A stretch of DNA of 64,000 nucleotides from Paludibacter sp. (GTDB lineage Bacteria; Bacteroidota; Bacteroidia; Bacteroidales; Paludibacteraceae), in contig JAQTTH010000001.1 of assembly GCA_028710895.1 (NCBI GenBank), positions 281,876-345,875 of the forward strand, in the 5' to 3' direction. The number at the start of each line of letters is the position of its first letter. Positions within the stretch are counted from its first letter, which is position 1. The position numbers and the translations under genes were made by a program. Positions 1-64,000 of the stretch are shown one piece after another. The notes below the pieces were generated by a model. That model was not told the origin of the DNA. It made no database searches and saw only the letters and a program-made list of their open reading frames with translations.

Positions 1-2088
1 TGCCGTTCCAACTGTATGGAAGATTACTTGGGCAAACAGCTATGTTCGTGGTGGAAGTGCTAGCTGTTTTGACCGTCAATTGCAACGTGGCAATACTGTC
101 ACAACCCTGAGCGTTGGTCAACGTGTCCTGGTAAGTACCTCCGATAGTGTAAGACTTACCGTTCCAATTGTATGGAAGAGCACTTGGACAGATACTCGTT
201 TGGGTGGTTGAGAAGCTGGCTGCTTTTACTGTCAACTCCAACGTAGCAATGCTGTCACAACCCTGAGCGTTGGTCAGCGTGTCCTGGTAAGTGCCACCTG
301 TGTTATATGTTTTGCCATTCCAACTGTAAGGAAGAGCGCTGTTGCATATTGAAATTGGGGTAGTTGAGAAGCTTGCTGCTTTTACTGTCAATTGCAACGT
401 AGCAATGCTGTCGCAACCCTGAGCGTTGACTAAAGTATCTTTGTAAGTTCCTGTTGCAGTGTAAGTCCTGCCGTTCCAAACGTATGGAAGTGAGCTGTTG
501 CATATTGAGATTGGGGTGGTGGAAGTGCTAACTGATTTAATCGTCAATTGCAAGGTAGCTATACTGTCACAACCTAACGAGTTGGTTAGGGTGTCTTTGT
601 AAGTGCCGCCTGCGTTATAGCTTTTACCGTTCCAATTGTATGGAAGAGAGCTTGGGCATATTGAGATTGGGGTGGTTGAGAAGCTTGCGGTTTTTACTGT
701 CAATTGCAACGTGGCAATACTGTCGCAACCCCGAGCATTGACTAAAGTATCCTGGTAAGTGCCGCCTGTAGTGTAAGTCCTGCCATTCCAAACGTATGGA
801 AGAGAACTTGCACAGATACTCGTTTGGGTAGTTGAGAAGCTTGCTGATTTCACTGTCAATTGCAAGGTAGCAATACTATCGCAACCCTGAGCGTTGGTTA
901 GTGTGTCTTTGTAAGTGCCGGTTGCAGTGTAAGTCCTGCCGTTCCAATTGTATGGAAGAGCGCTGTTACAGATTGAGATTGGGGTAGTTGAGAAGCTTGC
1001 CGTTTTGATCGTCAATTGCAAGGTAGCAATACTGTCACAACCCTGAGCGTTCGTTAGTGTGTCTTGGTAAATACCTGCTGTACTGTAGCTTTTACCATTC
1101 CAAGTATAAGGAAGAGCACTTGCACAGATACTCGTTTGAGTTGTTGAGAAGCTTATCGTTTTCACTGTCAATTGCAACGTAGCAATACTATCGCAACCCT
1201 GAGCATTCATAAGTGTGTCTTTATAAATACCTGCTGTGCTGTAGTTTTTGCCGTTCCAAACGTAAGGTAGACTTGTATTACAAATTGAAATAGATGTGGT
1301 GGAAGTGCTTGCTGTTTTGACTGTCAATAGCAACGTGGCAATACTGTCACAACCTATTGAGTTGGTTAGTGTGTCTTTGTATGTACCACCTGCATTGTAG
1401 TTTTTGCCGTTCCATAAGTATGGAAGTGAGCTTGAGCAAACAGCTATGTTCGTGGTGGAAGCACTTGCCGTTTTGACCGTCAACTGCAACGTAGCAATGC
1501 TGTCACAGCCCTGAACATTGGTTAGGGTGTCTTGGTAAATACCGCCTGCGTTGTAGATTTTGCCGTTCCAGGTGTATAGAAGAGCACCTGGACAGATACT
1601 CGTTTGGGTAGTTGAGAAACTTGCTGTTTTGACCGTCAACTGCAACGTAGCAATACTGTCACAACCCTGAGCGTTCGTTAGCGTGTCCTGGTAAGTGCCT
1701 GCTATGCTGTAGTTTTTACCATTCCATAAGTATGGAAGTGAGCTTGAGCAAACAGCTATGTTCGTGGTGGAAGCACTTGCTGATTTCACTGTCAGCTGCA
1801 AGGTGGCAATACTGTCACAACTCTGAGCGTTGGTTAACGTGTCTTGGTAAGTGCCGGCTGCAGTGTAAGTTTTGCCGTTCCATAAGTAAGGAAGTGAACT
1901 GTTACAAATAGAAACATTGGTAGTGGAGAAGCTTGCTGATTTTACTGTCAACTCCAAGGTAGCTATACTGTCACAACCCTGAGAGTTGGTTAGCGTGTCC
2001 TGATAAGTGCCGCCTGCAGTGTAAGTTTTGCCGTTCCATAGGTATGGAAGTGAGCTTGGACAGATTGAGATTGCAGTGGTAGATGTGG
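1..2088 (-). repeat. 14 in-frame tandem repeats of exactly 156 bp
   Basis: The 'ttcca' of the WNGK codons recurs at a constant 156-bp step: near 1, 157, 313, 469, 625, 781, 937, 1093, 1249, 1405, 1561, 1717, 1873 and 2029. I saw no insertion or deletion between copies. 156 bp is 52 codons, so the frame is kept. Copies differ by scattered substitutions, many of them synonymous or swapping short blocks (CPSS/CNSS, KSAS/KTAS). More copies may lie beyond the left edge. Confidence 0.95.
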
Positions 2089-4072
2089 TAGCTGAGTTGA
2101 CTTTCACAAGGATTGTTGATAAATTACTCTCGCAACTACCATTACTTTGACTTACGTAATATGCTGTACTTCCAACAGATGTTGTACTTGGAGTTGGTGG
2201 AGTAACACTCCCTACTCCGCCTACAGAAGTATACCACAAAAGATTAGATCCTGTAGCTGTTAAGGCAACCGCTGTGCTTCCCTGACAATAATTTACGGGA
2301 CTACTTACAATTGGTGCCGCAAGTTTCGCATAGAGAGTAGCACTGCTGCTATTGTTATTGGTGCTTGCTTCAACACCTGCATAAGCAACTGTTGCGGTAT
2401 TTACCCAAGAAACTCCTGAAGATGGAGGTGTAACACCAACGTTGATTGCCGGATACGAACTCATGGATGTCAAAACATCGCTCCTTGTGAAAGTATAATT
2501 ATTTCCTACATGTGAAACAGCCCAACCATTACCCGAAGCACTTGTAATGGTAAAACCAGCCGGTATATTATCAGTTACAGTAACAGTCTTACCGGCAACA
2601 CTGTTTTCTGTTCCAGTATTGGAAACCAGCAAAGTGTAAGTATTACCTGTTGTAATATCTGCACATGATTTATCCACCGAATTTTCAACAACAAAATCTG
2701 CATTGAGTACATTGGTGGATACATCAAAATTATTATTAGTTAAATCCTCATCTGTAATTCCTGATAGTGTTGGATCAACTCCCACAGCATTTTTCAAAAC
2801 ACCTCCTGCAGGCAAATTATTTATTGTTCCAACTATAGTGAAACTAGATATAGTATTGGCAGCCATATTTAGGCTTGCACTAAAGGGGTTTATCAATCCA
2901 GTAGTAACAGGAATACCATTTGAATAGCCAACAGCGGTATTTCCTACATTTCCATTATTATTAAATGTTATACTATTAATTGTAAAATCACCTGCTGAAC
3001 CAAGATTTACTACTTTGCCAATTCCATTTTTTATTGAATCCGACAATATCAAATTAGTCAATGCTGTATTTGTCAAATTATAAGCATTTATTGTGTAGGT
3101 TACCTGATCACCAACTTTGGCATTTAATTTATCAACATTGTTATCTACACGCACTCCACCGGGAGTCGTAATTAACATATTCCGAATCTCATGGTAATTT
3201 GAACTTCCGCCGGTAGATGCGGCAAAACCTACTTTAAGATTAGTAGGTGGAGGGGTTGTAGTAGTATAACTTAAAATCTGGGTATCAGAACCTGTAGGTG
3301 TCAATCGCCACACAACTGTCACCGAATATTGTGGATTTGAGACAGTTCCGGTCGGAACAATTGTAATTTTTACTCTTCTATAAAATTGAGCATCAGTTGG
3401 ACGTGTGGCCGTTGCTGTATTATAGTCAATAGAATTTGTATTTGAAGATGCATTCGACTGAAGTTGATTATAAGTCAAATATGGATTAGTTGTTGTAGCA
3501 TTACTTGTTGTTGGACCTCTGAGAGTTACAGAGTTACACTTAGCGCCAGGGCCTCCGTTCCTACCTTCTGTTGGATTTGAAAAATTACCAAACTCATCTA
3601 ATCCAATTCCAAGGTAACCTCCAGCCAATCCTGTTGGACTTCCTGCGGCCGAGTTCGGAGCATAGCCCAAAGATCCACCATAACCACCTAATGAGAAAGT
3701 AGATGAAGCATCGAAAAAATAAATTCCAATTCCATCAGCACCTGTATTTCCAGAAGTTGAGGTTCGCCATATTTTATATTCAAAATCAATTAACGCACCT
3801 AAAGTACTTGGAAAAGAGGAATTTATATAGGCAAAACCTTTTTGATTTCCCAATGAGTTTGTCAACCTAAGCCAACCATCATTGGCTACATCTGGGTTTC
3901 CGGAAGTTAAAAACGCAGTAGGAGTACCACCCAAAATAACATTACTGCTAACGGTATTGCTATGAAAATTTTCCCTGATAGTAAATTGTGCATCCACTTT
4001 TGCAACAAGCAAGAAATTGCTTGTTATCAACGCGATATATAATATTACAATACGGAGATAACGATTCATCAT
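1..4072 (-). CDS. Giant secreted repeat protein (L-type lectin-like + DUF11 + Ig-like + 52-aa repeats), 3' end outside window
   Basis: One uninterrupted minus-strand frame from ATG to the window edge, more than 1357 codons. Reading it gives a signal peptide (about residues 1-29, ending VDAQ), then a region resembling bacterial legume-type lectin domains (about 35-290, with DGIGIYFFDA and a G/Y-rich stretch). Two DUF11-like beta-sandwich segments follow (about 300-580, e.g. KVGDQVTYTINAYNL), then an Ig-like segment with CQGS (about 585-655). From about 660 on, it consists of 52-residue repeats with core LPYLWNGKTYTAGGTYQDTL and two Cys each (IC..., GCDS). Such architecture is typical of Bacteroidetes surface adhesins; a C-terminal sorting domain would lie outside the window. 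Function as an adhesin is inferred. MM at the start leaves a 1-codon ambiguity. No canonical -7 box was found upstream. Confidence 0.9.
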   Translation of the reverse strand, partial: MMNRYLRIVILYIALITSNFLLVAKVDAQFTIRENFHSNTVSSNVILGGTPTAFLTSGNPDVANDGWLRLTNSLGNQKGFAYINSSFPSTLGALIDFEYKIWRTSTSGNTGADGIGIYFFDASSTFSLGGYGGSLGYAPNSAAGSPTGLAGGYLGIGLDEFGNFSNPTEGRNGGPGAKCNSVTLRGPTTSNATTTNPYLTYNQLQSNASSNTNSIDYNTATATRPTDAQFYRRVKITIVPTGTVSNPQYSVTVVWRLTPTGSDTQILSYTTTTPPPTNLKVGFAASTGGSSNYHEIRNMLITTPGGVRVDNNVDKLNAKVGDQVTYTINAYNLTNTALTNLILSDSIKNGIGKVVNLGSAGDFTINSITFNNNGNVGNTAVGYSNGIPVTTGLINPFSASLNMAANTISSFTIVGTINNLPAGGVLKNAVGVDPTLSGITDEDLTNNNFDVSTNVLNADFVVENSVDKSCADITTGNTYTLLVSNTGTENSVAGKTVTVTDNIPAGFTITSASGNGWAVSHVGNNYTFTRSDVLTSMSSYPAINVGVTPPSSGVSWVNTATVAYAGVEASTNNNSSSATLYAKLAAPIVSSPVNYCQGSTAVALTATGSNLLWYTSVGGVGSVTPPTPSTTSVGSTAYYVSQSNGSCESNLSTILVKVNSATTSTTAISICPSSLPYLWNGKTYTAGGTYQDTLTNSQGCDSIATLELTVKSASFSTTNVSICNSSLPYLWNGKTYTAAGTYQDTLTNAQSCDSIATLQLTVKSASASTTNIAVCSSSLPYLWNGKNYSIAGTYQDTLTNAQGCDSIATLQLTVKTASFSTTQTSICPGALLYTWNGKIYNAGGIYQDTLTNVQGCDSIATLQLTVKTASASTTNIAVCSSSLPYLWNGKNYNAGGTYKDTLTNSIGCDSIATLLLTVKTASTSTTSISICNTSLPYVWNGKNYSTAGIYKDTLMNAQGCDSIATLQLTVKTISFSTTQTSICASALPYTWNGKSYSTAGIYQDTLTNAQGCDSIATLQLTIKTASFSTTPISICNSALPYNWNGRTYTATGTYKDTLTNAQGCDSIATLQLTVKSASFSTTQTSICASSLPYVWNGRTYTTGGTYQDTLVNARGCDSIATLQLTVKTASFSTTPISICPSSLPYNWNGKSYNAGGTYKDTLTNSLGCDSIATLQLTIKSVSTSTTPISICNSSLPYVWNGRTYTATGTYKDTLVNAQGCDSIATLQLTVKAASFSTTPISICNSALPYSWNGKTYNTGGTYQDTLTNAQGCDSIATLELTVKAASFSTTQTSICPSALPYNWNGKSYTIGGTYQDTLTNAQGCDSIATLQLTVKTASTSTTNIAVCPSNLPYSWNG

Positions 4073-4825
4073 AAGCTCTGAATTAGTTTGAGTTTATGAT
4101 GAGACATATAAAATTGTAAAATTATCGTCTCTATAATAACCATTGTACTGTAAATATTACCTATAAATAATATAGATAAAATCACATCGTACATTTTGCG
4201 AAGATTATTATTGGGGATAATTACCATAAGGTTATTTTCTTTTCACGTCAAAAGTTATTTTAGCCTGAACAAAAAATAGTACAATTATATTATTGAAAAT
4301 GATGACTGGAATTGATTTCTAAACAAATTAATACTCATTGAAAATAAAATCCTAAACATTCAATTATTAACTATTGTAAAATGTTATTTTTCTATCAACG
4401 AATAATTACTAATCATTTTTTTTACAAATCAAATTACCAATAGAATTTATTGCTACATATGCCTGTAGCAATAAGTTCAATATGACTTTTTTTAATACAA
4501 ATCCACGACTATTACTCCAAATCTAGAAAATAAGTTTTACATACACAAGCATTTACAATAATTACAAACTAAACACTACAAGGGTCAGAATTTATATTTC
4601 AGGTATTATTTTTCACAAGAAAATATCTTAAAAAACAGAATAAAACGACAAGTAAGGTTAATAAATAACCTAATTTTTAAAATGTCATTGGAGTTAAATA
4701 AACGAGGATTGTAGATTAACCAAGTTAGTTAATTCAATTATTAAAACATAAATATCAGACATAGCACATTCCGACTACATATTGTAATGAAGATAAAATT
4801 GGAGATAAAAATAAAGGGAAGGAAT
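4073..4825. other. 750-bp AT-rich intergenic region, no gene seen
   Basis: Separates the divergent-from-nothing start of the giant repeat gene from the 3' end of the ABC ATPase gene (both minus strand). It is very AT-rich, has stops in all frames, and contains only a weak 6-bp hairpin (4655-4671). It must hold the promoter of the giant gene, but I could not find a clean TAnnTTTG box near that start. Confidence 0.6.
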
Positions 4826-5809
4826 TTAAAAAGTTGATTCGGTAATCGTCGAGAGTTTTTCGAGAAGTTGCTCGATGGTAGGGATTAAGTCGTTATCTAT
4901 TTCCCAACCATTTTCGGTAACGGAAATATGTACATCGGCATCCTGCACCACTACATATCCGGCACGGGCCAAAGCCCTTAAAGTCCAGTACATACGGGTC
5001 TTATCACCGCTAATCCACACCTTTCGGGTCATGGGGTAATTCATGGAGAAATTGCCATTGGAGGCATTAAAGAAGTAAGATTTGCTTTCGAAAGCCCGAT
5101 TAAAACTACCATCAAAAACAAGGTCTTCAGGCACACCACATTCAACCCCCTCCTTACTCATTAGCCAGATGCGGTCTGCGGCTTGAAGCGCCAAATCAAG
5201 TTCGTGGGTTGAAAGCAAAATTGCCTTATCGGTTTTATGAGCTAGTCTGTGAAGTAAAAGCATGATTTCAACCCGGTTCGGTAAATCAAGATGAGCCGTA
5301 GGCTCATCAAGCATAATAATCGGCGTATCCTGCGCCAGTGCTTTGGCAATCATGGCTCGTTGCCGTTCACCGTCAGAAAGTTCATTGATATTGTGATGCA
5401 TTTTATGCTCGAGATGCACCATTTCAATGGCTTCACGAATAATCACACCCTCGTTTTTGGTTATATCTCCCCACCAGTTACTGTGTGGATGCCTTCCTAA
5501 CGAAACCAGATTATAAACCGTAGCATTTTCAATATCCACACGTTCGGTCAACACCAAAGCTATCAGCAAAGCTTTTTCACGTTGTTTGAGTTTGGAAATC
5601 TCTTTGCCATCAATCGAAGTATTTCCGGATAATGGTTTTTGGAGGCCTGTGAGCGTACGTAGAAGCGTAGATTTTCCGCTTCCATTCGGACCAATCAAAC
5701 ACACAAGTTCACCTGCCTTCAATTGTAAATTGAGAGCAGTTTGAACAGTATCAGTTATTCCTTTTTTTGAATAACCAATTGCCAGATTATGTGTTGCTAG
5801 AATTGACAT
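4826..5809 (-). CDS. FecE/BtuD-type ABC transporter ATP-binding protein with C-terminal extension
   Basis: Cytoplasmic ATPase of a metal-chelate (heme, ferric siderophore or cobalamin) importer. Walker A GPNGSGKST is at residues 40-48, the signature is LSDGE (144-148, a variant of LSGGQ), Walker B IIMLDEP is at 164-170, and the switch His is H202 in STHELD. At 327 residues it is about 70 longer than usual FecE/BtuD proteins; the extra part (about 255-327) reads as a small alpha/beta domain with TRKVWISGDK. It follows the permease by 3 bp, so it is the last gene of a binding protein-permease-ATPase operon. The substrate cannot be read from sequence; I found no cobalamin riboswitch upstream. 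Confidence 0.93.
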   Translation of the reverse strand: MSILATHNLAIGYSKKGITDTVQTALNLQLKAGELVCLIGPNGSGKSTLLRTLTGLQKPLSGNTSIDGKEISKLKQREKALLIALVLTERVDIENATVYNLVSLGRHPHSNWWGDITKNEGVIIREAIEMVHLEHKMHHNINELSDGERQRAMIAKALAQDTPIIMLDEPTAHLDLPNRVEIMLLLHRLAHKTDKAILLSTHELDLALQAADRIWLMSKEGVECGVPEDLVFDGSFNRAFESKSYFFNASNGNFSMNYPMTRKVWISGDKTRMYWTLRALARAGYVVVQDADVHISVTENGWEIDNDLIPTIEQLLEKLSTITESTF

Positions 5810-5812
5810 ATT

Positions 5813-6808
5813 CTATCGTTTTTTCAGAATAATCCAAATAATGATCGGTGCACCAAACAACGCACTTATCGTATTGATTGGTAATGTGTATGTCGGAATT
5901 TGCGAAATAATATCGCAAAACAAAATCAGCGAAGCTCCACAAAGAACAGTTGCCGGCATAAGAACTTTATGACTCGAAGTTCGGAACAATCCGCGGGCAA
6001 TATGCGGGATAGCCACCCCTACAAATGCAATCGGACCTGTAAAAGCTGTGATTCCTCCTGCAAGCAATCCGGTTGCTATTACTATCAAAAATCGGGTACG
6101 AACAATTGAAACTCCTAAACCACGGGCATAATTCTCGCCAAGCAACAAGCCATCCAATCGTTTTTGAAGAAAGAAAGCCATGCCCAAACCAAGCAATGCA
6201 ACCGGCAACAGCACTTGCATATACGTCCAGGTAACTGCGCTCAGGCTACCGAAAGTCCACATTACAAATAGTTTAATTGCATCTGGATTACTGAAATTTT
6301 GCAACACACTAACAATTGAACCGGCAATGGTGCCAAACATCAGCCCCACAATAAGCAACGAAACCGCATTATGCACCCGAAACGAAACCCCAACCACCAA
6401 AGCCAACACCACCGAAGCACCAATAATGGCAGCAACAATTAATGCCCAACCACTGCTGACAAACGCCACAGGAAGTATCGAAGCAGCCATCATCACCAAC
6501 GCCACACCCAGACTTGCACCCGAACTCACACCCAAAATATACGGATCGGCCAATGAATTGCGGAACAAAGTCTGCATCATCAATCCAGCTACCGACAGCG
6601 AAGCACCCGCCAACACAGCCGTAATGGCCTTGGGCAAGCGGAAATTGAGTAGAATTTCGGAATTAATTCCATCAGTCCCTTTTCCAAAAAATACCGATAT
6701 TATTTCACGCAAGGATATATGAATGCTTCCCCAAGCCAAATCGGCCAGAAAAAGCCCCAATGCAAGGAGCGATAACGAGATAAACAATATGAAGTTACGG
6801 GATTTCAC
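5813..6808 (-). CDS. FecCD/BtuC-family ABC transporter permease
   Basis: Inner-membrane permease of the iron-chelate/cobalamin uptake family, 331 residues and about 10 hydrophobic helices, the usual size. Family landmarks include LRLPKAITAVLAGASLSVAG-like N-terminal text (residues about 57-76), ADPYILGVSSGASLG (about 92-106) and the C-terminal stretch with FVGVAIPHIAR (about 269-279), which contacts the ATPase. It sits 3 bp before the ATPase gene and 193 bp after the binding-protein gene; that spacer carries two inverted repeats. Whether it moves heme, siderophore or corrinoid is unknown. Confidence 0.95.
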   Translation of the reverse strand: MKSRNFILFISLSLLALGLFLADLAWGSIHISLREIISVFFGKGTDGINSEILLNFRLPKAITAVLAGASLSVAGLMMQTLFRNSLADPYILGVSSGASLGVALVMMAASILPVAFVSSGWALIVAAIIGASVVLALVVGVSFRVHNAVSLLIVGLMFGTIAGSIVSVLQNFSNPDAIKLFVMWTFGSLSAVTWTYMQVLLPVALLGLGMAFFLQKRLDGLLLGENYARGLGVSIVRTRFLIVIATGLLAGGITAFTGPIAFVGVAIPHIARGLFRTSSHKVLMPATVLCGASLILFCDIISQIPTYTLPINTISALFGAPIIIWIILKKR

Positions 6809-6854
6809 TTTCTAATTTAATTATATAGATATTTGATTTGCCGTCCTAAGTTTG

Positions 6855-6888
6855 GGAAATTGCCGCTGTTGTATCAACGGCAATTTCC
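6855..6888. repeat. Inverted repeat, 11-bp stem, in binding protein-permease spacer
   Basis: Arms 6855-6865 and 6878-6888 are perfect complements around a 12-nt loop, and weaker pairing extends to about 6843-6900. With the neighbouring palindrome it could act as an mRNA stability or processing hairpin between the first and second genes of the importer operon. Confidence 0.7.
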
Positions 6889-6962
6889 GAACATTGGGAC
6901 GCTATTTCCGAGCCCAAAGGTACTAAATAATGTCAACTCGCTGACTCATTTTCAACAGAAAA

Positions 6963-6982
6963 GGACAGGTTACGACCTGTCC
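6963..6982. repeat. REP-like palindrome, 8-bp stem with TACG loop
   Basis: GGACAGGT, TACG, ACCTGTCC: a perfect GC-rich hairpin in an AT-rich spacer, 19 bp downstream of the binding-protein stop. It has the look of a REP-type palindrome of the kind mobilised by TnpA-REP (RAYT) transposases, but no second copy exists in this window and the class is inferred from its form only. Confidence 0.6.
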
Positions 6983-7001
6983 CTACACACAAAATGTGTA
7001 C

Positions 7002-8129
7002 TTATTTCAATTTCTGCGCATACACCAGTTCATATCCCGGTAAAATTTCGGGATGCAAGATGGCAATTACGTCCGAAAGCAATAAATCGGGGCGTGCCAC
7101 TGCACTTTCCCAGAAATCGTTAGCCGTGGAGGACAACAAACGTTTGTTGAAATTATACACTTGTTTCAGCTTCACGGGACGGAAGTAAGCATGTTTCGCA
7201 TCAGATCTGATTAAATCGTCTAACGAATTGAAATTGCAATTCAACCAAACGTCCGATTCGGAGAAATTTTTCAGCACAGTTTCCACATTCAACGGCAAAC
7301 TTCCGGCTGTTGTGTCCTTGGCATAAAAATAGTTGGAGCCAGCGTCAGCAAATAGTTTTCCCATATAATTATGTCCCGAAGGCATATACCAGGTTCCACG
7401 AAAATTGGATCCGGCCATGATATTTGGCTTTATTTTCACAGCCGCAGCCTTTGTTTTCACGTCGTTGTAACGCTTATCAACACTTGCAAAAATGCTGTCT
7501 GCCTGTTTTTCTTTATCGTAGAAAGCGGCTACAAACTTAATCCACTCAGCCCGGGCAAGCAGCGAGGTTTCCATCCATTCGTTATTGAAAATTACCGGTA
7601 TTCCGGCCTGCGAAACCCGGTGAGCATACGGATCATTTTGATTATAGCCACTCATCATCACCGCAGCAGGTTTCAGTTGCAAAGTTCGCTCCACGTTGAT
7701 ATTAAAAGCATCTCCCAGATCGGCAATCTTGCCCTCTCCTATTCGTTTGTTTATTTCATGGTTGTAAATAATGTTGGGCGAACAAACTCCATTTACAGTT
7801 TGTAATTCGCCAAGCAGGCTCAAAAACTCAAAATGCGTAACCGAAGTTGCCACCAAAGTTTGTAGTGGAACTTTCACCTTAGTTCCATCGGCAGGCGTTT
7901 TAGTTTTAGCGTCTTTAACCAGATAGTATCGGGCATATTCCGTTCCTTTCACCCACGGACTGTACACAATTACTTCTTTGTAATCGGCAAAATACTTAAT
8001 GGCAAAGCCCTGAGCATAGCTTAATTTGACCGAGTTAGTGGCTTCCGTTTTATCAGGTTTTATACTTTTGGGAGTGCATGAAACAAAAAGGCAAACAACG
8101 AGAAATGTAATGAGCGAGGTATTTTTCAT
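7002..8129 (-). CDS. FecB/BtuF-type substrate-binding lipoprotein
   Basis: Periplasmic or membrane-anchored solute-binding protein of the importer downstream. The N-terminus is a lipoprotein signal with lipobox LFVSC (Cys18). The remainder has the two-lobed type III binding-protein pattern: TSVTHFEFLSLLGE (about 92-105), a middle TLQLKPAAVMMSGY and NIMAGSNFRGTWYMP, and a C-terminal HAYFRPVKLKQVYNFN block. 375 residues is normal for Bacteroidetes members, which are longer than E. coli BtuF. It is the first gene of the operon; the permease begins 193 bp later. Substrate unassigned. Confidence 0.92.
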   Translation of the reverse strand: MKNTSLITFLVVCLFVSCTPKSIKPDKTEATNSVKLSYAQGFAIKYFADYKEVIVYSPWVKGTEYARYYLVKDAKTKTPADGTKVKVPLQTLVATSVTHFEFLSLLGELQTVNGVCSPNIIYNHEINKRIGEGKIADLGDAFNINVERTLQLKPAAVMMSGYNQNDPYAHRVSQAGIPVIFNNEWMETSLLARAEWIKFVAAFYDKEKQADSIFASVDKRYNDVKTKAAAVKIKPNIMAGSNFRGTWYMPSGHNYMGKLFADAGSNYFYAKDTTAGSLPLNVETVLKNFSESDVWLNCNFNSLDDLIRSDAKHAYFRPVKLKQVYNFNKRLLSSTANDFWESAVARPDLLLSDVIAILHPEILPGYELVYAQKLK

Positions 8130-8149
8130 AAGTCTATTTTAACGCAGAA

Positions 8150-8175
8150 AACCGCGAAGATTTAACTCCGCGGTT
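8150..8175 (-). promoter_or_regulatory. Leader hairpin before the binding-protein gene
   Basis: Arms AACCGCG (8150-8156) and CGCGGTT (8169-8175) flank a 12-nt loop and end about 20 nt before the start codon of the lipoprotein gene. A -7-like TACCTTTG lies on the minus strand at 8216-8223, so the hairpin would be in the transcribed leader and could affect translation. No riboswitch consensus is recognisable. Confidence 0.35.
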
Positions 8176-8266
8176 CTCCAAAAATCATTGGTAAACATTG
8201 CGGTTTTATTTCCCGCAAAGGTAACATTTAATCGTAAATCAAAAATCGTATATCAGAAATAAATTG

Positions 8267-9772
8267 TCAATGTCCTCCCGATGGAACGCTTTGTGTTGTA
8301 TTGGACGATTCGGGTTCTTTGACAAACATCCAGAAAATGACTGAAGTAGTAATCAGCAGCCCGCAGAAAATATAAAGCAATTGGTGGTTTCCGGTAGCTT
8401 TAATCACATTGGCCACACCGTTACTCATCATTTGTGGCAACACTACTGCCAGGTTGAACACACCCATAAACAGTCCCATTTTAGCCGGATTAACCCGCTC
8501 ACTCATAATGGCAAATACGATTGAAATCACTGCCGACCAACCAATTCCAACCAGGAACATTCCGATATAAAAATCGACTTCAACTTTACTCAAAAAAGCA
8601 ATGTAGAAATAACCGATTGCCGAGAATGATAGTGCAGAAATATAGGTTTTTACGCGACCAATTCTCTTGGCAATAGATTGTAGAATTAATGGAAAAATGG
8701 CTCCAATCAGGTTCAGGATAAAGAAACCAAGCGAAACAATGTTACCAACCGACGATGCCGAAGTTTGTGTTACCCCTGTCAGTTTCTCAGCAAACCAGTT
8801 CGCCGTAATTCCCTTCAGTCCGATATTGGGAAGTATCTGATTTTCGATAAAAAATCCCGACAAAATAAACATACTTTGAAATGCCACCCAGGTAAATGAA
8901 TGTGCAAGCATGATTTTTTGAAATTCATTCTTATTCGATTGCTTTTTAATGCCTGAAACAATATTGACAACACCAATAATGACAGAATATGCCAATGAAG
9001 CAATCAGAATCGGGTTATGCAAAGCAGCCAACTGCACAGTAAAGAAGTGATAGAACAAACTGAAGATTCCGAAAACCAAAAAGCCATAAAGCGGATAAAT
9101 CTCTTTAAAAATCTGCCAAACCCCAAATTTTTCCTGATCTTCAAGCTTGGCTTGCTCCTGCTCCTTCTTTTCCTGAATAAATAAAATGGGGAAAACTGCC
9201 GTCAGGAAAACGATACCTGCTGCAATGTAAAGCAGTAATTCGTTACCAAAAACCATGGAAAGAAAATAGGCAAACACTCCGAAAAATCCGGAAATTATCT
9301 GCATCCACACAAAACCGGAAGTACGCACCTTGCCTTCGGGAGTTAAATCGGCAATAATAGAACGGGCCGGATTAAAGGTTACGTTGATAGATAAGTCTAA
9401 AAATAGCGCAATAACGGAAGCAATAAGTATGATATCAGAAATGCCTGTAATATGCGAAATGCCCTTAATGTGTGGCAAAGTTAGAAAAGCTAAAGTACTT
9501 ACCAAGCCTCCAATAATGATAAACGGACGCCGACGCCCACCCATAAACCACACATTATCGCTCAGCAAACCCACAATTACCTGACCGAAAATTCCGGCAA
9601 TGGGTCCGGCTAACCAAACAAATGCCACATCGTGTATATCTAATCCGTATTTATTGGAGAGAATCCAACTGAGTGCCGCAATTTGAGTGGACAGTGCAAA
9701 TCCTACCGCCGTAGCCGGTAATCCAAGCAAAGCCAGAAACGGATTGCTCATTTTCTTTTGAATTTTTAGCAT
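8267..9772 (-). CDS. MFS sugar transporter, SLC45/GPH-like
   Basis: Inner-membrane carrier with 12 predicted helices and 501 residues. The N-terminal half has PATAVGFALSTQIAALSW and the loop motif GGRRRPFIIIGG (about residues 77-88), characteristic of the SLC45-type sucrose/maltose carriers common in Bacteroidetes; FNPARS lies after helix 4. Substrate is most likely a disaccharide such as maltose or sucrose (family inference), consistent with a LacI-type operator upstream. An in-frame ATG at codon 8 (MSNPFLALLG) is an equally plausible start. Not closely linked to any glycosidase here, and a hairpin terminator lies between its likely promoter and the start codon. Confidence 0.88.
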   Translation of the reverse strand: MLKIQKKMSNPFLALLGLPATAVGFALSTQIAALSWILSNKYGLDIHDVAFVWLAGPIAGIFGQVIVGLLSDNVWFMGGRRRPFIIIGGLVSTLAFLTLPHIKGISHITGISDIILIASVIALFLDLSINVTFNPARSIIADLTPEGKVRTSGFVWMQIISGFFGVFAYFLSMVFGNELLLYIAAGIVFLTAVFPILFIQEKKEQEQAKLEDQEKFGVWQIFKEIYPLYGFLVFGIFSLFYHFFTVQLAALHNPILIASLAYSVIIGVVNIVSGIKKQSNKNEFQKIMLAHSFTWVAFQSMFILSGFFIENQILPNIGLKGITANWFAEKLTGVTQTSASSVGNIVSLGFFILNLIGAIFPLILQSIAKRIGRVKTYISALSFSAIGYFYIAFLSKVEVDFYIGMFLVGIGWSAVISIVFAIMSERVNPAKMGLFMGVFNLAVVLPQMMSNGVANVIKATGNHQLLYIFCGLLITTSVIFWMFVKEPESSNTTQSVPSGGH

Positions 9773-9825
9773 GATATTTTTAGATTATAAGATTTTAAAA
9801 CAAGAAATCAATCCTCAAAAAGAGA

Positions 9826-9859
9826 TAAAAAAATTGCATTTCGGGAATTGAAATGCAAT
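9826..9859 (-). terminator. Rho-independent terminator in front of the MFS gene
   Basis: On the minus strand a perfect 10-bp stem (9833-9842 with 9850-9859, 7-nt loop) is followed by a run of seven T. It would end transcripts coming from engB or from the promoters at 9893-9924 or 10011-10018, all before the MFS start codon 54 nt further on. Confidence 0.8.
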
Positions 9860-9892
9860 TATATTAATTTATAATGAGAATGTAGGTATAAT

Positions 9893-9924
9893 CAAAAATG
9901 AGATTTCAAAAATCCAAGCGCAAA
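9893..9924 (-). promoter_or_regulatory. Predicted promoter of the MFS transporter
   Basis: On the minus strand TTTG (9924-9921) is followed after 20 nt by CATTTTTG (9900-9893), one mismatch from TAnnTTTG. The spacing is canonical for Bacteroidetes sigma factor. Transcription would start near 9886. Confidence 0.45.
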
Positions 9925-9931
9925 CGTTTGC
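9920..9931. promoter_or_regulatory. LacI-family-type operator palindrome
   Basis: GCAAACGTTTGC is a perfect 12-bp palindrome with the central CG typical of LacI/GalR-family operators. It overlaps the -33 TTTG of the promoter above, the expected place for repression. The regulator itself is not in this window. Confidence 0.5.
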
Positions 9932-10023
9932 TAAAGTATGCTTCGCCACTTTTACCTCCGGTTTTATTGGTCATTTGCTTCGCGTTATTTTTTGCAGTTT
10001 GAATAACGCCCAAAAGTAAATAA

Positions 10024-10650
10024 CTATAAACTTTTATTTATTCCTTCGATATAATCCAGAATATCATCGCGTCCCGTTCCTTTCTCCGATGATGTCAGGA
10101 AGATAGGAGGCAGTTCTTCCCAGTCCTCAGCAAGTTTTTCTTTGTATGCACGTATACTTTCAATTCCTTTCACATGCGATAACTTATCCAGTTTTGTAAA
10201 TACAATTGAAAATGGAACCCCGTTTTCACCCAACCATTCCATAAATTCAGTATCGATTTTCTGAGGCTCAAGGCGACAATCAATCAGCAAAAATAAGCAA
10301 GTCAATTGTTCACGTTGCAAAATGTAACTTTCAATAATATCCTGCAACTGTCCACGCATCTTTTTTCCGGCAGTAGCATAACCATAACCCGGTAAATCCA
10401 CCAAATGCCAGTTGTTATTAATCAAAAAATGATTGATAAGCAATGTTTTACCTGGTTTTGACGATGTCATTGCCAAACCCTTTCGGTTGCATAGCATATT
10501 GATAAGCGACGATTTGCCTACATTCGACCGACCGATAAAAGCATATTCGGGCAATTTACTATCGGGACATTTCTTATAATCCGTATTGCTGATTACAAAT
10601 TCTGCAGATTTTATATCCATATTGTTATTTCTGTTATTTTGCTTGAGCAT
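10024..10650 (-). CDS. engB: Ribosome biogenesis GTPase EngB (YsxC/YihA)
   Basis: Small TRAFAC GTPase required for late 50S subunit assembly, acting in the cytoplasm. Visible: G1 GRSNVGKS (40-47), the G2 region KPGKT (65-69), G3 DLPG (85-88) and G4 TKLD. 208 residues is the family size. The first ATG overlaps the stop of the upstream symporter (TAATG), implying translational coupling; a second ATG at codon 11 (MDIKSAEF) matches the usual family N-terminus better, so the mature start may be 30 nt later. Confidence 0.96.
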
Positions 10651-12125
10651 TATTTGCTCACTTCGTTCGCGTTATTAATCGTTATAAATTTCATACTGAA
10701 AATCCACATTCCTATAAATGTTATGAATCCATTTATCATCAACAGTTCATATCCCAATGCATAATTGAACACATTTGTCGACAGCAAATTGAGTCCAAAA
10801 CACAAAACGGGTGAAATAATCGCCACCAAAGGTACAATTTTATCTTTAACCTGCCTTTTGGTAAACAACCCAAAAGCAAACATTCCCAATAAAGGGCCGT
10901 AGGTGTACGATGCAATTGTATATATGGCATCAATAATACTCTTATTATTCAATGCTTTAAACACAAGCATAATTACTACGAACAGAACCGACATGCCAAT
11001 ATGTGTCAGTTTTCGTTTTCGTTCAGCCAATTTGCGTTCGTCATGCTTTACACCTAAAATATCAACCGAAAATGAGGTGGTTAGTGATGCCAAAGCCGAA
11101 TCGGAACTGGCAAAAGTAGCAGCAATAATACCTATTATAAATAGAAATGTAACTACCGGACCAAGATATTGAGTGGCAAACATAGGTAAAATATCATCAG
11201 TAGAAGCTGGCAAAGCAATATTACTTTTGGCAGCAAGCATCAACATCATAGCTCCCAACGTCAGGAATAACAGATTGAGTGGCACAAAAGCAATTCCATA
11301 CCAGTACATATTTTTCTTTGCATCTCGCAGGTTTTTACAAGTCAGATTCTTCTGCATCATATCCTGATCGAGTCCGGTCATGACAATGGCTATGAATATT
11401 CCACTGAAAAACTGTTTGAAAAAGTGTTGTTTCGAATGCCAGTCATCAAACACAAAAATACGTGAATGACTGTAATTTAGCATAGTACTGGTAAATTCTC
11501 CGAGATTTAAATCCAGTTTTTTTGAAACCTGAACAACCATCAAAATCAGTGCTGAAATGAGGCATAAGGTCTGCAAAGTATCGGTCCAGACTATCGTTTT
11601 TATGCCGCTTCGGTGCGTGTAGAGCCAAATAAGGAAAACTGCCGCCAAAGCCGTTACAACAAATGGTATGTGCCACGCGTCAAAAATCAAATGTTGTAAA
11701 ATAAGTGTTACCAAATAGAGCCGAACGCCCGAACCAATCGTTCGTGAAAGCAGGAAAAATGAAGCTCCGGTTTTGTAACTGTATTTTCCAAAACGTTCTT
11801 CCAGATAGGTATAAATGCTGGTCAGATTCATTTTATAATACAATGGAAGCAACACATTGGCAATAATAAGATACCCGAAAAAGAAGCCGAAAACGGTTTG
11901 CATATAGCTAAAATCAATTTTTCCAACCATGCCGGGCACCGAAACAAAACTCACACCCGAAATGGACGAACCAACCATGCCAATGGCTACCACCCACCAG
12001 GGCGATTTCTTATTTCCAAGAAAAAATGCATCATTATCGGTGCTTTTTCTACCTACAATATAGGAGATTAGCCATAAAATTGAGAAATAAACGACAATGA
12101 TAAGTAGTATGCTAAATCCGGACAT
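10650..12125 (-). CDS. Sodium:solute symporter (SSS family)
   Basis: Multi-pass inner-membrane Na+-coupled carrier with about 13 helices. The N-terminal block has [17 protein letters not shown] followed by [13 protein letters not shown], the hallmark of this family; [22 protein letters not shown] is the conserved core helix with its Ser residues. I start it at MSGFSILL, because the 21 extra codons upstream in frame (to 12188) read as a spurious N-terminal extension; that gives 491 residues. Its stop overlaps engB. The solute is unknown (sugars, amino acids and sialic acid are all carried by relatives). It is divergent from recR. Confidence 0.9.
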
Positions 12126-12221
12126 GAAAACTGATTTTTTAATCAAAAACGTACAAAAATACTGAAAAATGGCCGAAAAGAATTGCACTGAACAAAAATA
12201 GTTTAGAACCGTTTTTTTTTA

Positions 12222-12229
12222 TATTTTTG
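12222..12229 (+). promoter_or_regulatory. -7 box of the recR operon
   Basis: TATTTTTG matches TAnnTTTG and lies 22 nt before the recR start codon, giving a short leader. No good TTTG was found at the -33 position. Confidence 0.5.
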
Positions 12230-12251
12230 CATCTGCATTGATAAACAGAAC

Positions 12252-12875
12252 ATGAGCGTACAACAATTTTCTTCTTCCCTACTCGAAAACGCAGTCAATG
12301 AGTTTTCAAAACTGCCCGGAATAGGGCGAAAAACGGCTCTTCGTTTGGTTTTACATTTACTCAAACAATCGGAGCACGAAGTGGAAGTGTTTGGAAACTC
12401 GTTCATTCATTTGCGCAAAGAAATTGTTTACTGCAAAGTCTGTCATAACATTTCTGATACAGAAATTTGCCGGGTATGCAGTAATCCGGGACGCGATCAC
12501 GAAACAGTTTGTGTGGTGGAAAACATCAAAGATGTAATGTCTATCGAGAACACGCAACAATTTCGTGGCTTGTATCATGTACTTGGAGGTATTATCTCGC
12601 CAATGGATGGTATCGGACCAAGCGATTTGGAAATAGAAAGTCTGATTCAACGCGTTCAAACAGAGAGTGTAAAGGAAGTAATTCTGGCGCTGAGCACCAC
12701 CATGGAAGGCGACACCACCAACTTCTACATTTTCAGAAAACTGGCCCCGCTGAATATAAGAATAACCACCATTGCACGTGGAATTGCCATTGGCGATGAA
12801 CTTGAATATGCCGACGAAGTAACACTCGGGCGTTCAATCTTAAACAGAGTAGAATTTACAAATTCATTTAAATAA
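12252..12875 (+). CDS. recR: Recombination mediator RecR
   Basis: Works with RecO/RecF in loading RecA onto gapped DNA. The protein has the N-terminal helix-hairpin-helix ([12 protein letters not shown], about 21-32), a four-Cys zinc finger (C61, C64, C73, C76) and a Toprim domain (about 84-178, with [12 protein letters not shown] and GDTT). 207 residues is full length. It heads a run of six closely spaced plus-strand genes ending with the pectinesterase. Confidence 0.97.
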
Positions 12876-12886
12876 AGTATAGCAAA

Positions 12887-13357
12887 ATGAAAAACATTTC
12901 AAGAATTGTAAGACAAATCAATCCGGCTTATTACCTGGTTTATACTTCCACCATTCTTTCAACAGTTATCGGGTATTACTTAACCATGAATCGGGACTCC
13001 GTTCCTAACGTAAAAAGCGAGTTAAGTGTCACACTTTCATCACTGATTATCATGTATATGCTTATATCAATACCAGCCTCATTAGCTATTTTTCATCGTA
13101 ATCTTAAGAAATGGCGTGAAATTGAAGACGAATTTTTGAAATGTAAAAAATATATTGCAGGCGCAAAACTACGACTGCTGGCTATTGGACTTAGTTTGGT
13201 AGCCAGTGTTATTGGACATTTCATTTTGTATGCAGGCACCTCAAATATGACAATGATTGGTTGTGCAGGTATAGCTGCAGTAGCATTGTTTTTTTGCAAA
13301 CCATCTTTAGCCAGAGTAGCAAATGAGCTTGATATAGAAGACACTGAAGAGGATTAA
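12887..13357 (+). CDS. Conserved small membrane protein, unknown function
   Basis: 156 residues with four hydrophobic segments (about 14-34, 46-70, 93-115 and 119-137) and an acidic C-terminus (LDIEDTEED). Starts 11 bp after recR and is probably co-transcribed with it. I do not recognise the family; no catalytic motif is visible. The coding frame is supported by position in the operon, membrane pattern and absence of overlap. Confidence 0.8.
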   Translation: MKNISRIVRQINPAYYLVYTSTILSTVIGYYLTMNRDSVPNVKSELSVTLSSLIIMYMLISIPASLAIFHRNLKKWREIEDEFLKCKKYIAGAKLRLLAIGLSLVASVIGHFILYAGTSNMTMIGCAGIAAVALFFCKPSLARVANELDIEDTEED

Positions 13358-13381
13358 TAGTAATAATTAAAAAATATTTTT

Positions 13382-13807
13382 ATGATTATTGCAGTAGATT
13401 TCGACGGAACGATTGTTACTCACGAATATCCCCGCATAGGAAAAGAAATTCCATTTGCCATTGACACGCTTAAACGTCTTCAACAACGACCTGATAATCT
13501 GATAGTACTTTGGACCGTTCGTGAAGGAAAGGAACTGGAAGAGGCTGTTGAGTATTGCCGGAAGCGTGGGTTGGAATTTTACGCTGTAAATAGCAACTAT
13601 CCCGAAGAAACCAAAAAGCACGAAGAACCACGCAAAATTCAAGCCGATTTGTTTATCGACGACCGAAATTTGGGCGGCCTACCCGATTGGGGAGTTATCT
13701 ATCGTATGATTATGTCTAAAAAATATTATGACCCAATCAGCAACGAAATTGAACAGGAATATCAATTACCGAAGAAAAAAGGATTCTTCAAATCCATTTT
13801 TGGATAA
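13382..13807 (+). CDS. Small HAD-superfamily hydrolase (BT_0820-like)
   Basis: 141-residue cytoplasmic hydrolase with the HAD motif I VDFDGT (nucleophile D6, D8), a motif II-like LWTVREG and a motif IV-like LFIDDRN. There is no cap domain, so it may act on a macromolecular or phosphorylated small substrate. It resembles a small HAD family widespread in Bacteroidales (recalled, not searched). The lysine-rich C-terminus (LPKKKGFFKSIFG) is likely flexible. Lies 24 bp after the membrane protein and 14 bp before a GNAT gene. Confidence 0.85.
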   Translation: MIIAVDFDGTIVTHEYPRIGKEIPFAIDTLKRLQQRPDNLIVLWTVREGKELEEAVEYCRKRGLEFYAVNSNYPEETKKHEEPRKIQADLFIDDRNLGGLPDWGVIYRMIMSKKYYDPISNEIEQEYQLPKKKGFFKSIFG

Positions 13808-13821
13808 TCAAACCAGATTTA

Positions 13822-14352
13822 GTGTTACTAGAAAATGAAAAAATACAGCTTCGTGCAGTAGAACCGGAAGATTTAGATCGGTTATATGCATGGGAGAACA
13901 ATCCACAACTTTGGGCTGTAGGCAACACGCGTAACCCTTACTCCCGCTTCATTCTCAAACAATACATTATCGACTCAGACAAAGACATTTACGAAACGCA
14001 CCAATTGCGCCTGATGATGGTGAGCAAATCCACCGGAGAAACAGTCGGCACAGTCGATTTATTCGATTTCGACATTCATCACAGCCGCATTGCCCTGGGA
14101 CTTTTTGTCGACCCCGTTTTTCAGGGAAAGGGATATGCAAAAGCCGCTCTGCATCTGGTAGAAGAATATGTCTTCAATTTTCTACAGCTAAACCAACTCT
14201 ATTGTCACATTTCCGAAACAAACACAGCCAGCAGGCAAATGTTTGAAAAAGAACAGTATGAAGCTAACGGAATTCTCAAGAACTGGATAAAAACACCGGA
14301 AGGATTTGAGAATATAATTGTATTTCAGCGATTTAAAGAATATTTCAAATAA
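13822..14352 (+). CDS. GNAT N-acetyltransferase
   Basis: 176-residue acetyl-CoA-dependent acetyltransferase of the RimJ/RimL-SpeG type. It begins LRAVEPEDLDRLYAWENN and carries the acetyl-CoA loop LFVDPVFQGKGYAKAAL (about residues 92-108), with R/Q-x-x-G-x-A as QGKGYA. Start is GTG: no upstream ATG fits and the next in-frame Met is deep in the protein. Could be SpeG-like (polyamine) because of its tryptophan/asparagine N-terminus, but the substrate is not certain. Confidence 0.92.
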   Translation: MLLENEKIQLRAVEPEDLDRLYAWENNPQLWAVGNTRNPYSRFILKQYIIDSDKDIYETHQLRLMMVSKSTGETVGTVDLFDFDIHHSRIALGLFVDPVFQGKGYAKAALHLVEEYVFNFLQLNQLYCHISETNTASRQMFEKEQYEANGILKNWIKTPEGFENIIVFQRFKEYFK

Positions 14353-14369
14353 TCCTTACATAATCAATT

Positions 14370-14918
14370 ATGTCAACTACCCTACAATTTCTGATTTTGA
14401 GTATTCCGGTAGTTTATTTTTCCCGTAGGAATTTACTGCATCCCCAAAGTCATGGATTCTTCCGGTTTTTTGGTTGGGAAGGAATGGTTTGGTTATTGGT
14501 CAAAAACCATTCTTACTGGTTCCAACAACCAGCATCAATCCCTCAAATTATTTCCTGGCTTTTACTGGTTTTATCTATCTATCTGGTTATTTCCGGAGGT
14601 TTAATTTTATTGAAAAAAGGGAAACCTTCATCTGACCGGGAAGACAACCATCTTTTCAGCTTCGAGAAAACGACCGAGTTGGTTACCACAGGTATTTACA
14701 GCCTCGTTCGTCATCCGCTTTATGCGTCACTTATCTATTTAAGTTGGGGCATCTTCCTGAAGCACCCAACTTGCGATTTATTAATCATTACACTTATCTG
14801 CAGTGTATTATTTTATTTCACTGCTCGTCACGACGAAAAAGAATGCATAATCTATTTTGGCGACAGCTATTTGAGCTATATGAAACGCAGCAAAATGTTT
14901 ATTCCATATCTGTTTTAG
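14370..14918 (+). CDS. Isoprenylcysteine carboxyl methyltransferase (ICMT)-like membrane methyltransferase
   Basis: 182 residues, four to five hydrophobic segments. The C-terminal half has the family signature TGIYSLVRHPLYASL (about 110-124) and the E-rich DEKECIIYFGDSYLSYMK block that closes the SAM site. In bacteria these proteins methylate lipids or unknown small molecules; no partner gene here narrows that. Starts 17 bp after the GNAT stop. Confidence 0.85.
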   Translation: MSTTLQFLILSIPVVYFSRRNLLHPQSHGFFRFFGWEGMVWLLVKNHSYWFQQPASIPQIISWLLLVLSIYLVISGGLILLKKGKPSSDREDNHLFSFEKTTELVTTGIYSLVRHPLYASLIYLSWGIFLKHPTCDLLIITLICSVLFYFTARHDEKECIIYFGDSYLSYMKRSKMFIPYLF

Positions 14919-14937
14919 AACGACTAGAATCAAAACC

Positions 14938-16482
14938 ATGAGAAAACAAGTCCTCTTTTCAGCATGCTGTTTGCTAAGTGTGAGTTTATTCGCAACACAA
15001 CTTAAAATCGAATTGATTCCGGCAAATGGAGCAAAAAATATAAATCCTGATACTCATTTAGTACTCACATTTGACTCAGAGCCAACTCTTGGTAATCGCG
15101 GACAGATTCGCATTTATGAAACTGCAACCAATAAATTAATTGATTTGTTGGATGTAAGTATCGCTTCCGGCCCAACAAAATCAGTAAATCATGGAAATGC
15201 CGTACCACCTTACACCACTATTCCCTATGAATATGTTTCGAGCAATTTCACAAATGCGAATACCAAGCCGGGGACTCCTTCGGGATTGGCAGCCATAAAT
15301 GCCGATACGTTTCAATTGAATATTATCGGACGATTTACCGATGCATTTCATTTTTACCCGGTTATTATTCACGGGAATACAGCGACTATATACTTACATA
15401 ACAATATATTAGAATATAATAAAAGCTACTATGTCCAAATTGATTCGGGTGTCTTCAACTTTAAAAATTCCAACTTTGACGGTTTTAGTGATAAAAGTTG
15501 GATATTCTCCACAAAGAAAAATGCAGCTTTATCAAATTCAAAACAGTTCGTTGTGGATTGCAATGGTTCAGGTGATTTTAGCACTGTGCAGGGTGCAATT
15601 GATTTCATTCCAGATTATAAGCGAGAAAGAACAATTGTATATATCAAAAATGGAACCTACGAAGAAATAGTTTATTTCCGCAATAAAACGAATGTGACAT
15701 TTGTGGGTGAAAACAGAACTAATACCATTGTTTGTTATGCAAACAATGAAGTATTCAACCCGCATCCTTCAAACTTATCTACAAACGAACTTCCGGGTAC
15801 ATTTCCTTCCCGACGAGCAGCTTTTGCTGCAGACAATTGCAGTGGACTTCAATTCTACAATTTCACCATAAAAACAACTGCAAAAGGACAAGCCGAAGGA
15901 TTTCTTATCATGGGTAAAGAGAATATTCTCAGTCACATGAATATTATTGGTTCCGGCGATGCTCTTCAGGCAAATGGCTCTGTTTATTTTGATGAGTGCA
16001 AAATTGATGGCGATGGTGATACGTATCTTGGTCGTGGTCCTGTATTTTTCAACCACTGTGAGTTTTATTCAAAAGGAGCTTTTATGTGGATTCGAAACAC
16101 CCAGGCAAATCATGGGGCAATTTTAGTGAACTGTACATTAAAAAACAGTGCTCCGGGAGAAACGGAAATTGCACGGGCGCCTGAGAACCATGGGAAAGGT
16201 TACCCATACTGCGAGGCAGTGCTAATTAATTGCAAACTTTCAGGCATTAGTTCGATGGGCTGGGGACCAGTTGGAACCGATATATCCAACATTCATTACT
16301 GGGAATATAACAGTATGAATTTGAATGATGGAAAACCAATTGACACCAGCATGAGAAGCCCTGTTTCCCGCCGGCTAGATCAGGCAAAAGATGCGGAAAC
16401 AATAAAAAACTACTGCAATCCCGAATATATATTGGGAGGTTGGACTCCAAAAATAGATTCAGTGTTTACTATCGGAAAGTAA
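14938..16482 (+). CDS. Secreted pectinesterase (CE8) with N-terminal Ig-like domain
   Basis: Hydrolyses methyl esters of homogalacturonan, exported across the inner membrane by a signal peptide (about 1-20, ending LFAT). Residues 22-195 resemble a bacterial Ig-like/SbsA domain (LIPANGAKNINPDTHLVLTF). The catalytic beta-helix runs from about 203 (FVVDCNGSGDFSTVQGAIDF) to the end. The two catalytic Asp are best placed at D341 (GSGDAL) and D361 (GDGDTYLG), 20 apart as in known pectin methylesterases. No T9SS tail. Last gene of the recR run, 19 bp after the methyltransferase; an odd partner for recR, so it may also have its own promoter. Confidence 0.93.
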   Translation: MRKQVLFSACCLLSVSLFATQLKIELIPANGAKNINPDTHLVLTFDSEPTLGNRGQIRIYETATNKLIDLLDVSIASGPTKSVNHGNAVPPYTTIPYEYVSSNFTNANTKPGTPSGLAAINADTFQLNIIGRFTDAFHFYPVIIHGNTATIYLHNNILEYNKSYYVQIDSGVFNFKNSNFDGFSDKSWIFSTKKNAALSNSKQFVVDCNGSGDFSTVQGAIDFIPDYKRERTIVYIKNGTYEEIVYFRNKTNVTFVGENRTNTIVCYANNEVFNPHPSNLSTNELPGTFPSRRAAFAADNCSGLQFYNFTIKTTAKGQAEGFLIMGKENILSHMNIIGSGDALQANGSVYFDECKIDGDGDTYLGRGPVFFNHCEFYSKGAFMWIRNTQANHGAILVNCTLKNSAPGETEIARAPENHGKGYPYCEAVLINCKLSGISSMGWGPVGTDISNIHYWEYNSMNLNDGKPIDTSMRSPVSRRLDQAKDAETIKNYCNPEYILGGWTPKIDSVFTIGK

Positions 16483-16503
16483 AACAACAATGCAGATACA
16501 AAC

Positions 16504-16537
16504 AAGGGCAACATTCTTTAATTCGAATGTTGCCCTT
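16504..16537. terminator. Bidirectional terminator between pectinesterase and amtB
   Basis: Perfect 13-bp stem (16504-16516 with 16525-16537, 8-nt loop) flanked by T on the plus side and A on the other, between two convergent genes. Confidence 0.85.
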
Positions 16538-16568
16538 TGTTTATTAATTAAATTCTTTATTCTGAAAC

Positions 16569-17801
16569 TTAGCTTTGACGAGCAACCTCACCATGGTGTG
16601 CAAGGTCAAGACCAACGGTTTGCTCTAATTCCGAAACACGTACCGGGATAAATTTATTGATAGTTCTGAACAAAAGTATTGTAAAACCAAACGCATAGGT
16701 TATCGCAAACAAAATAGCCACACATTCTTTCAGCAACAACATTCCATTACCTCCAAAAAATAGTCCGTTAGGAATTGCTGCATTAATTGTACTGTTTGCA
16801 AACAAGCCAAGACAAATGGTTCCAATTACACCACCCATTCCGTGTACTCCCCAAACATCAAGTGCATCGTCCCAACCTTTGTGCTCTTTCAGCTTAACGG
16901 CGAAGAAACATCCAACTGCAGCAATAACACCGATAATCGCTGCTAAATATATATTCACATATCCGGCTGCAGGTGTAATTGTAGCTAATCCGGCCACAGC
17001 ACCAGTCATTAAACCAATGAAAGTTGGTTTCTTTTTACCTGTATTCCATTCTATTAACAGCCAGGTTACAGCGGCAAACGAAGCTGCTGTATCAGTATTT
17101 AAAAACGCTGAAATAGTTACCGAATTTACAGCAAGTTCACTTCCCGCATTGAAACCGTACCAACCAAACCACAACAAGGCAGTACCGATAGCAACCAACG
17201 GAATATTATTCGGATCATTTTTCTCGGGACGACGACCTACGAAATAAACCGAAGCCAACGCAGCAAAACCAGCTGTTGCATGAACGGTGATACCACCCGC
17301 AAAGTCGAAAACTCCCCAATCAGCTAGAATTCCACCTCCCCAGACCATGTGTACAAACGGGTAATATACAAATATTTGCCACAAAATCAGAAAGAAAACG
17401 TACGATTTAAATGATACACGATTAATAAATGCTCCGGTAATAAGTGCCGGGGTAATAATGGCAAACATCATTTGGTAAGCAATAAAAATGTACTCAGGGA
17501 AACGCTTATCGGGCGAATAAAGCGTTGAAGGGGTAATTCCATGATAAAAGGCTTTATCGAAATTACCAATAATACCAAAAAAGTCGGTACCTGCGTGCAA
17601 ACTACCGCTAAAACAAACTGAATATCCAAACGCAAACCACAGTACAGTGCTTATTCCCATAGAAACAAAGCTCTGCATCATGATACTTAAAATATTCTTT
17701 TTACAGCCCAGACCTCCATAAAAGAAGGCTAATCCCGGAGTCATAAGCATGACAAGGCTCGTGGCCAGGATCATAAAAGTGGTCAATCCTACATCTAACA
17801 T
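16569..17801 (-). CDS. amtB: Ammonium transporter (Amt family)
   Basis: Trimeric ammonium channel with 11 helices. Family blocks: FMILATSLVMLMTPGLAFFYGGL at the N-terminus (read in two parts), LADWGVFDFAGGITVHATAGFAAL with the first pore His, and VWGVHGMGGVIGTICLGLF with the second. I start at MLDVGL (410 residues): the frame extends 11 codons upstream, but that extension overlaps the -7 box TACTTTTG and so cannot be translated from that promoter. No glnK lies next to it. Confidence 0.96.
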   Translation of the reverse strand: MLDVGLTTFMILATSLVMLMTPGLAFFYGGLGCKKNILSIMMQSFVSMGISTVLWFAFGYSVCFSGSLHAGTDFFGIIGNFDKAFYHGITPSTLYSPDKRFPEYIFIAYQMMFAIITPALITGAFINRVSFKSYVFFLILWQIFVYYPFVHMVWGGGILADWGVFDFAGGITVHATAGFAALASVYFVGRRPEKNDPNNIPLVAIGTALLWFGWYGFNAGSELAVNSVTISAFLNTDTAASFAAVTWLLIEWNTGKKKPTFIGLMTGAVAGLATITPAAGYVNIYLAAIIGVIAAVGCFFAVKLKEHKGWDDALDVWGVHGMGGVIGTICLGLFANSTINAAIPNGLFFGGNGMLLLKECVAILFAITYAFGFTILLFRTINKFIPVRVSELEQTVGLDLAHHGEVARQS

Positions 17802-17823
17802 AATGGTGTTTTTTAGTTTGCTG

Positions 17824-17831
17824 CAAAAGTA
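17824..17831 (-). promoter_or_regulatory. -7 box of amtB
   Basis: TACTTTTG on the minus strand, 22 nt upstream of the chosen ATG. It lies within the longer reading frame and therefore decides the start. Confidence 0.65.
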
Positions 17832-18195
17832 CACAAATATGTTGATATTTTAAAGAAATAAACTTAAATAGAAGCTAAAATCAAATCATATATACCTATA
17901 TAACAACATATTAATGACATTTTGAAATTTAATTGCAAAGTCAACAAAATAATCATTATAATGCCAACTAACCGCATTTTAAATTCAAATAGAAACAATA
18001 AAATTACAATTTAAAGATATATGTCAAGTAGTTTCGATCATTTAACTACACAGAAAAGATACATTAAAGTAAGAATTTGGACGAAAAATATTTCATATTT
18101 CCACAAAATATTCCTAAATGAATAAAAAATGATATTTGGTCATTTTAGATAAATATTGTCGAACGATTGAAATTAAGTATTTTTGACCTTTAGCC
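17832..18195. other. Divergent intergenic region amtB / rpsF, upstream part
   Basis: AT-rich sequence between amtB and the rpsF promoter. I see no coding frame, no strong hairpin and no recognisable NtrC or other nitrogen-control site. Confidence 0.5.
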
Positions 18196-18226
18196 TTTGT
18201 CAATCAAATTATTATTTGTATCTTTG
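18196..18226 (+). promoter_or_regulatory. Promoter of rpsF-rpsR-rplI
   Basis: TTTG (18196-18199), 19-nt spacer, TATCTTTG (18219-18226): a full match to the Bacteroidetes consensus. The leader to the rpsF start would be about 45 nt. Confidence 0.85.
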
Positions 18227-18277
18227 TCCCCGCTTTAATAAAACTTATTACAAATAACTAAAAAGCTAACAAACAGT

Positions 18278-18628
18278 ATGTTAAACCATTATGAAACCGT
18301 TTTCATTTTAACTCCCGTTTTGTCTGATGTACAGATGAAGGAAGCGGTAGAAAAGTACAAAGCCATTCTTATCGAGAATGGTGCGACTATTACCAATGAG
18401 GAAAATTGGGGATTGCGCAAATTAGCGTATCCAATCCAAAAGAAATCTACAGGTTTTTATTCGTTGCTTCAATTTGATGCAGATGCTACAGTAATCGCCA
18501 CATTGGAAACTCAATTCCGTCGTGACGAACGTGTACTCCGTTTCTTATCGTTCCGTTTGGACAAATATGCGTTCGAGTACGCTGAGAAAAGAAAAAGTGT
18601 TAAATCTAAAGAAGTAAAGGAGAACTAA
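18278..18628 (+). CDS. rpsF: 30S ribosomal protein bS6
   Basis: Binds 16S rRNA with bS18 in the platform of the small subunit. 116 residues starting [17 protein letters not shown], with the conserved GLRKLAYPI (about 49-57) and a charged C-terminal tail ([13 protein letters not shown]). First gene of the operon, 3 bp before rpsR. Neither priB nor ssb lies between rpsF and rpsR, unlike in Proteobacteria and Firmicutes. Confidence 0.98.
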
Positions 18629-18631
18629 ACC

Positions 18632-18901
18632 ATGGCAGCAAACAACGGAGATATCAGATACTTGACTCCACCCTCAGTTGATGTAAAAAAGAAAAAATAT
18701 TGTCGCTTCAAAAAAAGCGGTATTCGTTACATCGATTACAAAGATCCTGAATTTTTGAAAAAATTCTTGAACGAACAAGGAAAAATTCTTCCACGTCGTC
18801 TTACAGGCACTTCGTTGAAATACCAACGTAAAGTAGCTCAAGCAGTTAAAAGAGCACGCCACATTGCGTTGCTTCCTTATGTAACCGATATGATGAAATA
18901 A
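18632..18901 (+). CDS. rpsR: 30S ribosomal protein bS18
   Basis: 89 residues with the family core [14 protein letters not shown] and [16 protein letters not shown], followed by the R/K-rich [14 protein letters not shown] good ribosome-binding site (AAAGGAG) overlaps the end of rpsF, so translation is likely coupled. Partner of bS6 in the small subunit. Confidence 0.98.
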
Positions 18902-18906
18902 TTAAG

Positions 18907-18913
18907 AAGGAGG
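18907..18913 (+). promoter_or_regulatory. Strong Shine-Dalgarno of rplI
   Basis: AAGGAGG, 7 nt before the ATG. Such perfect sites are uncommon in Bacteroidetes, where most genes here have weak or no Shine-Dalgarno sequence. Confidence 0.8.
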
Positions 18914-18920
18914 AAAAAGT

Positions 18921-19364
18921 ATGGAAATTATATTGAAAGAAGATGTAATCAACTTGGGTTACAAAGGCGATATCGTTAACGTGAAATCCGGTTACGGACG
19001 TAACTTCCTGATTCCAACAAAAAAAGCAATTTTGGCAACAGAATCAGCTAAAAAAATGTTGGCAGAAGACCTTAAACAACGCGCTCACAAACTGGAACGT
19101 CTGAAAAACGATGCTATTGAATTAGCTGACAAGTTGAAAGATGTTGCATTGACAGTTGGAGCAAAAACAAGTACAACAGGTAAAATCTTTGGTGCAGTTG
19201 GTCCTATCCAATTGGCTGATGCTTTCGAAAAAGCAGGTTTTGCAGTTGACCGTAAAGTTATTGTACTTAAAGATGCCGTAAAAGAAATCGGCTCATACAA
19301 AGCTACGTTGAAACTTCACAAAGAAGTAACTGTTGAAGTTGCTTTCGAAGTTGTAGCTGAATAA
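18921..19364 (+). CDS. rplI: 50S ribosomal protein bL9
   Basis: 147 residues. N-terminal domain MEIILKEDVINLGYKGDIV followed by VKSGYGRNFLIP, the bL9 signature that binds 23S rRNA, then the long connecting helix (about 40-75) and the C-terminal domain (GKIFGAVGPIQLADAF). Last gene of the operon and followed directly by a terminator. Confidence 0.98.
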   Translation: MEIILKEDVINLGYKGDIVNVKSGYGRNFLIPTKKAILATESAKKMLAEDLKQRAHKLERLKNDAIELADKLKDVALTVGAKTSTTGKIFGAVGPIQLADAFEKAGFAVDRKVIVLKDAVKEIGSYKATLKLHKEVTVEVAFEVVAE

Positions 19365-19387
19365 GTTTTCAATTCAAAATCAAGATA

Positions 19388-19420
19388 AAGCCCGGTACAC
19401 GAGAGTGTATCGGGCTTTTT
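19388..19420 (+). terminator. Terminator of the rpsF operon
   Basis: 13-bp stem with one G-T pair (19388-19400 with 19405-19417), GAGA tetraloop, then a T run. Confidence 0.9.
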
Positions 19421-19441
19421 TATACAACAAAAGTCAATAAA

Positions 19442-19470
19442 AAACGGTGATTCCGTTAGAATCACCGTTT
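19442..19470 (-). terminator. Terminator of the pirin-DoxX genes
   Basis: 12-bp perfect stem (19442-19453 with 19459-19470, 5-nt loop), flanked by A and T tracts so it may work both ways; it lies 20 nt beyond the DoxX stop. Confidence 0.8.
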
Positions 19471-19489
19471 TAAAATTAGACCGGATTTC

Positions 19490-19948
19490 TTATTTTAAAT
19501 TCTTTGAAATCAAATTGTCTATTGAATATTTACCACTTCCACCGACAAGCACTGCAACTGCAATACCAACTACAAGAATAAAATATTCAACTCCTTCACC
19601 TTTCTGCATTCCAAACCAGTTCATAAAGAATCCATTGTGAATATGACCACCCAAAATAGCAGCTCCGGCCATTGTTAAACCTACTGAAAAAGCCATAAAA
19701 CGCGTTCCAAGTCCTAAAATAAGCCCAATGCTACCTACAAATTCGGCCAGAATTACAAGAGTACCGATTAAATATGGCATTCCCATACTTTGGAAAAATC
19801 CTACTGTTCCGGCAAAACCGTATCCACCAAAAAGTCCAAGTGCTTTTTGCATACCGTGAGGTAAAATTACAAAACCTAATGCAAGGCGAACTAAAAGTAA
19901 TGACCATGATTGTTGGTCTGTTGATAAAAATTGTTTAATTGTTTTCAT
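19490..19948 (-). CDS. DoxX-family membrane protein
   Basis: 152 residues with four helices. RLALGFVILPHGMQKALGLFGGYG (read as two parts, about 22-45) and the FVGSIGLILGLGTR block identify the DoxX family, linked in some bacteria to oxidative-stress complexes. It starts 52 bp after the pirin gene on the same strand with no promoter visible between them, so the two are probably co-transcribed. Precise function unknown. Confidence 0.92.
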   Translation of the reverse strand: MKTIKQFLSTDQQSWSLLLVRLALGFVILPHGMQKALGLFGGYGFAGTVGFFQSMGMPYLIGTLVILAEFVGSIGLILGLGTRFMAFSVGLTMAGAAILGGHIHNGFFMNWFGMQKGEGVEYFILVVGIAVAVLVGGSGKYSIDNLISKNLK

Positions 19949-20000
19949 TTGATTGATTATTAATTGTTTATTTTATATTTATTCATTTATTGTTTGTGTA

Positions 20001-20717
20001 TCAATTTATGGTCATTGGTATTTCCATTACCAACAGTTTTGTCTGCGAGTCAGTTTTTATCGTAATCGAATCGGTTTCGCTAACCCCTAAACCATCTCTT
20101 CGATTTAATGCTTGTCCAGCAATAGTAACATTTCCTTCAATTATAAAGAAATAAACACCGTTACTTTTGTCCTTCAACTCGTACTCACCTTCCCAGCCTT
20201 CGGATAAATCGCCCAAATGAAACCATGCATTCTGGTGTATCCACACACCCTGCTCGGCTGGGTTTGGAGATAAAATCTGATACAGCTCATCTATTTTCTC
20301 AACCTCTGATAACGAGATTTGATCATACCTGGGAATGACATTCTTTTTATTGGGGAAAACCCAAATTTGAAGAAATTGAGCCTCTTTATCTTTGTTTTTA
20401 TTATACTCGCTGTGAAAAATTCCGGTTCCGGCACTCATAACCTGAATTTCACCGGTCGTAATAACACCATGATTTCCCATGCTGTCTTTATGTTCCAAAT
20501 CTCCTGAAATTGGTATGGAAATAATTTCCATATTGTCGTGTGGATGCGTTCCAAAACCCTGACCTCCATCAATGCGATCATCGTTCAAAACACGTAATGC
20601 GCCGAAGTGCACACGTTCGGGATTATAATAATTAGCGAAACTAAAAGTGTGGTGCGTATCTAACCAACCGTGATTGGCATGTCCGCGAGTTTCTGATTTA
20701 TGCAAAATTGTTTTCAT
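20001..20717 (-). CDS. Pirin-family bicupin (YhhW-like)
   Basis: 238-residue cytoplasmic cupin. RGHANHGWLDTHHTFSFANYY opens it, and the metal-binding N-terminal cupin shows GFGTHPHDNMEIISI with His-x-His and Glu ligands. Members such as E. coli YhhW oxidise quercetin; others act as redox-sensing partners. The first of a pirin-DoxX pair behind an AraC-type regulator gene on the same strand. Confidence 0.94.
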   Translation of the reverse strand: MKTILHKSETRGHANHGWLDTHHTFSFANYYNPERVHFGALRVLNDDRIDGGQGFGTHPHDNMEIISIPISGDLEHKDSMGNHGVITTGEIQVMSAGTGIFHSEYNKNKDKEAQFLQIWVFPNKKNVIPRYDQISLSEVEKIDELYQILSPNPAEQGVWIHQNAWFHLGDLSEGWEGEYELKDKSNGVYFFIIEGNVTIAGQALNRRDGLGVSETDSITIKTDSQTKLLVMEIPMTIN

Positions 20718-20762
20718 ACTCTGTCATTTATAAATTGAAAATTCTCTTTCAATTTGATACGA

Positions 20763-20770
20763 CAAAGGTA
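20763..20770 (-). promoter_or_regulatory. -7 box of the pirin-DoxX genes
   Basis: TACCTTTG on the minus strand, 45 nt upstream of the pirin ATG and inside the spacer after the AraC gene. No clear -33 TTTG, which would fit activator dependence. Confidence 0.6.
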
Positions 20771-20822
20771 CGGCGACTTAATATCGCACGGAGTAATGAA
20801 ATCGGGTGAATGAGTGCAAAAA

Positions 20823-21713
20823 TCAGGACTGACGTGCTAAAACACGAAATTCGGAGGGAGTTTGTCCGGTAATTTTCTTGAAAAAATTATTAAAATGAGC
20901 CGATTCTTCAAATCCAAGTTCATAAGAAAGCTCTTTGTTACTGATATTACTAAACAAGAGTGAACGTTTTGCTTCAGTAATCAATTTGCTCTGTATATGC
21001 TCTTTAGCTGACTTACCTGTTAGATTTTTTACAGTTTTATTTAAGTAATCGGCTGTAACAGCCAGCTCATCGGCATAATCAGAAACCATGTGTGATTTGG
21101 CGTACTTCTTATTTAATGATTGTTTGAAAGTGCGAAGAATATGATTACTGGTCTCAATCAACTGTGGATTATTGCTTTTTTTGAGCGAACAATGATTGTT
21201 ACTTTGAATCAAAAAGAGTTTTACGAGTGAGCCAACAGCTTCCAAGGTATAAGTTTCGAGCGAAGTTGCAAAATGCGCCATTTGCTCAGCCAGGCTTTTA
21301 TATACAGGTAAATCCCGTTCATTTATCGTCAATGGTGGCGATTGACCATAATCGTTGAAAAGATAAATATCATTTATCATCTTTTCGGAAATTGAATTCG
21401 CTATCAGAAATTGCTCTGTGAATGTAATCACCCAACCAACAGGTTCACTTGTAAAAATAACCTGATGCATCTGCCCGGGTTGAATAAAATAAAGCGTTCG
21501 ATCTTCAATTTTGTATTCGGTAAAGTCTACAAAATGAGTACCTTCACCTTTTTCGATAAAGATAATCGTGTAATAATCATGGCGATGAGGAACATCCGGA
21601 GCACCATTTGTACTTCGATAAATGTCGTCCATGCGTTTCAGGGCAAAATCCGAAAATTGTTGAGCCATTTCCGAAAATGCATATGTTTTAATGTCTTTGT
21701 GTAGCATATTCAT
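20823..21713 (-). CDS. AraC-family transcriptional regulator
   Basis: 296 residues. The N-terminal cupin sensor begins at about 40 (APDVPHRHDYYTIIFIEKGEG). The C-terminal double helix-turn-helix covers about 195-290, with the typical ELSYELGFEESAHFNNFFKK and GQTPSEFR. It probably controls the pirin-DoxX genes that follow 105 bp downstream on the same strand (inference from position). The -7 box TATCTTTG ends only 5 nt before this ATG, so the mRNA may be leaderless or start at codon 3 or later. Confidence 0.93.
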   Translation of the reverse strand: MNMLHKDIKTYAFSEMAQQFSDFALKRMDDIYRSTNGAPDVPHRHDYYTIIFIEKGEGTHFVDFTEYKIEDRTLYFIQPGQMHQVIFTSEPVGWVITFTEQFLIANSISEKMINDIYLFNDYGQSPPLTINERDLPVYKSLAEQMAHFATSLETYTLEAVGSLVKLFLIQSNNHCSLKKSNNPQLIETSNHILRTFKQSLNKKYAKSHMVSDYADELAVTADYLNKTVKNLTGKSAKEHIQSKLITEAKRSLLFSNISNKELSYELGFEESAHFNNFFKKITGQTPSEFRVLARQS

Positions 21714-21718
21714 GGTTG

Positions 21719-21726
21719 CAAAGATA
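21719..21726 (-). promoter_or_regulatory. -7 box of the AraC-family gene
   Basis: TATCTTTG on the minus strand, a full match, placing the start of transcription at or next to the annotated start codon. Confidence 0.55.
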
Positions 21727-21934
21727 GGAATTTTTACCTTTTAAAAACACACCTACTTATTCTAAACCTAATTATATGACTATTTTTCTTGATACAGGTA
21801 TATAATTGGAAAATCAACATATTTAACTCATTATGAATTTTCATCTAGGAGATTGAACATATATATAGTTTTACATCTACATCTTTTGATTTATTTTGCA
21901 ATAAAAACGCATTAAATCAGAATATCTATTGCTC

Positions 21935-24346
21935 ATGACAAAACATAGTAAATATTTAGCAAAAACAATTCTACTTCTGTTACTGCTTTCCCTTACATCT
22001 GTAATTAAAGCTAATGTAAGTATAACCTATCCAATAGCAGATAGTATGGTTATCCAACGCAATATACGGGTTCCTATTTGGGGAACTGCTGCTTCTGGCG
22101 AAAATATTCAGGTTACATTCAACAATCAGATTAAAACAACTACAGCAGGTACTAACGGAAAGTGGAAAATTGTATTAGATTCAATGGCAGCTGCCGGACC
22201 GCTCACCATGACCATAAAGGGAAACAACACAATTACTGTCAAAGATTTATATGTCGGAGAAGTATGGAACTGTGCCGGACAATCAAATATGGATCTGAGA
22301 TTGAATGATTATGTTAGCAATAATTATAATGCAACTTATGCTGACACAATTAAAAATGCCAGAAATCCACTTTTAAGATATATTGATGTCAGATATACGT
22401 CATTGAATAAAAATGTAGGCTGGCATGCAATAACGCCCTCAACAGCCGGTGGCTGCTCAACAACAGCTTACTTTTATGGAAAAATATTACAAAAAAAATT
22501 AGGATGTGCTGTTGGATTAGTTGTAACAGCTGTTGGTGGAACATATATCGAACGCTGGTTTGATCCGGCTACACTTGCTGCAAACCCGGGAATGGTGCTT
22601 CCAAGCGGATTTACAACTCCCGGAGATATGTATAATTCATTTGTAGCCCCGGTGATTCCTTACGCAATAAAAGGAACAATTTGTATGCTTGGCGAGCAAA
22701 ATGCCGGCGATTCACTCACAGCACACTTATACGGCAAACGATTTGAGATGCTTATTAATGGCTGGAGAACTGCCTGGGGACAAGGAGATTTTCCATTTTA
22801 TTATGGTCAGTTAACAATGTATAATCCACCTGCTGCAGTTGACACAATCGGTTTATACCTTAAAGTTCGTGAGGGTCAACGATGTGCTCAAAAAATTGTC
22901 AATACCGGTATGACAGTGAATGTTGATTTAAGTTCAAGTCAATGGCACTTTGCAAATAAATATGAAGCTGGTCGAAGACTCGCACTGCAAGCTCTTTCAA
23001 AAACGTATGGATTAACCGGCTTCGAGAATTCAGGGCCAGAATATAATACCTTTGGAATTCAGGGAAGCAAAATGCGTGTATTATTTGATCACGCTGCAAG
23101 TGGACTAAAAACCAATGATGGAAATGCGCCAACTTGTTTCTATATTGCCGGACCGGATAAAATCTGGTATTCGGCCACTGCAACAATTGACAGTAATAAA
23201 GTAGTTCTTTCAAACGCCTCGGTAACGAATCCTGTAAAAGTATGTTATGGTTTTGGTAAAACACCTAAATCGAATTTATTCAATAATGACAATCTACCGG
23301 CATCGGAGTTTATGTCCGAAAACATAGCGTGGCAGGGAAAAAAAATCAATCAAATTTTATCATTTACAGAGGCTCTGACAATTAGATGCGGAGCTGCCGA
23401 TTTCGATGCCGGAGCAAAATCCACATCGGGGTTGCCCATTACCTACGAATCGAGCAATACTGCAGTGGCTACCGTTACATCTAAAGGATTGATACATCTG
23501 ACAGGTTCAGGAACATGCAAGATAAAAGCGTATCAGGCGGGAGATTCAATTTACCGTCCATCAATAGCGTTGTATTTATCAATGAATGTATTGAAAAGCT
23601 ACCAAACCGTACAGTTTGATTCGATTCCGGTTCAAATATATGGTCATGATGATGTTAGTTTGAATGCTTCAGCCAGCTCAGGATTACCAATTGTATTTTC
23701 GAGTACCAATGCGGCTGTTGCAACAGTAGTATCTCCGGGGAAAATACATATAGTCGGTGCAGGGAGTTGTTCAATACGGGCGGCTCAAAATGGTGACATA
23801 TTTTATTTGGGTGCAAGTATTAGCCGCCCTTTGGTTGTAAATAAGGCACAACTAAATGTTCGTCCGGCAGATACACTACGAACAACAAACAGTGCAAATC
23901 CGACTTTCAGATTAATATATACAGGTTTTGTCAGAAATGACTCAATAGGAAAGCTTATTACTAAACCAATTGCTTCATGTGCCGCTGATCTCTTGAGCTT
24001 ACCGGGAACATACCCAATAACAGTTGCAGGAGGTAGCGATACGAATTATGGTTTCATGTACGAAAATGGAACACTGACAATAACAAACCCCATGGAAGTG
24101 AAATCTTTAGTTGCATCAGGAATTAGCATTTCACCGAATCCAATTAAAAATAAGATAATCATTAATATGAAACTGTCAGGACAGGAGGAATTTTCGATTG
24201 TAAATATGCAGGGAAGCACTATCTGTACGCAGAAATTGAAGAATGACAACTCAGTTATAGATATAAGCTATCTGCATTCAGGAATTTATCTGGTAAGAAT
24301 ATCAGATAATCAGAAAGTTGCTATTCAGAAAATCATTAAACTATAA
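21935..24346 (+). CDS. T9SS-exported sialate O-acetylesterase-like SGNH esterase
   Basis: 803 residues from the ATG; a TTG two codons upstream is less likely. Signal peptide about 1-28. Carbohydrate acetylesterase domain (about 30-470): VIQRNIRVPIWGTA, VGEVWNCAGQSNMDL with nucleophile S117, and GEQNAGDS. The C-terminal His candidate is H338 in SQWHFANKYEAGRRLA; the Asp normally two residues before it is Gln here. Two Ig/Big-type domains follow (STNAAVATV twice, about 480-640), then an MBG-like domain (about 645-715) and a T9SS sorting domain (ISISPNPIKNKIIINM to the end). Likely deacetylates pectin or host glycans; substrate is inferred from the family. Confidence 0.9.
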   Translation: MTKHSKYLAKTILLLLLLSLTSVIKANVSITYPIADSMVIQRNIRVPIWGTAASGENIQVTFNNQIKTTTAGTNGKWKIVLDSMAAAGPLTMTIKGNNTITVKDLYVGEVWNCAGQSNMDLRLNDYVSNNYNATYADTIKNARNPLLRYIDVRYTSLNKNVGWHAITPSTAGGCSTTAYFYGKILQKKLGCAVGLVVTAVGGTYIERWFDPATLAANPGMVLPSGFTTPGDMYNSFVAPVIPYAIKGTICMLGEQNAGDSLTAHLYGKRFEMLINGWRTAWGQGDFPFYYGQLTMYNPPAAVDTIGLYLKVREGQRCAQKIVNTGMTVNVDLSSSQWHFANKYEAGRRLALQALSKTYGLTGFENSGPEYNTFGIQGSKMRVLFDHAASGLKTNDGNAPTCFYIAGPDKIWYSATATIDSNKVVLSNASVTNPVKVCYGFGKTPKSNLFNNDNLPASEFMSENIAWQGKKINQILSFTEALTIRCGAADFDAGAKSTSGLPITYESSNTAVATVTSKGLIHLTGSGTCKIKAYQAGDSIYRPSIALYLSMNVLKSYQTVQFDSIPVQIYGHDDVSLNASASSGLPIVFSSTNAAVATVVSPGKIHIVGAGSCSIRAAQNGDIFYLGASISRPLVVNKAQLNVRPADTLRTTNSANPTFRLIYTGFVRNDSIGKLITKPIASCAADLLSLPGTYPITVAGGSDTNYGFMYENGTLTITNPMEVKSLVASGISISPNPIKNKIIINMKLSGQEEFSIVNMQGSTICTQKLKNDNSVIDISYLHSGIYLVRISDNQKVAIQKIIKL

Positions 24347-24368
24347 TTAAAACATAGTTCATTAAAGC

Positions 24369-24406
24369 AAAACAGGCTTAATTTCAATTGAAATTAAGCC
24401 TGTTTT
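24369..24406. terminator. Bidirectional terminator, 38-bp perfect palindrome
   Basis: All 38 bases are self-complementary, starting with A and ending with a T run on either strand. It lies between the convergent esterase and helicase genes and serves both. Confidence 0.9.
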
Positions 24407-24418
24407 TGTATTCTGATT

Positions 24419-25759
24419 CTAGTTATCTTTTCTAAAGAATACTTTCTTAGCAGTACTCTCCGATTTAGCTGCAGTAGATACAGGAGTCTTTGTTGCCTGC
24501 GGTTTACTTACTTCCCTGTTATGAACAACACGTCGTTTGCCTTTGCCCGGGTCAATTCCCGATCCTTTTCCTTTTGAAGCAACTTTTGGTTTAACTTTTG
24601 ACCTTTTGTCTGATAGCACATAATCAGCAGCAAATGGCTGATCGGTAACAAGTGGAATTTCAATAGAAATCAACTTCTGAATATCGCGCAGGTATTCAAG
24701 TTCTTCCGCATCGCAAAACGAAACTGCCTTTCCATCGAGTCCTGCCCTACCCGTACGACCAATGCGATGAACATACGTTTCAGGGATGTTTGGAATTTCG
24801 TAATTGATTACCAAATTCAAATCGTCAATATCAATACCACGAGCTGCAATATCAGTTGCTACCAATACACGCGTTGTGCGATCTTTAAAATTACGTAATG
24901 CATTTTGACGGGCATTTTGCGATTTATTTCCATGAATTGCTTCAGCTTTAATATGAGCTTTCACCAACATCCGTTGCACTTTATCTGCACCATGTTTTGT
25001 TCTGGTAAATACTAAAGCTGTTTTTATAGATTTATCCTGAAGTAAATGTATCAGCAAATCTTTTTTATCAGAAGCCTCAACAAAATACAACTCTTGCTGA
25101 ATAGTTTCTGCAGTTGTCGACACGGGCGTTACAGCTACTTCTTCGGGATTTGTCAGAATTGTACCGGCCAATACGCGAATTGATTCGGGCATAGTAGCTG
25201 AAAAGAAAAGCGATTGACGTTTCGCAGGAATCATCTTAATCAACTTCTTCACATCGTGAATAAAGCCCATATCAAGCATGCGATCTGCTTCGTCGAGCAC
25301 AAAAATGCTCAGTTCATTTAGCTTTACATAGCCCTGACTTTGCAAATCGAGCAAACGTCCGGGAGTGGCGATCAAAATATCAACGCCCATTTTCAGTGGA
25401 CTAACCTGAGATTGCTGAGGCACACCACCAAATATAACGGTATGACGTAAGTTCATAAACCGCCCGTAAGCAGCAAAGCTTTCGCCAATTTGGATCGCAA
25501 GTTCACGCGTAGGAGTAACAATCAGTGCTTTTATCTTACGTGGACCTTTTTCGTTACCCTTTTGCAAATGCAGTTGTTGTAAAATAGGAATAGCAAAGGC
25601 AGCCGTTTTTCCGGTTCCTGTTTGCGCACAGCCTAATAAATCTTGTCCTTTTAATACTATTGGAATTGAAATTTCCTGAATTGGAGTTGGTTGGGTATAA
25701 CCTTCGTGTTGGAGAGCGTTTAAGATCGGCTCAATAAGATCTAATTTATCAAATGTCAT
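24419..25759 (-). CDS. rhlE: DEAD-box RNA helicase, RhlE-like
   Basis: 446 residues. ATP-dependent RNA unwinding in ribosome assembly or mRNA turnover. Visible motifs: Q motif (GYTQPTPIQ), I AQTGTGKT, Ia PTRELA, II DEAD, III SAT, and [12 protein letters not shown]. The C-terminal 75 residues are a basic, low-complexity tail ([17 protein letters not shown]), typical of RNA-chaperone helicases. It has its own canonical promoter. The RhlE name rests on the length and motif set. Confidence 0.95.
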
Positions 25760-26337
25760 AGAATATATACGTATCCGTTCTTCTTTCTCAAGCTCTAAAT
25801 TTTACACCTGACGAATACGATTTTGTGCAAAGATACGGAAAAATAACCAACGAGTCAAAAACATGAATATTCACGGTGTGTTCATTAATTTTCGTGTGCG
25901 AACACGGGAATTATTCCTTAAAAAATTGAAGAAACACATAAAACACCTATTTTGTTGCACAGGATATTCGAATTTGTGCCATTTTTAATATTTTTTAAAC
26001 GAAAAAGTCAGTTTTTCCACATGGTCGACCAATTTAATTACGTATTTTTGCAACGGAAATGGTAGAAAATCACTAAAATTTCACGACTTCTAATGAATGA
26101 TTCGCTAAAATGAATTAATCAATAAAACAACCTTGAATTTATTAAAATCTAATTATCCGTCCTTCCTATATTCAGGAAAACCGTATACATTTTTAATGCT
26201 ATATAGTTCTTCCTGATAATTTTCATCCCAACGTATCTTAAGGCAATATCAATCCGGAAAATGAATCCCGGATATAATTATTCGTATGCCTAATATAATA
26301 GAGTTTCAGAAAATCACCAATTAAATATATATATATA
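25760..26337. other. Divergent intergenic region helicase / ETF:QO
   Basis: Carries the helicase promoter at 25828-25859. On the plus strand TATTTTTG at 26043-26050 is the only -7 match seen for the ETF:QO gene and would give a leader of about 280 nt; no -33 partner is present. The leader has only weak hairpins and an (AT)n run just before the start codon. No coding frame is seen. Confidence 0.5.
25828..25859 (-). promoter_or_regulatory. Promoter of the DEAD-box helicase
   Basis: TTTG (25859-25856), 20-nt spacer, TATCTTTG (25835-25828) on the minus strand: a full consensus match. The leader would be about 60 nt. Confidence 0.85.
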
Positions 26338-27999
26338 ATGAGTAATGCTGATAATACCGTTTCAACGGATATTTTAATCATTGGAGGTGGACCTTCAGGT
26401 TTAGCCACAGCCATTCATCTTGCAGACACATTAAAGCAAAAAGGACTTGAAAAACGCATTCTGCTGATTGAAAAGGGAAGCGCTATTGGAAGTCACATTT
26501 TGTCGGGTGCCGTTATTAAAGCCGATGTTTTCAAAAGTTTATTACCGGATGTTGATTTTAGCGAAATCCCGTTCAACGCCAAAGTTGCAACCGACTCTAC
26601 GGTCATACTAAGCGAAAATGGATCGTTCAAATTGCCGGTCCATGTCCCTTATATGAGTAATGCCGGAAATTATACGGCTTCATTGGGACAGGTTTGTCGT
26701 TTTTTGGCTACCAAGGCCGAAGAAAAAGGAGTTGAAATTTATCCCGGATTTGCTTTAAGCGAAATTCTGTATAAAGATGGTAAAGTAATTGGTGCCAAAA
26801 CCATTGATACCGGTGTTGACCATCATGGAAAGGAAATGGAAAATTTCCAACCGGGAACACGAATTGAAGCTAAATTGACCATTTTTGCTGAAGGAACACG
26901 CGGAAGTCTTGCTAAACAACTCATTGCAAAATATGATTTAGAAAAAGATAAAAATTGCCAGATTTACTCGCTGGGCGTAAAAGAAGTATGGAGCGTGCCC
27001 GAAGGAAATATCAAGCCGGGTGAAGTTTATCATACTATGGGTTACCCATTAAACCTGAAAGAATTCGGTGGTGGATTTGTTTATGGATTGAATGACAACA
27101 AAATAGCTGTTGGTTTGGTAGTTGGCCTTGAGTATGAAGACCCAACTTTCGATGCTCATGACGCATTTCAGGCATGGAAAACAAATCCGTTTATTTCGAA
27201 ATTTTTGAAAGGCGGTAAACTTGTTGAATACGGTGCAAAAACATTGCCCGAAGGTGGTTGGTACTCCATTCCAAAACTATACACCGACAATGCATTAATT
27301 GTAGGTGATAGCGCCGGATTGGTTGCAATGCCAGCATTGAAAGGTGTGCATTTGGCAATTACATCAGGTATGTTGGCAGCCAAAACAGCTGCTGAAGCAT
27401 TGAGTAAAAACAATTTCTCTGAAAAGACACTTTCAGCATACGAAGCGTCAATCAAAGACAGTGTTATATATAAAGACTTGTATCCGGTTAGCAATTTCCG
27501 TCAGGGATTTTCAAAAGGACTTATTTTGGGTTCTATCCACTTTGGAACACAATTAATTACCGGCGGAGCAGGATTCTGTGGTCGATTAAAATCGCATCCG
27601 GATAAAGATGCGACTAAAACATTGGCAGATTTTAAAGGTAAACCATTCAAAGAAAGATTCAAAAGCAAACTGGAATTTGATAAAGTATTGACTTTTGACA
27701 AAGCTACTGATGTGTATCATTCAGGTGTAGGTCACGATGAGCAACAGGTTCCACATGTAAAAATCAATAATCCGGAGTCATTTGCAGTCATTAATATCAA
27801 ACAATACGGTGCTCCGTGTCAGTTCTTCTGCTCATCAGAAGTGTATGAACTACATACTGACAAAAACGGGCATCAGGAATTACGTATTCATGCAGAAAAC
27901 TGTATGCATTGCAAAACCTGCGATATTAAAACACCGGGCGACGGTATTACCTGGAGTGTACCTAATGGTGGCAATGGTCCAGAATTTCAAAACATGTAA
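26338..27999 (+). CDS. Electron transfer flavoprotein:quinone oxidoreductase
   Basis: 553 residues. Transfers electrons from ETF to quinone at the membrane surface via FAD and a 4Fe-4S cluster. N-terminal FAD motif LIIGGGPSG (about 13-21); the central GDSAGLVAMPALKGVHLA is the conserved FAD/quinone region; C-terminal Cys ligands are in CQFFC and CMHCKTCDI. Full length compared with mitochondrial ETF-QO. The EtfB-EtfA fusion gene starts 45 bp later, so electron donor and acceptor are made together. Confidence 0.95.
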   Translation: MSNADNTVSTDILIIGGGPSGLATAIHLADTLKQKGLEKRILLIEKGSAIGSHILSGAVIKADVFKSLLPDVDFSEIPFNAKVATDSTVILSENGSFKLPVHVPYMSNAGNYTASLGQVCRFLATKAEEKGVEIYPGFALSEILYKDGKVIGAKTIDTGVDHHGKEMENFQPGTRIEAKLTIFAEGTRGSLAKQLIAKYDLEKDKNCQIYSLGVKEVWSVPEGNIKPGEVYHTMGYPLNLKEFGGGFVYGLNDNKIAVGLVVGLEYEDPTFDAHDAFQAWKTNPFISKFLKGGKLVEYGAKTLPEGGWYSIPKLYTDNALIVGDSAGLVAMPALKGVHLAITSGMLAAKTAAEALSKNNFSEKTLSAYEASIKDSVIYKDLYPVSNFRQGFSKGLILGSIHFGTQLITGGAGFCGRLKSHPDKDATKTLADFKGKPFKERFKSKLEFDKVLTFDKATDVYHSGVGHDEQQVPHVKINNPESFAVINIKQYGAPCQFFCSSEVYELHTDKNGHQELRIHAENCMHCKTCDIKTPGDGITWSVPNGGNGPEFQNM

Positions 28000-28044
28000 C
28001 CAAAACAATTCATAATTTTTAATTCATAATTCATAATTAAAGAA

Positions 28045-29985
28045 ATGGCTCTTACAATTATAAGTTTAATAAAACAAGTTCCACTCCCAACGGAAATGCG
28101 TATGGGAGACGATGGATTGATGGACAGAACAAAAGCAAAATCGATTATTAATATCGACTGTCAGTTTGGTCTTGAAGCTGGATTACAACTCAAAAAACAA
28201 TATCCCGATGCCCGCATGATTGCCTGCTCCATGGGACCTGGTTCATTCGAAGTAGCACTACGCACTGCTATTTCCATGGGTTACGACGAAGCCTATCTCC
28301 TATCCGACCGCAAACTGGGTGGTAGCGATACTTATGCAACCGGTTTAGCAATTTCAACCATGTTGAAACATCTTGGTTTCACCAAAGATTCAAAGGAACC
28401 GTTTATCATCCTGGCCGGTCGTCAGACAAGCGATGGTGACACAGCTCACGTTCCTTCGCAAGTGGCTGAAAACCTTGGGATACCACAAGCAACTTTTGTT
28501 GAAAGTGTAAAAGCTGATGGTGAAGGCAATGTGATTGCAAAACGTATTATCGAAGGTGGTTATCAGATGATGAAGCTGCCTATGCCTTGCACCATTTCGC
28601 TTACTCCAACCGGAATTCCACCACGCAAACCATCATTGACAGGCGCTATCAAAGCCCGCAATGCAAAAGTTACTGTGTTTGGGATTGACGACATCGGATT
28701 AGGAACAAAGAAAATCGGTTTAGGTGGTTCACCAACCATTGTGGCAGGTGTCGTAAACATTGTGAGCGAACGTGCTCCGATCATTATGTCGCAAGGACAT
28801 AACGAGGCAACACTCGTCGACAGTTTGTTGGCTAATTATGCCAAAGGTGCAAACGTATTGGAGAAAAAAGAAAAAGCTGAAAAGAAAGCTTCAGAAAAAC
28901 CTGAATTTCCATTTTACGATAACCGCAACGGCGCTAAAGGAATTTTGACCTGGGCTGAAATTGCAAACGGTAAAATTGCCCGTCCATCGATAGAGCTTTT
29001 GACTCCGGCGCGTCATTTGGCCGATCAATTAGGCGAAGATACTAAAATCATGACTTTGCTTATTGGTAATGATGTAGCAGATCAGGCTCAAACCTTATTT
29101 GAACACGGTTCAGACGAAGTAATTGTGGTAGAAGATCCAAAATTGGTTGAATACCTCGTATTACCTTTCTCATCTATTTTTGCTCAGGTAATCAAAGAGC
29201 GTAACCCTGAAATTGCCTTATTTGCTGCAACAACTTCGGGTCGTGAATTGGCTCCACGTATTGGTGTGAAAACCGGAAGTGGTGTAACAGCCGACTGTAC
29301 CGGACTGGAGATTGGCGAATATGTGAACCGCAAGGAAAAAGTAATCAACAAACCGATTCTTCATTCACGTCGTCCAACTTACGGCGAGAGTAAGCTGGCA
29401 ACTATTCTTGGTTTCGTTTATCCTCAAATCTCAACAGCTCGTGCGGGTACCTTCGAAGTTCCCGCAAAAGTAGAAGGTCGTACAGGTATTGTTTCGACAT
29501 TCAAACCAAAACTGACAAAAGACGAATTTAAAGTAGAAATTCTGCAGACTGTTCGTGGCGAAGGTAATTCAGTAAATCTGTTCGATGCCGATGTAATTAT
29601 TGCAGGTGGTCGTGGAACTACAGGCGACGGACTGGAGCTTATCAAGAAACTGGCTGAGGCACTGAAAGAAAAAGGTGTAAAAGCTGAATGGGCTTGTAGC
29701 CGTGTGGTAGTTGACGAAGGTTTTTCGGAATATGCACGTCAGGTTGGTCAAACAGGTAAAACCGTTCGTCCCAAAGTATATGTGGGTGTAGGAATCTCGG
29801 GAGCTATCCAGCATATTGCCGGTATGAAAGAATCGGAGAAAATTGTTGCAATCGATCATAATCCGAAAGCATCCATTTTCCACTTTGCCGATTTTGGTAT
29901 AGTTGGTGAATACACCGACATCCTACCTGAACTGATTGAACGCGTTAAAGGTGGATTTACATTCGGCATTGAACCTGTAAAATAA
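28045..29985 (+). CDS. Electron transfer flavoprotein, beta and alpha subunits fused
   Basis: 646 residues where two separate proteins are usual. Residues 1 to about 260 are EtfB (IISLIKQVPLP at the start, then DCQFGLEAGLQLK and AGRQTSDGDTAHVPSQVAE, the AMP-binding region). A charged linker follows (about 270-290, EKKEKAEKKASEKPE). The rest is EtfA, with the C-terminal FAD domain signature VGQTGKTVRPKVYVGVGISG and IVAIDHNPKASIFHFADFGI (about 565-630). There is no stop or frameshift at the joint. It carries electrons from acyl-CoA or similar dehydrogenases to the adjacent quinone oxidoreductase; no dehydrogenase is in the window. Confidence 0.95.
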   Translation: MALTIISLIKQVPLPTEMRMGDDGLMDRTKAKSIINIDCQFGLEAGLQLKKQYPDARMIACSMGPGSFEVALRTAISMGYDEAYLLSDRKLGGSDTYATGLAISTMLKHLGFTKDSKEPFIILAGRQTSDGDTAHVPSQVAENLGIPQATFVESVKADGEGNVIAKRIIEGGYQMMKLPMPCTISLTPTGIPPRKPSLTGAIKARNAKVTVFGIDDIGLGTKKIGLGGSPTIVAGVVNIVSERAPIIMSQGHNEATLVDSLLANYAKGANVLEKKEKAEKKASEKPEFPFYDNRNGAKGILTWAEIANGKIARPSIELLTPARHLADQLGEDTKIMTLLIGNDVADQAQTLFEHGSDEVIVVEDPKLVEYLVLPFSSIFAQVIKERNPEIALFAATTSGRELAPRIGVKTGSGVTADCTGLEIGEYVNRKEKVINKPILHSRRPTYGESKLATILGFVYPQISTARAGTFEVPAKVEGRTGIVSTFKPKLTKDEFKVEILQTVRGEGNSVNLFDADVIIAGGRGTTGDGLELIKKLAEALKEKGVKAEWACSRVVVDEGFSEYARQVGQTGKTVRPKVYVGVGISGAIQHIAGMKESEKIVAIDHNPKASIFHFADFGIVGEYTDILPELIERVKGGFTFGIEPVK

Positions 29986-30016
29986 GAACCTCCAACCCCT
30001 AAAGGGAAATAAAACA

Positions 30017-30052
30017 AAAAAGGGTAGCACAAAATTTTGTGCTACCCTTTTT
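30017..30052. terminator. Bidirectional terminator, 36-bp palindrome
   Basis: Perfect inverted repeat between the convergent etf fusion and aspartate kinase genes, followed by T-rich sequence on the plus strand and preceded by A-rich sequence. Confidence 0.9.
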
Positions 30053-30070
30053 ATTTTTTCAATATTCAAT

Positions 30071-31327
30071 TCAATTTTCCTTCATCAAAAACCGCCCGCT
30101 TCTTCGGGTTCGTTGCGAAAGCAGAATTGTACGTCCTGAAGTCGTTTTTTGAACAATGTCATCGTTGATACCACGAATTGTAAGCAATTCAAGGCTATCG
30201 TTGTAATTTACTTTGAAGTCATTACCTAATTCATCCAGAGCACCGGATAAATAGCGATTATTATCGACACACACCGAAATGCTAATAGCCGAACTCTGAA
30301 TCAGCGATACCTTCAAACGATGTTTATTCATTACAGCAAAAGCCTTAGAAAGACTTTCTTCCAACACAAACGAGAAATCGCGGGGCCGAATAGTTACCAG
30401 AACCTGATTTTTTCGGAGAATTAACACCGGAACATCAATTGGTTTTTCGGTTGTTGCTTTAATTACAGAACCAGCTTCTGACGGACTTCCAAATGGACGA
30501 ACATAAAGTGGAATTTGCTTATTTTCAAGAGGTTTAATTGTCTTAGGGTGAATAATCTGCGCACCACTGTATGCCAATTCAACAGCATCCAGATAAGTCA
30601 GTTCGGGAATATGAACCGTGTTTTCAAAAATACGTGGGTCGGCATTTAAAATCCCGGGCACATCTTTCCAGATAGTAACGCTTTCAGCATCGAGCAGATT
30701 TCCAACCACCGCAGCTGTATAATCCGAACCTTCACGCCCCAGTGTGGTCGGGTCACCTTTGATATTAGCACCAATAAATCCCTGACCAATATAAATCTTG
30801 TTTTGAGTAAAATCAACAGCTTTTTTCAATCTCACCTGCGAATCGTTCATCCGCACATTTGCTTCACGAAAATTGCTATCGGTAACAATGAGGCTACGCA
30901 TATCGAGCCAGCAGTTTGTGCTACCCGATTCAGCCAAAAAAGCTGAAACGATACAGGTGGAAAACAATTCACCATACGACACCAATCGGTCGTAACAACG
31001 GTCATAATCATCGCCAATGCCCTCAATTATATACTTTTCCAGTTCAGCAAACAAAGGTTCAACAGCCGTTTCTCCAACAGTTTTATCTACAAATAATTCA
31101 GCAATAATTTCGCGGTGATAGTTCTCAACTTCAACCAGTTTTTGTATTGCACCCGCATGATCGGCTTTCATAAAACTGTCGAGGACCACTTCCATAGCAT
31201 TTGTGGTTTTACCCATAGCCGAAACCACAATAAATAAATTATCATTTACCCCTGAAACTATCCGCGCTATATTGCGAATTCCTTCTGCCGAACGCACCGA
31301 CGCACCACCAAATTTATAAACTTTCAT
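30071..31327 (-). CDS. lysC: Monofunctional aspartate kinase
   Basis: 418 residues; phosphorylates aspartate, the first step to lysine, threonine, methionine and diaminopimelate. N-terminal KFGGASV (5-11) and the FIGANIKGDPTTLGREGSDYTAA block (about 188-210) form the active site; DPRIF and YSGAQIIHPKT follow. The C-terminal 130 residues are the ACT regulatory domains. No homoserine dehydrogenase is fused. It starts 23 bp after the DUF5103 gene, so it is likely read from that gene's promoter. Confidence 0.95.
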   Translation of the reverse strand: MKVYKFGGASVRSAEGIRNIARIVSGVNDNLFIVVSAMGKTTNAMEVVLDSFMKADHAGAIQKLVEVENYHREIIAELFVDKTVGETAVEPLFAELEKYIIEGIGDDYDRCYDRLVSYGELFSTCIVSAFLAESGSTNCWLDMRSLIVTDSNFREANVRMNDSQVRLKKAVDFTQNKIYIGQGFIGANIKGDPTTLGREGSDYTAAVVGNLLDAESVTIWKDVPGILNADPRIFENTVHIPELTYLDAVELAYSGAQIIHPKTIKPLENKQIPLYVRPFGSPSEAGSVIKATTEKPIDVPVLILRKNQVLVTIRPRDFSFVLEESLSKAFAVMNKHRLKVSLIQSSAISISVCVDNNRYLSGALDELGNDFKVNYNDSLELLTIRGINDDIVQKTTSGRTILLSQRTRRSGRFLMKEN

Positions 31328-31350
31328 TTCAATCCAACATTATTTATTCA

Positions 31351-32598
31351 TTATTCAATATCTTTTACTCCAATCAATTTATCATACCGTTCGCCCCAGG
31401 CCCGTTGGTACACATAAATAGTATATTCATTTTGAGTCTGCCAATAGCTTCCATCCACCCGACGAGTTGTTGCCTTGCGTTCACCTTTTGGAACAAACCA
31501 ATACTGGTAATTGTAACCACCCTGCTTTAAAAGAATTGATTGATAATACTTTCCTTCAGTGCCATCATATTTCAGGCGATTGGCATCGTTCATTAAGTTA
31601 TAATTAAACTCACCACCGAGGTACAACTGACCATCGAAAAACGGTTCATTCGTTGGCAATGAGAAATTCACGTACATATAATCTGCTTCAACATCATCAT
31701 TATCTGTGCTTTGTAAATTGATAATATATTTTCCGTTCACATCCATTTCCTGTATGTACGCTTTGTTTGCCTGAATTTTATCGTCATACAGGAATGCATC
31801 GTAATGCGGTTGATTGTAGCGCACTGTGGCAACGCCTGTTCCCGCTGCATAAACAGATGAAATATCAAAACGATGATAGTCGCAACCTCCTTCGAAAATA
31901 AGATCTTTATTATTGGTATAGCTCAATTTAGTATTCGAAACGTATGTTGGTTTAACATCGCGAACCTCATTATCAAGGCGGTTATTCTGGCGAACAAACA
32001 CTTTTATTTCAGTTGCCGGTTCACGTACCGAATAGCCATTGAAAGCCACATCGAAATCTAATTGTTGTACTTTTCCATTCAGTTCAGTATCTGTATTTCC
32101 ACGCACAGTAGCCGTAATGCCTACTTTGGGGTCTACAATTGAGAAACAAGCCTGAGCAATTGGCTGATCCACCTGATTGTCTTCGTAAATTATCACCACA
32201 TAATTCCCTGAAATTTTAAAAGTCATATCGTTATTTGGTAATAAAAACGAATAATGCGTATATAAAAAAGTGGTGGTAATGGACGAAGTATAGTCGGTAA
32301 TATTTCCGGTAGTATAACCACTCAGATATTCGGTAGTTGACAAATCAGATGGAGTCCAATCGGCATTACAATGTATAACCTTATAACTGTAGGAATGCGC
32401 TTCGTGTGACATTTCGTCGAAACGAACTGACAATCTGGTAGAACCATTTAGTTCGATAATTGGTAACAGGTATTTTTCATTTTCAATACCAATTTGGAGT
32501 GTCCGAATGTTTGGTGTAAATGTTTGCGTACGCAATGGAGTCTGAGCCTGCAGACTCAAACCAAGTGATAGAGCAATAGCAAGAAATATTCTCTTCAT
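31351..32598 (-). CDS. DUF5103 protein, type IX secretion system plug (PlugT)-like
   Basis: 415 residues with a signal peptide (about 1-18, ending LSLQAQ). DUF5103 proteins are described as the T9SS plug that closes the SprA translocon (recalled family assignment). Visible family text: RTLQIGIENEKYLLPIIELNG (read in parts, about 33-53), LSVRFDEMSHE, HCNADWTPSDLS and the late EFNYNLMNDANRLKYD plus KGERKATTRRVDG. All beta-strand rich. The window contains several T9SS cargos. Oddly it shares an operon with aspartate kinase. Confidence 0.88.
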   Translation of the reverse strand: MKRIFLAIALSLGLSLQAQTPLRTQTFTPNIRTLQIGIENEKYLLPIIELNGSTRLSVRFDEMSHEAHSYSYKVIHCNADWTPSDLSTTEYLSGYTTGNITDYTSSITTTFLYTHYSFLLPNNDMTFKISGNYVVIIYEDNQVDQPIAQACFSIVDPKVGITATVRGNTDTELNGKVQQLDFDVAFNGYSVREPATEIKVFVRQNNRLDNEVRDVKPTYVSNTKLSYTNNKDLIFEGGCDYHRFDISSVYAAGTGVATVRYNQPHYDAFLYDDKIQANKAYIQEMDVNGKYIINLQSTDNDDVEADYMYVNFSLPTNEPFFDGQLYLGGEFNYNLMNDANRLKYDGTEGKYYQSILLKQGGYNYQYWFVPKGERKATTRRVDGSYWQTQNEYTIYVYQRAWGERYDKLIGVKDIE

Positions 32599-32640
32599 GA
32601 AACGATTCTTTTTTAAATAATCTTATCAATTATTTTGCCA

Positions 32641-32648
32641 CAAAAATA
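32641..32648 (-). promoter_or_regulatory. -7 box of the plug-aspartate kinase operon
   Basis: TATTTTTG on the minus strand, 42 nt before the start codon of the DUF5103 gene. Confidence 0.5.
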
Positions 32649-32764
32649 AAGAAATTAAGGGACATATCATGTGAAACGAAAAAATATACGTCATATTATA
32701 AACCCTTACAGTACAACTAAAAGAAAATTTCACATATAAATTTAAAGTTTGCTTAATAATTATA

Positions 32765-32794
32765 TTTGTGAATTCAAAAAAAATTGTATATTTG
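32765..32794 (+). promoter_or_regulatory. Promoter of the DUF898-M48 genes
   Basis: TATATTTG occurs twice, at 32761-32768 and 32787-32794. The TTTG of the first sits 18 nt upstream of the second, so the first box can serve as the -33 element of the second, or each can act alone. Leader about 55 nt. Confidence 0.6.
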
Positions 32795-32857
32795 CCAAGT
32801 ATAATTTTATCAAAAAATCAATAACAAATCAGTATAAACAATTCACAAACAAAGATT

Positions 32858-33817
32858 ATGGAGAACGAAAGCACAGAAGTAAAAAGCTACAAGCTCAGTT
32901 TCAATGGCAATGGCAGTACATTTTTTGGAATAGTAGTCGTGAACTGGCTATTATCTGTTATCACACTCAGTATTTATTACCCATGGGCAAAGGCAAAACA
33001 GCTTAAGTACATGTATAGTTCTACCACGTTGAATGACGATAGTTTTGCTTTTAATGGCACAGGAAAGGAAATGTTCAAAGGCTATATTAAAACATTGGTA
33101 ATCTTCGGGTTGCTGTTTGCAATTTTTGGAGTATTTACCTATTACGAAATGCCAACCCTAGGCATTCTTGTATTGTATTTTGGGTTGTTTACCATCATGC
33201 CAATTGCCATTCATGGTTCGTACCGTTATCGTATGTCACGCAGTACCTGGCGTGGTATTCGCTTCGGATATCGTGGCGACAGAACTGAATTAATGCTCAA
33301 CTTCTTTAAATGGATCTTTTTCACTATCATCTCCCTTGGAATTTATGGTTCGTGGATGGAAATGAATTTGAGAAGCTACCTAATTGGCAATATCAGAATG
33401 GGTGATGTGGAGTTCAGATACAAAGGTAAAGGCCTTGATTACTTCCTTTTGGGACTGAAAGGTTTCCTATTAACGCTTATCACACTGGGGATTTACTCCT
33501 TTTGGTTTTACAAAAGCTTATTCGAATACTATGTGAACAACATCAGTGCTTATAAAGATGGTAAAGAAATTACATTTAAATCGAAAGCAACTGCAAGCGA
33601 TATGTTTAACCTCTTGTTTGTAAATTATATTATCCTCATTTTCACGCTTGGACTTGGTTATGCATGGGTTGTAACCCGCACTATGAATCTTGTATTTAGC
33701 AGAATTCAACTCGAAGGCGACATCGATCTTGATAGCATTCAACAAACCGAGGCTGACTACACCGATGCAACAGGTGAAGATATGAGCGATTTTCTGAATA
33801 TTGATTTTATCATGTAA
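32858..33817 (+). CDS. YjgN-family (DUF898) membrane protein
   Basis: 319 residues with about six to eight helices in three similar blocks. Each block has a soluble start such as LSFNGNGSTFFGI or FAFNGTGKEMFKG and then a helix ending LSIYYPWAKAK or LGIYSFWFYK, typical of DUF898. Function is unknown; E. coli YjgN is uncharacterised. The stop codon overlaps the ATG of an M48 protease gene (ATGTAATGA), so the two are translated together and probably act as a pair, for example with the membrane protein as partner or substrate of the protease. Confidence 0.93.
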   Translation: MENESTEVKSYKLSFNGNGSTFFGIVVVNWLLSVITLSIYYPWAKAKQLKYMYSSTTLNDDSFAFNGTGKEMFKGYIKTLVIFGLLFAIFGVFTYYEMPTLGILVLYFGLFTIMPIAIHGSYRYRMSRSTWRGIRFGYRGDRTELMLNFFKWIFFTIISLGIYGSWMEMNLRSYLIGNIRMGDVEFRYKGKGLDYFLLGLKGFLLTLITLGIYSFWFYKSLFEYYVNNISAYKDGKEITFKSKATASDMFNLLFVNYIILIFTLGLGYAWVVTRTMNLVFSRIQLEGDIDLDSIQQTEADYTDATGEDMSDFLNIDFIM

Positions 33818-34878
33818 TGAATCTGACAGCTGCTACTTATTTCGATGGAATCTCTTCCATTCCCCAACAAATTGAGCTAACACTTGACGAATTACAAGGT
33901 CAACTTGAATTTAAAACATCGATTGGGTTCAATGAGTGGGGAATTGAAGAGATTTCTGTTGAGCAATTCGGAAACACACTCGAAATAAGGCATAATGATA
34001 ATAAGGTGGCTTTAATCAAAGTCAACAATCCTGATTTTATTGCTGAATTTTTGGGGTTACTCAAACAAAAAGGACAACTGGGTTGGTACCATATCTTTAT
34101 TCATCTGGGTATAAAAGCGCACATTCTCATTGCAGTTCTTATTTTGGGATTGATTGTTGGAGGCTATTTTCTTATTATTCCATGGGTAGCCGAAAAAGCA
34201 GTACTTATTATTCCTGAAAAATACGATGCTTCGTTGGGTCAGACATTCTTCACGGAATATGTTACAAAAAATAATGTTGACTCTGCAAAAACCAATACCC
34301 TGAACGAGTTTGCAGCAGAACTAAAACTCAACAACAGCAAACAACTTCATTTCACGGTTGTACAATCAGATATCGTCAATGCATTTGCATTGCCTGACGG
34401 AAACATTGTTGTTTACACAGCACTGCTCGATAAAATGAAAGCTTACGATGAATTGGCCGGACTTATCGGGCACGAAGTAATTCACGTAAATAACCGCCAT
34501 ACCATGAAAATGCTTTGTCGAAACCTGTCGGGTTATATTTTTATTTCGGTAGTTCTTACCGATGTCAATGGTATTATGGCCGTTATTGCCGATAATGCAC
34601 GGAATCTCGAATCCCTGTCTTTTTCCCGGCAGTTTGAGCAGGAAGCCGACGTGCAAGGTACTGAACTAATGATTCAAAATGGAATTAATCCCAAAGGTAT
34701 GACAACATTGTTTACCCGATTGAAATCCGAAGAAAAAGTCTTAGTCCCAACGTTTATAAGTTCGCACCCAATGACGGATGACCGGATTAAATACATAAAC
34801 GAGCTGATTAAAGATAAACCTTCATTCAGCACGGAAAACAAACGGCTAACAGAGTTATTTCAAGAAATAAAAAACTGA
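33817..34878 (+). CDS. M48-family membrane zinc metalloprotease
   Basis: 353 residues. One helix (about 104-130, HILIAVLILGLIVGGYFLII) anchors a gluzincin domain. The zinc motif is HEVIH at 219-223, with the third ligand at E276 in EQEADVQG. The N-terminal 100 residues form an unassigned domain before the helix. Domain order resembles Ste24/HtpX-related proteases that sit beside DUF898 genes. Coupled by overlap with the preceding gene; followed by a terminator. Confidence 0.93.
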   Translation: MNLTAATYFDGISSIPQQIELTLDELQGQLEFKTSIGFNEWGIEEISVEQFGNTLEIRHNDNKVALIKVNNPDFIAEFLGLLKQKGQLGWYHIFIHLGIKAHILIAVLILGLIVGGYFLIIPWVAEKAVLIIPEKYDASLGQTFFTEYVTKNNVDSAKTNTLNEFAAELKLNNSKQLHFTVVQSDIVNAFALPDGNIVVYTALLDKMKAYDELAGLIGHEVIHVNNRHTMKMLCRNLSGYIFISVVLTDVNGIMAVIADNARNLESLSFSRQFEQEADVQGTELMIQNGINPKGMTTLFTRLKSEEKVLVPTFISSHPMTDDRIKYINELIKDKPSFSTENKRLTELFQEIKN

Positions 34879-34933
34879 AAAGTCGAAATACAGGCAATTA
34901 TAACATTGTTTATCACATTCTGAAAACTTATCA

Positions 34934-34970
34934 ACAAGCGGAAGTATTTAATACTTTCGCTTGTGTTTTT
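34934..34970 (+). terminator. Terminator after the M48 gene
   Basis: 14-bp stem with one G-T pair (34934-34947 with 34951-34964), 3-nt loop, then a T run; only 30 nt before the next start codon. Confidence 0.85.
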
Positions 34971-34999
34971 AACGGGCAAATTCAGTTACTTTGCCACCT

Positions 35000-36262
35000 A
35001 TGAAAGCAGAAATTCTCGACAAACTCCAAACGCTGGCTGAATCGGCAAAGTACGATGTATCGTGTGCATCCAGTGGCACTACGCGGAAAAATACACCGGG
35101 TGGTATTGGAAGTACCAGCGGTTGGGGAATCTGCCACAGCTTTACAGAAGACGGTCGCTGCGTGTCGCTTCTCAAAATTATGCTAACGAATTACTGCATT
35201 TACGATTGCGCTTACTGCATCAACCGCCGCAGCAACGACCTGAAACGTGCCACCTTTGCCGTGGACGAACTGGTGGAGCTAACCATCGAGTTTTACCGTC
35301 GCAATTATATTGAAGGTTTGTTTTTGAGTTCGGGCGTTATCAACACACCCGACTACACCATGGAACGCATGGTAAGGGTAATAAAAGAACTTCGAACCGT
35401 TCATAAGTTCAATGGCTACATCCACATGAAAAGCATTCCGGGAGCGAGTCAGCAATTGGTTCACGAAGCCGGATTGTATGCCGACCGTCTGAGTGTAAAC
35501 ATTGAAATTCCTACCGAACAAAACCTGAAAATGCTGGCACCCGAAAAAGATCACGAAAGCGTTTATAAACCCATGTTGTATATCCAGCAAGGTGTGTTGG
35601 AAAGTACTGAGGAACGTCAGAAGCATCGTTCGGCTCCACGCTTTGCTCCTGCCGGACAAAGTACGCAAATGATTATCGGCGCCACCGACGAAACCGACAA
35701 ACAAATTTTGTTTACATCGGCAGCACTTTATAATCGACCCAGCATGAAGCGCGTCTATTATTCGGGCTACATCCCTGTCAATTCATACGATAGCCGGTTG
35801 CCGGTAGTGAAACAGGCTCCGTTGGTTCGCGAAAACCGACTGTATCAGGCGGATTGGTTGCTTCGTTTCTATGAATTTAAGGTAGATGAAATCGTGGATG
35901 ATAAAAATCCTGATTTGGATTTGGAAATTGATCCGAAACTGGCATGGGCATTGCGTCACCCCGAGCACTTTCCGGTAGATGTAAACAAAGCTGATTACAG
36001 CATGATTCTCCGCATTCCGGGTATCGGTGTAAAATCGGCTAAGCTAATCATCATGTCGCGCCGATATGCCCGATTGAAATCGGTTGATTTAAAGAAAATG
36101 GGAATTGTTATGAAAAAAGCACAGTACTTTATTACCTGTAACGAGCTGGCTGTACAAAATGTAAGTGAATCGTCGCCCGAATATGTTCGCAAAGTGCTTA
36201 CAGAAAAAAAACTACCCAAAGGAGCTCCCGATCCAAACCAGTTGATGTTGATATTTGATTGA
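35000..36262 (+). CDS. Putative DNA modification/repair radical SAM protein (TIGR03916-type)
   Basis: 420 residues from the ATG; a TTG three codons upstream overlaps a promoter-like TTACTTTG and is rejected. The 4Fe-4S/SAM motif is C-x3-C-x2-C in NYCIYDCAYC (about residues 68-77). Extra Cys lie before it (VSCASSG, GICHSF, GRC). GLFLSSGVINTPDYTMERMV follows, and a helix-hairpin-helix near the C-terminus (LRIPGIGVKSAKLIIMSRR, about 334-352) points to nucleic-acid contact. The family is named from its constant link to the gene that follows and often to a uracil-DNA glycosylase; its reaction is not known to me. Confidence 0.92.
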   Translation: MKAEILDKLQTLAESAKYDVSCASSGTTRKNTPGGIGSTSGWGICHSFTEDGRCVSLLKIMLTNYCIYDCAYCINRRSNDLKRATFAVDELVELTIEFYRRNYIEGLFLSSGVINTPDYTMERMVRVIKELRTVHKFNGYIHMKSIPGASQQLVHEAGLYADRLSVNIEIPTEQNLKMLAPEKDHESVYKPMLYIQQGVLESTEERQKHRSAPRFAPAGQSTQMIIGATDETDKQILFTSAALYNRPSMKRVYYSGYIPVNSYDSRLPVVKQAPLVRENRLYQADWLLRFYEFKVDEIVDDKNPDLDLEIDPKLAWALRHPEHFPVDVNKADYSMILRIPGIGVKSAKLIIMSRRYARLKSVDLKKMGIVMKKAQYFITCNELAVQNVSESSPEYVRKVLTEKKLPKGAPDPNQLMLIFD

Positions 36263-36284
36263 TGCTTCAACTCTTGGACACATA

Positions 36285-36346
36285 ATTACATCAACATATC
36301 ATCACATCATCACATTATCATATCATCACATCATTACATCAACACA
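36285..36346. repeat. Degenerate CATCACAT-type microsatellite
   Basis: About 60 bp made almost only of imperfect copies of 'atcatcac/atcaacat' words, ending directly at the TTG start of the DUF4130 gene. It occupies the ribosome-binding region, leaving no Shine-Dalgarno sequence. Confidence 0.75.
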
Positions 36347-37108
36347 TTGATTATCTTCCACTACGATAAAACCCTCGAAGGCTTACTTACAGCTGTATTT
36401 GATGCCTATAACCGGAAAACCTTTCCCGATAAATTACTGGGATTGAATCAACCGGAACCCTTGTTTGTGGAGGAGAGTTACATTGTATTGACACAGGAAG
36501 ATAAATCCGCACGAGTTTGGAAAGGTCTGGAGCAAACGCTGGAACCCAACTCACTCAATATGATTACCTATGTGTGGCTTTCGGAGTTACCGGGTAGCGA
36601 CGAATTGATTTTTCGGTATATTCGTAAAGCTTTTGACAGTAAAAAATCCATTGAAACAAACTATGCCGACGACGATGTGTTGCAAATGCAAAAGCTGGCT
36701 CAAAAGGTAAATAAGGAAAAACACAGGCTGATAGAATTTGTACGCTTTCAGAAAGCTGCCGATGATATTTTCTTTGCACCCGTTTCGCCCGATCACAATG
36801 CATTGCCATTGACCCTGGAGCATTTTAAAGACCGTTTTGCCGACCAGAAATGGGTGATTTACGACACTAAACGCAATTATGGCTTTTACTACGACATGAA
36901 AAACATTACCGAAATGACACTCGACAGCACCGACCTGTTCCCCAAAGGCAAATTGGACGAGAACCTGATGGCAGAAGACGAAAAACTCTATCAGGACTTG
37001 TGGAAAGGCTATTTTAAATCAATGACCATCAAGGAACGCATAAACCCCAAACTACACCGACAACACTTGCCTAAACGATATTGGAAGTATCTGACGGAGA
37101 AACAGTGA
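36347..37108 (+). CDS. DUF4130 / TIGR03915-type putative DNA repair protein
   Basis: 253 residues starting with TTG; the resulting MIIFHYDKTLEGLLTAVFDAY is how this family begins, so no downstream ATG is preferred. The C-terminal block DIFFAPVSPDHNALPLTLEHF with DQKWVIYDTKRNYGFYYD is conserved. It always accompanies the radical SAM protein upstream (85 bp away here); in many bacteria a uracil-DNA glycosylase domain is fused to it, but not in this copy. Biochemical role unproven. Ends before a terminator. Confidence 0.9.
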   Translation: MIIFHYDKTLEGLLTAVFDAYNRKTFPDKLLGLNQPEPLFVEESYIVLTQEDKSARVWKGLEQTLEPNSLNMITYVWLSELPGSDELIFRYIRKAFDSKKSIETNYADDDVLQMQKLAQKVNKEKHRLIEFVRFQKAADDIFFAPVSPDHNALPLTLEHFKDRFADQKWVIYDTKRNYGFYYDMKNITEMTLDSTDLFPKGKLDENLMAEDEKLYQDLWKGYFKSMTIKERINPKLHRQHLPKRYWKYLTEKQ

Positions 37109-37172
37109 TTGTAATCTCACAATATGACTGCTTTGCTGATATTGCTTGCAAAAAACCTGTCCAAATAAAAAC

Positions 37173-37205
37173 GCGAACCGATTTGTTTCGGTTCGCATTT
37201 TTTTT
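37173..37205 (+). terminator. Terminator after the DUF4130 gene
   Basis: 9-bp GC-rich stem (37173-37181 with 37188-37196) with a 6-nt loop and eight T. The reverse strand also reads into T, so it may serve the convergent amidase gene too. Confidence 0.85.
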
Positions 37206-37222
37206 ATTCAAGCAAGGTATTT

Positions 37223-39118
37223 TTATTTCTTGATTACTTTCCTTTGATAGTTTACTCCATTATTTGATAGTCTAACAATATACATTCCAACAGGATAAGA
37301 ACTCAAATCTAAGCTTATCTTTTTCCCAATATTCTCATATGTGGAAACGTAAATTGACATACCAAGATGATTAAAAATCTCAATCTTACATTTATCTCCT
37401 AAGGTTTCAATTTCTGATATTTCAAATTTGCCTGTTGTTGGATTTGGGTAAATCTTTATTTTGCCGGAAGCAGAAACGTCTTCAACATCTGCCGAAGTAT
37501 GTGAAACACAAACTCGAAAACCACCATTACCAATTGTAGGTTGAGAAGCACCAAAATCATAAATTCTAATCCAGTATGTTTGACCAACAATAAGACCAGA
37601 AACTGTTAGATTCACATTCCCATACCCAGTAGGATCTAAACAACCTATTTCATTAAGATCATAACAACTTGTACCTTTATAAACAACGACAACTGCGTCT
37701 AATCCAGAGCTTGTTGGAACATTTGGTTCAACAGCGATTATTGCCGAGGTTGTTGCTGCAATAAATTTATAGAATACGCCGTATTGAGTTGAACTCTTTC
37801 CATTACATGATGGTAAATTAGGAAATCCATCATCAGTGGCATAATCAATAGTCCCATAAGTATAACTGCAAGTGGTATTATCAGTTAACAATATTGCATT
37901 TGCACAGTTATCATTAGACGGTGGAGTGCCACTCACAGAACTACCTACTATTTTATTTTTTGTGTCTGTCCTTATAGTTGATAATAGGTTGTAGAGATTA
38001 TTCCCGGGGCAAGTATCAGTTGGTTTAACATCTCTATGCCCACATATTCTCGGCAAATATAATGTACTTGTTCCATCTTGACTTAGAATATTTGCACTGG
38101 AAGTTGGGTCATAACCACGCCAATTAAACCACCAAGCTAACAATTCTTCTAATTTCGATAATTGTATAGAGGTTGAGGTTGTTACATCTGTGTTTCCTAA
38201 AAAACAAATGCCTATAGATTTACTATTCGAAGATTCTGCATGAGCACCTTGTATATCCTGAGATTGATTATCTGGGTTATACCTCCCTTGAAAAATATTC
38301 CCAAACTTATCAATAAGATAATTATATGCAATATCATCCCAACCTTTAGTATTTACATGATAATCCCAATAACTTCTAACAACCGCATAACCATCTGAAT
38401 ATGTATCTGGACTTGCACCATGATGCATAATTACATGGGTTGGAGTAATCACTTTAGGTGTGAATGTTGGATTATTACATGCACCTATACCATTACACCA
38501 ATCAGACCTAGGTATAATTACAGGTTGGGGACAACCATGTATTTCTGTTGGTGATTTAAATCTTAAAGTATCATTTGATAATGCGTATTTGTTATTTTTC
38601 TTTGAACTTTCATTTAACATGTTCACAAAATCAATTCTTACATATTTAATTTTCTCTCCATTAGGAGCATACAACATAATTTCACAATTATCATGCAATA
38701 TAGAATCATCAATAAAAATAATATCACTCCAATAAAGATTAGTAGGAGTCTCTGCGGGAGATGTTATACCTGAATTATCCTTCCAATCAGTCCATTGATT
38801 ATCATTTAATTTTGTTCTATATTTCAGAATAAAATCTTTGGGGTTTATGTTCTTATTATCACACAACCAACCTACCCCAAAAAAAGAAAATGATATTGGC
38901 ACTTTAATCCTAAAAGAATAAAATCCCTCATTATTCGATTGAAGATTATTATCCCAAATAATAATGGCAGAAGGTGTATTTCTTTTTACACTATCATTAA
39001 TTATTTGTGATGGTATAGGATTAATATCATTTTCGTTATATCGAAACTTCTCGAATCTTTGAGCATTTGCAAAGATAGAAAAAGAAAAAATTAAAATTAA
39101 AATGATTTTTGTTTTCAT
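37223..39118 (-). CDS. T9SS-exported N-acetylmuramoyl-L-alanine amidase (PGRP/Amidase_2)
   Basis: 631 residues from the ATG that opens a clean signal peptide (KTKIILILIFSFSIFANAQ); the 27-codon longer frame overlaps the preceding gene and is rejected. Amidase core about 190-400: H232 in VIMHHGAS, H361 in CGHRDV and C370 in TDTCPG are the expected zinc ligands. A second domain (about 405-545) resembles a secreted beta-sandwich with Cys pairs. The last 75 residues are a T9SS sorting domain (KIYPNPTTGKFEISE). Cleaves peptidoglycan outside the cell, possibly of competitors or for turnover (inferred). Follows the propeller-LRR gene by 46 bp. Confidence 0.93.
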   Translation of the reverse strand: MKTKIILILIFSFSIFANAQRFEKFRYNENDINPIPSQIINDSVKRNTPSAIIIWDNNLQSNNEGFYSFRIKVPISFSFFGVGWLCDNKNINPKDFILKYRTKLNDNQWTDWKDNSGITSPAETPTNLYWSDIIFIDDSILHDNCEIMLYAPNGEKIKYVRIDFVNMLNESSKKNNKYALSNDTLRFKSPTEIHGCPQPVIIPRSDWCNGIGACNNPTFTPKVITPTHVIMHHGASPDTYSDGYAVVRSYWDYHVNTKGWDDIAYNYLIDKFGNIFQGRYNPDNQSQDIQGAHAESSNSKSIGICFLGNTDVTTSTSIQLSKLEELLAWWFNWRGYDPTSSANILSQDGTSTLYLPRICGHRDVKPTDTCPGNNLYNLLSTIRTDTKNKIVGSSVSGTPPSNDNCANAILLTDNTTCSYTYGTIDYATDDGFPNLPSCNGKSSTQYGVFYKFIAATTSAIIAVEPNVPTSSGLDAVVVVYKGTSCYDLNEIGCLDPTGYGNVNLTVSGLIVGQTYWIRIYDFGASQPTIGNGGFRVCVSHTSADVEDVSASGKIKIYPNPTTGKFEISEIETLGDKCKIEIFNHLGMSIYVSTYENIGKKISLDLSSYPVGMYIVRLSNNGVNYQRKVIKK

Positions 39119-39164
39119 GGCTATCAATATTTTAATTATTTTTTGATTTCTAAGTATAATATGA

Positions 39165-42100
39165 TTACAACTTCTGAACTTTACGTACCACAGAACCATT
39201 CAATGTCTTTAAATGAACAATATACAAACCTTGTGGTAAGTTACTAATATCTATTGACTCATTATTATTAATTCCTTTTGTCAATAACAGATTACCAGAA
39301 ACATCGTACAACTTGAATGTAGCTATGCCTTCTATGCCTTCAATACGAAAATCATCTGTTACAGGGTTTGGATAAACAATTAATCCATTTGTTTCAGGGA
39401 CTTCTGAGACTGCATTCACTTTAGTATGAACTTCTAATGTTATCGGATTACTTGTTAAGGTAAGTTCAGTTGCTTTTGTATTGGTAATTTGACAAGTGTA
39501 TTTTCCTGCATCTTTAGAAGCTACATACGGAATTACATACTCAGTTGCAGTGGCACCTGTAATACTTACACCATTGTAACACCACTGATAAATATTGTTA
39601 TTACCATTTGTAGTGACTGAGATTTTGAATTCTTCACCTAAATTTCTATTCATTGTATCTAACTTACCAATTGAAGCTTGAGGAGAGTATCTAAAAATAC
39701 TTTGTGGAACACCTATATTAGGTTCGATATCTCCAAAGTTCAACATGTTGTTATCAATTAATAAATTTTTAAGACTTACCAAAGATGATAAATCAGGTAA
39801 ACCAGATATTTTGTTATAGCTAAGATTCAATGTTTGCAAATTCTTTAATGCAGACCAACTATCAGGTAAAATTCCAGTAAGTAGATTATCGTTTAAAGTT
39901 AAATACATTAGCTTAGCTAAGCTTGACCAGCTCGAAGGAAGAGTTCCTGATAATTTATTACCAGAAAGATATAAAACCTGTAAATTAGCTAAAGAAGACC
40001 AACTCGAAGGAAGTGTACCTGATAATTGATTGTAATAACTAAAATCCAACGTTTTCAAATTTTTTAAAGATGACCAGCTATCAGGCAGAGATCCTGTAAG
40101 ATTATTATATCCAAGATACAATTCCGTTAGATTTGCTAAAGAGGACCAACTCGAAGGTAAAGTTCCTGTAAGTTGATTATTCGGTGCAGCTAAAATCCTT
40201 AGGTTGACCAAAGTTGACCAATCTGAAGGTAGTGTCCCTGATAATTGATTACTATAAAGATATAAATACTGCAAATTCACTAAAGAAGACCAACTTGAAG
40301 GAAGTGTACCTGTGAATTGATTTCCGGTAAGATCTATTGTTTGTAGATTTACTAAAGCAGACCAATTTTCAGGAAGCAAACCAGATAATTTATTTCTAGC
40401 GAAACTCAACTCACTGATTTCAGTTAGATTTGAGAGCTCAATCGGAATAGACCCAACTAAACCTGCAGAAGGAGTAGAGGTACTTCCCATATTCAATTTA
40501 ACTACTCTTCCCTCTTCAAAAGTGATACCCTCCCACGTTTCGAGTGGACCGGTTAACCAATTTGCTTTTTTAGTCCAATTTGTACCATTTGTTGAATTAT
40601 ATAATGCTACAAGTGCCAAAGAATCTTGTTGAATTAATTTTTGATCGTAATTCATTTCGCTTAATGGACGCTTCCATACACCTTCATAGGGAGTTCCAGC
40701 AAAAATATTACCTCCATAAATTCCAAGGGAACCAATCCCTTTCGTTCTGGTTAACCCTTTATCTACTTTATACCAACTTGCTCCGTTATTTCGAGAGCGG
40801 AAAACATTACTTCTGGCAGAAGCATTACTAGCAAAAATATCAGTGCCAGACACTGTTAATGAACCTATTCCATATCCACTCAATCCTACAGAAATCCAAT
40901 TTTGTCCATTATCTGTTGAACGGAATACTCCATTTTGACCTGTACCTGCAAAAATATTATTTCCACAAACAGCTAAAGCCAAAATTTGTTTATCTATAAG
41001 TCCGATATTTACTTCGGACCAATTTTGACCATAATCCATTGACCGAAATATACCCCCACCGTATGTTCCAGCAAAAATATTGTTTCCACTGATAACTAAA
41101 GATGAAATTTTGTTATTTGTCAAACCATTATTTATTGCCGACCAAGTTTGCCCATTGTTTGTTGAGAGAAACAAACCACCATTGCCAGTCTCCGAATTAT
41201 AGGTTCCAACAAAAATATTATTTCCAGTTATTGCTAGCGCTGAAATCCAACGATAAATTAGCCCAATTCCATTATTTACAGGCGTCCAAGTTTGACCATT
41301 ATTAGTTGAAAGAAATATCCCTCCACCATTTGTTCCAGCAAAAATATTATTCCCACTTACTGCCAAATCAGTAACTTTGACATTTGTCAAGCCAGCATTC
41401 ATAATTGACCAATTTTCACCATTGTCAGTCGATAATGATACTCCCCCACTGCCTCCAACAAAGATATTATTACCACTAAAGGCAAATGACCCAACACCTC
41501 CATTTTTTATTCCGATGTTTACAGCAGACCAACTTTGACCATCGTTAGCAGAAGAAAAGATACCCCCACCATTTGTGCCTGCAAAGATATTGCTTCCTGA
41601 AATATATAAAGATTCAATATCATTTGCTAATCCCGAACTTACTCTCGTCCAACTTTCTCCGTTATTTGTTGATACAAACACACCACCATCAGATACCATA
41701 CCTGTAAAAAAATTAAACATCGAATAGGTTCCAGCAAAAATTTTATTCCCACTACTAACCAGAGACTTAACTCCTTTAGCAGTAAAACCTGTATTCACTG
41801 GAGACCAGTTTTGACCATTATCAGTCGAACGGAATACTCCACTTCCCCATGTTCCGGCAAAGATACTGGTTCCACAGACAGTTAACGAACTAACATTTAA
41901 ATCGGTCAATCCATTATTCACTAAAGACCAATTTTGTCCATTATTTGTTGAGACAAATATCCCTACACCATAGCTCGCTGCAAAAATACTATTTCCAGAA
42001 ACTGCTAAAAAGCCAATATTTTTTGTAGTTAGTCCTGCATTTGCTTCTGACCAATTTTGTCCATTATCAGATGAGATATAAACTCCGCCATCACCAGCTG

Positions 42101-42521
42101 CAAATAGATTATTTCCACCAACTGCTAAATCTACTACATATTGTCCAGTTAATCCTATATTAGATGTAGCCCAGCTTTGTCCATTGTCAGAAGAAACATA
42201 CATTCTGCCACCTTGCCAAGCTCCAGCAAATATCTTACTTCCAATAACAGCAAAGGATGTAATATCTGCAGGTTGATCCTTGATAATTCCATTGCCAAGA
42301 CCAATAGGGTATGTTAATCCATTATTAGATATTGACCAACTTTGTCCATTATTTGATGAATGATATATTCCTCCATTTACTACTCCCGCAAAAATATTAG
42401 AATCTTTTGATACTATGCATCTGACTATTCCGCCTTCAGGTCCATTGGTTTGCTTCCATTGTGCATTTGTATTAATTAATATTGAAAGTAAAACCATCAA
42501 AACAAATATTACCTTTTTCAT
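39165..42521 (-). CDS. T9SS-exported beta-propeller and leucine-rich-repeat protein
   Basis: 1118 residues. Signal peptide about 1-20. Residues about 25-620 contain 13 Asp-box/BNR-like units (for example STNNGQNWSLVNNGL), spaced 45-55 residues, with GNNIFAGTxGGGIF between them: one or two beta-propellers. Residues about 650-945 hold nine or ten 24-residue leucine-rich repeats of the plant type (LxxLxLxxNxLSGTLPSSW). Then an Ig-like domain (about 945-1035) and a T9SS sorting domain (VYPNPVTDDFRIEG to the end). No catalytic motif seen. Probably a surface binding protein. Sits in front of a peptidoglycan amidase gene. Confidence 0.92.
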   Translation of the reverse strand: MKKVIFVLMVLLSILINTNAQWKQTNGPEGGIVRCIVSKDSNIFAGVVNGGIYHSSNNGQSWSISNNGLTYPIGLGNGIIKDQPADITSFAVIGSKIFAGAWQGGRMYVSSDNGQSWATSNIGLTGQYVVDLAVGGNNLFAAGDGGVYISSDNGQNWSEANAGLTTKNIGFLAVSGNSIFAASYGVGIFVSTNNGQNWSLVNNGLTDLNVSSLTVCGTSIFAGTWGSGVFRSTDNGQNWSPVNTGFTAKGVKSLVSSGNKIFAGTYSMFNFFTGMVSDGGVFVSTNNGESWTRVSSGLANDIESLYISGSNIFAGTNGGGIFSSANDGQSWSAVNIGIKNGGVGSFAFSGNNIFVGGSGGVSLSTDNGENWSIMNAGLTNVKVTDLAVSGNNIFAGTNGGGIFLSTNNGQTWTPVNNGIGLIYRWISALAITGNNIFVGTYNSETGNGGLFLSTNNGQTWSAINNGLTNNKISSLVISGNNIFAGTYGGGIFRSMDYGQNWSEVNIGLIDKQILALAVCGNNIFAGTGQNGVFRSTDNGQNWISVGLSGYGIGSLTVSGTDIFASNASARSNVFRSRNNGASWYKVDKGLTRTKGIGSLGIYGGNIFAGTPYEGVWKRPLSEMNYDQKLIQQDSLALVALYNSTNGTNWTKKANWLTGPLETWEGITFEEGRVVKLNMGSTSTPSAGLVGSIPIELSNLTEISELSFARNKLSGLLPENWSALVNLQTIDLTGNQFTGTLPSSWSSLVNLQYLYLYSNQLSGTLPSDWSTLVNLRILAAPNNQLTGTLPSSWSSLANLTELYLGYNNLTGSLPDSWSSLKNLKTLDFSYYNQLSGTLPSSWSSLANLQVLYLSGNKLSGTLPSSWSSLAKLMYLTLNDNLLTGILPDSWSALKNLQTLNLSYNKISGLPDLSSLVSLKNLLIDNNMLNFGDIEPNIGVPQSIFRYSPQASIGKLDTMNRNLGEEFKISVTTNGNNNIYQWCYNGVSITGATATEYVIPYVASKDAGKYTCQITNTKATELTLTSNPITLEVHTKVNAVSEVPETNGLIVYPNPVTDDFRIEGIEGIATFKLYDVSGNLLLTKGINNNESIDISNLPQGLYIVHLKTLNGSVVRKVQKL

Positions 42522-42644
42522 TTTCTGATATATTTATATTATTTCACAAAAAAAATCAAATCACTATTTCAATACATCCATTTACCTATTATTTAGCATC
42601 TACACACAATTTCCCAAAAAAACCTATTTATAAATCCTTTTGTA

Positions 42645-42680
42645 ACATGATAGCCCCACTTTCGAGCGGAGCTATCATGT
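42645..42680 (-). terminator. Hairpin after the DUF6261 gene
   Basis: 10-bp outer stem (42645-42654 with 42671-42680) and an inner stem closed by a TTCG loop. It lies 10 nt past the stop. No long T run follows on the minus strand, so it may protect the 3' end rather than terminate strongly. Confidence 0.55.
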
Positions 42681-42689
42681 TCAATTCAA

Positions 42690-43439
42690 TTAACCGGCAA
42701 CGCTTGTATCAGTTTTACCAGTATCTTTTTTCTTGTTTTCTGCACGGGTATCGGTAGCTCTCAGGGTACTGAGCGACGAAACGATAAGTGCGTTTAGTTC
42801 GTTGGTAAGTGCAGTGAGGTCAGCGCTTGGGGCAGCAATTTGTTGCAGTCCTACAAACTGGAACAAAGCACGCAGAGCAACCACCAATTCGGGGCGGGTT
42901 TCCACCACGGTAGGTTCGTTGGTAGCCGCGGCTACTTCTACAAATTGTTTAGCGGTGGCTTCAAAATCTTTCTGAGAATCGTCTACTTCGTCCAATAATT
43001 CACCGGCAGCTATCAAAGCCAGTTCGGCAGGATATTTAGTGCGTATTTCGGAAATGATGTTGTTTAATGCACCCGATTTAGCTTTGTAGCCCAAATGCTG
43101 AGCACTCCATCCGTGTTTCCGTATAACGTTTAACAAGGTATTAGCCGCATCGCTCCATCCTTCTTTACGGCGGGTAGATGCCGATTCGCAATACGAACGA
43201 AAGGCCATAAAAGCATCGTTACACATATCCGACTTAGCTGCCTGCAGCTTGGTAACCGGATTTTTCGATTCACGCTCCAATGCGCTTTGGAACGCATCGC
43301 ATTTTACACTGGCGTTATCGAGATAAGGAACAACAGATGGGAGTTGTAATCTCTTAGCATCAACCGTAGCGATGGCTCTACTCGCAAAAGTAAACAATTC
43401 AGCACCCGGAAACAACAAATAATTCACACTTGTAATCAT
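42690..43439 (-). CDS. DUF6261-family protein, unknown function
   Basis: 249 residues, alanine-rich and almost wholly helical, without signal peptide or membrane helix. N-terminal SVNYLLFPGAELFTFASRAIA, then DAFQSALERESKNPVTKLQAAKSD (read in parts) and a Lys/Asp-rich tail (ENKKKDTGKTDTSVAG). Resembles the DUF6261 proteins found as several copies in some Bacteroidales; assignment is recalled and function unknown. More GC-rich than its surroundings, which suggests either strong expression or transfer. Preceded by the 41-bp palindrome array. Confidence 0.82.
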   Translation of the reverse strand: MITSVNYLLFPGAELFTFASRAIATVDAKRLQLPSVVPYLDNASVKCDAFQSALERESKNPVTKLQAAKSDMCNDAFMAFRSYCESASTRRKEGWSDAANTLLNVIRKHGWSAQHLGYKAKSGALNNIISEIRTKYPAELALIAAGELLDEVDDSQKDFEATAKQFVEVAAATNEPTVVETRPELVVALRALFQFVGLQQIAAPSADLTALTNELNALIVSSLSTLRATDTRAENKKKDTGKTDTSVAG

Positions 43440-44197
43440 ACATTTTTCTGTTTAAAAATTAATATTGAGGTTATTTGTATCAAGCTTAGTTGCCTGATAA
43501 TATGTGTTTTATTATCAATAATAAATTCAAAAAGTATCGTAAATAGTGTTTATTTCCTGTCTGCGCTCCTGCAGATAAGAATTATACTGTATAATCTCTA
43601 TCTGCACAGCGGCAGATCAATATTATTCCACAAAATTCGGATCTGCACAGCCGCAAATCGATATTATTCCATAAAATCCGTATCTGCGCGGCGGCAGGTT
43701 ATTATTTTTCGGTTGAATAGTTGTCTGCACAGCAGCAGATGAGTATTTTATCGTAAAATAAGCCTCTGCACCTCCGCAGGTTTAAATTTTATTGTTTATT
43801 TTTTCTCCAGGTTTTTTCTACGCTTTGGAATTTTACATCAGCGAATGTAATTGCGATAGTTTGATTAATTCTATCCATAAAACGACGAATTTGGAAGTAA
43901 AACAAACAAAACAGAATACAAAATGAAATAAAAACCCGAATAAATGGGAGTTTCAAATCATAATTTAACGACCGTAAATATATGAAAGTTTTTTTGATAA
44001 AAACACACATTCAGAAAATATTTTTTGAGGTTTTTTATTGTTTCTTGTGAAACCCAGCAAATACGGGGGTTTTGAAGATTTTTGATAACAGAAAAAGCGT
44101 TTAACTGCTAACTGTTCTAAATCCGAATTTAAAATAGAGTCCTTGTAAACATAATGAGGTTTCGCAATTTATACATCGCGAAACCCAATCATTTGAC
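43440..44197. other. 800-bp intergenic region with array, otherwise no gene seen
   Basis: From the DUF6261 start outward: a promoter-like TACTTTTTG (minus strand, 43528-43536), the 41-bp palindrome array (43559-43781), then about 400 bp of AT-rich sequence. A 73-codon minus-strand frame (43789-44010) there has no recognisable domain, and I do not call it a gene. Confidence 0.6.
43559..43781. repeat. Six 18-bp palindromes at an exact 41-bp period
   Basis: Units start at 43559, 43600, 43641, 43682, 43723 and 43764. Each is a 6-bp inverted repeat (consensus ATCTGC, 6 nt, GCAGAT) with a GC-rich centre, separated by 23-bp AT-rich spacers. Spacers 2 and 3 agree at 19 of 23 positions; others keep a TATTATT-like core. 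It therefore arose by tandem duplication of a 41-bp unit whose palindrome has been kept while the spacer diverged. Confidence 0.95.
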
Positions 44198-44232
44198 AAA
44201 AAAAACAGTGAACCCTTTTGAGGCTCACTGTT
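44198..44232 (-). terminator. Terminator of the alpha-galactosidase gene
   Basis: 11-bp stem with one mismatch (44204-44214 with 44222-44232), 7-nt loop, then eight T on the minus strand. Confidence 0.85.
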
Positions 44233-44260
44233 AGTTCAAGAAATTCGATACGTATGTGAT

Positions 44261-46249
44261 TTATCTGACCGGACTGATTCTGACCAAAACAACTCCGTGA
44301 AGTGGAACAGCCGTTTCGAATGCCTGATCCTGAATGGCTATGTTTTTTTGTGACCAAACATTGCGTATCTGTTGTTTCCCACTGATATTTAATTCGGACC
44401 AGTTGATTTTTATACCAGTTGAAACGCTTTCTTTTTGTGCCCAATTGAATAAATCTGCAACGTTTGTGTTGTCTCCCCGGTTGAATAATCCCACGGCTTT
44501 CGAACCATCTTCAAGTTCTTTCACCCATACTTCTTTTCCATTCTGTTTCGAAACACATACAGCCTGTTTCCCCAAAGGATCCTGATTGATATCAAGCACT
44601 TCATCGTTTGTAAGTAAGCTCAGTGTGAATTCGTCCATCTGGCTCATATCGCCTCCGATAAGCAATGGCGAAGCAAGCAATGCCCACAGGCTGATGTGTG
44701 TATATTGTTCATCGGGCGTTAAGCGGGTGGCATGAAGCGACGGCCCCCAACCCACTTTTCCTACAACCAACATATCGGGGTCGTTCCAGCTACCGGGTCT
44801 GGCGTATTGGGTATTCTGTGTTTGGGAGAATCCAATGTCGGACATGCTTTGCCAGGTGTCCGTAATGTCGCCGGTAGTGCGCCAGAGTTGTCCGGTTGTG
44901 CTTCCCCATTCCCATACATTATCCATACCGTATTGGCAAAGGCTGTGTACGATATCGCGGTTTTGCGCTGCAAGGGCATTTTTCATTGTTGTGTATGGTT
45001 TCACATATTCAGCATGCGATTTGTCTGTTTTGTCAAACTCTTCGCCATACGAGCACCAGTCATATTTCAGGTAGTCGATGCCCCATTTGGCATACATGTC
45101 AGCATCCTGTTGTTCGTGATTCAGACTTCCCAGATAACCGCCGCAAGTCAATCGACCCGGCGAAGAATAGATACCTATTTTTAATCCTTTGGCATGTACA
45201 TAATCGCACAATTGCTTCATGTCGGGGAATTTATCGTTGCACACAATGTCGCCATTGGCAGCGCGCTCAGGAGCTTCCCAACCATCATCGATGTTCATAT
45301 ATGTCCAGCCATGATTGATTAAACCACTCGACACCATCGCGTCGGCCGAAGCTTTTACCTTTTCGGCACTAACCGACAATCCCCAACAATTCCAACTGTT
45401 CCATCCCATTGGCGGTGTTAGTGCAAGTTTATTTTTACCGATCACTATTTTCATAGCGCGTGTAGCTGTTCCCACTTCGTTACGGGCAGTTACTTTCACT
45501 ATGTACTCACCCTCCTGATCCGCTTTTCCCGAAATTATTCCGGTTTCTTTATCCAGTGTCAATCCTTCAGGGAGGCCTTCGGCACTGAAAGTTATTGGGC
45601 TATTGCCTGTAGCTGCAATGTGATAAAGAAATGGTTTGCCGGGAGTTGCACCGGTAATACGGGCTCCGTTAATGCGAGGCGACACAGAAGGTTTGGGAGT
45701 AAGAATATAAGGCTTTTGCGAAGCAATGCCCGCAATTGTTGGTTTATTCTTTGCGTATGCAATCCGCGCATTAAGCCAGTCGGCATGGTCGAAGCTAATC
45801 CCATCGTTGGCATCGGTCACCAACAGTGCAAGTTGCTGTACGCCTTTGAGGTTTACGTTGATTTCTTTGGCAGCATCTCCTTTTTTCATAACGCCACTGC
45901 GAAACACCACTTTTCGGTCGCACAAAACATAAAACTCCATGCTGGCAGCTGCCGATTTCACTTCGTCGTCAACACCTACTAATGCCGAAAATTTACTGGC
46001 TGTCCCATTCAGGTTCAGAAGCACTTTGCTAATGGCGTGTGTGCCAATACCCCTTTCGTATTTTACACCACCAACTGTAAGGGGATTACTGTCGATACTT
46101 TTGTTGGCTTGACTTATACTCCAACCTGTTTCAATTTTGTTAGCTCCCATTTCGTCGAGCCACAGCTCCGAAACGGTTGTCGACTTACTCTTCTGACCCA
46201 TTGCAGTCATACACAACAGGCAGAAAGATAGAATTAGTGTTTTTCTCAT
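44261..46249 (-). CDS. GH27 alpha-galactosidase with N-terminal NPCBM domain
   Basis: 662 residues, signal peptide about 1-18. NPCBM carbohydrate-binding domain about 25-170 (SKSTTVSELWLDEM, YERGIGTHAISKV). A putative Ig domain follows (about 190-275, GLPEGLTLDKETGIISG). GH27 barrel about 283-560: LTPPMGWNSWNCWG, YMNIDDGWE, LKYDWCSYG with nucleophile D397, and SWNDPDMLVVG (W488 onward) with the acid/base. A C-terminal beta domain ends the protein. Removes terminal alpha-1,6-galactose from plant galactosides in the periplasm or outside. Own terminator; no sugar-operon partner next to it. Confidence 0.96.
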   Translation of the reverse strand: MRKTLILSFCLLCMTAMGQKSKSTTVSELWLDEMGANKIETGWSISQANKSIDSNPLTVGGVKYERGIGTHAISKVLLNLNGTASKFSALVGVDDEVKSAAASMEFYVLCDRKVVFRSGVMKKGDAAKEINVNLKGVQQLALLVTDANDGISFDHADWLNARIAYAKNKPTIAGIASQKPYILTPKPSVSPRINGARITGATPGKPFLYHIAATGNSPITFSAEGLPEGLTLDKETGIISGKADQEGEYIVKVTARNEVGTATRAMKIVIGKNKLALTPPMGWNSWNCWGLSVSAEKVKASADAMVSSGLINHGWTYMNIDDGWEAPERAANGDIVCNDKFPDMKQLCDYVHAKGLKIGIYSSPGRLTCGGYLGSLNHEQQDADMYAKWGIDYLKYDWCSYGEEFDKTDKSHAEYVKPYTTMKNALAAQNRDIVHSLCQYGMDNVWEWGSTTGQLWRTTGDITDTWQSMSDIGFSQTQNTQYARPGSWNDPDMLVVGKVGWGPSLHATRLTPDEQYTHISLWALLASPLLIGGDMSQMDEFTLSLLTNDEVLDINQDPLGKQAVCVSKQNGKEVWVKELEDGSKAVGLFNRGDNTNVADLFNWAQKESVSTGIKINWSELNISGKQQIRNVWSQKNIAIQDQAFETAVPLHGVVLVRISPVR

Positions 46250-46485
46250 ACTGAATTAGAATTAATTAGATTTGTTTTTCGTCGAACAAAATTGACGATT
46301 ATTTTTTTTGATTAGAAGCGCCAAAATTATACAAAATAAAATACAAATTCCCTCCTATCCGGTTATTTTCTGCATAAAAAAACAAAACATTGACCAATGA
46401 CCGGCATCAACGTAATGAATCGGTGGAAAAGAAATAACCGGAAAGAAGCATCCAACAGGAAAAGCTGAATGAAAAAGGCAGGAAA

Positions 46486-47256
46486 TTATTTAATTTCAAA
46501 TCTGTCGGCATCTTTCCACACGGCAAATTTTTCCCGATACCGCTGAAGAGGCGCTTGTTGCAAATCGAAAGTTTGAATGGATGTTGCATTCTCCGGAAAG
46601 TTCAAGATTGTTTGGGCTTTAAAATCTATAAGCGTTGAATGACCGTTGTAGCTAATTCCAAGACCATCCACTCCTATCCGGTTCACACCACACACATAGG
46701 CCTGATTTTCGATAGCCCGTGCCTGAAGTAAAATGTCCCAGTCATTTATACGGCGTTCGGGGAAATTAGCCACATAAATCAATAAATCATATTCGTTATC
46801 AACATTCCGGGCCCAAACCGGGAAACGAACATCGTAACAGACCAACAAACAAATATTAAAGCCGCAGTAGTTTACAATCAGGCGTTTTTCACCAGCCGAA
46901 AAATGAGTATGCTCACCACCCATGGAGAATAAATGACGTTTATCGGCTGTTTCTACTTCACCCGTGGGGAAGACAAAAAATGAACGGTTGTAATTTTTTC
47001 CGTTTTCAGTGGCAATAAAGCTACCTGCTATCGCAAATTGAAAGTCCTTAGCCCATGCCCGAAGGGTTTGAATAGTTTCATCCGCCATCGTTTCGGCCAA
47101 CTGAATTTTACCCGTACAAAATCCGGTTGTAAACATCTCTGGCAACACAACAAGATCGGTTTGTCCTGCCAGCAAGGCAAGTTGCACACCCGTTTTTTGC
47201 AAATTAGCAGACTTATCAGCCCAAATGATCGTATCCTGAATTAATGTTATTCTCAT
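46486..47256 (-). CDS. Carbon-nitrogen hydrolase, omega-amidase (YafV/NIT2-like)
   Basis: 256 residues, cytoplasmic. The nitrilase triad is E40 (VVLPEMF), K106 (ADKRHLF) and C140 (LLVCYDVRFPVW). GGEHTHFSAGEKR and RAIENQAYVCGVNRIG are typical of YafV/NIT2-type omega-amidases, which convert alpha-ketoglutaramate or ketosuccinamate to the keto acids. Placed alone between alpha-galactosidase and cyclophilin genes. Confidence 0.93.
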   Translation of the reverse strand: MRITLIQDTIIWADKSANLQKTGVQLALLAGQTDLVVLPEMFTTGFCTGKIQLAETMADETIQTLRAWAKDFQFAIAGSFIATENGKNYNRSFFVFPTGEVETADKRHLFSMGGEHTHFSAGEKRLIVNYCGFNICLLVCYDVRFPVWARNVDNEYDLLIYVANFPERRINDWDILLQARAIENQAYVCGVNRIGVDGLGISYNGHSTLIDFKAQTILNFPENATSIQTFDLQQAPLQRYREKFAVWKDADRFEIK

Positions 47257-47455
47257 GGATTAAATGTTATTTATTCGCTTCGCTCATGATATTTGCCAGC
47301 GGCGATATTGGCATCAAACAATTATATTAGGGTAATATGATTCATGAAATTCTTATTATAGTTTATTTCTCTCATCAGTTCTCTTTCCCCCAGATGAATC
47401 TGAGTGTTATGCGTGAATGACATCCCGGGTGCAATTTAATCCTATTTACTGCCAA

Positions 47456-48280
47456 CTATTTTACTATTTCGGCTTTAATAATCTTCACATCCTGCAACGG
47501 GCGGTTATTTTGATCTACCGCCACCTGGGTAATTTTATCAACAACATCCATTCCTTCAATTACTTCACCAAAAACCGTGTAAGAACCATCCAAATGCGGC
47601 GTTCCACCCAAGGTTTTATAATCGTTGCGTTGTTTTGCCGTAAATTTATAGGTAGTATCCGTTTTCAGTTTCGCTTCTACCTGTTGGAGAATAGTATCGC
47701 GCAACTGATCTAGTTTTATGGTGTTATTTTCATCACGGTATTGTTTTACAATGCTTTCTTTTGTCTTCAACATATCCTGAAACAGCTTTCCTTTTAAATT
47801 CATTTTCTTGTTATCATCCATGCTGTCCAGTTGCCCGTCGGTAAACACACGGCCCTGTACAATATAAAACTGACAACCCGACGAAGCTTTTTGTGGATTT
47901 ACATTATCTCCTTCGCGGGCTGCTGCAAGCACTCCACGTTTGTGGTAATACTGAGGATAAACAAATTCTGCCGGAACAGTATACCCAACATCGCCATTGC
48001 CAAGTAAAACATTCGGTTGAGCTGTTTTCGACTGAGGATCGCCACCCTGTATCATAAATCCGGCAATAACCCGATGAAATAAAACACCGTTATAAAATCC
48101 ACTTTCGACCAACTTGATGAAATTGGCTCTGTGTTTGCTCGTTTCGGGATAAAGTTTCAGAATGATTTTTCCATAACTTGTTTCGAAGCAAACCTTTGTA
48201 GACTGATCTTGTTTGACGGCGCACGAACCCGACAGAACAAATACCGCAAGAAGGATTAAAATATTGATTCTTTTTTTCAT
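47456..48280 (-). CDS. Cyclophilin-type peptidyl-prolyl isomerase lipoprotein
   Basis: 274 residues. Starts at MKKRINIL; a 17-codon longer frame begins inside the -7 box and cannot be correct. Lipobox VLSGSC about residues 15-20. Cyclophilin fold: HRANFIKLVESGFYNGVLFHRVIAGFMIQGGDP (read in parts), then a roughly 60-residue insertion rich in Lys/Asp (about 135-195), then TPHLDGSYTVFGEVIEGMDVVDKI. The insertion is common in Bacteroidetes cyclophilins. Folds periplasmic proteins. Confidence 0.95.
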   Translation of the reverse strand: MKKRINILILLAVFVLSGSCAVKQDQSTKVCFETSYGKIILKLYPETSKHRANFIKLVESGFYNGVLFHRVIAGFMIQGGDPQSKTAQPNVLLGNGDVGYTVPAEFVYPQYYHKRGVLAAAREGDNVNPQKASSGCQFYIVQGRVFTDGQLDSMDDNKKMNLKGKLFQDMLKTKESIVKQYRDENNTIKLDQLRDTILQQVEAKLKTDTTYKFTAKQRNDYKTLGGTPHLDGSYTVFGEVIEGMDVVDKITQVAVDQNNRPLQDVKIIKAEIVK

Positions 48281-48328
48281 GATAATGCTAACGCTATTTC
48301 GTAAGTTTATTAACCGATTTATAAGGTA

Positions 48329-48336
48329 CAAAAGTA
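48329..48336 (-). promoter_or_regulatory. -7 box of the cyclophilin gene
   Basis: TACTTTTG on the minus strand, about 48 nt before the chosen ATG; it overlaps the start of the longer frame. Confidence 0.65.
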
Positions 48337-48408
48337 ATTAAAAAGGAGATTTATTCAAGGTTTTTCGCTCATAGTTTAAAAAACCGGAGATTTGTTGCAG
48401 TAATTTTA

Positions 48409-48416
48409 TATATTTG
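48409..48416 (+). promoter_or_regulatory. -7 box of the BASS-PlsC genes
   Basis: TATATTTG, 27 nt before the symporter ATG. No clear TTTG at -33. Confidence 0.5.
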
Positions 48417-48443
48417 TATCAGCAAAATTAATAAAGTTACCAT

Positions 48444-49394
48444 ATGTACGAAGCCCTACAACAGCTGGATCCTATCCGCATAAACTTTTCGGCATCAGGC
48501 ATGCATCTCATCAACCTTGTGCTTTGTTTTGTTATGTTTGGTGTGGCATTGAATATTCAGCCCGGTCAGTTTAGCAAACTTATCAAAAACCCGAAGCTCC
48601 CACTCATTGGATTATTTTCGCAACTTGTTGCCTTGCCCGCCGTTACATTTGTGCTCGTTATTGCTCTAAACAGCTACATTACTCCAACAGTTGCCATGGG
48701 TATGATATTGGTTGCCGCATGTCCCGGAGGCAACATTTCAAATTTCATGACATCCTATTCGAAAGCAAATACTGAACTGGCAGTTGGGTTAACAGCAACA
48801 AGCACCATCTTTGCAACAATCACAACACCATTCAATTTTGCTTTTTGGGGTGGTTTGTATGTAAAATACATTAGCAATCATGCCGGACATATGCTGAAAC
48901 CACTCACTATCGACACCTGGCAAATGTTTGAAACTGTTTTTCTGCTCCTCGGAATTCCGTTAATTATCGGGATATTCTTTTCAAGAAAGTTCCCGAAAAT
49001 GACCGGGAAAATCAAGAAACCAATACAGAGTGTTTCGTTCGTTTTCTTTATTGCAATGGTAGTTTTAGCTTTTGCAAATAACTGGTCGTTCTTTCTGAAA
49101 TACATCTATTTCATTTTCATACTGGTATTGATACACAACACACTGGCCCTGGTAACCGGTTTTAGTATCGGAACTCTTTTCAAAGTCTCGAATGTAAACC
49201 GCAGAACCCTGACCATCGAAACCGGCATTCATAACTCCGGGTTAGGATTACTGCTGCTATTTAACCCAAAGATATTTCCGCCCGAACTTCAGATTGGTGG
49301 CATGATATTCATTGTTGCCTGGTGGGGAATCTGGCACATTGTTTCAGGTTTAAGCATTGCCACCTATTGGCATAACAAAGAACCTAAGGAATGA
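48444..49394 (+). CDS. Bile acid:sodium symporter (BASS) family transporter
   Basis: 316 residues with about nine to ten helices. MGMILVAACPGGNISNFMTSYSKANTELAVGLTATST (residues about 90-126, read in parts) contains the family's sodium-binding crossover region, and ETGIHNSGLGLLLL is the second. Carries an organic anion with Na+; in relatives these are bile acids, pyruvate or pantoate, and the solute here is unknown. Followed after 53 bp by an acyltransferase gene. Confidence 0.93.
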   Translation: MYEALQQLDPIRINFSASGMHLINLVLCFVMFGVALNIQPGQFSKLIKNPKLPLIGLFSQLVALPAVTFVLVIALNSYITPTVAMGMILVAACPGGNISNFMTSYSKANTELAVGLTATSTIFATITTPFNFAFWGGLYVKYISNHAGHMLKPLTIDTWQMFETVFLLLGIPLIIGIFFSRKFPKMTGKIKKPIQSVSFVFFIAMVVLAFANNWSFFLKYIYFIFILVLIHNTLALVTGFSIGTLFKVSNVNRRTLTIETGIHNSGLGLLLLFNPKIFPPELQIGGMIFIVAWWGIWHIVSGLSIATYWHNKEPKE

Positions 49395-49447
49395 TCGAAC
49401 CTTGATGTAAAACGTAAAAAATCTTTTCCAACACCAATTTGCAAGCT

Positions 49448-50803
49448 ATGTCCAATATCTACGAATCGAAACTTCCATTCAAAATTGTCAGAAATTACAT
49501 CAAATTCACGTTCAAACGTTTTTACGGAGAATACATAATCATTGGTAAAGAAAATATTCCGACAGATTGCCCCGTTATTTTTGCTCCCAACCACACCAAT
49601 GCTTTAATGGACGCACTGGCCGTTCATGCTTTAGTTCCTAATAATCTGCCCGTTATTTTTCTGGCCAGAGCCGATATATTCAAAAACAAACTTGTTGCTA
49701 AAATATTGAATTTCATGAAAGTCATGCCTGCATTTCGTATGCGTGATGGTGTCGAAAATTTGGGACGTAATCAGGAAATATTCGATCAATGTGTTGAAGT
49801 TCTGCACCACAATGCGGCATTGGGAATTATGCCCGAAGGTAATCAGGAAACTGAACGATTTCTACGACCATTGGTGAAAGGGATTTTCCGTATTGCATTT
49901 ACTGCTCAACAAAAATACGGAGACAAACCCGCCGTAAAAATTGTTCCTGTTGGACTTGACTTCGGAGACATTACCAAATTCGGGAAACATATTATTATTC
50001 AGATTGGAAAGCCCATAGAGATTTCAGAATATATGAATGCTTATACTGAAAACCCGGTAACAGCAACCAATGAAATTCGTGAGAAACTAAAGAATGATTT
50101 GATAAGCATGTCGTTGCATTTGAATACTACAAAATACTACAAATGCTTTGAAACCGTCACAGAGGTTTGCAATACTTCTTTTTTGAAACGCGAAGGCAAG
50201 GTTTTTCCTGATAACACATTAAACAGATTCCATGCACGACAAAAAATAGCTGAAAGGCTGGTAACTTTAGAAAAAGAAGATCCGGAAAGAATAAAATTGT
50301 TAGATATCGATTGTCAGAAATACAGAGAGAAACTAAGCAAATACAACCTGCGAAATTGGGTTATTGAAAAATCTGATTTTAATACGCTTCCTCTCATTGC
50401 TGAAAGCCTGCTTCTGATTTGCACATTGCCCTTGTTTCTAATTGGACTGGTATTGAATGCATTGCCGTTTTTCACACCGGTTTACTTACGAAAAAAAGTA
50501 TTCAAGACTCAGTTCACAGGCTTTTACAGCTCACTACAATATGCTTTGGGAATTATTACATTTCCGATATTTTATGTGGCTCAAACCATTTTATTTTACA
50601 GCCTTACCGACTTACCGGTTTGGGCTACGTTTATATTTCTCGTTGGTCAGTATCCACTAGGAAAAGTAGCATTTACATGGTATAGAATATTCAAAAAATG
50701 CTTAGCAAAGATCAAATACAAGATTTTAGAGAAAAAACAATCTCAATACACGTATCTGACTGTTCTTTTGAATTCAAAGATTATTTCCTTATTTCGGAAT
50801 TAA
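49448..50803 (+). CDS. PlsC-like 1-acyl-glycerol-3-phosphate acyltransferase with C-terminal membrane region
   Basis: 451 residues from the ATG (a TTG three codons upstream is less likely). Acyltransferase motif HTNALMD (H-x4-D) at about 50-56 after PVIFAPN, then MPEGNQETERF, a form of the EGT motif. The C-terminal part (about 300-430) has three to four helices, so it is membrane-bound, unlike short PlsC. It may acylate lysophosphatidic or another lysolipid. The last 4 bp overlap the end of the rhomboid gene on the other strand. Confidence 0.9.
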   Translation: MSNIYESKLPFKIVRNYIKFTFKRFYGEYIIIGKENIPTDCPVIFAPNHTNALMDALAVHALVPNNLPVIFLARADIFKNKLVAKILNFMKVMPAFRMRDGVENLGRNQEIFDQCVEVLHHNAALGIMPEGNQETERFLRPLVKGIFRIAFTAQQKYGDKPAVKIVPVGLDFGDITKFGKHIIIQIGKPIEISEYMNAYTENPVTATNEIREKLKNDLISMSLHLNTTKYYKCFETVTEVCNTSFLKREGKVFPDNTLNRFHARQKIAERLVTLEKEDPERIKLLDIDCQKYREKLSKYNLRNWVIEKSDFNTLPLIAESLLLICTLPLFLIGLVLNALPFFTPVYLRKKVFKTQFTGFYSSLQYALGIITFPIFYVAQTILFYSLTDLPVWATFIFLVGQYPLGKVAFTWYRIFKKCLAKIKYKILEKKQSQYTYLTVLLNSKIISLFRN

Positions 50804-51474
50804 TTACGTTCAATCAAATTCTCAGGGTCATCATCTTCCGAAATGTATTCGATTGAATCATCCTCGTCTTCCCAAACATGAACCGGTTTTTGAGGGCCTT
50901 CATTTCTATAAATCACAGATAACAAAAGCCCTATCATTCCACCGGCTAAGTGACCTTCCCACGAAATAGGGTCGTTGACTTGCCACGGGAATATGTGCCA
51001 GATCATTCCACCATACACAAAGGCTATAATAAATGATATGGCAATTAATGGTATATGCTTCCGAATCATACCACTGAAGAATAAAAAGAACGCCAACGAA
51101 TAGATTAAACCACTGGCGCCGATATGCCAGCTGTCGCGTCCGATAATCCACAGAATGAGTCCACTCGTTATATAAGAAATCAGCATCACTTTGTTTGCAA
51201 TAGGCATGTAGAAATAATACAACAAGCTGCCAAGGATGACAAATGAAATAATATTGTTGGTCAAATGTCCCCAATCGTTGTGAATAAAGACCAACGTAAA
51301 TATGCCCCAGATATTTTCTATTCGCCTCGGATAAACACCTCCGGTATGAAAATCCCAACCCATGCCTTTTTCAAATAAAAAAGTGGATATAATCAGAATT
51401 GATATAATCGCCGGTATAAATACGGCATTTATAAATTGTCTTTTCTGCTTTAAAGTGTCCTGTTTGTCTGACAT
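50800..51474 (-). CDS. Rhomboid-family intramembrane serine protease
   Basis: 224 residues, six helices. Catalytic Ser121 in HIGASGLIYSL and His175 in WEGHLAGGMIG; HNDWGHLTNNI (about 65-75) is the conserved loop. C-terminal 30 residues are acidic (EDEDDSIEYISEDDDPE). A -7-like TAACTTTG lies upstream on the minus strand (51498-51505). Substrates unknown. Confidence 0.94.
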   Translation of the reverse strand: MSDKQDTLKQKRQFINAVFIPAIISILIISTFLFEKGMGWDFHTGGVYPRRIENIWGIFTLVFIHNDWGHLTNNIISFVILGSLLYYFYMPIANKVMLISYITSGLILWIIGRDSWHIGASGLIYSLAFFLFFSGMIRKHIPLIAISFIIAFVYGGMIWHIFPWQVNDPISWEGHLAGGMIGLLLSVIYRNEGPQKPVHVWEDEDDSIEYISEDDDPENLIERN

Positions 51475-51827
51475 AAATCTGTCTTTTCTTCTATTTACAA
51501 AGTTACTATATTTTTGAACAAAACATGGAGCTTATACATAAATGATTTTTTTGCTATTTCACTGCAAAGGGTTTTGATATCGCAACAATCAGGTCGTTTA
51601 ATTTACAAAACAACAAATTGACAGCCCTAAATTGAATTATTTAATAGAAAACGATTGAAATTGCTCCAAAAAACACTTTATTAATTCAAAAAGATTTAAT
51701 ATATTGCGGTCCATAAGCACGAATCAACCGAATCTGGCTTAAATAAAATCAATTTTTCATTTGTAAAGTTCCTGTCATAAATCTATTTGACAGAAGCTGA
51801 AAGTTATATCCTTATTCTGTTTAATCT
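51475..51827. other. Divergent intergenic region rhomboid / glycogen genes
   Basis: Holds a minus-strand TAACTTTG box (51498-51505) for the rhomboid gene. Near the right end is a small palindrome, CTGTCA with TGACAG (51772-51777 and 51788-51793), 34 bp before the debranching-enzyme ATG. No canonical promoter for that gene and no coding frame seen. Confidence 0.5.
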
Positions 51828-53768
51828 ATGAGTTACCTCAATTTTGACAAAACCTTGCTGATAAATCTCGAAAAATCGCTTTCAAAAGAGATGATTCGTA
51901 CAAACCGTGCAGGGGCTTACAACAGTACCACTTTAATCGACTGTAACACCCGAAAGTACCATGGGCAGTTGGTTATTCCAATTCCCGAAATTGATAACTC
52001 AAATCATGTATTGCTTTCATCGCTCGATGAAACTGTAATTCAACATGGTGCAGAATTCAATTTGGGACTTCATAAATACGAAGGGAATAATTACAGCCCG
52101 AATGGTCATAAATACATTCGTCAGTTCAGCTGCGATATTATTTCCAAAACCATTTATCGTGTTGGAGGCGTTGTGCTTTCAAAAGAGCGTTTGTTAGTAT
52201 CTTTTGAACCGCGTGTGCTGATTAAATACACCTTGCTGGAGGCTCACTCCCCTACTCTACTTCGTTTCAAACCATTTTTGGCTTTCAGAAGTGTAAATAA
52301 TCTGTCGAAACAAAACGATAATGCCGACACATCGTTCAGTGAGATTCAGGATGGCATAAGTATGTGCCTGTACGAAAAATATCCCTGCCTGAAAATGCAG
52401 TTTTCGAAAAAATCAAGCTATGTACACAATCCTGATTGGTATAAAAATATAGAATACTTCAAAGAACAGGAACGCGGATATGAATATAAGGAAGATTTGC
52501 TGGTGCCGGGCTATTTTGAAATGCCAATAAAAAAAGGAGAATCCATCATTTTTTCAGCAGGAATTTCGGACGTTTCGCCTAAAAAACTAAAAGCTCTCTG
52601 GGACGAAGAATTAACCCGAAGGATTCATCGTGTCGACATGTTTAGTGCACTTAAAAATTCGGCTCAGCAATTCTACAAACGCGAAGGCGATAAAACATAC
52701 CTTTTGGCAGGATATCCCTGGTTTGGAGCACGTGCCCGCGATCAGTTTGTTGCTTTGCCTGGTTGTACACTCACCATCGACCGCATGGATTATTTCTACG
52801 ACATCATGAATACAGCTATTCCTGAACTGGAACGTTTCATGGCTGGCGAACGTGAAGGATTTAAACTTCAGGCTATAGACGATCCGGATGTGCTGCTGTG
52901 GTTCTTATGGACTATTCAAATATATGCGAAAGCTACTTCTTTGAAAGAAGCTGCAACAAAATACGAAGAAATTGCTACCAACATTATTACATACATCCGC
53001 AAACAAAATCATCCAAACCTGTTTCTACACAACAACGGATTGCTTTATGTGAATGGAACGGAAAAACCTGCAACCTGGATGAATGCCATTGAAAATGGAC
53101 GTCCAATTACTCCACGCACAGGTTATGTGGTTGAAATCAATGCTCTATGGTACAATGCCTTGAAATTTGTGGCAGAACTTACGCGTGAGAAAGGGAATGA
53201 ACATGCAGCAGACTTACTTGATTATCAGGCTGAGATTGCACGCGAAGCTTTTGTTAGTACGTTCTGGAACGGAACCTATTTATACGATTATGTTGTTGAT
53301 AATTACAACGACTGGGAAGTTCGTCCGAACATGATTCTGGCAGTAGGATTACCCCATTCGCCACTCAATAAACAACAACAAAAATCAATACTTGATATAA
53401 CTACCAAAGAGCTATTGACTCCAAAAGGATTGCGCACATTGAGTCCTAAAAGTGGTTCGTACCGCCCAAATTATGTTGGGGGACAATTGGAACGCGACAG
53501 AAACTATCATAATGGACCCGTTTGGCCATGTACATTTGGTGCATTTGCCATGTCGTACCTGAAAATATACAAACAAAGTGGCAAATCGTTCCTGGAACGA
53601 ATGTTGATTGGCTTTGAAGCCGAAATGACCGAGCTTTGTGTTGGAACGCTCCCTGAATTATTTGACGGGAATCCACCATTTAAAGGGCACGGAGGTATGT
53701 CATTTGCCATGAGCGTGGCAGAAGTATTGAGAATTATAAATGTCTTGAATAAATACGAAAACGAATAA
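51828..53768 (+). CDS. Glycogen debranching enzyme (amylo-alpha-1,6-glucosidase, GH133-type)
   Basis: 646 residues, no signal peptide, so cytoplasmic. N-terminal GDE domain (about 15-240) with ETNRAGAYNSTTLIDCNTRKYHG-like start (residues about 20-45). The (alpha/alpha)6 catalytic domain runs from about 275: LLAGYPWFGARARDQFVALPG (about 291-311), then ENGRPITPRTGYVVEINALWYN and RDRNYHNGPVWPC. Removes alpha-1,6 branch stubs from glycogen or limit dextrin. First of three linked alpha-glucan genes; the glycosyltransferase gene begins 3 bp later. Confidence 0.95.
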   Translation: MSYLNFDKTLLINLEKSLSKEMIRTNRAGAYNSTTLIDCNTRKYHGQLVIPIPEIDNSNHVLLSSLDETVIQHGAEFNLGLHKYEGNNYSPNGHKYIRQFSCDIISKTIYRVGGVVLSKERLLVSFEPRVLIKYTLLEAHSPTLLRFKPFLAFRSVNNLSKQNDNADTSFSEIQDGISMCLYEKYPCLKMQFSKKSSYVHNPDWYKNIEYFKEQERGYEYKEDLLVPGYFEMPIKKGESIIFSAGISDVSPKKLKALWDEELTRRIHRVDMFSALKNSAQQFYKREGDKTYLLAGYPWFGARARDQFVALPGCTLTIDRMDYFYDIMNTAIPELERFMAGEREGFKLQAIDDPDVLLWFLWTIQIYAKATSLKEAATKYEEIATNIITYIRKQNHPNLFLHNNGLLYVNGTEKPATWMNAIENGRPITPRTGYVVEINALWYNALKFVAELTREKGNEHAADLLDYQAEIAREAFVSTFWNGTYLYDYVVDNYNDWEVRPNMILAVGLPHSPLNKQQQKSILDITTKELLTPKGLRTLSPKSGSYRPNYVGGQLERDRNYHNGPVWPCTFGAFAMSYLKIYKQSGKSFLERMLIGFEAEMTELCVGTLPELFDGNPPFKGHGGMSFAMSVAEVLRIINVLNKYENE

Positions 53769-53771
53769 TAC

Positions 53772-55022
53772 ATGAAGGCATTAATGTTTGGCTGGGAATT
53801 TCCTCCGCATATTTTAGGAGGACTGGGAACAGCAAGCTACGGACTGACAAAAGGAATGGCTTTACAAGAGGATATGCAAATCACTTTTGTAATTCCAAAA
53901 CCTCATGGTGATGAAGATCAGAGTTTTCTGAAAATAATCGGAGCCTGCAATGTACCTGTAGTTTGGAAAGAAAATGATTGGAACTACGTAAATCAACGGA
54001 TTGGATCTATGATGAATCCCGATGAGTATTTCTGGTTGAGAAATGGTATTAAATATGATTTTAATCGTATCCATACCAATGATTTGGGCTGTATTGGCTT
54101 CTCGGGTCGCTATCCCGATAATTTGATTGAGGAAATATCGAATTATGAGGCAGTGGCAAGTGTTTTGGCACATCAGGTAGATTTTGATATTATCCATTCA
54201 CACGATTGGTTGACATATCCTGCCGGTGTTTTTGCAAAACAAATAAGTGGAAAACCACTCGTTATCCATGTTCACGCAACTGATTTTGATCGTAGCCGCG
54301 GACAAGTTAACCCTACAGTTTACGGCATTGAAAAACGTGGTATGGATATGGCCGACCACATTATGACTGTAAGTGATCTCACCCGAAAAATTGTTATTGA
54401 GAAATATCATCAGGACCCACGAAAAGTAACAACTGTACACAATGCTGTTGATCCGTTGGCTGATGCAGACTCGTTTAAAAAGAGTCCCCGCAAAGATAAG
54501 GTAGTGACGTTCCTTGGACGTATAACCATGCAAAAAGGTCCTGAATACTTTGTGGAAGCAGCTCATCTCGTATTACAAAAAACAGATGGCGTACGATTTG
54601 TGATGGCCGGTAGTGGAGATATGATGAATGCCATGATTGATCTGGCTGCCAAACGTGGAATTGCCGATAGATTTCATTTTACCGGATTTCTGAAAGGCAG
54701 ACAAGTACATGAGATGCTTGCCGAAAGCGATGTATATATTATGCCATCGGTTTCTGAACCATTCGGTATTTCGCCCTTGGAAGCCATGCAGGTAGGAACA
54801 CCATCGATTATATCCAAACAATCGGGCTGTGCCGAAATTCTGACACATGCTATTAAAACTGATTATTGGGATATTGATGCAATGGCCGACGCCATCTATG
54901 CAATTGTCAAAAATCCGGCTATGTATAATAGCCTTCGCGATCTTGGCCGCGACGAAGTGAATAACATCAAATGGTATGATGCCGGCATGAAAGTGCGTAA
55001 AATATATGAAAGCGTGATGTAA
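53772..55022 (+). CDS. GT4-family glycosyltransferase (glycogen synthase-like)
   Basis: 416 residues. N-terminal domain FGWEFPPHILGGLGTASYGL (read in parts) with the Gly-rich nucleotide-sugar loop; C-terminal domain VTFLGRITMQKGPEYFVEAA and the E-x7-E motif in SEPFGISPLEAMQVGTPSI (about residues 327-345). Related to archaeal/bacterial alpha-glucan synthases and trehalose or glycogen synthases. Between a debranching enzyme and a GH57 protein, so a glucan-elongating role is likely; sugar donor unknown. Confidence 0.93.
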   Translation: MKALMFGWEFPPHILGGLGTASYGLTKGMALQEDMQITFVIPKPHGDEDQSFLKIIGACNVPVVWKENDWNYVNQRIGSMMNPDEYFWLRNGIKYDFNRIHTNDLGCIGFSGRYPDNLIEEISNYEAVASVLAHQVDFDIIHSHDWLTYPAGVFAKQISGKPLVIHVHATDFDRSRGQVNPTVYGIEKRGMDMADHIMTVSDLTRKIVIEKYHQDPRKVTTVHNAVDPLADADSFKKSPRKDKVVTFLGRITMQKGPEYFVEAAHLVLQKTDGVRFVMAGSGDMMNAMIDLAAKRGIADRFHFTGFLKGRQVHEMLAESDVYIMPSVSEPFGISPLEAMQVGTPSIISKQSGCAEILTHAIKTDYWDIDAMADAIYAIVKNPAMYNSLRDLGRDEVNNIKWYDAGMKVRKIYESVM

Positions 55023-55091
55023 TTCACAACTAAGAGATAATAATACAAAATAATATCGTCCCGCTGCTGGCGTGACAAATATCTATACAAT

Positions 55092-56366
55092 ATGAGAAAC
55101 ATTTGTTTTTATTTTCAAATCCATCTTCCATTTCGGTTAAAACGATATCGTTTTTTCGAGATTGGTAAAGATCATTACTACTACGACGATTTTCAAACAG
55201 AAGATAGAATCCGCAATGCTGTGGAACAATCTTTTCTGACAGCAAATCGTACTATAGCCGAGATAATCCGCAGTTCAAATGGTAAATTCCGTTGTGCATT
55301 TACTATTTCAGGGGTTACACTGGAACAATTGGAACAATATGCTCCTGAGGTAATTGACAGTTTTAAAGAATTGGCTCAAACAGGTTGTATTGAATTTTTA
55401 GCCGAGCCTTATGCCCACTCACTTTCATCGGTTTTCGATGCCAATGAATTTGAACGTCAGGTGACAATGCATGCCGATAAAATTGAATCACTGTTTGGCA
55501 AACGCCCTACAGCTTTTTTCAATGCCGAACTTATTTATTCGGATGAAATTGGTGAGCTTGTTTCGAAAATGGGATATAAAACCATGATGATTGACGAAGC
55601 CAAGCATATTATGGGTTGGAAAAGCCCAAATTATGTTTATAACCATTCGTACATTTCAAAACTGAAACTTCTAGTCCGAAATCATAAACTAAGCGATGAT
55701 ATAGCATTCAGATTCTCGGGTTTATCGCTGTCAGCTGAAAATTATATTAGTTGGATAGCAAGCTTGCCAGCTGAAGAAAAAGTGATTAATATCGGATTTG
55801 GATATGAGGCATTGGGAATTATCCAGTCTGCTAACACCGGTATCTTTGAATTCATGAAAGCATTGCCCTACCATGCCATGGAGCATCAAATGAGCTTTGT
55901 TTTACCTTCAGAAATTTCAAAAAAGAACGAATCGGCAGGACCTCTATCGGTACCTTATCCAATGAGTTGGGTTGGAAATGACAAAGATCTCACTCCCTGG
56001 ACCGGTAATGACTTGCAGCAGGAAGCATTGAATAAACTATATGCTGTAGGTGAACGCGTTAGATTGTGTACTGATAAACCGTTGCTTCGTGATTGGTTGA
56101 TATTGCAATCTACCGACCATTTCCGCTACATGAGTCATAAAGATGCCTTTGGAACACATTACGAATCGGCTTATGAAGCATTTATGAACTATATGAGTGT
56201 CTTAGCCGACTTCCTTGAACGGGTTGATGCACAATATCCTACAACAATTGATAATGAAGAGCTAAACGAATTGCTCAAAACCATCAATCATCAGGAGAAG
56301 GAAATTGAAAAGCTTGAAAATGAATTAAAAAAATTGAGAGCTAAAAAAACGAAGAAAGAGCTTTAG
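55092..56366 (+). CDS. GH57-family alpha-amylase/glucanotransferase-like protein
   Basis: 424 residues, cytoplasmic. N-terminal CFYFQIHLPFRLKRY with the conserved His11; CIEFLAEPYAHSLS (about 99-112) and FFNAELIYSDEIGEL with the likely nucleophile E146. The C-terminal 30 residues form a coiled coil (EKEIEKLENELKKL). GH57 enzymes include amylases, branching enzymes and 4-alpha-glucanotransferases; the exact activity cannot be told. Last gene of the glycogen trio and followed by a terminator. Confidence 0.93.
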   Translation: MRNICFYFQIHLPFRLKRYRFFEIGKDHYYYDDFQTEDRIRNAVEQSFLTANRTIAEIIRSSNGKFRCAFTISGVTLEQLEQYAPEVIDSFKELAQTGCIEFLAEPYAHSLSSVFDANEFERQVTMHADKIESLFGKRPTAFFNAELIYSDEIGELVSKMGYKTMMIDEAKHIMGWKSPNYVYNHSYISKLKLLVRNHKLSDDIAFRFSGLSLSAENYISWIASLPAEEKVINIGFGYEALGIIQSANTGIFEFMKALPYHAMEHQMSFVLPSEISKKNESAGPLSVPYPMSWVGNDKDLTPWTGNDLQQEALNKLYAVGERVRLCTDKPLLRDWLILQSTDHFRYMSHKDAFGTHYESAYEAFMNYMSVLADFLERVDAQYPTTIDNEELNELLKTINHQEKEIEKLENELKKLRAKKTKKEL

Positions 56367-56383
56367 TGGCTTAAACATAGAAC

Positions 56384-56420
56384 AAAAACCTGACGGGAAT
56401 TCAACACTGTCAGGTTTTTT
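56384..56420 (+). terminator. Terminator of the glycogen trio
   Basis: 11-bp stem (56384-56394 with 56409-56419), 14-nt loop, T run. The T run runs into the -33 TTTG of the next promoter. Confidence 0.8.
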
Positions 56421-56448
56421 GTTGTTTAAATATATTCATGTACTTTTG
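56418..56448 (+). promoter_or_regulatory. Promoter of the nucleotidyltransferase-peptidase genes
   Basis: TTTG (56418-56421), 19-nt spacer, TACTTTTG (56441-56448). A GTG at 56448 in the coding frame is the last base of the -7 box and cannot be the start; the ATG 33 nt later is. Confidence 0.8.
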
Positions 56449-56480
56449 TGACTCGAAAAAATAAGTATTTATACAATTTG

Positions 56481-57887
56481 ATGAAAGAATTTTTACAAGA
56501 TAAGATATTCCAACTAATTTCGGAAGCTGCAGATGAACAACAGCAGGAATGCTATGTGATTGGTGGATTTGTTCGCGATATATTTCTGAAACGTCCATCG
56601 AAGGACATTGATGTGGTGGTAGTTGGCAGTGGCATTGAGTTGGCACAAAGGGTTGCTGAAAAATTAGGGAAACGTGCTAACCTGAGTATATTTAAAAATT
56701 TTGGTACGGCACAGGTGAAGTTGAAAGATTTAGAAGTTGAATTTGTAGGAGCGCGAAAGGAATCGTACCAACGTGAATCAAGAAATCCAATAGTAGAAGA
56801 TGGAACACTGGAAGATGATCAAAACCGCCGTGATTTCACAATCAACGCCCTAGCATTATGCCTGAACAAAGATCGTTTTGGTGAACTTGTTGATCCGTTT
56901 GGTGGTGTTGAAGATTTGAAAAATTTCGTTATCCGAACTCCTTTAAATCCTGATATAACCTTTTCCGACGACCCTTTGCGCATGATGCGTGGTATTCGAT
57001 TTTCCGCACAACTTGGATTCTTTCTGGAAACGAATACATTTGAAGCTATTGCCCGTAACAAAGAACGGATTGAAATTATATCCAAAGAACGAATTGCCGA
57101 CGAATTGAATAAAATTATGATGTCGCGCAAACCATCTGTTGGCTTTATTTTGCTCGAAAAAACAGGTTTATTGGAACTTATCTTCCCTGAAGTATTAGCA
57201 CTGAAAGGTGCTGAAACGAAAGATGGCGTTGGGCATAAAGACAATTTTTATCATACATTGGCTGTGTTGGATGGACTTTGTGAACATACCGACAATCTGT
57301 GGCTACGTTGGTCGGCGTTACTGCACGACATAGGTAAACCACGCACAAAGCGCTACGACCCTCGCTTAGGATGGACATTTCACAACCATAACTTTGTAGG
57401 TGAAAAAATGATTCCGGAAATTTTCCGAAGAATGAAATTACCTACAAACGAGAAAATGAAGTATGTCCAGAAAATGGTCACACTTCATATGCGTCCCATT
57501 GTGCTGAGCGAAGAAGAAGTAACAGATTCAGCCATACGCCGCTTGTTATTCGATGCAGGCGATGATATTGATGATCTGATGAAATTGTGTGAAGCTGATA
57601 TTACATCCAAAAATCCGGATAAAGTAAAGCGATTTAAGTCTAATTTTCAGCTTGTTCGCAAAAAACTGAAAGAGATTGAAGAAAAAGACCGGGTACGTAA
57701 TTTTCAGCCACCTATTAGCGGTCAGGAAATTATGGATACATTTAATTTGCCGGCTTGTTCCACTGTAGGTGAAATAAAAATGCGCATCAAAGACGCCATT
57801 CTCGATGGAATTATCCCGAATGAGTATGAAGCCGCAAAAACATATATGCTTGAAATTGCATCCGAGTTTAATCTTACAATATCCTAA
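56481..57887 (+). CDS. CCA-adding enzyme / poly(A) polymerase family nucleotidyltransferase with HD domain
   Basis: 468 residues from the ATG. Class II nucleotidyltransferase motifs: GGFVRD (28-33), DID (42-44, catalytic Asp), then RRDFTINALAL and DPLRMMRGIRFSAQLGF. The HD phosphohydrolase domain follows (LLHDIGKPRTKR, about 280-291). This HD-fused form is used for CCA repair of tRNA 3' ends in many bacteria; the tRNA gene in this window indeed lacks an encoded CCA. Poly(A) polymerase activity is possible. A prolyl oligopeptidase gene starts 11 bp later. Confidence 0.94.
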   Translation: MKEFLQDKIFQLISEAADEQQQECYVIGGFVRDIFLKRPSKDIDVVVVGSGIELAQRVAEKLGKRANLSIFKNFGTAQVKLKDLEVEFVGARKESYQRESRNPIVEDGTLEDDQNRRDFTINALALCLNKDRFGELVDPFGGVEDLKNFVIRTPLNPDITFSDDPLRMMRGIRFSAQLGFFLETNTFEAIARNKERIEIISKERIADELNKIMMSRKPSVGFILLEKTGLLELIFPEVLALKGAETKDGVGHKDNFYHTLAVLDGLCEHTDNLWLRWSALLHDIGKPRTKRYDPRLGWTFHNHNFVGEKMIPEIFRRMKLPTNEKMKYVQKMVTLHMRPIVLSEEEVTDSAIRRLLFDAGDDIDDLMKLCEADITSKNPDKVKRFKSNFQLVRKKLKEIEEKDRVRNFQPPISGQEIMDTFNLPACSTVGEIKMRIKDAILDGIIPNEYEAAKTYMLEIASEFNLTIS

Positions 57888-57898
57888 TTTACATCGTT

Positions 57899-60013
57899 AT
57901 GAAACATCTAATTTCAATCTTCATTGGTATGTCGTTTATCTCATCCTGCTTCTCTCAATCAAAAATAAACTATCCCAAAACTGCAAAAGAGAATGTTATA
58001 GATACATATTTTGGGGTTGAGGTAAAAGAACCCTATCGCTGGCTCGAAAATGATACTTCGGCTGCAACTTCGGCATGGGTAAAAGAGCAGAATACGGTTA
58101 CCAAAGATTATTTGTCTCAGATTCCGTTTAGAAACGACCTTAAAAAACGATTAACGGCACTAAATAACTATGCAAAATATACTTCTCCATTTAAAAAGAA
58201 TGGCAGGTATTACTACTATAAAAATAATGGACTGCAAAATCAAAGTGCTCTGTATTGTCAGAAATCATTAACTGCTGAACCAGAATTACTGCTCGATCCA
58301 AATACATTTTCGACAGATGGAACTGTTGCTTTAGCTAATACTGCTTTCTCAAAAGATGGGAAATATCTGGGCTATGCTATTGCCCGCAGTGGTTCGGATT
58401 GGAATGAAATTTTTGTGATGGATGTTGAAACGCGTCAACTCCTTTCCGATCATATACAATGGTCGAAATCTTCTGAAATTTCGTGGCAGGGAAATGGATT
58501 TTATTACAGCGCATATGATGCCCCTGTTGCAGGGAAAGAGTTTTCGAATAAAAATGAGTTCGAAAAAGTATATTATCACAGTATTGGTGAGAATCAAAGT
58601 CAGGATAAACTTATTTATGAGGATAAGGAACATGCCTTGCGCGAATGTTATGCTAGCCTGACTGACGACGAAAAATATTTGTTTATTTCCATCACGGAAA
58701 CAACTACAGGAAATGGATTATTGATGAAAGATTTGACCAATCCGAGCACTCCATTCAGCGAACTGGCACCGGGTTTTGACAATGATTATTCAGTTATTGA
58801 TAATGTAAACGGAAAACTATACATACTCACAAACTGGAAAGCTCCCAAAAATCGATTAATGGAAGTTGATATAACAAATACCGCACGTGAAAATTGGAAA
58901 GAAATTATTCCTGAAACAGAAAACGTGTTGGAACATGTAGCCATTGTTGGTGGAAAAATCATTGCGCAATATATGAAAGACGCCACAAATCACCTTTATG
59001 GCTTTGATTTAAGTGGTAAAAAGTTATATGAAGTTCAGCTACCAACATTAGGTTCTGTAACCAATCTGAATGGTGATAAAAAGGATGTTGAGGCTTTTTA
59101 TGTATTCACATCATACACTTTTCCACCTACAATTTACACATTGAATGCTGATAAAAATACAAGTACAATTTTCCATAAAACTGAAATCTCGTTTAATTTG
59201 AACGCCTACCAGAGTGAACAGGTGTTTTACACAAGCAAAGATGGAACAAAAGTACCTATGACAATCACTTACAAAAAAGGATTGAAAAAGAATGGTAAAA
59301 ATCCCCTGTTGTTATACGGATATGGTGGCTTTAACATCAGCCTTAACCCTACTTTCAACGTTTCTCGCATTCCATTCCTCGAAAACGGAGGTATTTACGT
59401 CGTAGCAAATCTCCGTGGAGGTGGCGAATATGGCGAAGCATGGCATATGGCCGGCACCAAAATGAAAAAACAGAATGTATTTGATGACTTTATAGCAGCT
59501 GCTGAATATCTCATTGCCAAAGGATATACATCAAAAAGCAAATTGGCTATTGACGGTGGGTCTAACGGTGGTTTACTCGTTGGTGCATGTCTGACCCAAC
59601 GACCTGATTTATACGCAGTAGCCATTCCAGAGGTTGGTGTTCTTGATATGTTGCGTTACCATTTGTTTACAATCGGTTGGTCGTGGACAAGTGATTATGG
59701 CAACAGTGGCGAAAGCAAAGAAATGTTCGACTACCTGAAAGGATATTCACCATTACACAATGTAAAAGCGGGAGTAAAATATCCGGCCACCATGGTTATG
59801 ACAGGTGATCACGACGACCGTGTAGTTCCTGCCCATTCATTTAAATTTGCTGCCACTCTACAGGATAAAAATGCAGACAATAAACCAACATTAATACGTA
59901 TTGATTCAAAAGCTGGTCATGGTGCTGGTAAACCAGTAGGCAAATTAATCGATGCACAAGCAGATATGTGGTCGTTTGTGATGCAGAATTTAGGAATGAA
60001 ACCTGTTTTTTAG
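57899..60013 (+). CDS. Prolyl oligopeptidase (S9A family)
   Basis: 704 residues. Signal peptide with possible lipobox FISSC (about residues 13-17), so periplasmic or lipid-anchored. Seven-bladed propeller about 80-420; N-terminal ENVIDTYFGVEVKEPYRWLEND is typical. Alpha/beta-hydrolase domain about 430-704: nucleophile S555 in DGGSNGGLL, Asp in GDHDDRVVP (636-644) and His674 in KAGHGAGK. Cleaves short peptides after proline. Co-transcribed with the upstream nucleotidyltransferase. Confidence 0.96.
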   Translation: MKHLISIFIGMSFISSCFSQSKINYPKTAKENVIDTYFGVEVKEPYRWLENDTSAATSAWVKEQNTVTKDYLSQIPFRNDLKKRLTALNNYAKYTSPFKKNGRYYYYKNNGLQNQSALYCQKSLTAEPELLLDPNTFSTDGTVALANTAFSKDGKYLGYAIARSGSDWNEIFVMDVETRQLLSDHIQWSKSSEISWQGNGFYYSAYDAPVAGKEFSNKNEFEKVYYHSIGENQSQDKLIYEDKEHALRECYASLTDDEKYLFISITETTTGNGLLMKDLTNPSTPFSELAPGFDNDYSVIDNVNGKLYILTNWKAPKNRLMEVDITNTARENWKEIIPETENVLEHVAIVGGKIIAQYMKDATNHLYGFDLSGKKLYEVQLPTLGSVTNLNGDKKDVEAFYVFTSYTFPPTIYTLNADKNTSTIFHKTEISFNLNAYQSEQVFYTSKDGTKVPMTITYKKGLKKNGKNPLLLYGYGGFNISLNPTFNVSRIPFLENGGIYVVANLRGGGEYGEAWHMAGTKMKKQNVFDDFIAAAEYLIAKGYTSKSKLAIDGGSNGGLLVGACLTQRPDLYAVAIPEVGVLDMLRYHLFTIGWSWTSDYGNSGESKEMFDYLKGYSPLHNVKAGVKYPATMVMTGDHDDRVVPAHSFKFAATLQDKNADNKPTLIRIDSKAGHGAGKPVGKLIDAQADMWSFVMQNLGMKPVF

Positions 60014-60121
60014 TTGATTGTTGGTAGTTTATAGTAGGTAGTTACTCATTGCTTATCAAATCATTACAGACATTACAAACTGTAATACAAACAAATATTT
60101 CGGTTTTTTTATTCTAAAATG

Positions 60122-60152
60122 TTTGCAAAATGGTCTAAAAAGGCTATCTTTG
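60122..60152 (+). promoter_or_regulatory. Promoter of the tRNA gene
   Basis: TTTG (60122-60125), 19-nt spacer, TATCTTTG (60145-60152), 17 nt before the tRNA 5' end. Full consensus match. Confidence 0.85.
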
Positions 60153-60169
60153 CACCGCTTTAGAAAAAT

Positions 60170-60243
60170 GGCGGGATAGCTCAGTTGGTTAGAGCGTCGG
60201 ATTCATAACCCGGAGGTCACGAGTTCAACTCTCGTTCCCGCTA
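60170..60243 (+). tRNA. tRNA-Met (CAU anticodon), 74 nt
   Basis: Folds as a standard cloverleaf: acceptor GGCGGGA with TCCCGCT (G1-T72 wobble), T8, D-arm GCTC/GAGC, anticodon CAT at 60204-60206, T-arm ACGAG/CTCGT around TTCAACT, discriminator A73. CCA is not encoded. The anticodon stem has an A31-C39 mismatch next to the loop. It lacks the three G-C pairs of an initiator, so an elongator Met tRNA is most likely; a lysidine-modified Ile tRNA cannot be excluded. Confidence 0.95.
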
Positions 60244-60248
60244 CTGTT

Positions 60249-60290
60249 TAGGACTTATCACTTTTATTAGTGATAAGTCCTATTTTTTTT
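60249..60290 (+). terminator. Terminator of the tRNA gene
   Basis: 13-bp perfect stem (60249-60261 with 60270-60282), 8-nt loop, then eight T; begins 5 nt after the tRNA. Confidence 0.95.
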
Positions 60291-60491
60291 ATCCCCTGCA
60301 TTCTATATTAATAAAGACTTTAGTTCATGTATAGAATAATAATTTTAGCAGATAATCTGTCAGATTAAAATTTTCAATTGAAATTTAAAATACGCATGAA
60401 TTTCGATATGATTGTATGATAATCTATTTTGCATGTCATAAATGTTTGAGTAATTTGCATTATAAAATACAACGAAAAATAAGCAAGAATA
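60291..60491. other. Intergenic region before the esterase gene, nothing recognised
   Basis: AT-rich, no coding frame. No canonical -7 box found close to the esterase ATG. Confidence 0.4.
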
Positions 60492-63029
60492 ATGAGTCAA
60501 AATAATTTTAGGTTTGCAATTCTGTCCTTTTGTCTTTTAATACTATCTATTGGGATAAATGCTACGGAATCAATCCAAACGACAATTAAAATAGACAGTA
60601 AGGCGAAGGCATTAATTGCACCCCAATCGTCAAGTTACAAATGGTACTATAACGGACAAGAAATTGCACAAACACAAAGGGAAGTAAAGATTACTTCACC
60701 GGGAACATACGAGGTTCAAACAACCGACCAGCTAGGCCAAATCACTATAAGTAAAATACAGGTAGGCGTGAGTGCAACCGGAAGTTTGATTAAAATTTTC
60801 ACCATTGGTGATTCTACTGTTGCAGATTATACCGCAGCACAATATCCATGGGCCGGCTGGGGACAGGAACTGAAATATTTTTTCGACGCAACCAAAATTG
60901 TTGTCAACAACCGGGCCAGAGGCGGCAGAAGTTCAAGAACCTATTATCAGGAAGGAATATGGGCTAATGTAAAAGCTGAACTTGACAGCAATAGTTATGT
61001 TTTTATTCAGTTTGGGCACAACGACCGTGATTTTTCCACGCCTGCAAGATATACACCTACTGACAGTATGAAAGTTTATTTGAGAATTTACATCAAAGAT
61101 AGTAGAGCAAAAGGTGCCATCCCCGTATTGGTTAGTCCCGTGAGCATGAACACAGGTACACGTAATGTCTTCACCGAAAGCGGAAACGATTACAGGGGTG
61201 CTATGTTGGCAGTATCACAAGAATTGAATGTGCCTTTTCTGGATTTAAACACAAGGTCGTACAACTTTTACCAGCAAATAGGCACTGAGTATGCATCTTA
61301 TTTTATACACATGGGGCTTTTGGCAGGCGAATATGCCAATTATCCAACCGGATACACCGATACGTATACACATTATCAGGAAATGGGAGCACTAGCCATG
61401 GCACGAATGGTAACGCTGGAAATAAAAGACAAACAAACGAATCCTCAATTAGCCCCTTTGGCTGCTGCGCTTAAACCATTATACAATGTTGCTGTTTCTC
61501 TGAAAGTTCCTTCTGCTGGTATGTCTACCATTTCAGGTGATTATCCCGCAGGAGCAACCATTACTTTAAAAACTCGAAATACAGGACTCAGAACGATGAA
61601 ATCATGGTCTGATAGTATTAATAAAATCACGCTGAACGGTAATTTGGTTACTTTTACAATGGCAGCACATAATTATAATTTTGTTGGAAATCTGGTCGAT
61701 TGTAATGGAACTTCGTATGGAACTGCGGCTTATGACACCTGCGGGGTCTGCACTGGTGGTACTACCAAGCTTAGCCCTTGCTCAAACGTTATCAAATTTG
61801 TTGATCTTTGCGAAACAAACACCAACACTTTAATAAGTCTGGATAAAACGCCGTATAGTCTTTACTTGAAAAGCGACAGTGTAACCAATGCCTATGTTAG
61901 CCAACAATTTAATGTGGCAAAAACCGACAGTTTTTACTTTGCGGTTACCTACAACAGTACGGCAGATATATCCGGATTGAGAATGTTTGTCAACGATACA
62001 GTAAAAGTGACCAACCTGCTGACAAAAGGAGCGTGGAACCTCACTAAATTTAAATTACGCCTGTATAAAGGGATAAATACCATCAAAATAAGAGCCATTA
62101 CACAAACAGCCGGAGGTATTTTACTCAATTATATGGCTCTCTATTCGTTGGACATGTCAAAAATAAGTTGCGTTCCAAATACCACTAAGACGCCCGGAAG
62201 TTTCTTTCAAAAAGATAGTTTAATTGTTTTGGAAGCAGAAAATTACAATCAATTGAAAGTGGCTACAAACGGTAAAAAATGGACAAAGGCTCTTTTTGAT
62301 AATGCTTCAAAACAATATGTGGTTATCTCACCGGCAGGTACGACCTACAGCACGGGAACTACTGCGGAAACTAATGCACCGATTTTGAGCTACAATGTCA
62401 ATTTCACACATGCAGGCAACTACTCTGTTTGGGCGCGTGTCTATGCTTTTGATGCCACCGGCGACTCCTATCATTTGGGCTTAGATTCAAAAGTTTTACA
62501 GGAAAACATTAACGTCAACAACAGCACTAAAGTGTATAAAAGTTTCACATGGATTAATGTTGCCAATAGCAATTTAGTAGTTCCCAAAGCCGGTATTCAA
62601 AGCTTAGATTTATTTTGCATGGAGCCCAACCTGATTATTGACAAAGTTATACTGACACAAAATACAGCTTATGTACCTTCAGGCGCGGGACCGGTACAAA
62701 ACTTTAATCCGGCAGATACCTTAAAATCCGGAACAGAAAGTGTAATGATGAATAATCAGGACTTTCAGATAAGCACTTACCCTAATCCGGCACAAAATCA
62801 AATCAAGATTGCCTACAACATACCGGAAAGTAATAATGTAAATATCTCCGTTGTAAATACAAATGGTCAATTGGTGGCCAATTTAGTTGACCAGTATCAA
62901 TTCGTCGGCAAGCATGAATATACATGGAACTTTTCGAAGTCGCTACCTGGCATAAATCAAGGACTGTATTTTGTCAGATTTCAAATAGGTGATACGATGA
63001 AAACTCAGAAAATAATTGTAATTCACTAA
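60492..63029 (+). CDS. T9SS-exported rhamnogalacturonan acetylesterase-like SGNH esterase with carbohydrate-binding modules
   Basis: 845 residues, signal peptide about 1-25. A short Ig-like segment (about 30-95) precedes an SGNH/CE12 esterase domain (about 100-320): IFTIGDSTVADY with nucleophile S108, NNRARGGRSS, FGHNDRD, and D290/H294 in DTYTHYQEMGA, where three residues rather than the usual two separate Asp and His. Then a Cys-rich DTCGVCTGG linker motif (about 415), one unassigned beta domain, a CBM6/35-like domain (about 575-730, IVLEAENYNQ), and a T9SS sorting domain (ISTYPNPAQNQIKIAY). Removes acetyl groups from pectic rhamnogalacturonan (family inference). Confidence 0.92.
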   Translation: MSQNNFRFAILSFCLLILSIGINATESIQTTIKIDSKAKALIAPQSSSYKWYYNGQEIAQTQREVKITSPGTYEVQTTDQLGQITISKIQVGVSATGSLIKIFTIGDSTVADYTAAQYPWAGWGQELKYFFDATKIVVNNRARGGRSSRTYYQEGIWANVKAELDSNSYVFIQFGHNDRDFSTPARYTPTDSMKVYLRIYIKDSRAKGAIPVLVSPVSMNTGTRNVFTESGNDYRGAMLAVSQELNVPFLDLNTRSYNFYQQIGTEYASYFIHMGLLAGEYANYPTGYTDTYTHYQEMGALAMARMVTLEIKDKQTNPQLAPLAAALKPLYNVAVSLKVPSAGMSTISGDYPAGATITLKTRNTGLRTMKSWSDSINKITLNGNLVTFTMAAHNYNFVGNLVDCNGTSYGTAAYDTCGVCTGGTTKLSPCSNVIKFVDLCETNTNTLISLDKTPYSLYLKSDSVTNAYVSQQFNVAKTDSFYFAVTYNSTADISGLRMFVNDTVKVTNLLTKGAWNLTKFKLRLYKGINTIKIRAITQTAGGILLNYMALYSLDMSKISCVPNTTKTPGSFFQKDSLIVLEAENYNQLKVATNGKKWTKALFDNASKQYVVISPAGTTYSTGTTAETNAPILSYNVNFTHAGNYSVWARVYAFDATGDSYHLGLDSKVLQENINVNNSTKVYKSFTWINVANSNLVVPKAGIQSLDLFCMEPNLIIDKVILTQNTAYVPSGAGPVQNFNPADTLKSGTESVMMNNQDFQISTYPNPAQNQIKIAYNIPESNNVNISVVNTNGQLVANLVDQYQFVGKHEYTWNFSKSLPGINQGLYFVRFQIGDTMKTQKIIVIH

Positions 63030-63369
63030 CAATCAATATTAAATTTCATGATAATAATGCAGTAGAACGATAATATTTTATTGCTGTCAGCTACAGATAA
63101 AGGAAGTTCAGAAATGAGCTTCCTTTTTTTATTTACTTCCTCTACTTGTCCAACATAACGGTAGGTCAATACAAAATTCACATCTCATTTTTTTCAGATT
63201 AAATCATTGTTATCAGTTGTTTGATATTTAATCATGAATTATAGCACTGACTAGTATTTATTGTGGTAAAAATTGATATTTATTTAAATGTCCTTTACGA
63301 TTAATCCGAAATACTATATCTTTACCTATCATTTCTATAAATCTACTAAAATCACATTATTCACTTTTC
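63030..63369. other. Intergenic region with terminator, before the sensor gene
   Basis: Holds the esterase terminator and AT-rich sequence. A near -7 box, TATCTTTA (about 63316-63323), lies some 50 nt before the sensor ATG. No gene seen. Confidence 0.4.
63100..63130 (+). terminator. Terminator of the esterase gene
   Basis: 11-bp stem with one G-T pair (63100-63110 with 63115-63125), GAAA tetraloop, T run. Confidence 0.85.
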
Positions 63370-64000
63370 ATGAGAAAGTTATACTTGGCAGTACTTTTAC
63401 TTGTAATGTCCCTGGTGGCAAAATCTCAAACCATTGCTCAAATTTCGCACTACTCTGTTGACGATGGTTTGTCGGAAAATAACGTAATGTGCATGCTGCA
63501 AGACAGGAAGGGAACTATGTGGTTTGGGACTTACGATGGACTAAATAAGTACGACGGGTATACTTTCCGAAACTTCAAAGGAAACCAAAATCAGCAATAC
63601 AGATTAATAAATTATCGAATCGACCGCATCAGGGAAGACAAACAAGGTTATTTGTGGCTTCAAACCTATGATGGGCGAACTTACCGATTTGATACATCCA
63701 CCGAAACATTTCTTCCAATACCTCAATGCGTCGATGAATATAAAAATTCAAAAGCATCATTTCGCGAAATCCAGATATTGAATGACGGTTCCATATGGCT
63801 GGTAAATAAAGATGCAGGTAGTGAAGATTGTTTCAGGGTTCAGAATTCAACAAACAAACAAAAGGTTATAATTTCTCATTTCACGAAAGATAATGGTAAT
63901 CTTTCATCGAACCATGTAAACAAAGTATATATTGACAAACAGCAAAATACGTGGATTCTAACCTCTAACGGAATCAATTTACTGAAGAAAGGCAGCTCTA
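63370..64000 (+). CDS. Hybrid two-component system sensor (HTCS), N-terminal part; gene continues past the window
   Basis: Open frame of 210 codons to the edge. Signal peptide/anchor about 1-22 (KLYLAVLLLVMSLVAKSQ). HYSVDDGLSENNVMCMLQDRKGTMWFGTYDGLNKYDGY is the classic start of the two-component regulator propeller (Reg_prop), repeated later as IREDKQGYLWLQT and VYIDKQQNTWILTSNGINLL. In Bacteroidetes these sensors carry a kinase, receiver and AraC domain on the C-terminal side, which is outside this window. Its position after a pectin acetylesterase suggests it senses a pectin fragment (inference). Confidence 0.9.
   Translation, partial: MRKLYLAVLLLVMSLVAKSQTIAQISHYSVDDGLSENNVMCMLQDRKGTMWFGTYDGLNKYDGYTFRNFKGNQNQQYRLINYRIDRIREDKQGYLWLQTYDGRTYRFDTSTETFLPIPQCVDEYKNSKASFREIQILNDGSIWLVNKDAGSEDCFRVQNSTNKQKVIISHFTKDNGNLSSNHVNKVYIDKQQNTWILTSNGINLLKKGSS

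Follow-up and report, generated by a model that had tools for sequence, protein, structure and literature searches.

A DUF6261 gene of Paludibacter sp. is preceded by a tandem array of palindromes that is phased to the DNA helix, and arrays with the same step accompany most of the DUF6261 genes that we read in related genomes. The arrays are symmetric and linked to the gene, change in concert within a lineage, move together with the gene and occur elsewhere as gene-free sister copies. Gene-linked private arrays with copies elsewhere point to what may be an undescribed kind of mobile DNA element. From sequence, we infer that a protein binds the array, that DUF6261 could be the binder and that their complex may serve the element itself.

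A helically phased array of dyads beside a DUF6261 gene

We analysed a 64,000-nucleotide stretch of contig JAQTTH010000001.1 (the window). Its DUF6261 gene lies on the minus strand and the array is therefore upstream of the gene's start at 43439 (Table 1). The original prediction of an upstream array was right as to position, with the qualification that the array also lies downstream of an alpha-galactosidase gene (44261-46249). Lag scoring gave the array a score of 43.4, and lag-41 identity 5' of the DUF6261 gene was 0.72 versus a maximum of 0.47 in 40 shuffles. The six palindromes follow one another at exactly 41 bp, and their ATCTGC...GCAGAT-type arms, with single changes, pair at 5, 6, 5, 5, 5 and 4 of 6 positions, confirming what had been noted by eye. 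None of 60 trials with column-permuted units reached the palindrome score. Tandem Repeats Finder recovered just 2.6 copies (43593-43697) and a strict-symmetry scan overlooked many arrays; lag scoring was used for detection instead.

The AT-rich spacers had been described as diverged, with selection apparently acting on the palindromes and their spacing. This part of the prediction needs qualifying, as the spacers are not free: they resemble the spacers of orthologues and hold a second dyad (B), which pairs at 5-7 of 9 positions and whose seven centres fall roughly halfway from one GC-rich dyad (A) to the next. Pairing at this second centre was 0.69 versus 0.26 in permuted units. With the weaker dyad included, a centre of symmetry recurs every ~20.5 bp, which is roughly two turns of B-DNA.

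The motif TCTGCN6GCAGA occurs without mismatches four times in the window's genome, three of them inside the array. Used whole, the array had no second match in its own genome, and as a DNA query against 40 genomes it matched one, its own. A promoter-like string proposed for the gene, TACTTTTTG, does exist; it is not kept in three orthologues, leaving promoter function unsupported. Rfam assigned no family to 43400-44300, and we read three sub-threshold microRNA matches as chance. Translated repeats were rejected because 41 is not a multiple of three, and a CRISPR array was ruled out: neighbouring spacers are 87% alike and the repeats themselves vary. Elsewhere in the window, positions 48-2073 hold a long coding-size tandem repeat with periods of 156 and 468 bp and ~13 copies of the shorter unit.

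Table 1 Features of the DUF6261 locus in the window
Feature	Position	Strand	Evidence
DUF6261 gene, 249 aa	42690..43439	-	PF19775, E 1.4e-17
Promoter-like string TACTTTTTG	43528..43536	-	Present; without conservation in three orthologues
Tandem array, period 41, 6.2 units	43543..43795		Lag-41 score, shuffles
Dyad A unit 1, GTCTGCGCTCCTGCAGAT	43559..43576		Arm pairs 5/6
Dyad A unit 2, ATCTGCACAGCGGCAGAT	43600..43617		Arm pairs 6/6
Dyad A unit 3, ATCTGCACAGCCGCAAAT	43641..43658		Arm pairs 5/6
Dyad A unit 4, ATCTGCGCGGCGGCAGGT	43682..43699		Arm pairs 5/6
Dyad A unit 5, GTCTGCACAGCAGCAGAT	43723..43740		Arm pairs 5/6
Dyad A unit 6, CTCTGCACCTCCGCAGGT	43764..43781		Arm pairs 4/6
Five AT-rich spacers, each with dyad B	43577..43763		5-7/9 pairs each
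Dyad B centres in spacers	near 43588, 43628, 43669, 43711, 43752		Pairing

Pfam found DUF6261 as the sole match in the window protein, with no transposase, Rep or Par family. No NCBIfam model and no PADLOC model (at E 0.1) matched it, a profile search against solved structures returned nothing credible (best E 0.17), and viral contigs, plasmids and phages yielded no relatives. Most DUF6261 proteins are acidic (median pI 6.1, n = 70; 17 above 8; window protein 5.8), and Pfam and NCBIfam revealed no DNA-binding domain in them. Among the papers searched, the term DUF6261 occurs in one, PMC10376253.

Arrays at other DUF6261 loci

The window's genome holds 12 copies of PF19775, and a first search of relatives gave 77 matches in 18 of 40 genomes. 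We read 71 of these 77, leaving out six that lacked a locus. The best period between 30 and 60 was 41 or 42 at 56 of the 64 loci with at least 200 bp upstream (seven of the 71 had less and were left out), although three of the 56 did not rise above their own shuffles. With an array defined by a lag score limit of 15, 55 of 71 loci carry one, at a period of 41 (31 loci), 42 (23) or 43 (1). Fifty arrays are upstream of the gene (31 at 41, 18 at 42, one at 43), where the median distance to the ATG is 90 bp and three arrays are more than 600 bp away; the five downstream arrays all have period 42. Six of the 16 array-less loci are at contig edges and ten are not. As a control, of 150 stretches of 3.3 kb picked at random in two of the genomes, 4 gave an array; they were scored over a slightly different period range and drawn from a pool that itself includes linked arrays. 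Other DUF6261 loci had been named as the place to look for further arrays, and there the step is indeed kept while copy number changes. Across the phylum, PF19775 scored above cut-off in 11 of 395 genomes; outside the genus, the best period (25-70) was 41 or 42 at 17 of 20 loci, 12 of the 20 having a score of at least 15.

Palindromes are mostly locus-specific (TTCCCAATATTGGGAA, TGCCCAAGCTGGGCA, TCTATAATTTATAGA, TCCGAACTTCGGA and others). Among the 47 arrays left after excluding those with scores under 20, 32 are palindromic beyond permutation (at most 3 of 60 beat the score) and 15 are not significantly so; pairing at the second centre across all 47 was 0.385 versus 0.254 in permuted units. 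Array pairs sharing an 11-mer numbered 10 versus 5.6 after shuffling in one genome (G016), an excess due to sister pairs, and 15 versus 16.8 in another (G000).

Five loci (L074, L077, L019, L030 and L083) form a DUF6261 subgroup in which a small ORF precedes the gene and the array lies downstream of it. At L019, an ORF past the array resembles, by eye, the start of Cas9.

Gene and array travel together

Three orthologues of the window protein (L087, L088 and L089; 76-77% identity) keep the 41-bp step with differing copy number. Their palindromes have shifted in concert, from TCTGC..GCAGA to TCTGG..ACAGA, and the gene-proximal unit of L089 retains the older type. Genes neighbouring the orthologues match none of the window's, with one exception at L088, where an ORF matches the amidase gene at 37223-39199 over 144 residues (37%) in a T9SS-associated domain region. 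Conversely, in seven relatives the alpha-galactosidase genes that resemble the window's have neither a DUF6261 gene nor an array beside them, one of these loci being cut at a contig end. Since the orthologues keep the step amid other genes, gene and array travel together.

Two 98%-identical paralogues of the window's genome (C10 and C15) share a block that starts at a hairpin preceding the array and ends just past the stop codon. Within it the arrays are far less alike than the gene or the promoter region, at 35-52 identities of 60 in the array versus 51-60 of 60 in the flanking gene. Palindromes differ clearly in a protein pair that is 98% identical. Unit similarity was 0.63 for the 12 pairs with at least 70% protein identity, ~0.41 below 50% identity and 0.40 for the 1166 pairs lacking a BLAST hit. 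Similarity of the units tracks protein identity among close relatives only, a trend that plain descent could also yield.

All six amino-acid differences between the 98%-identical paralogues L049 and L050 of G000 fall at residues 172-192, and the palindromes of the two show concerted differences; this may reflect gene conversion. A hypervariable specificity region at these residues was considered and dropped, being absent in 56 other or overlapping pairs and 34 close homologues.

Sister arrays without the gene

We searched the window's genome for sisters of seven of its 12 DUF6261 arrays, representing six lineages. Four lineages have one, at C24:39026 (91%), C15:131276 (86%), C14:277973 (74%) and C22:446846 (72%), and neither the window lineage nor the C5 lineage has a sister in this genome. 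DUF6261-like sequence is absent at E 0.01 from three of the four sister loci; the fourth, L279, has weak matches with E values of 0.005 (22 residues) and 0.010 (115 residues). The perfect palindrome TCTATAAWTTATAGA occurs in this genome only in the linked array of C15 and its C14 sister. The C24 copy begins at the same point as two gene-linked copies and mixes both of their palindrome types. Of the four sisters, two are located 5' of genes and the other two where 3' ends converge. Beyond this genome, a gene-free TCTATAA-type array is flanked by the same gene pair in two species, G016 and G448.

G016 also has a pair of gene-free 41-bp arrays of one sequence family (L154:19184-19561 and L155:19838-20000), with 154 common 11-mers when both strands are counted. 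One of the two is 227 bp past a gene that looks by eye like a RAYT-like transposase; RAYT-like genes, again by eye, were seen near two array loci only.

A wider class of arrays with 21-bp steps

Proteins of 207 aa form a second family with linked arrays, which have a period of 41-43 bp and occur at 21 of 30 loci. By our own reading these proteins have a helical front and a fibronectin-III-like rear, with weak Pfam matches or none. In a third family, of ~223 aa, each of the 7 loci carries an array with a step of 21, 42 or 63 bp; three of these loci are in another family of the phylum. In both fibronectin-III-type families the arrays are mostly upstream. Excluding 5 of 37 loci with scores below 20, the period is exactly 21, 42 or 63 in 30 of the 32 arrays with a score of at least 20. 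The proposed phasing to the DNA helix is thus borne out by steps of 41 and 42 at DUF6261 loci and of 21, 42 and 63 in two further families. Comparison of the three families with hhalign gave no support for common ancestry, on shallow alignments.

Members of the 207-aa family at L118:14026-14649 and L124:6921-7547 (G016), and their relatives L198-L227, carry 42- or 63-bp arrays often composed of 21-bp direct repeats. Upstream of 223-aa family members (L170:7357-8028 in G000; L228-L234) are exact 21-bp units in up to 17 copies.

In surveys of intergenic arrays, the period differed by no more than one base from a multiple of 21 in 18 of 22 arrays over 800 kb of G016 and in 4 of 4 over 400 kb of the window's genome. 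In 142 kb of G005, which has no DUF6261 match, four of the eight arrays step by 21 or 22 bp; this argues that DUF6261 is not required for the 21-bp step. In 200 kb of G041, from another family, 4 of 13 arrays were equally close to a multiple of 21, with no peak at 41-42. Similar arrays also adjoin ordinary genes. The arrays are a wider class, to which the DUF6261 tie is the strongest but not an exclusive one.

Comparison with known systems

Our literature search found no description of such arrays, most subscription papers being outside its reach. The iterons of plasmid replication and partition are phased repeats of ~21 bp beside the gene for their binding protein. Arrays here share this phased ~21-bp design and the link to a gene, but they are mostly paired dyads at 41/42 bp, the window protein has no Rep or Par match and none in a plasmid collection, and its gene is on a chromosomal contig of 519,682 bp.

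REP/RAYT systems (REPtrons) likewise combine intergenic palindromic repeats that are gene-linked or gene-free and possibly mobilized in trans, according to PMC3733652. In contrast, DUF6261 matches no transposase, and the window protein lacks an HUH tyrosine transposase match; copies are few in every array lineage, the sequence is private to the lineage, and the tandem step is exactly 41/42 bp. Whereas a REPtron repeats a single palindrome family many times in a genome, the window array occurs once in its own genome and arrays within a genome are mostly unrelated.

Type III toxin-antitoxin systems (ToxIN, CptIN and TenpIN) seem the nearest match at first sight: they also have tandem repeats of similar length before one gene, private to each locus and variable in copy number, and are marked by a rho-independent terminator between repeats and toxin gene, as set out in PMC5086642. 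Here, unlike in those systems, such terminators are almost lacking, wobble pairs show no bias, which bears indirectly on processing of repeat RNA by a toxin, and the steps are locked to the helix; the Pfam, NCBIfam and PADLOC results above reveal no toxin of the ToxN, CptN or TenpN kind.

The BrickBuilt MITE of Porphyromonas gingivalis resembles the arrays as a small mobile element with intergenic tandem repeats that expand and contract (PMC4596501). BrickBuilt differs in being one family of 23-nt repeats, against a step of 41 bp here, with a flanking leader and tail that end in terminal inverted repeats, and the part of that paper available to us describes no linked protein gene. The array is filed under none of these four systems.

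A candidate mobile element and its alternatives

We tentatively favour, at somewhat less than an even chance, a small mobile element with a phased dyad array read by DUF6261 or by a lineage-specific partner. The array would be a row of dyad-symmetric DNA sites about two helical turns apart, the alternation of GC-rich dyad A with the weaker AT-rich dyad B producing the 41-bp step; at this spacing, bound dimers would line up on one face of the helix. Array and DUF6261 gene travel as a unit of ~1.2 kb, and the array is also present on its own in the form of sister copies. A palindrome of its own in each lineage, drifting in concert, means that any reader of the array must be lineage-specific and speaks against one regulator for all arrays. 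By linkage, DUF6261 is the obvious candidate, and the most economical arrangement would have the linked protein act on the sister arrays as well as the one beside its gene. The complex might serve the upkeep or spread of the element and, where the array is upstream, self-regulation. Our confidence is held at this level by the acidity of DUF6261 proteins, the absence of a recognized DNA-binding domain and the descent-like trend in unit similarity. Also counting against this reading are the differing palindromes of a 98%-identical protein pair, the 15 arrays that are not significantly palindromic, the 16 loci that lack an array, the 21-bp arrays in G005 and beside other families and ordinary genes, the window and C5 arrays that have no sister, and the weak DUF6261 hits at L279.

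In one alternative, the array only sets expression of the adjacent gene, either as a multi-site operator or as phased curved DNA, and is bound by a nucleoid protein or by a regulator whose gene lies elsewhere. This would fit the helical phasing and the upstream position of 50 of the 55 arrays. It would also fit the mostly upstream arrays of the fibronectin-III-type families and a promoter-like TAnnTTTG between array and start at 12 of 49 loci (a count without a shuffle control). However, five arrays are downstream, two of four sisters lie between converging genes, and arrays within a genome have almost no sequence in common (10 versus 5.6; 15 versus 16.8), which argues against any single regulator that reads by sequence. 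The local regulatory element originally envisaged is hence an incomplete account: given the downstream arrays, the sisters between other genes and the joint relocation of gene and array, an operator at a single promoter is too narrow, and we regard it as unlikely. Cooperative binding by a protein, also proposed originally, may still apply.

We think it more improbable still that the arrays are neutral minisatellites, that is, functionless tandem duplications near genes whose step is set by the duplication mechanism. Concerted drift, similar arrays beside ordinary genes and, in one paralogue pair, arrays that diverge faster than the flanking gene would fit such duplications. Less readily explained are the strong link to DUF6261, a step that orthologues retain at 76-77% protein identity, palindromes beyond chance and the gene-free array whose position is shared by two species (G016 and G448).

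The original prediction also allowed for an RNA-hairpin ladder. If transcribed, the array could yield repeat RNA whose hairpins are bound by protein in the style of type III toxin-antitoxin systems, as tandem repeats of 41-42 bp before a gene, private to each locus, might suggest. Folding energy of the window array is beyond its shuffles (z -4.87), which is expected of any palindromic DNA. If an RNA hairpin were selected, one strand should be enriched in G.U. In the gene's sense, arm mismatches come to 74 G.T and 74 A.C, alongside 1472 paired cells; the cells are not independent because units of one array share ancestry. Upstream arrays alone have 65 G.T versus 61 A.C; G.T prevails in 17 arrays and A.C in 11, and 22 are tied. 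Terminator-like hairpins between array and gene number 2 of 47 versus 1 of 47 in shuffled sequence. With no strand bias in wobble pairs, almost no terminators, no Rfam family and, in other protein families, 21-bp quantized steps that fit B-DNA rather than RNA, the evidence favours a function as DNA and makes the ladder very unlikely.

Returning to the mobile element, a broader version of it is possible, though we hold it with less confidence than the element itself. The arrays would then mark a new class of Bacteroidota elements, in which a small-protein gene and a private dyad array at two-turn steps move jointly and shed gene-free sisters recognized in trans. Several protein families with no detectable common ancestry (DUF6261 and two fibronectin-III-like families) would share the one 21-bp design, each lineage with a fast-changing DNA specificity.

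For DUF6261 and two other uncharacterized families, a helically phased DNA array as companion would be a first lead. If the linked protein reads its own array, these loci would provide dozens of natural protein-site pairs with differing specificities, from which a new mode of DNA recognition could be learned and the joint change of protein and site traced. If it does not, the 21-bp quantization would still call for a mechanism that makes or keeps two-turn tandem DNA regardless of sequence.
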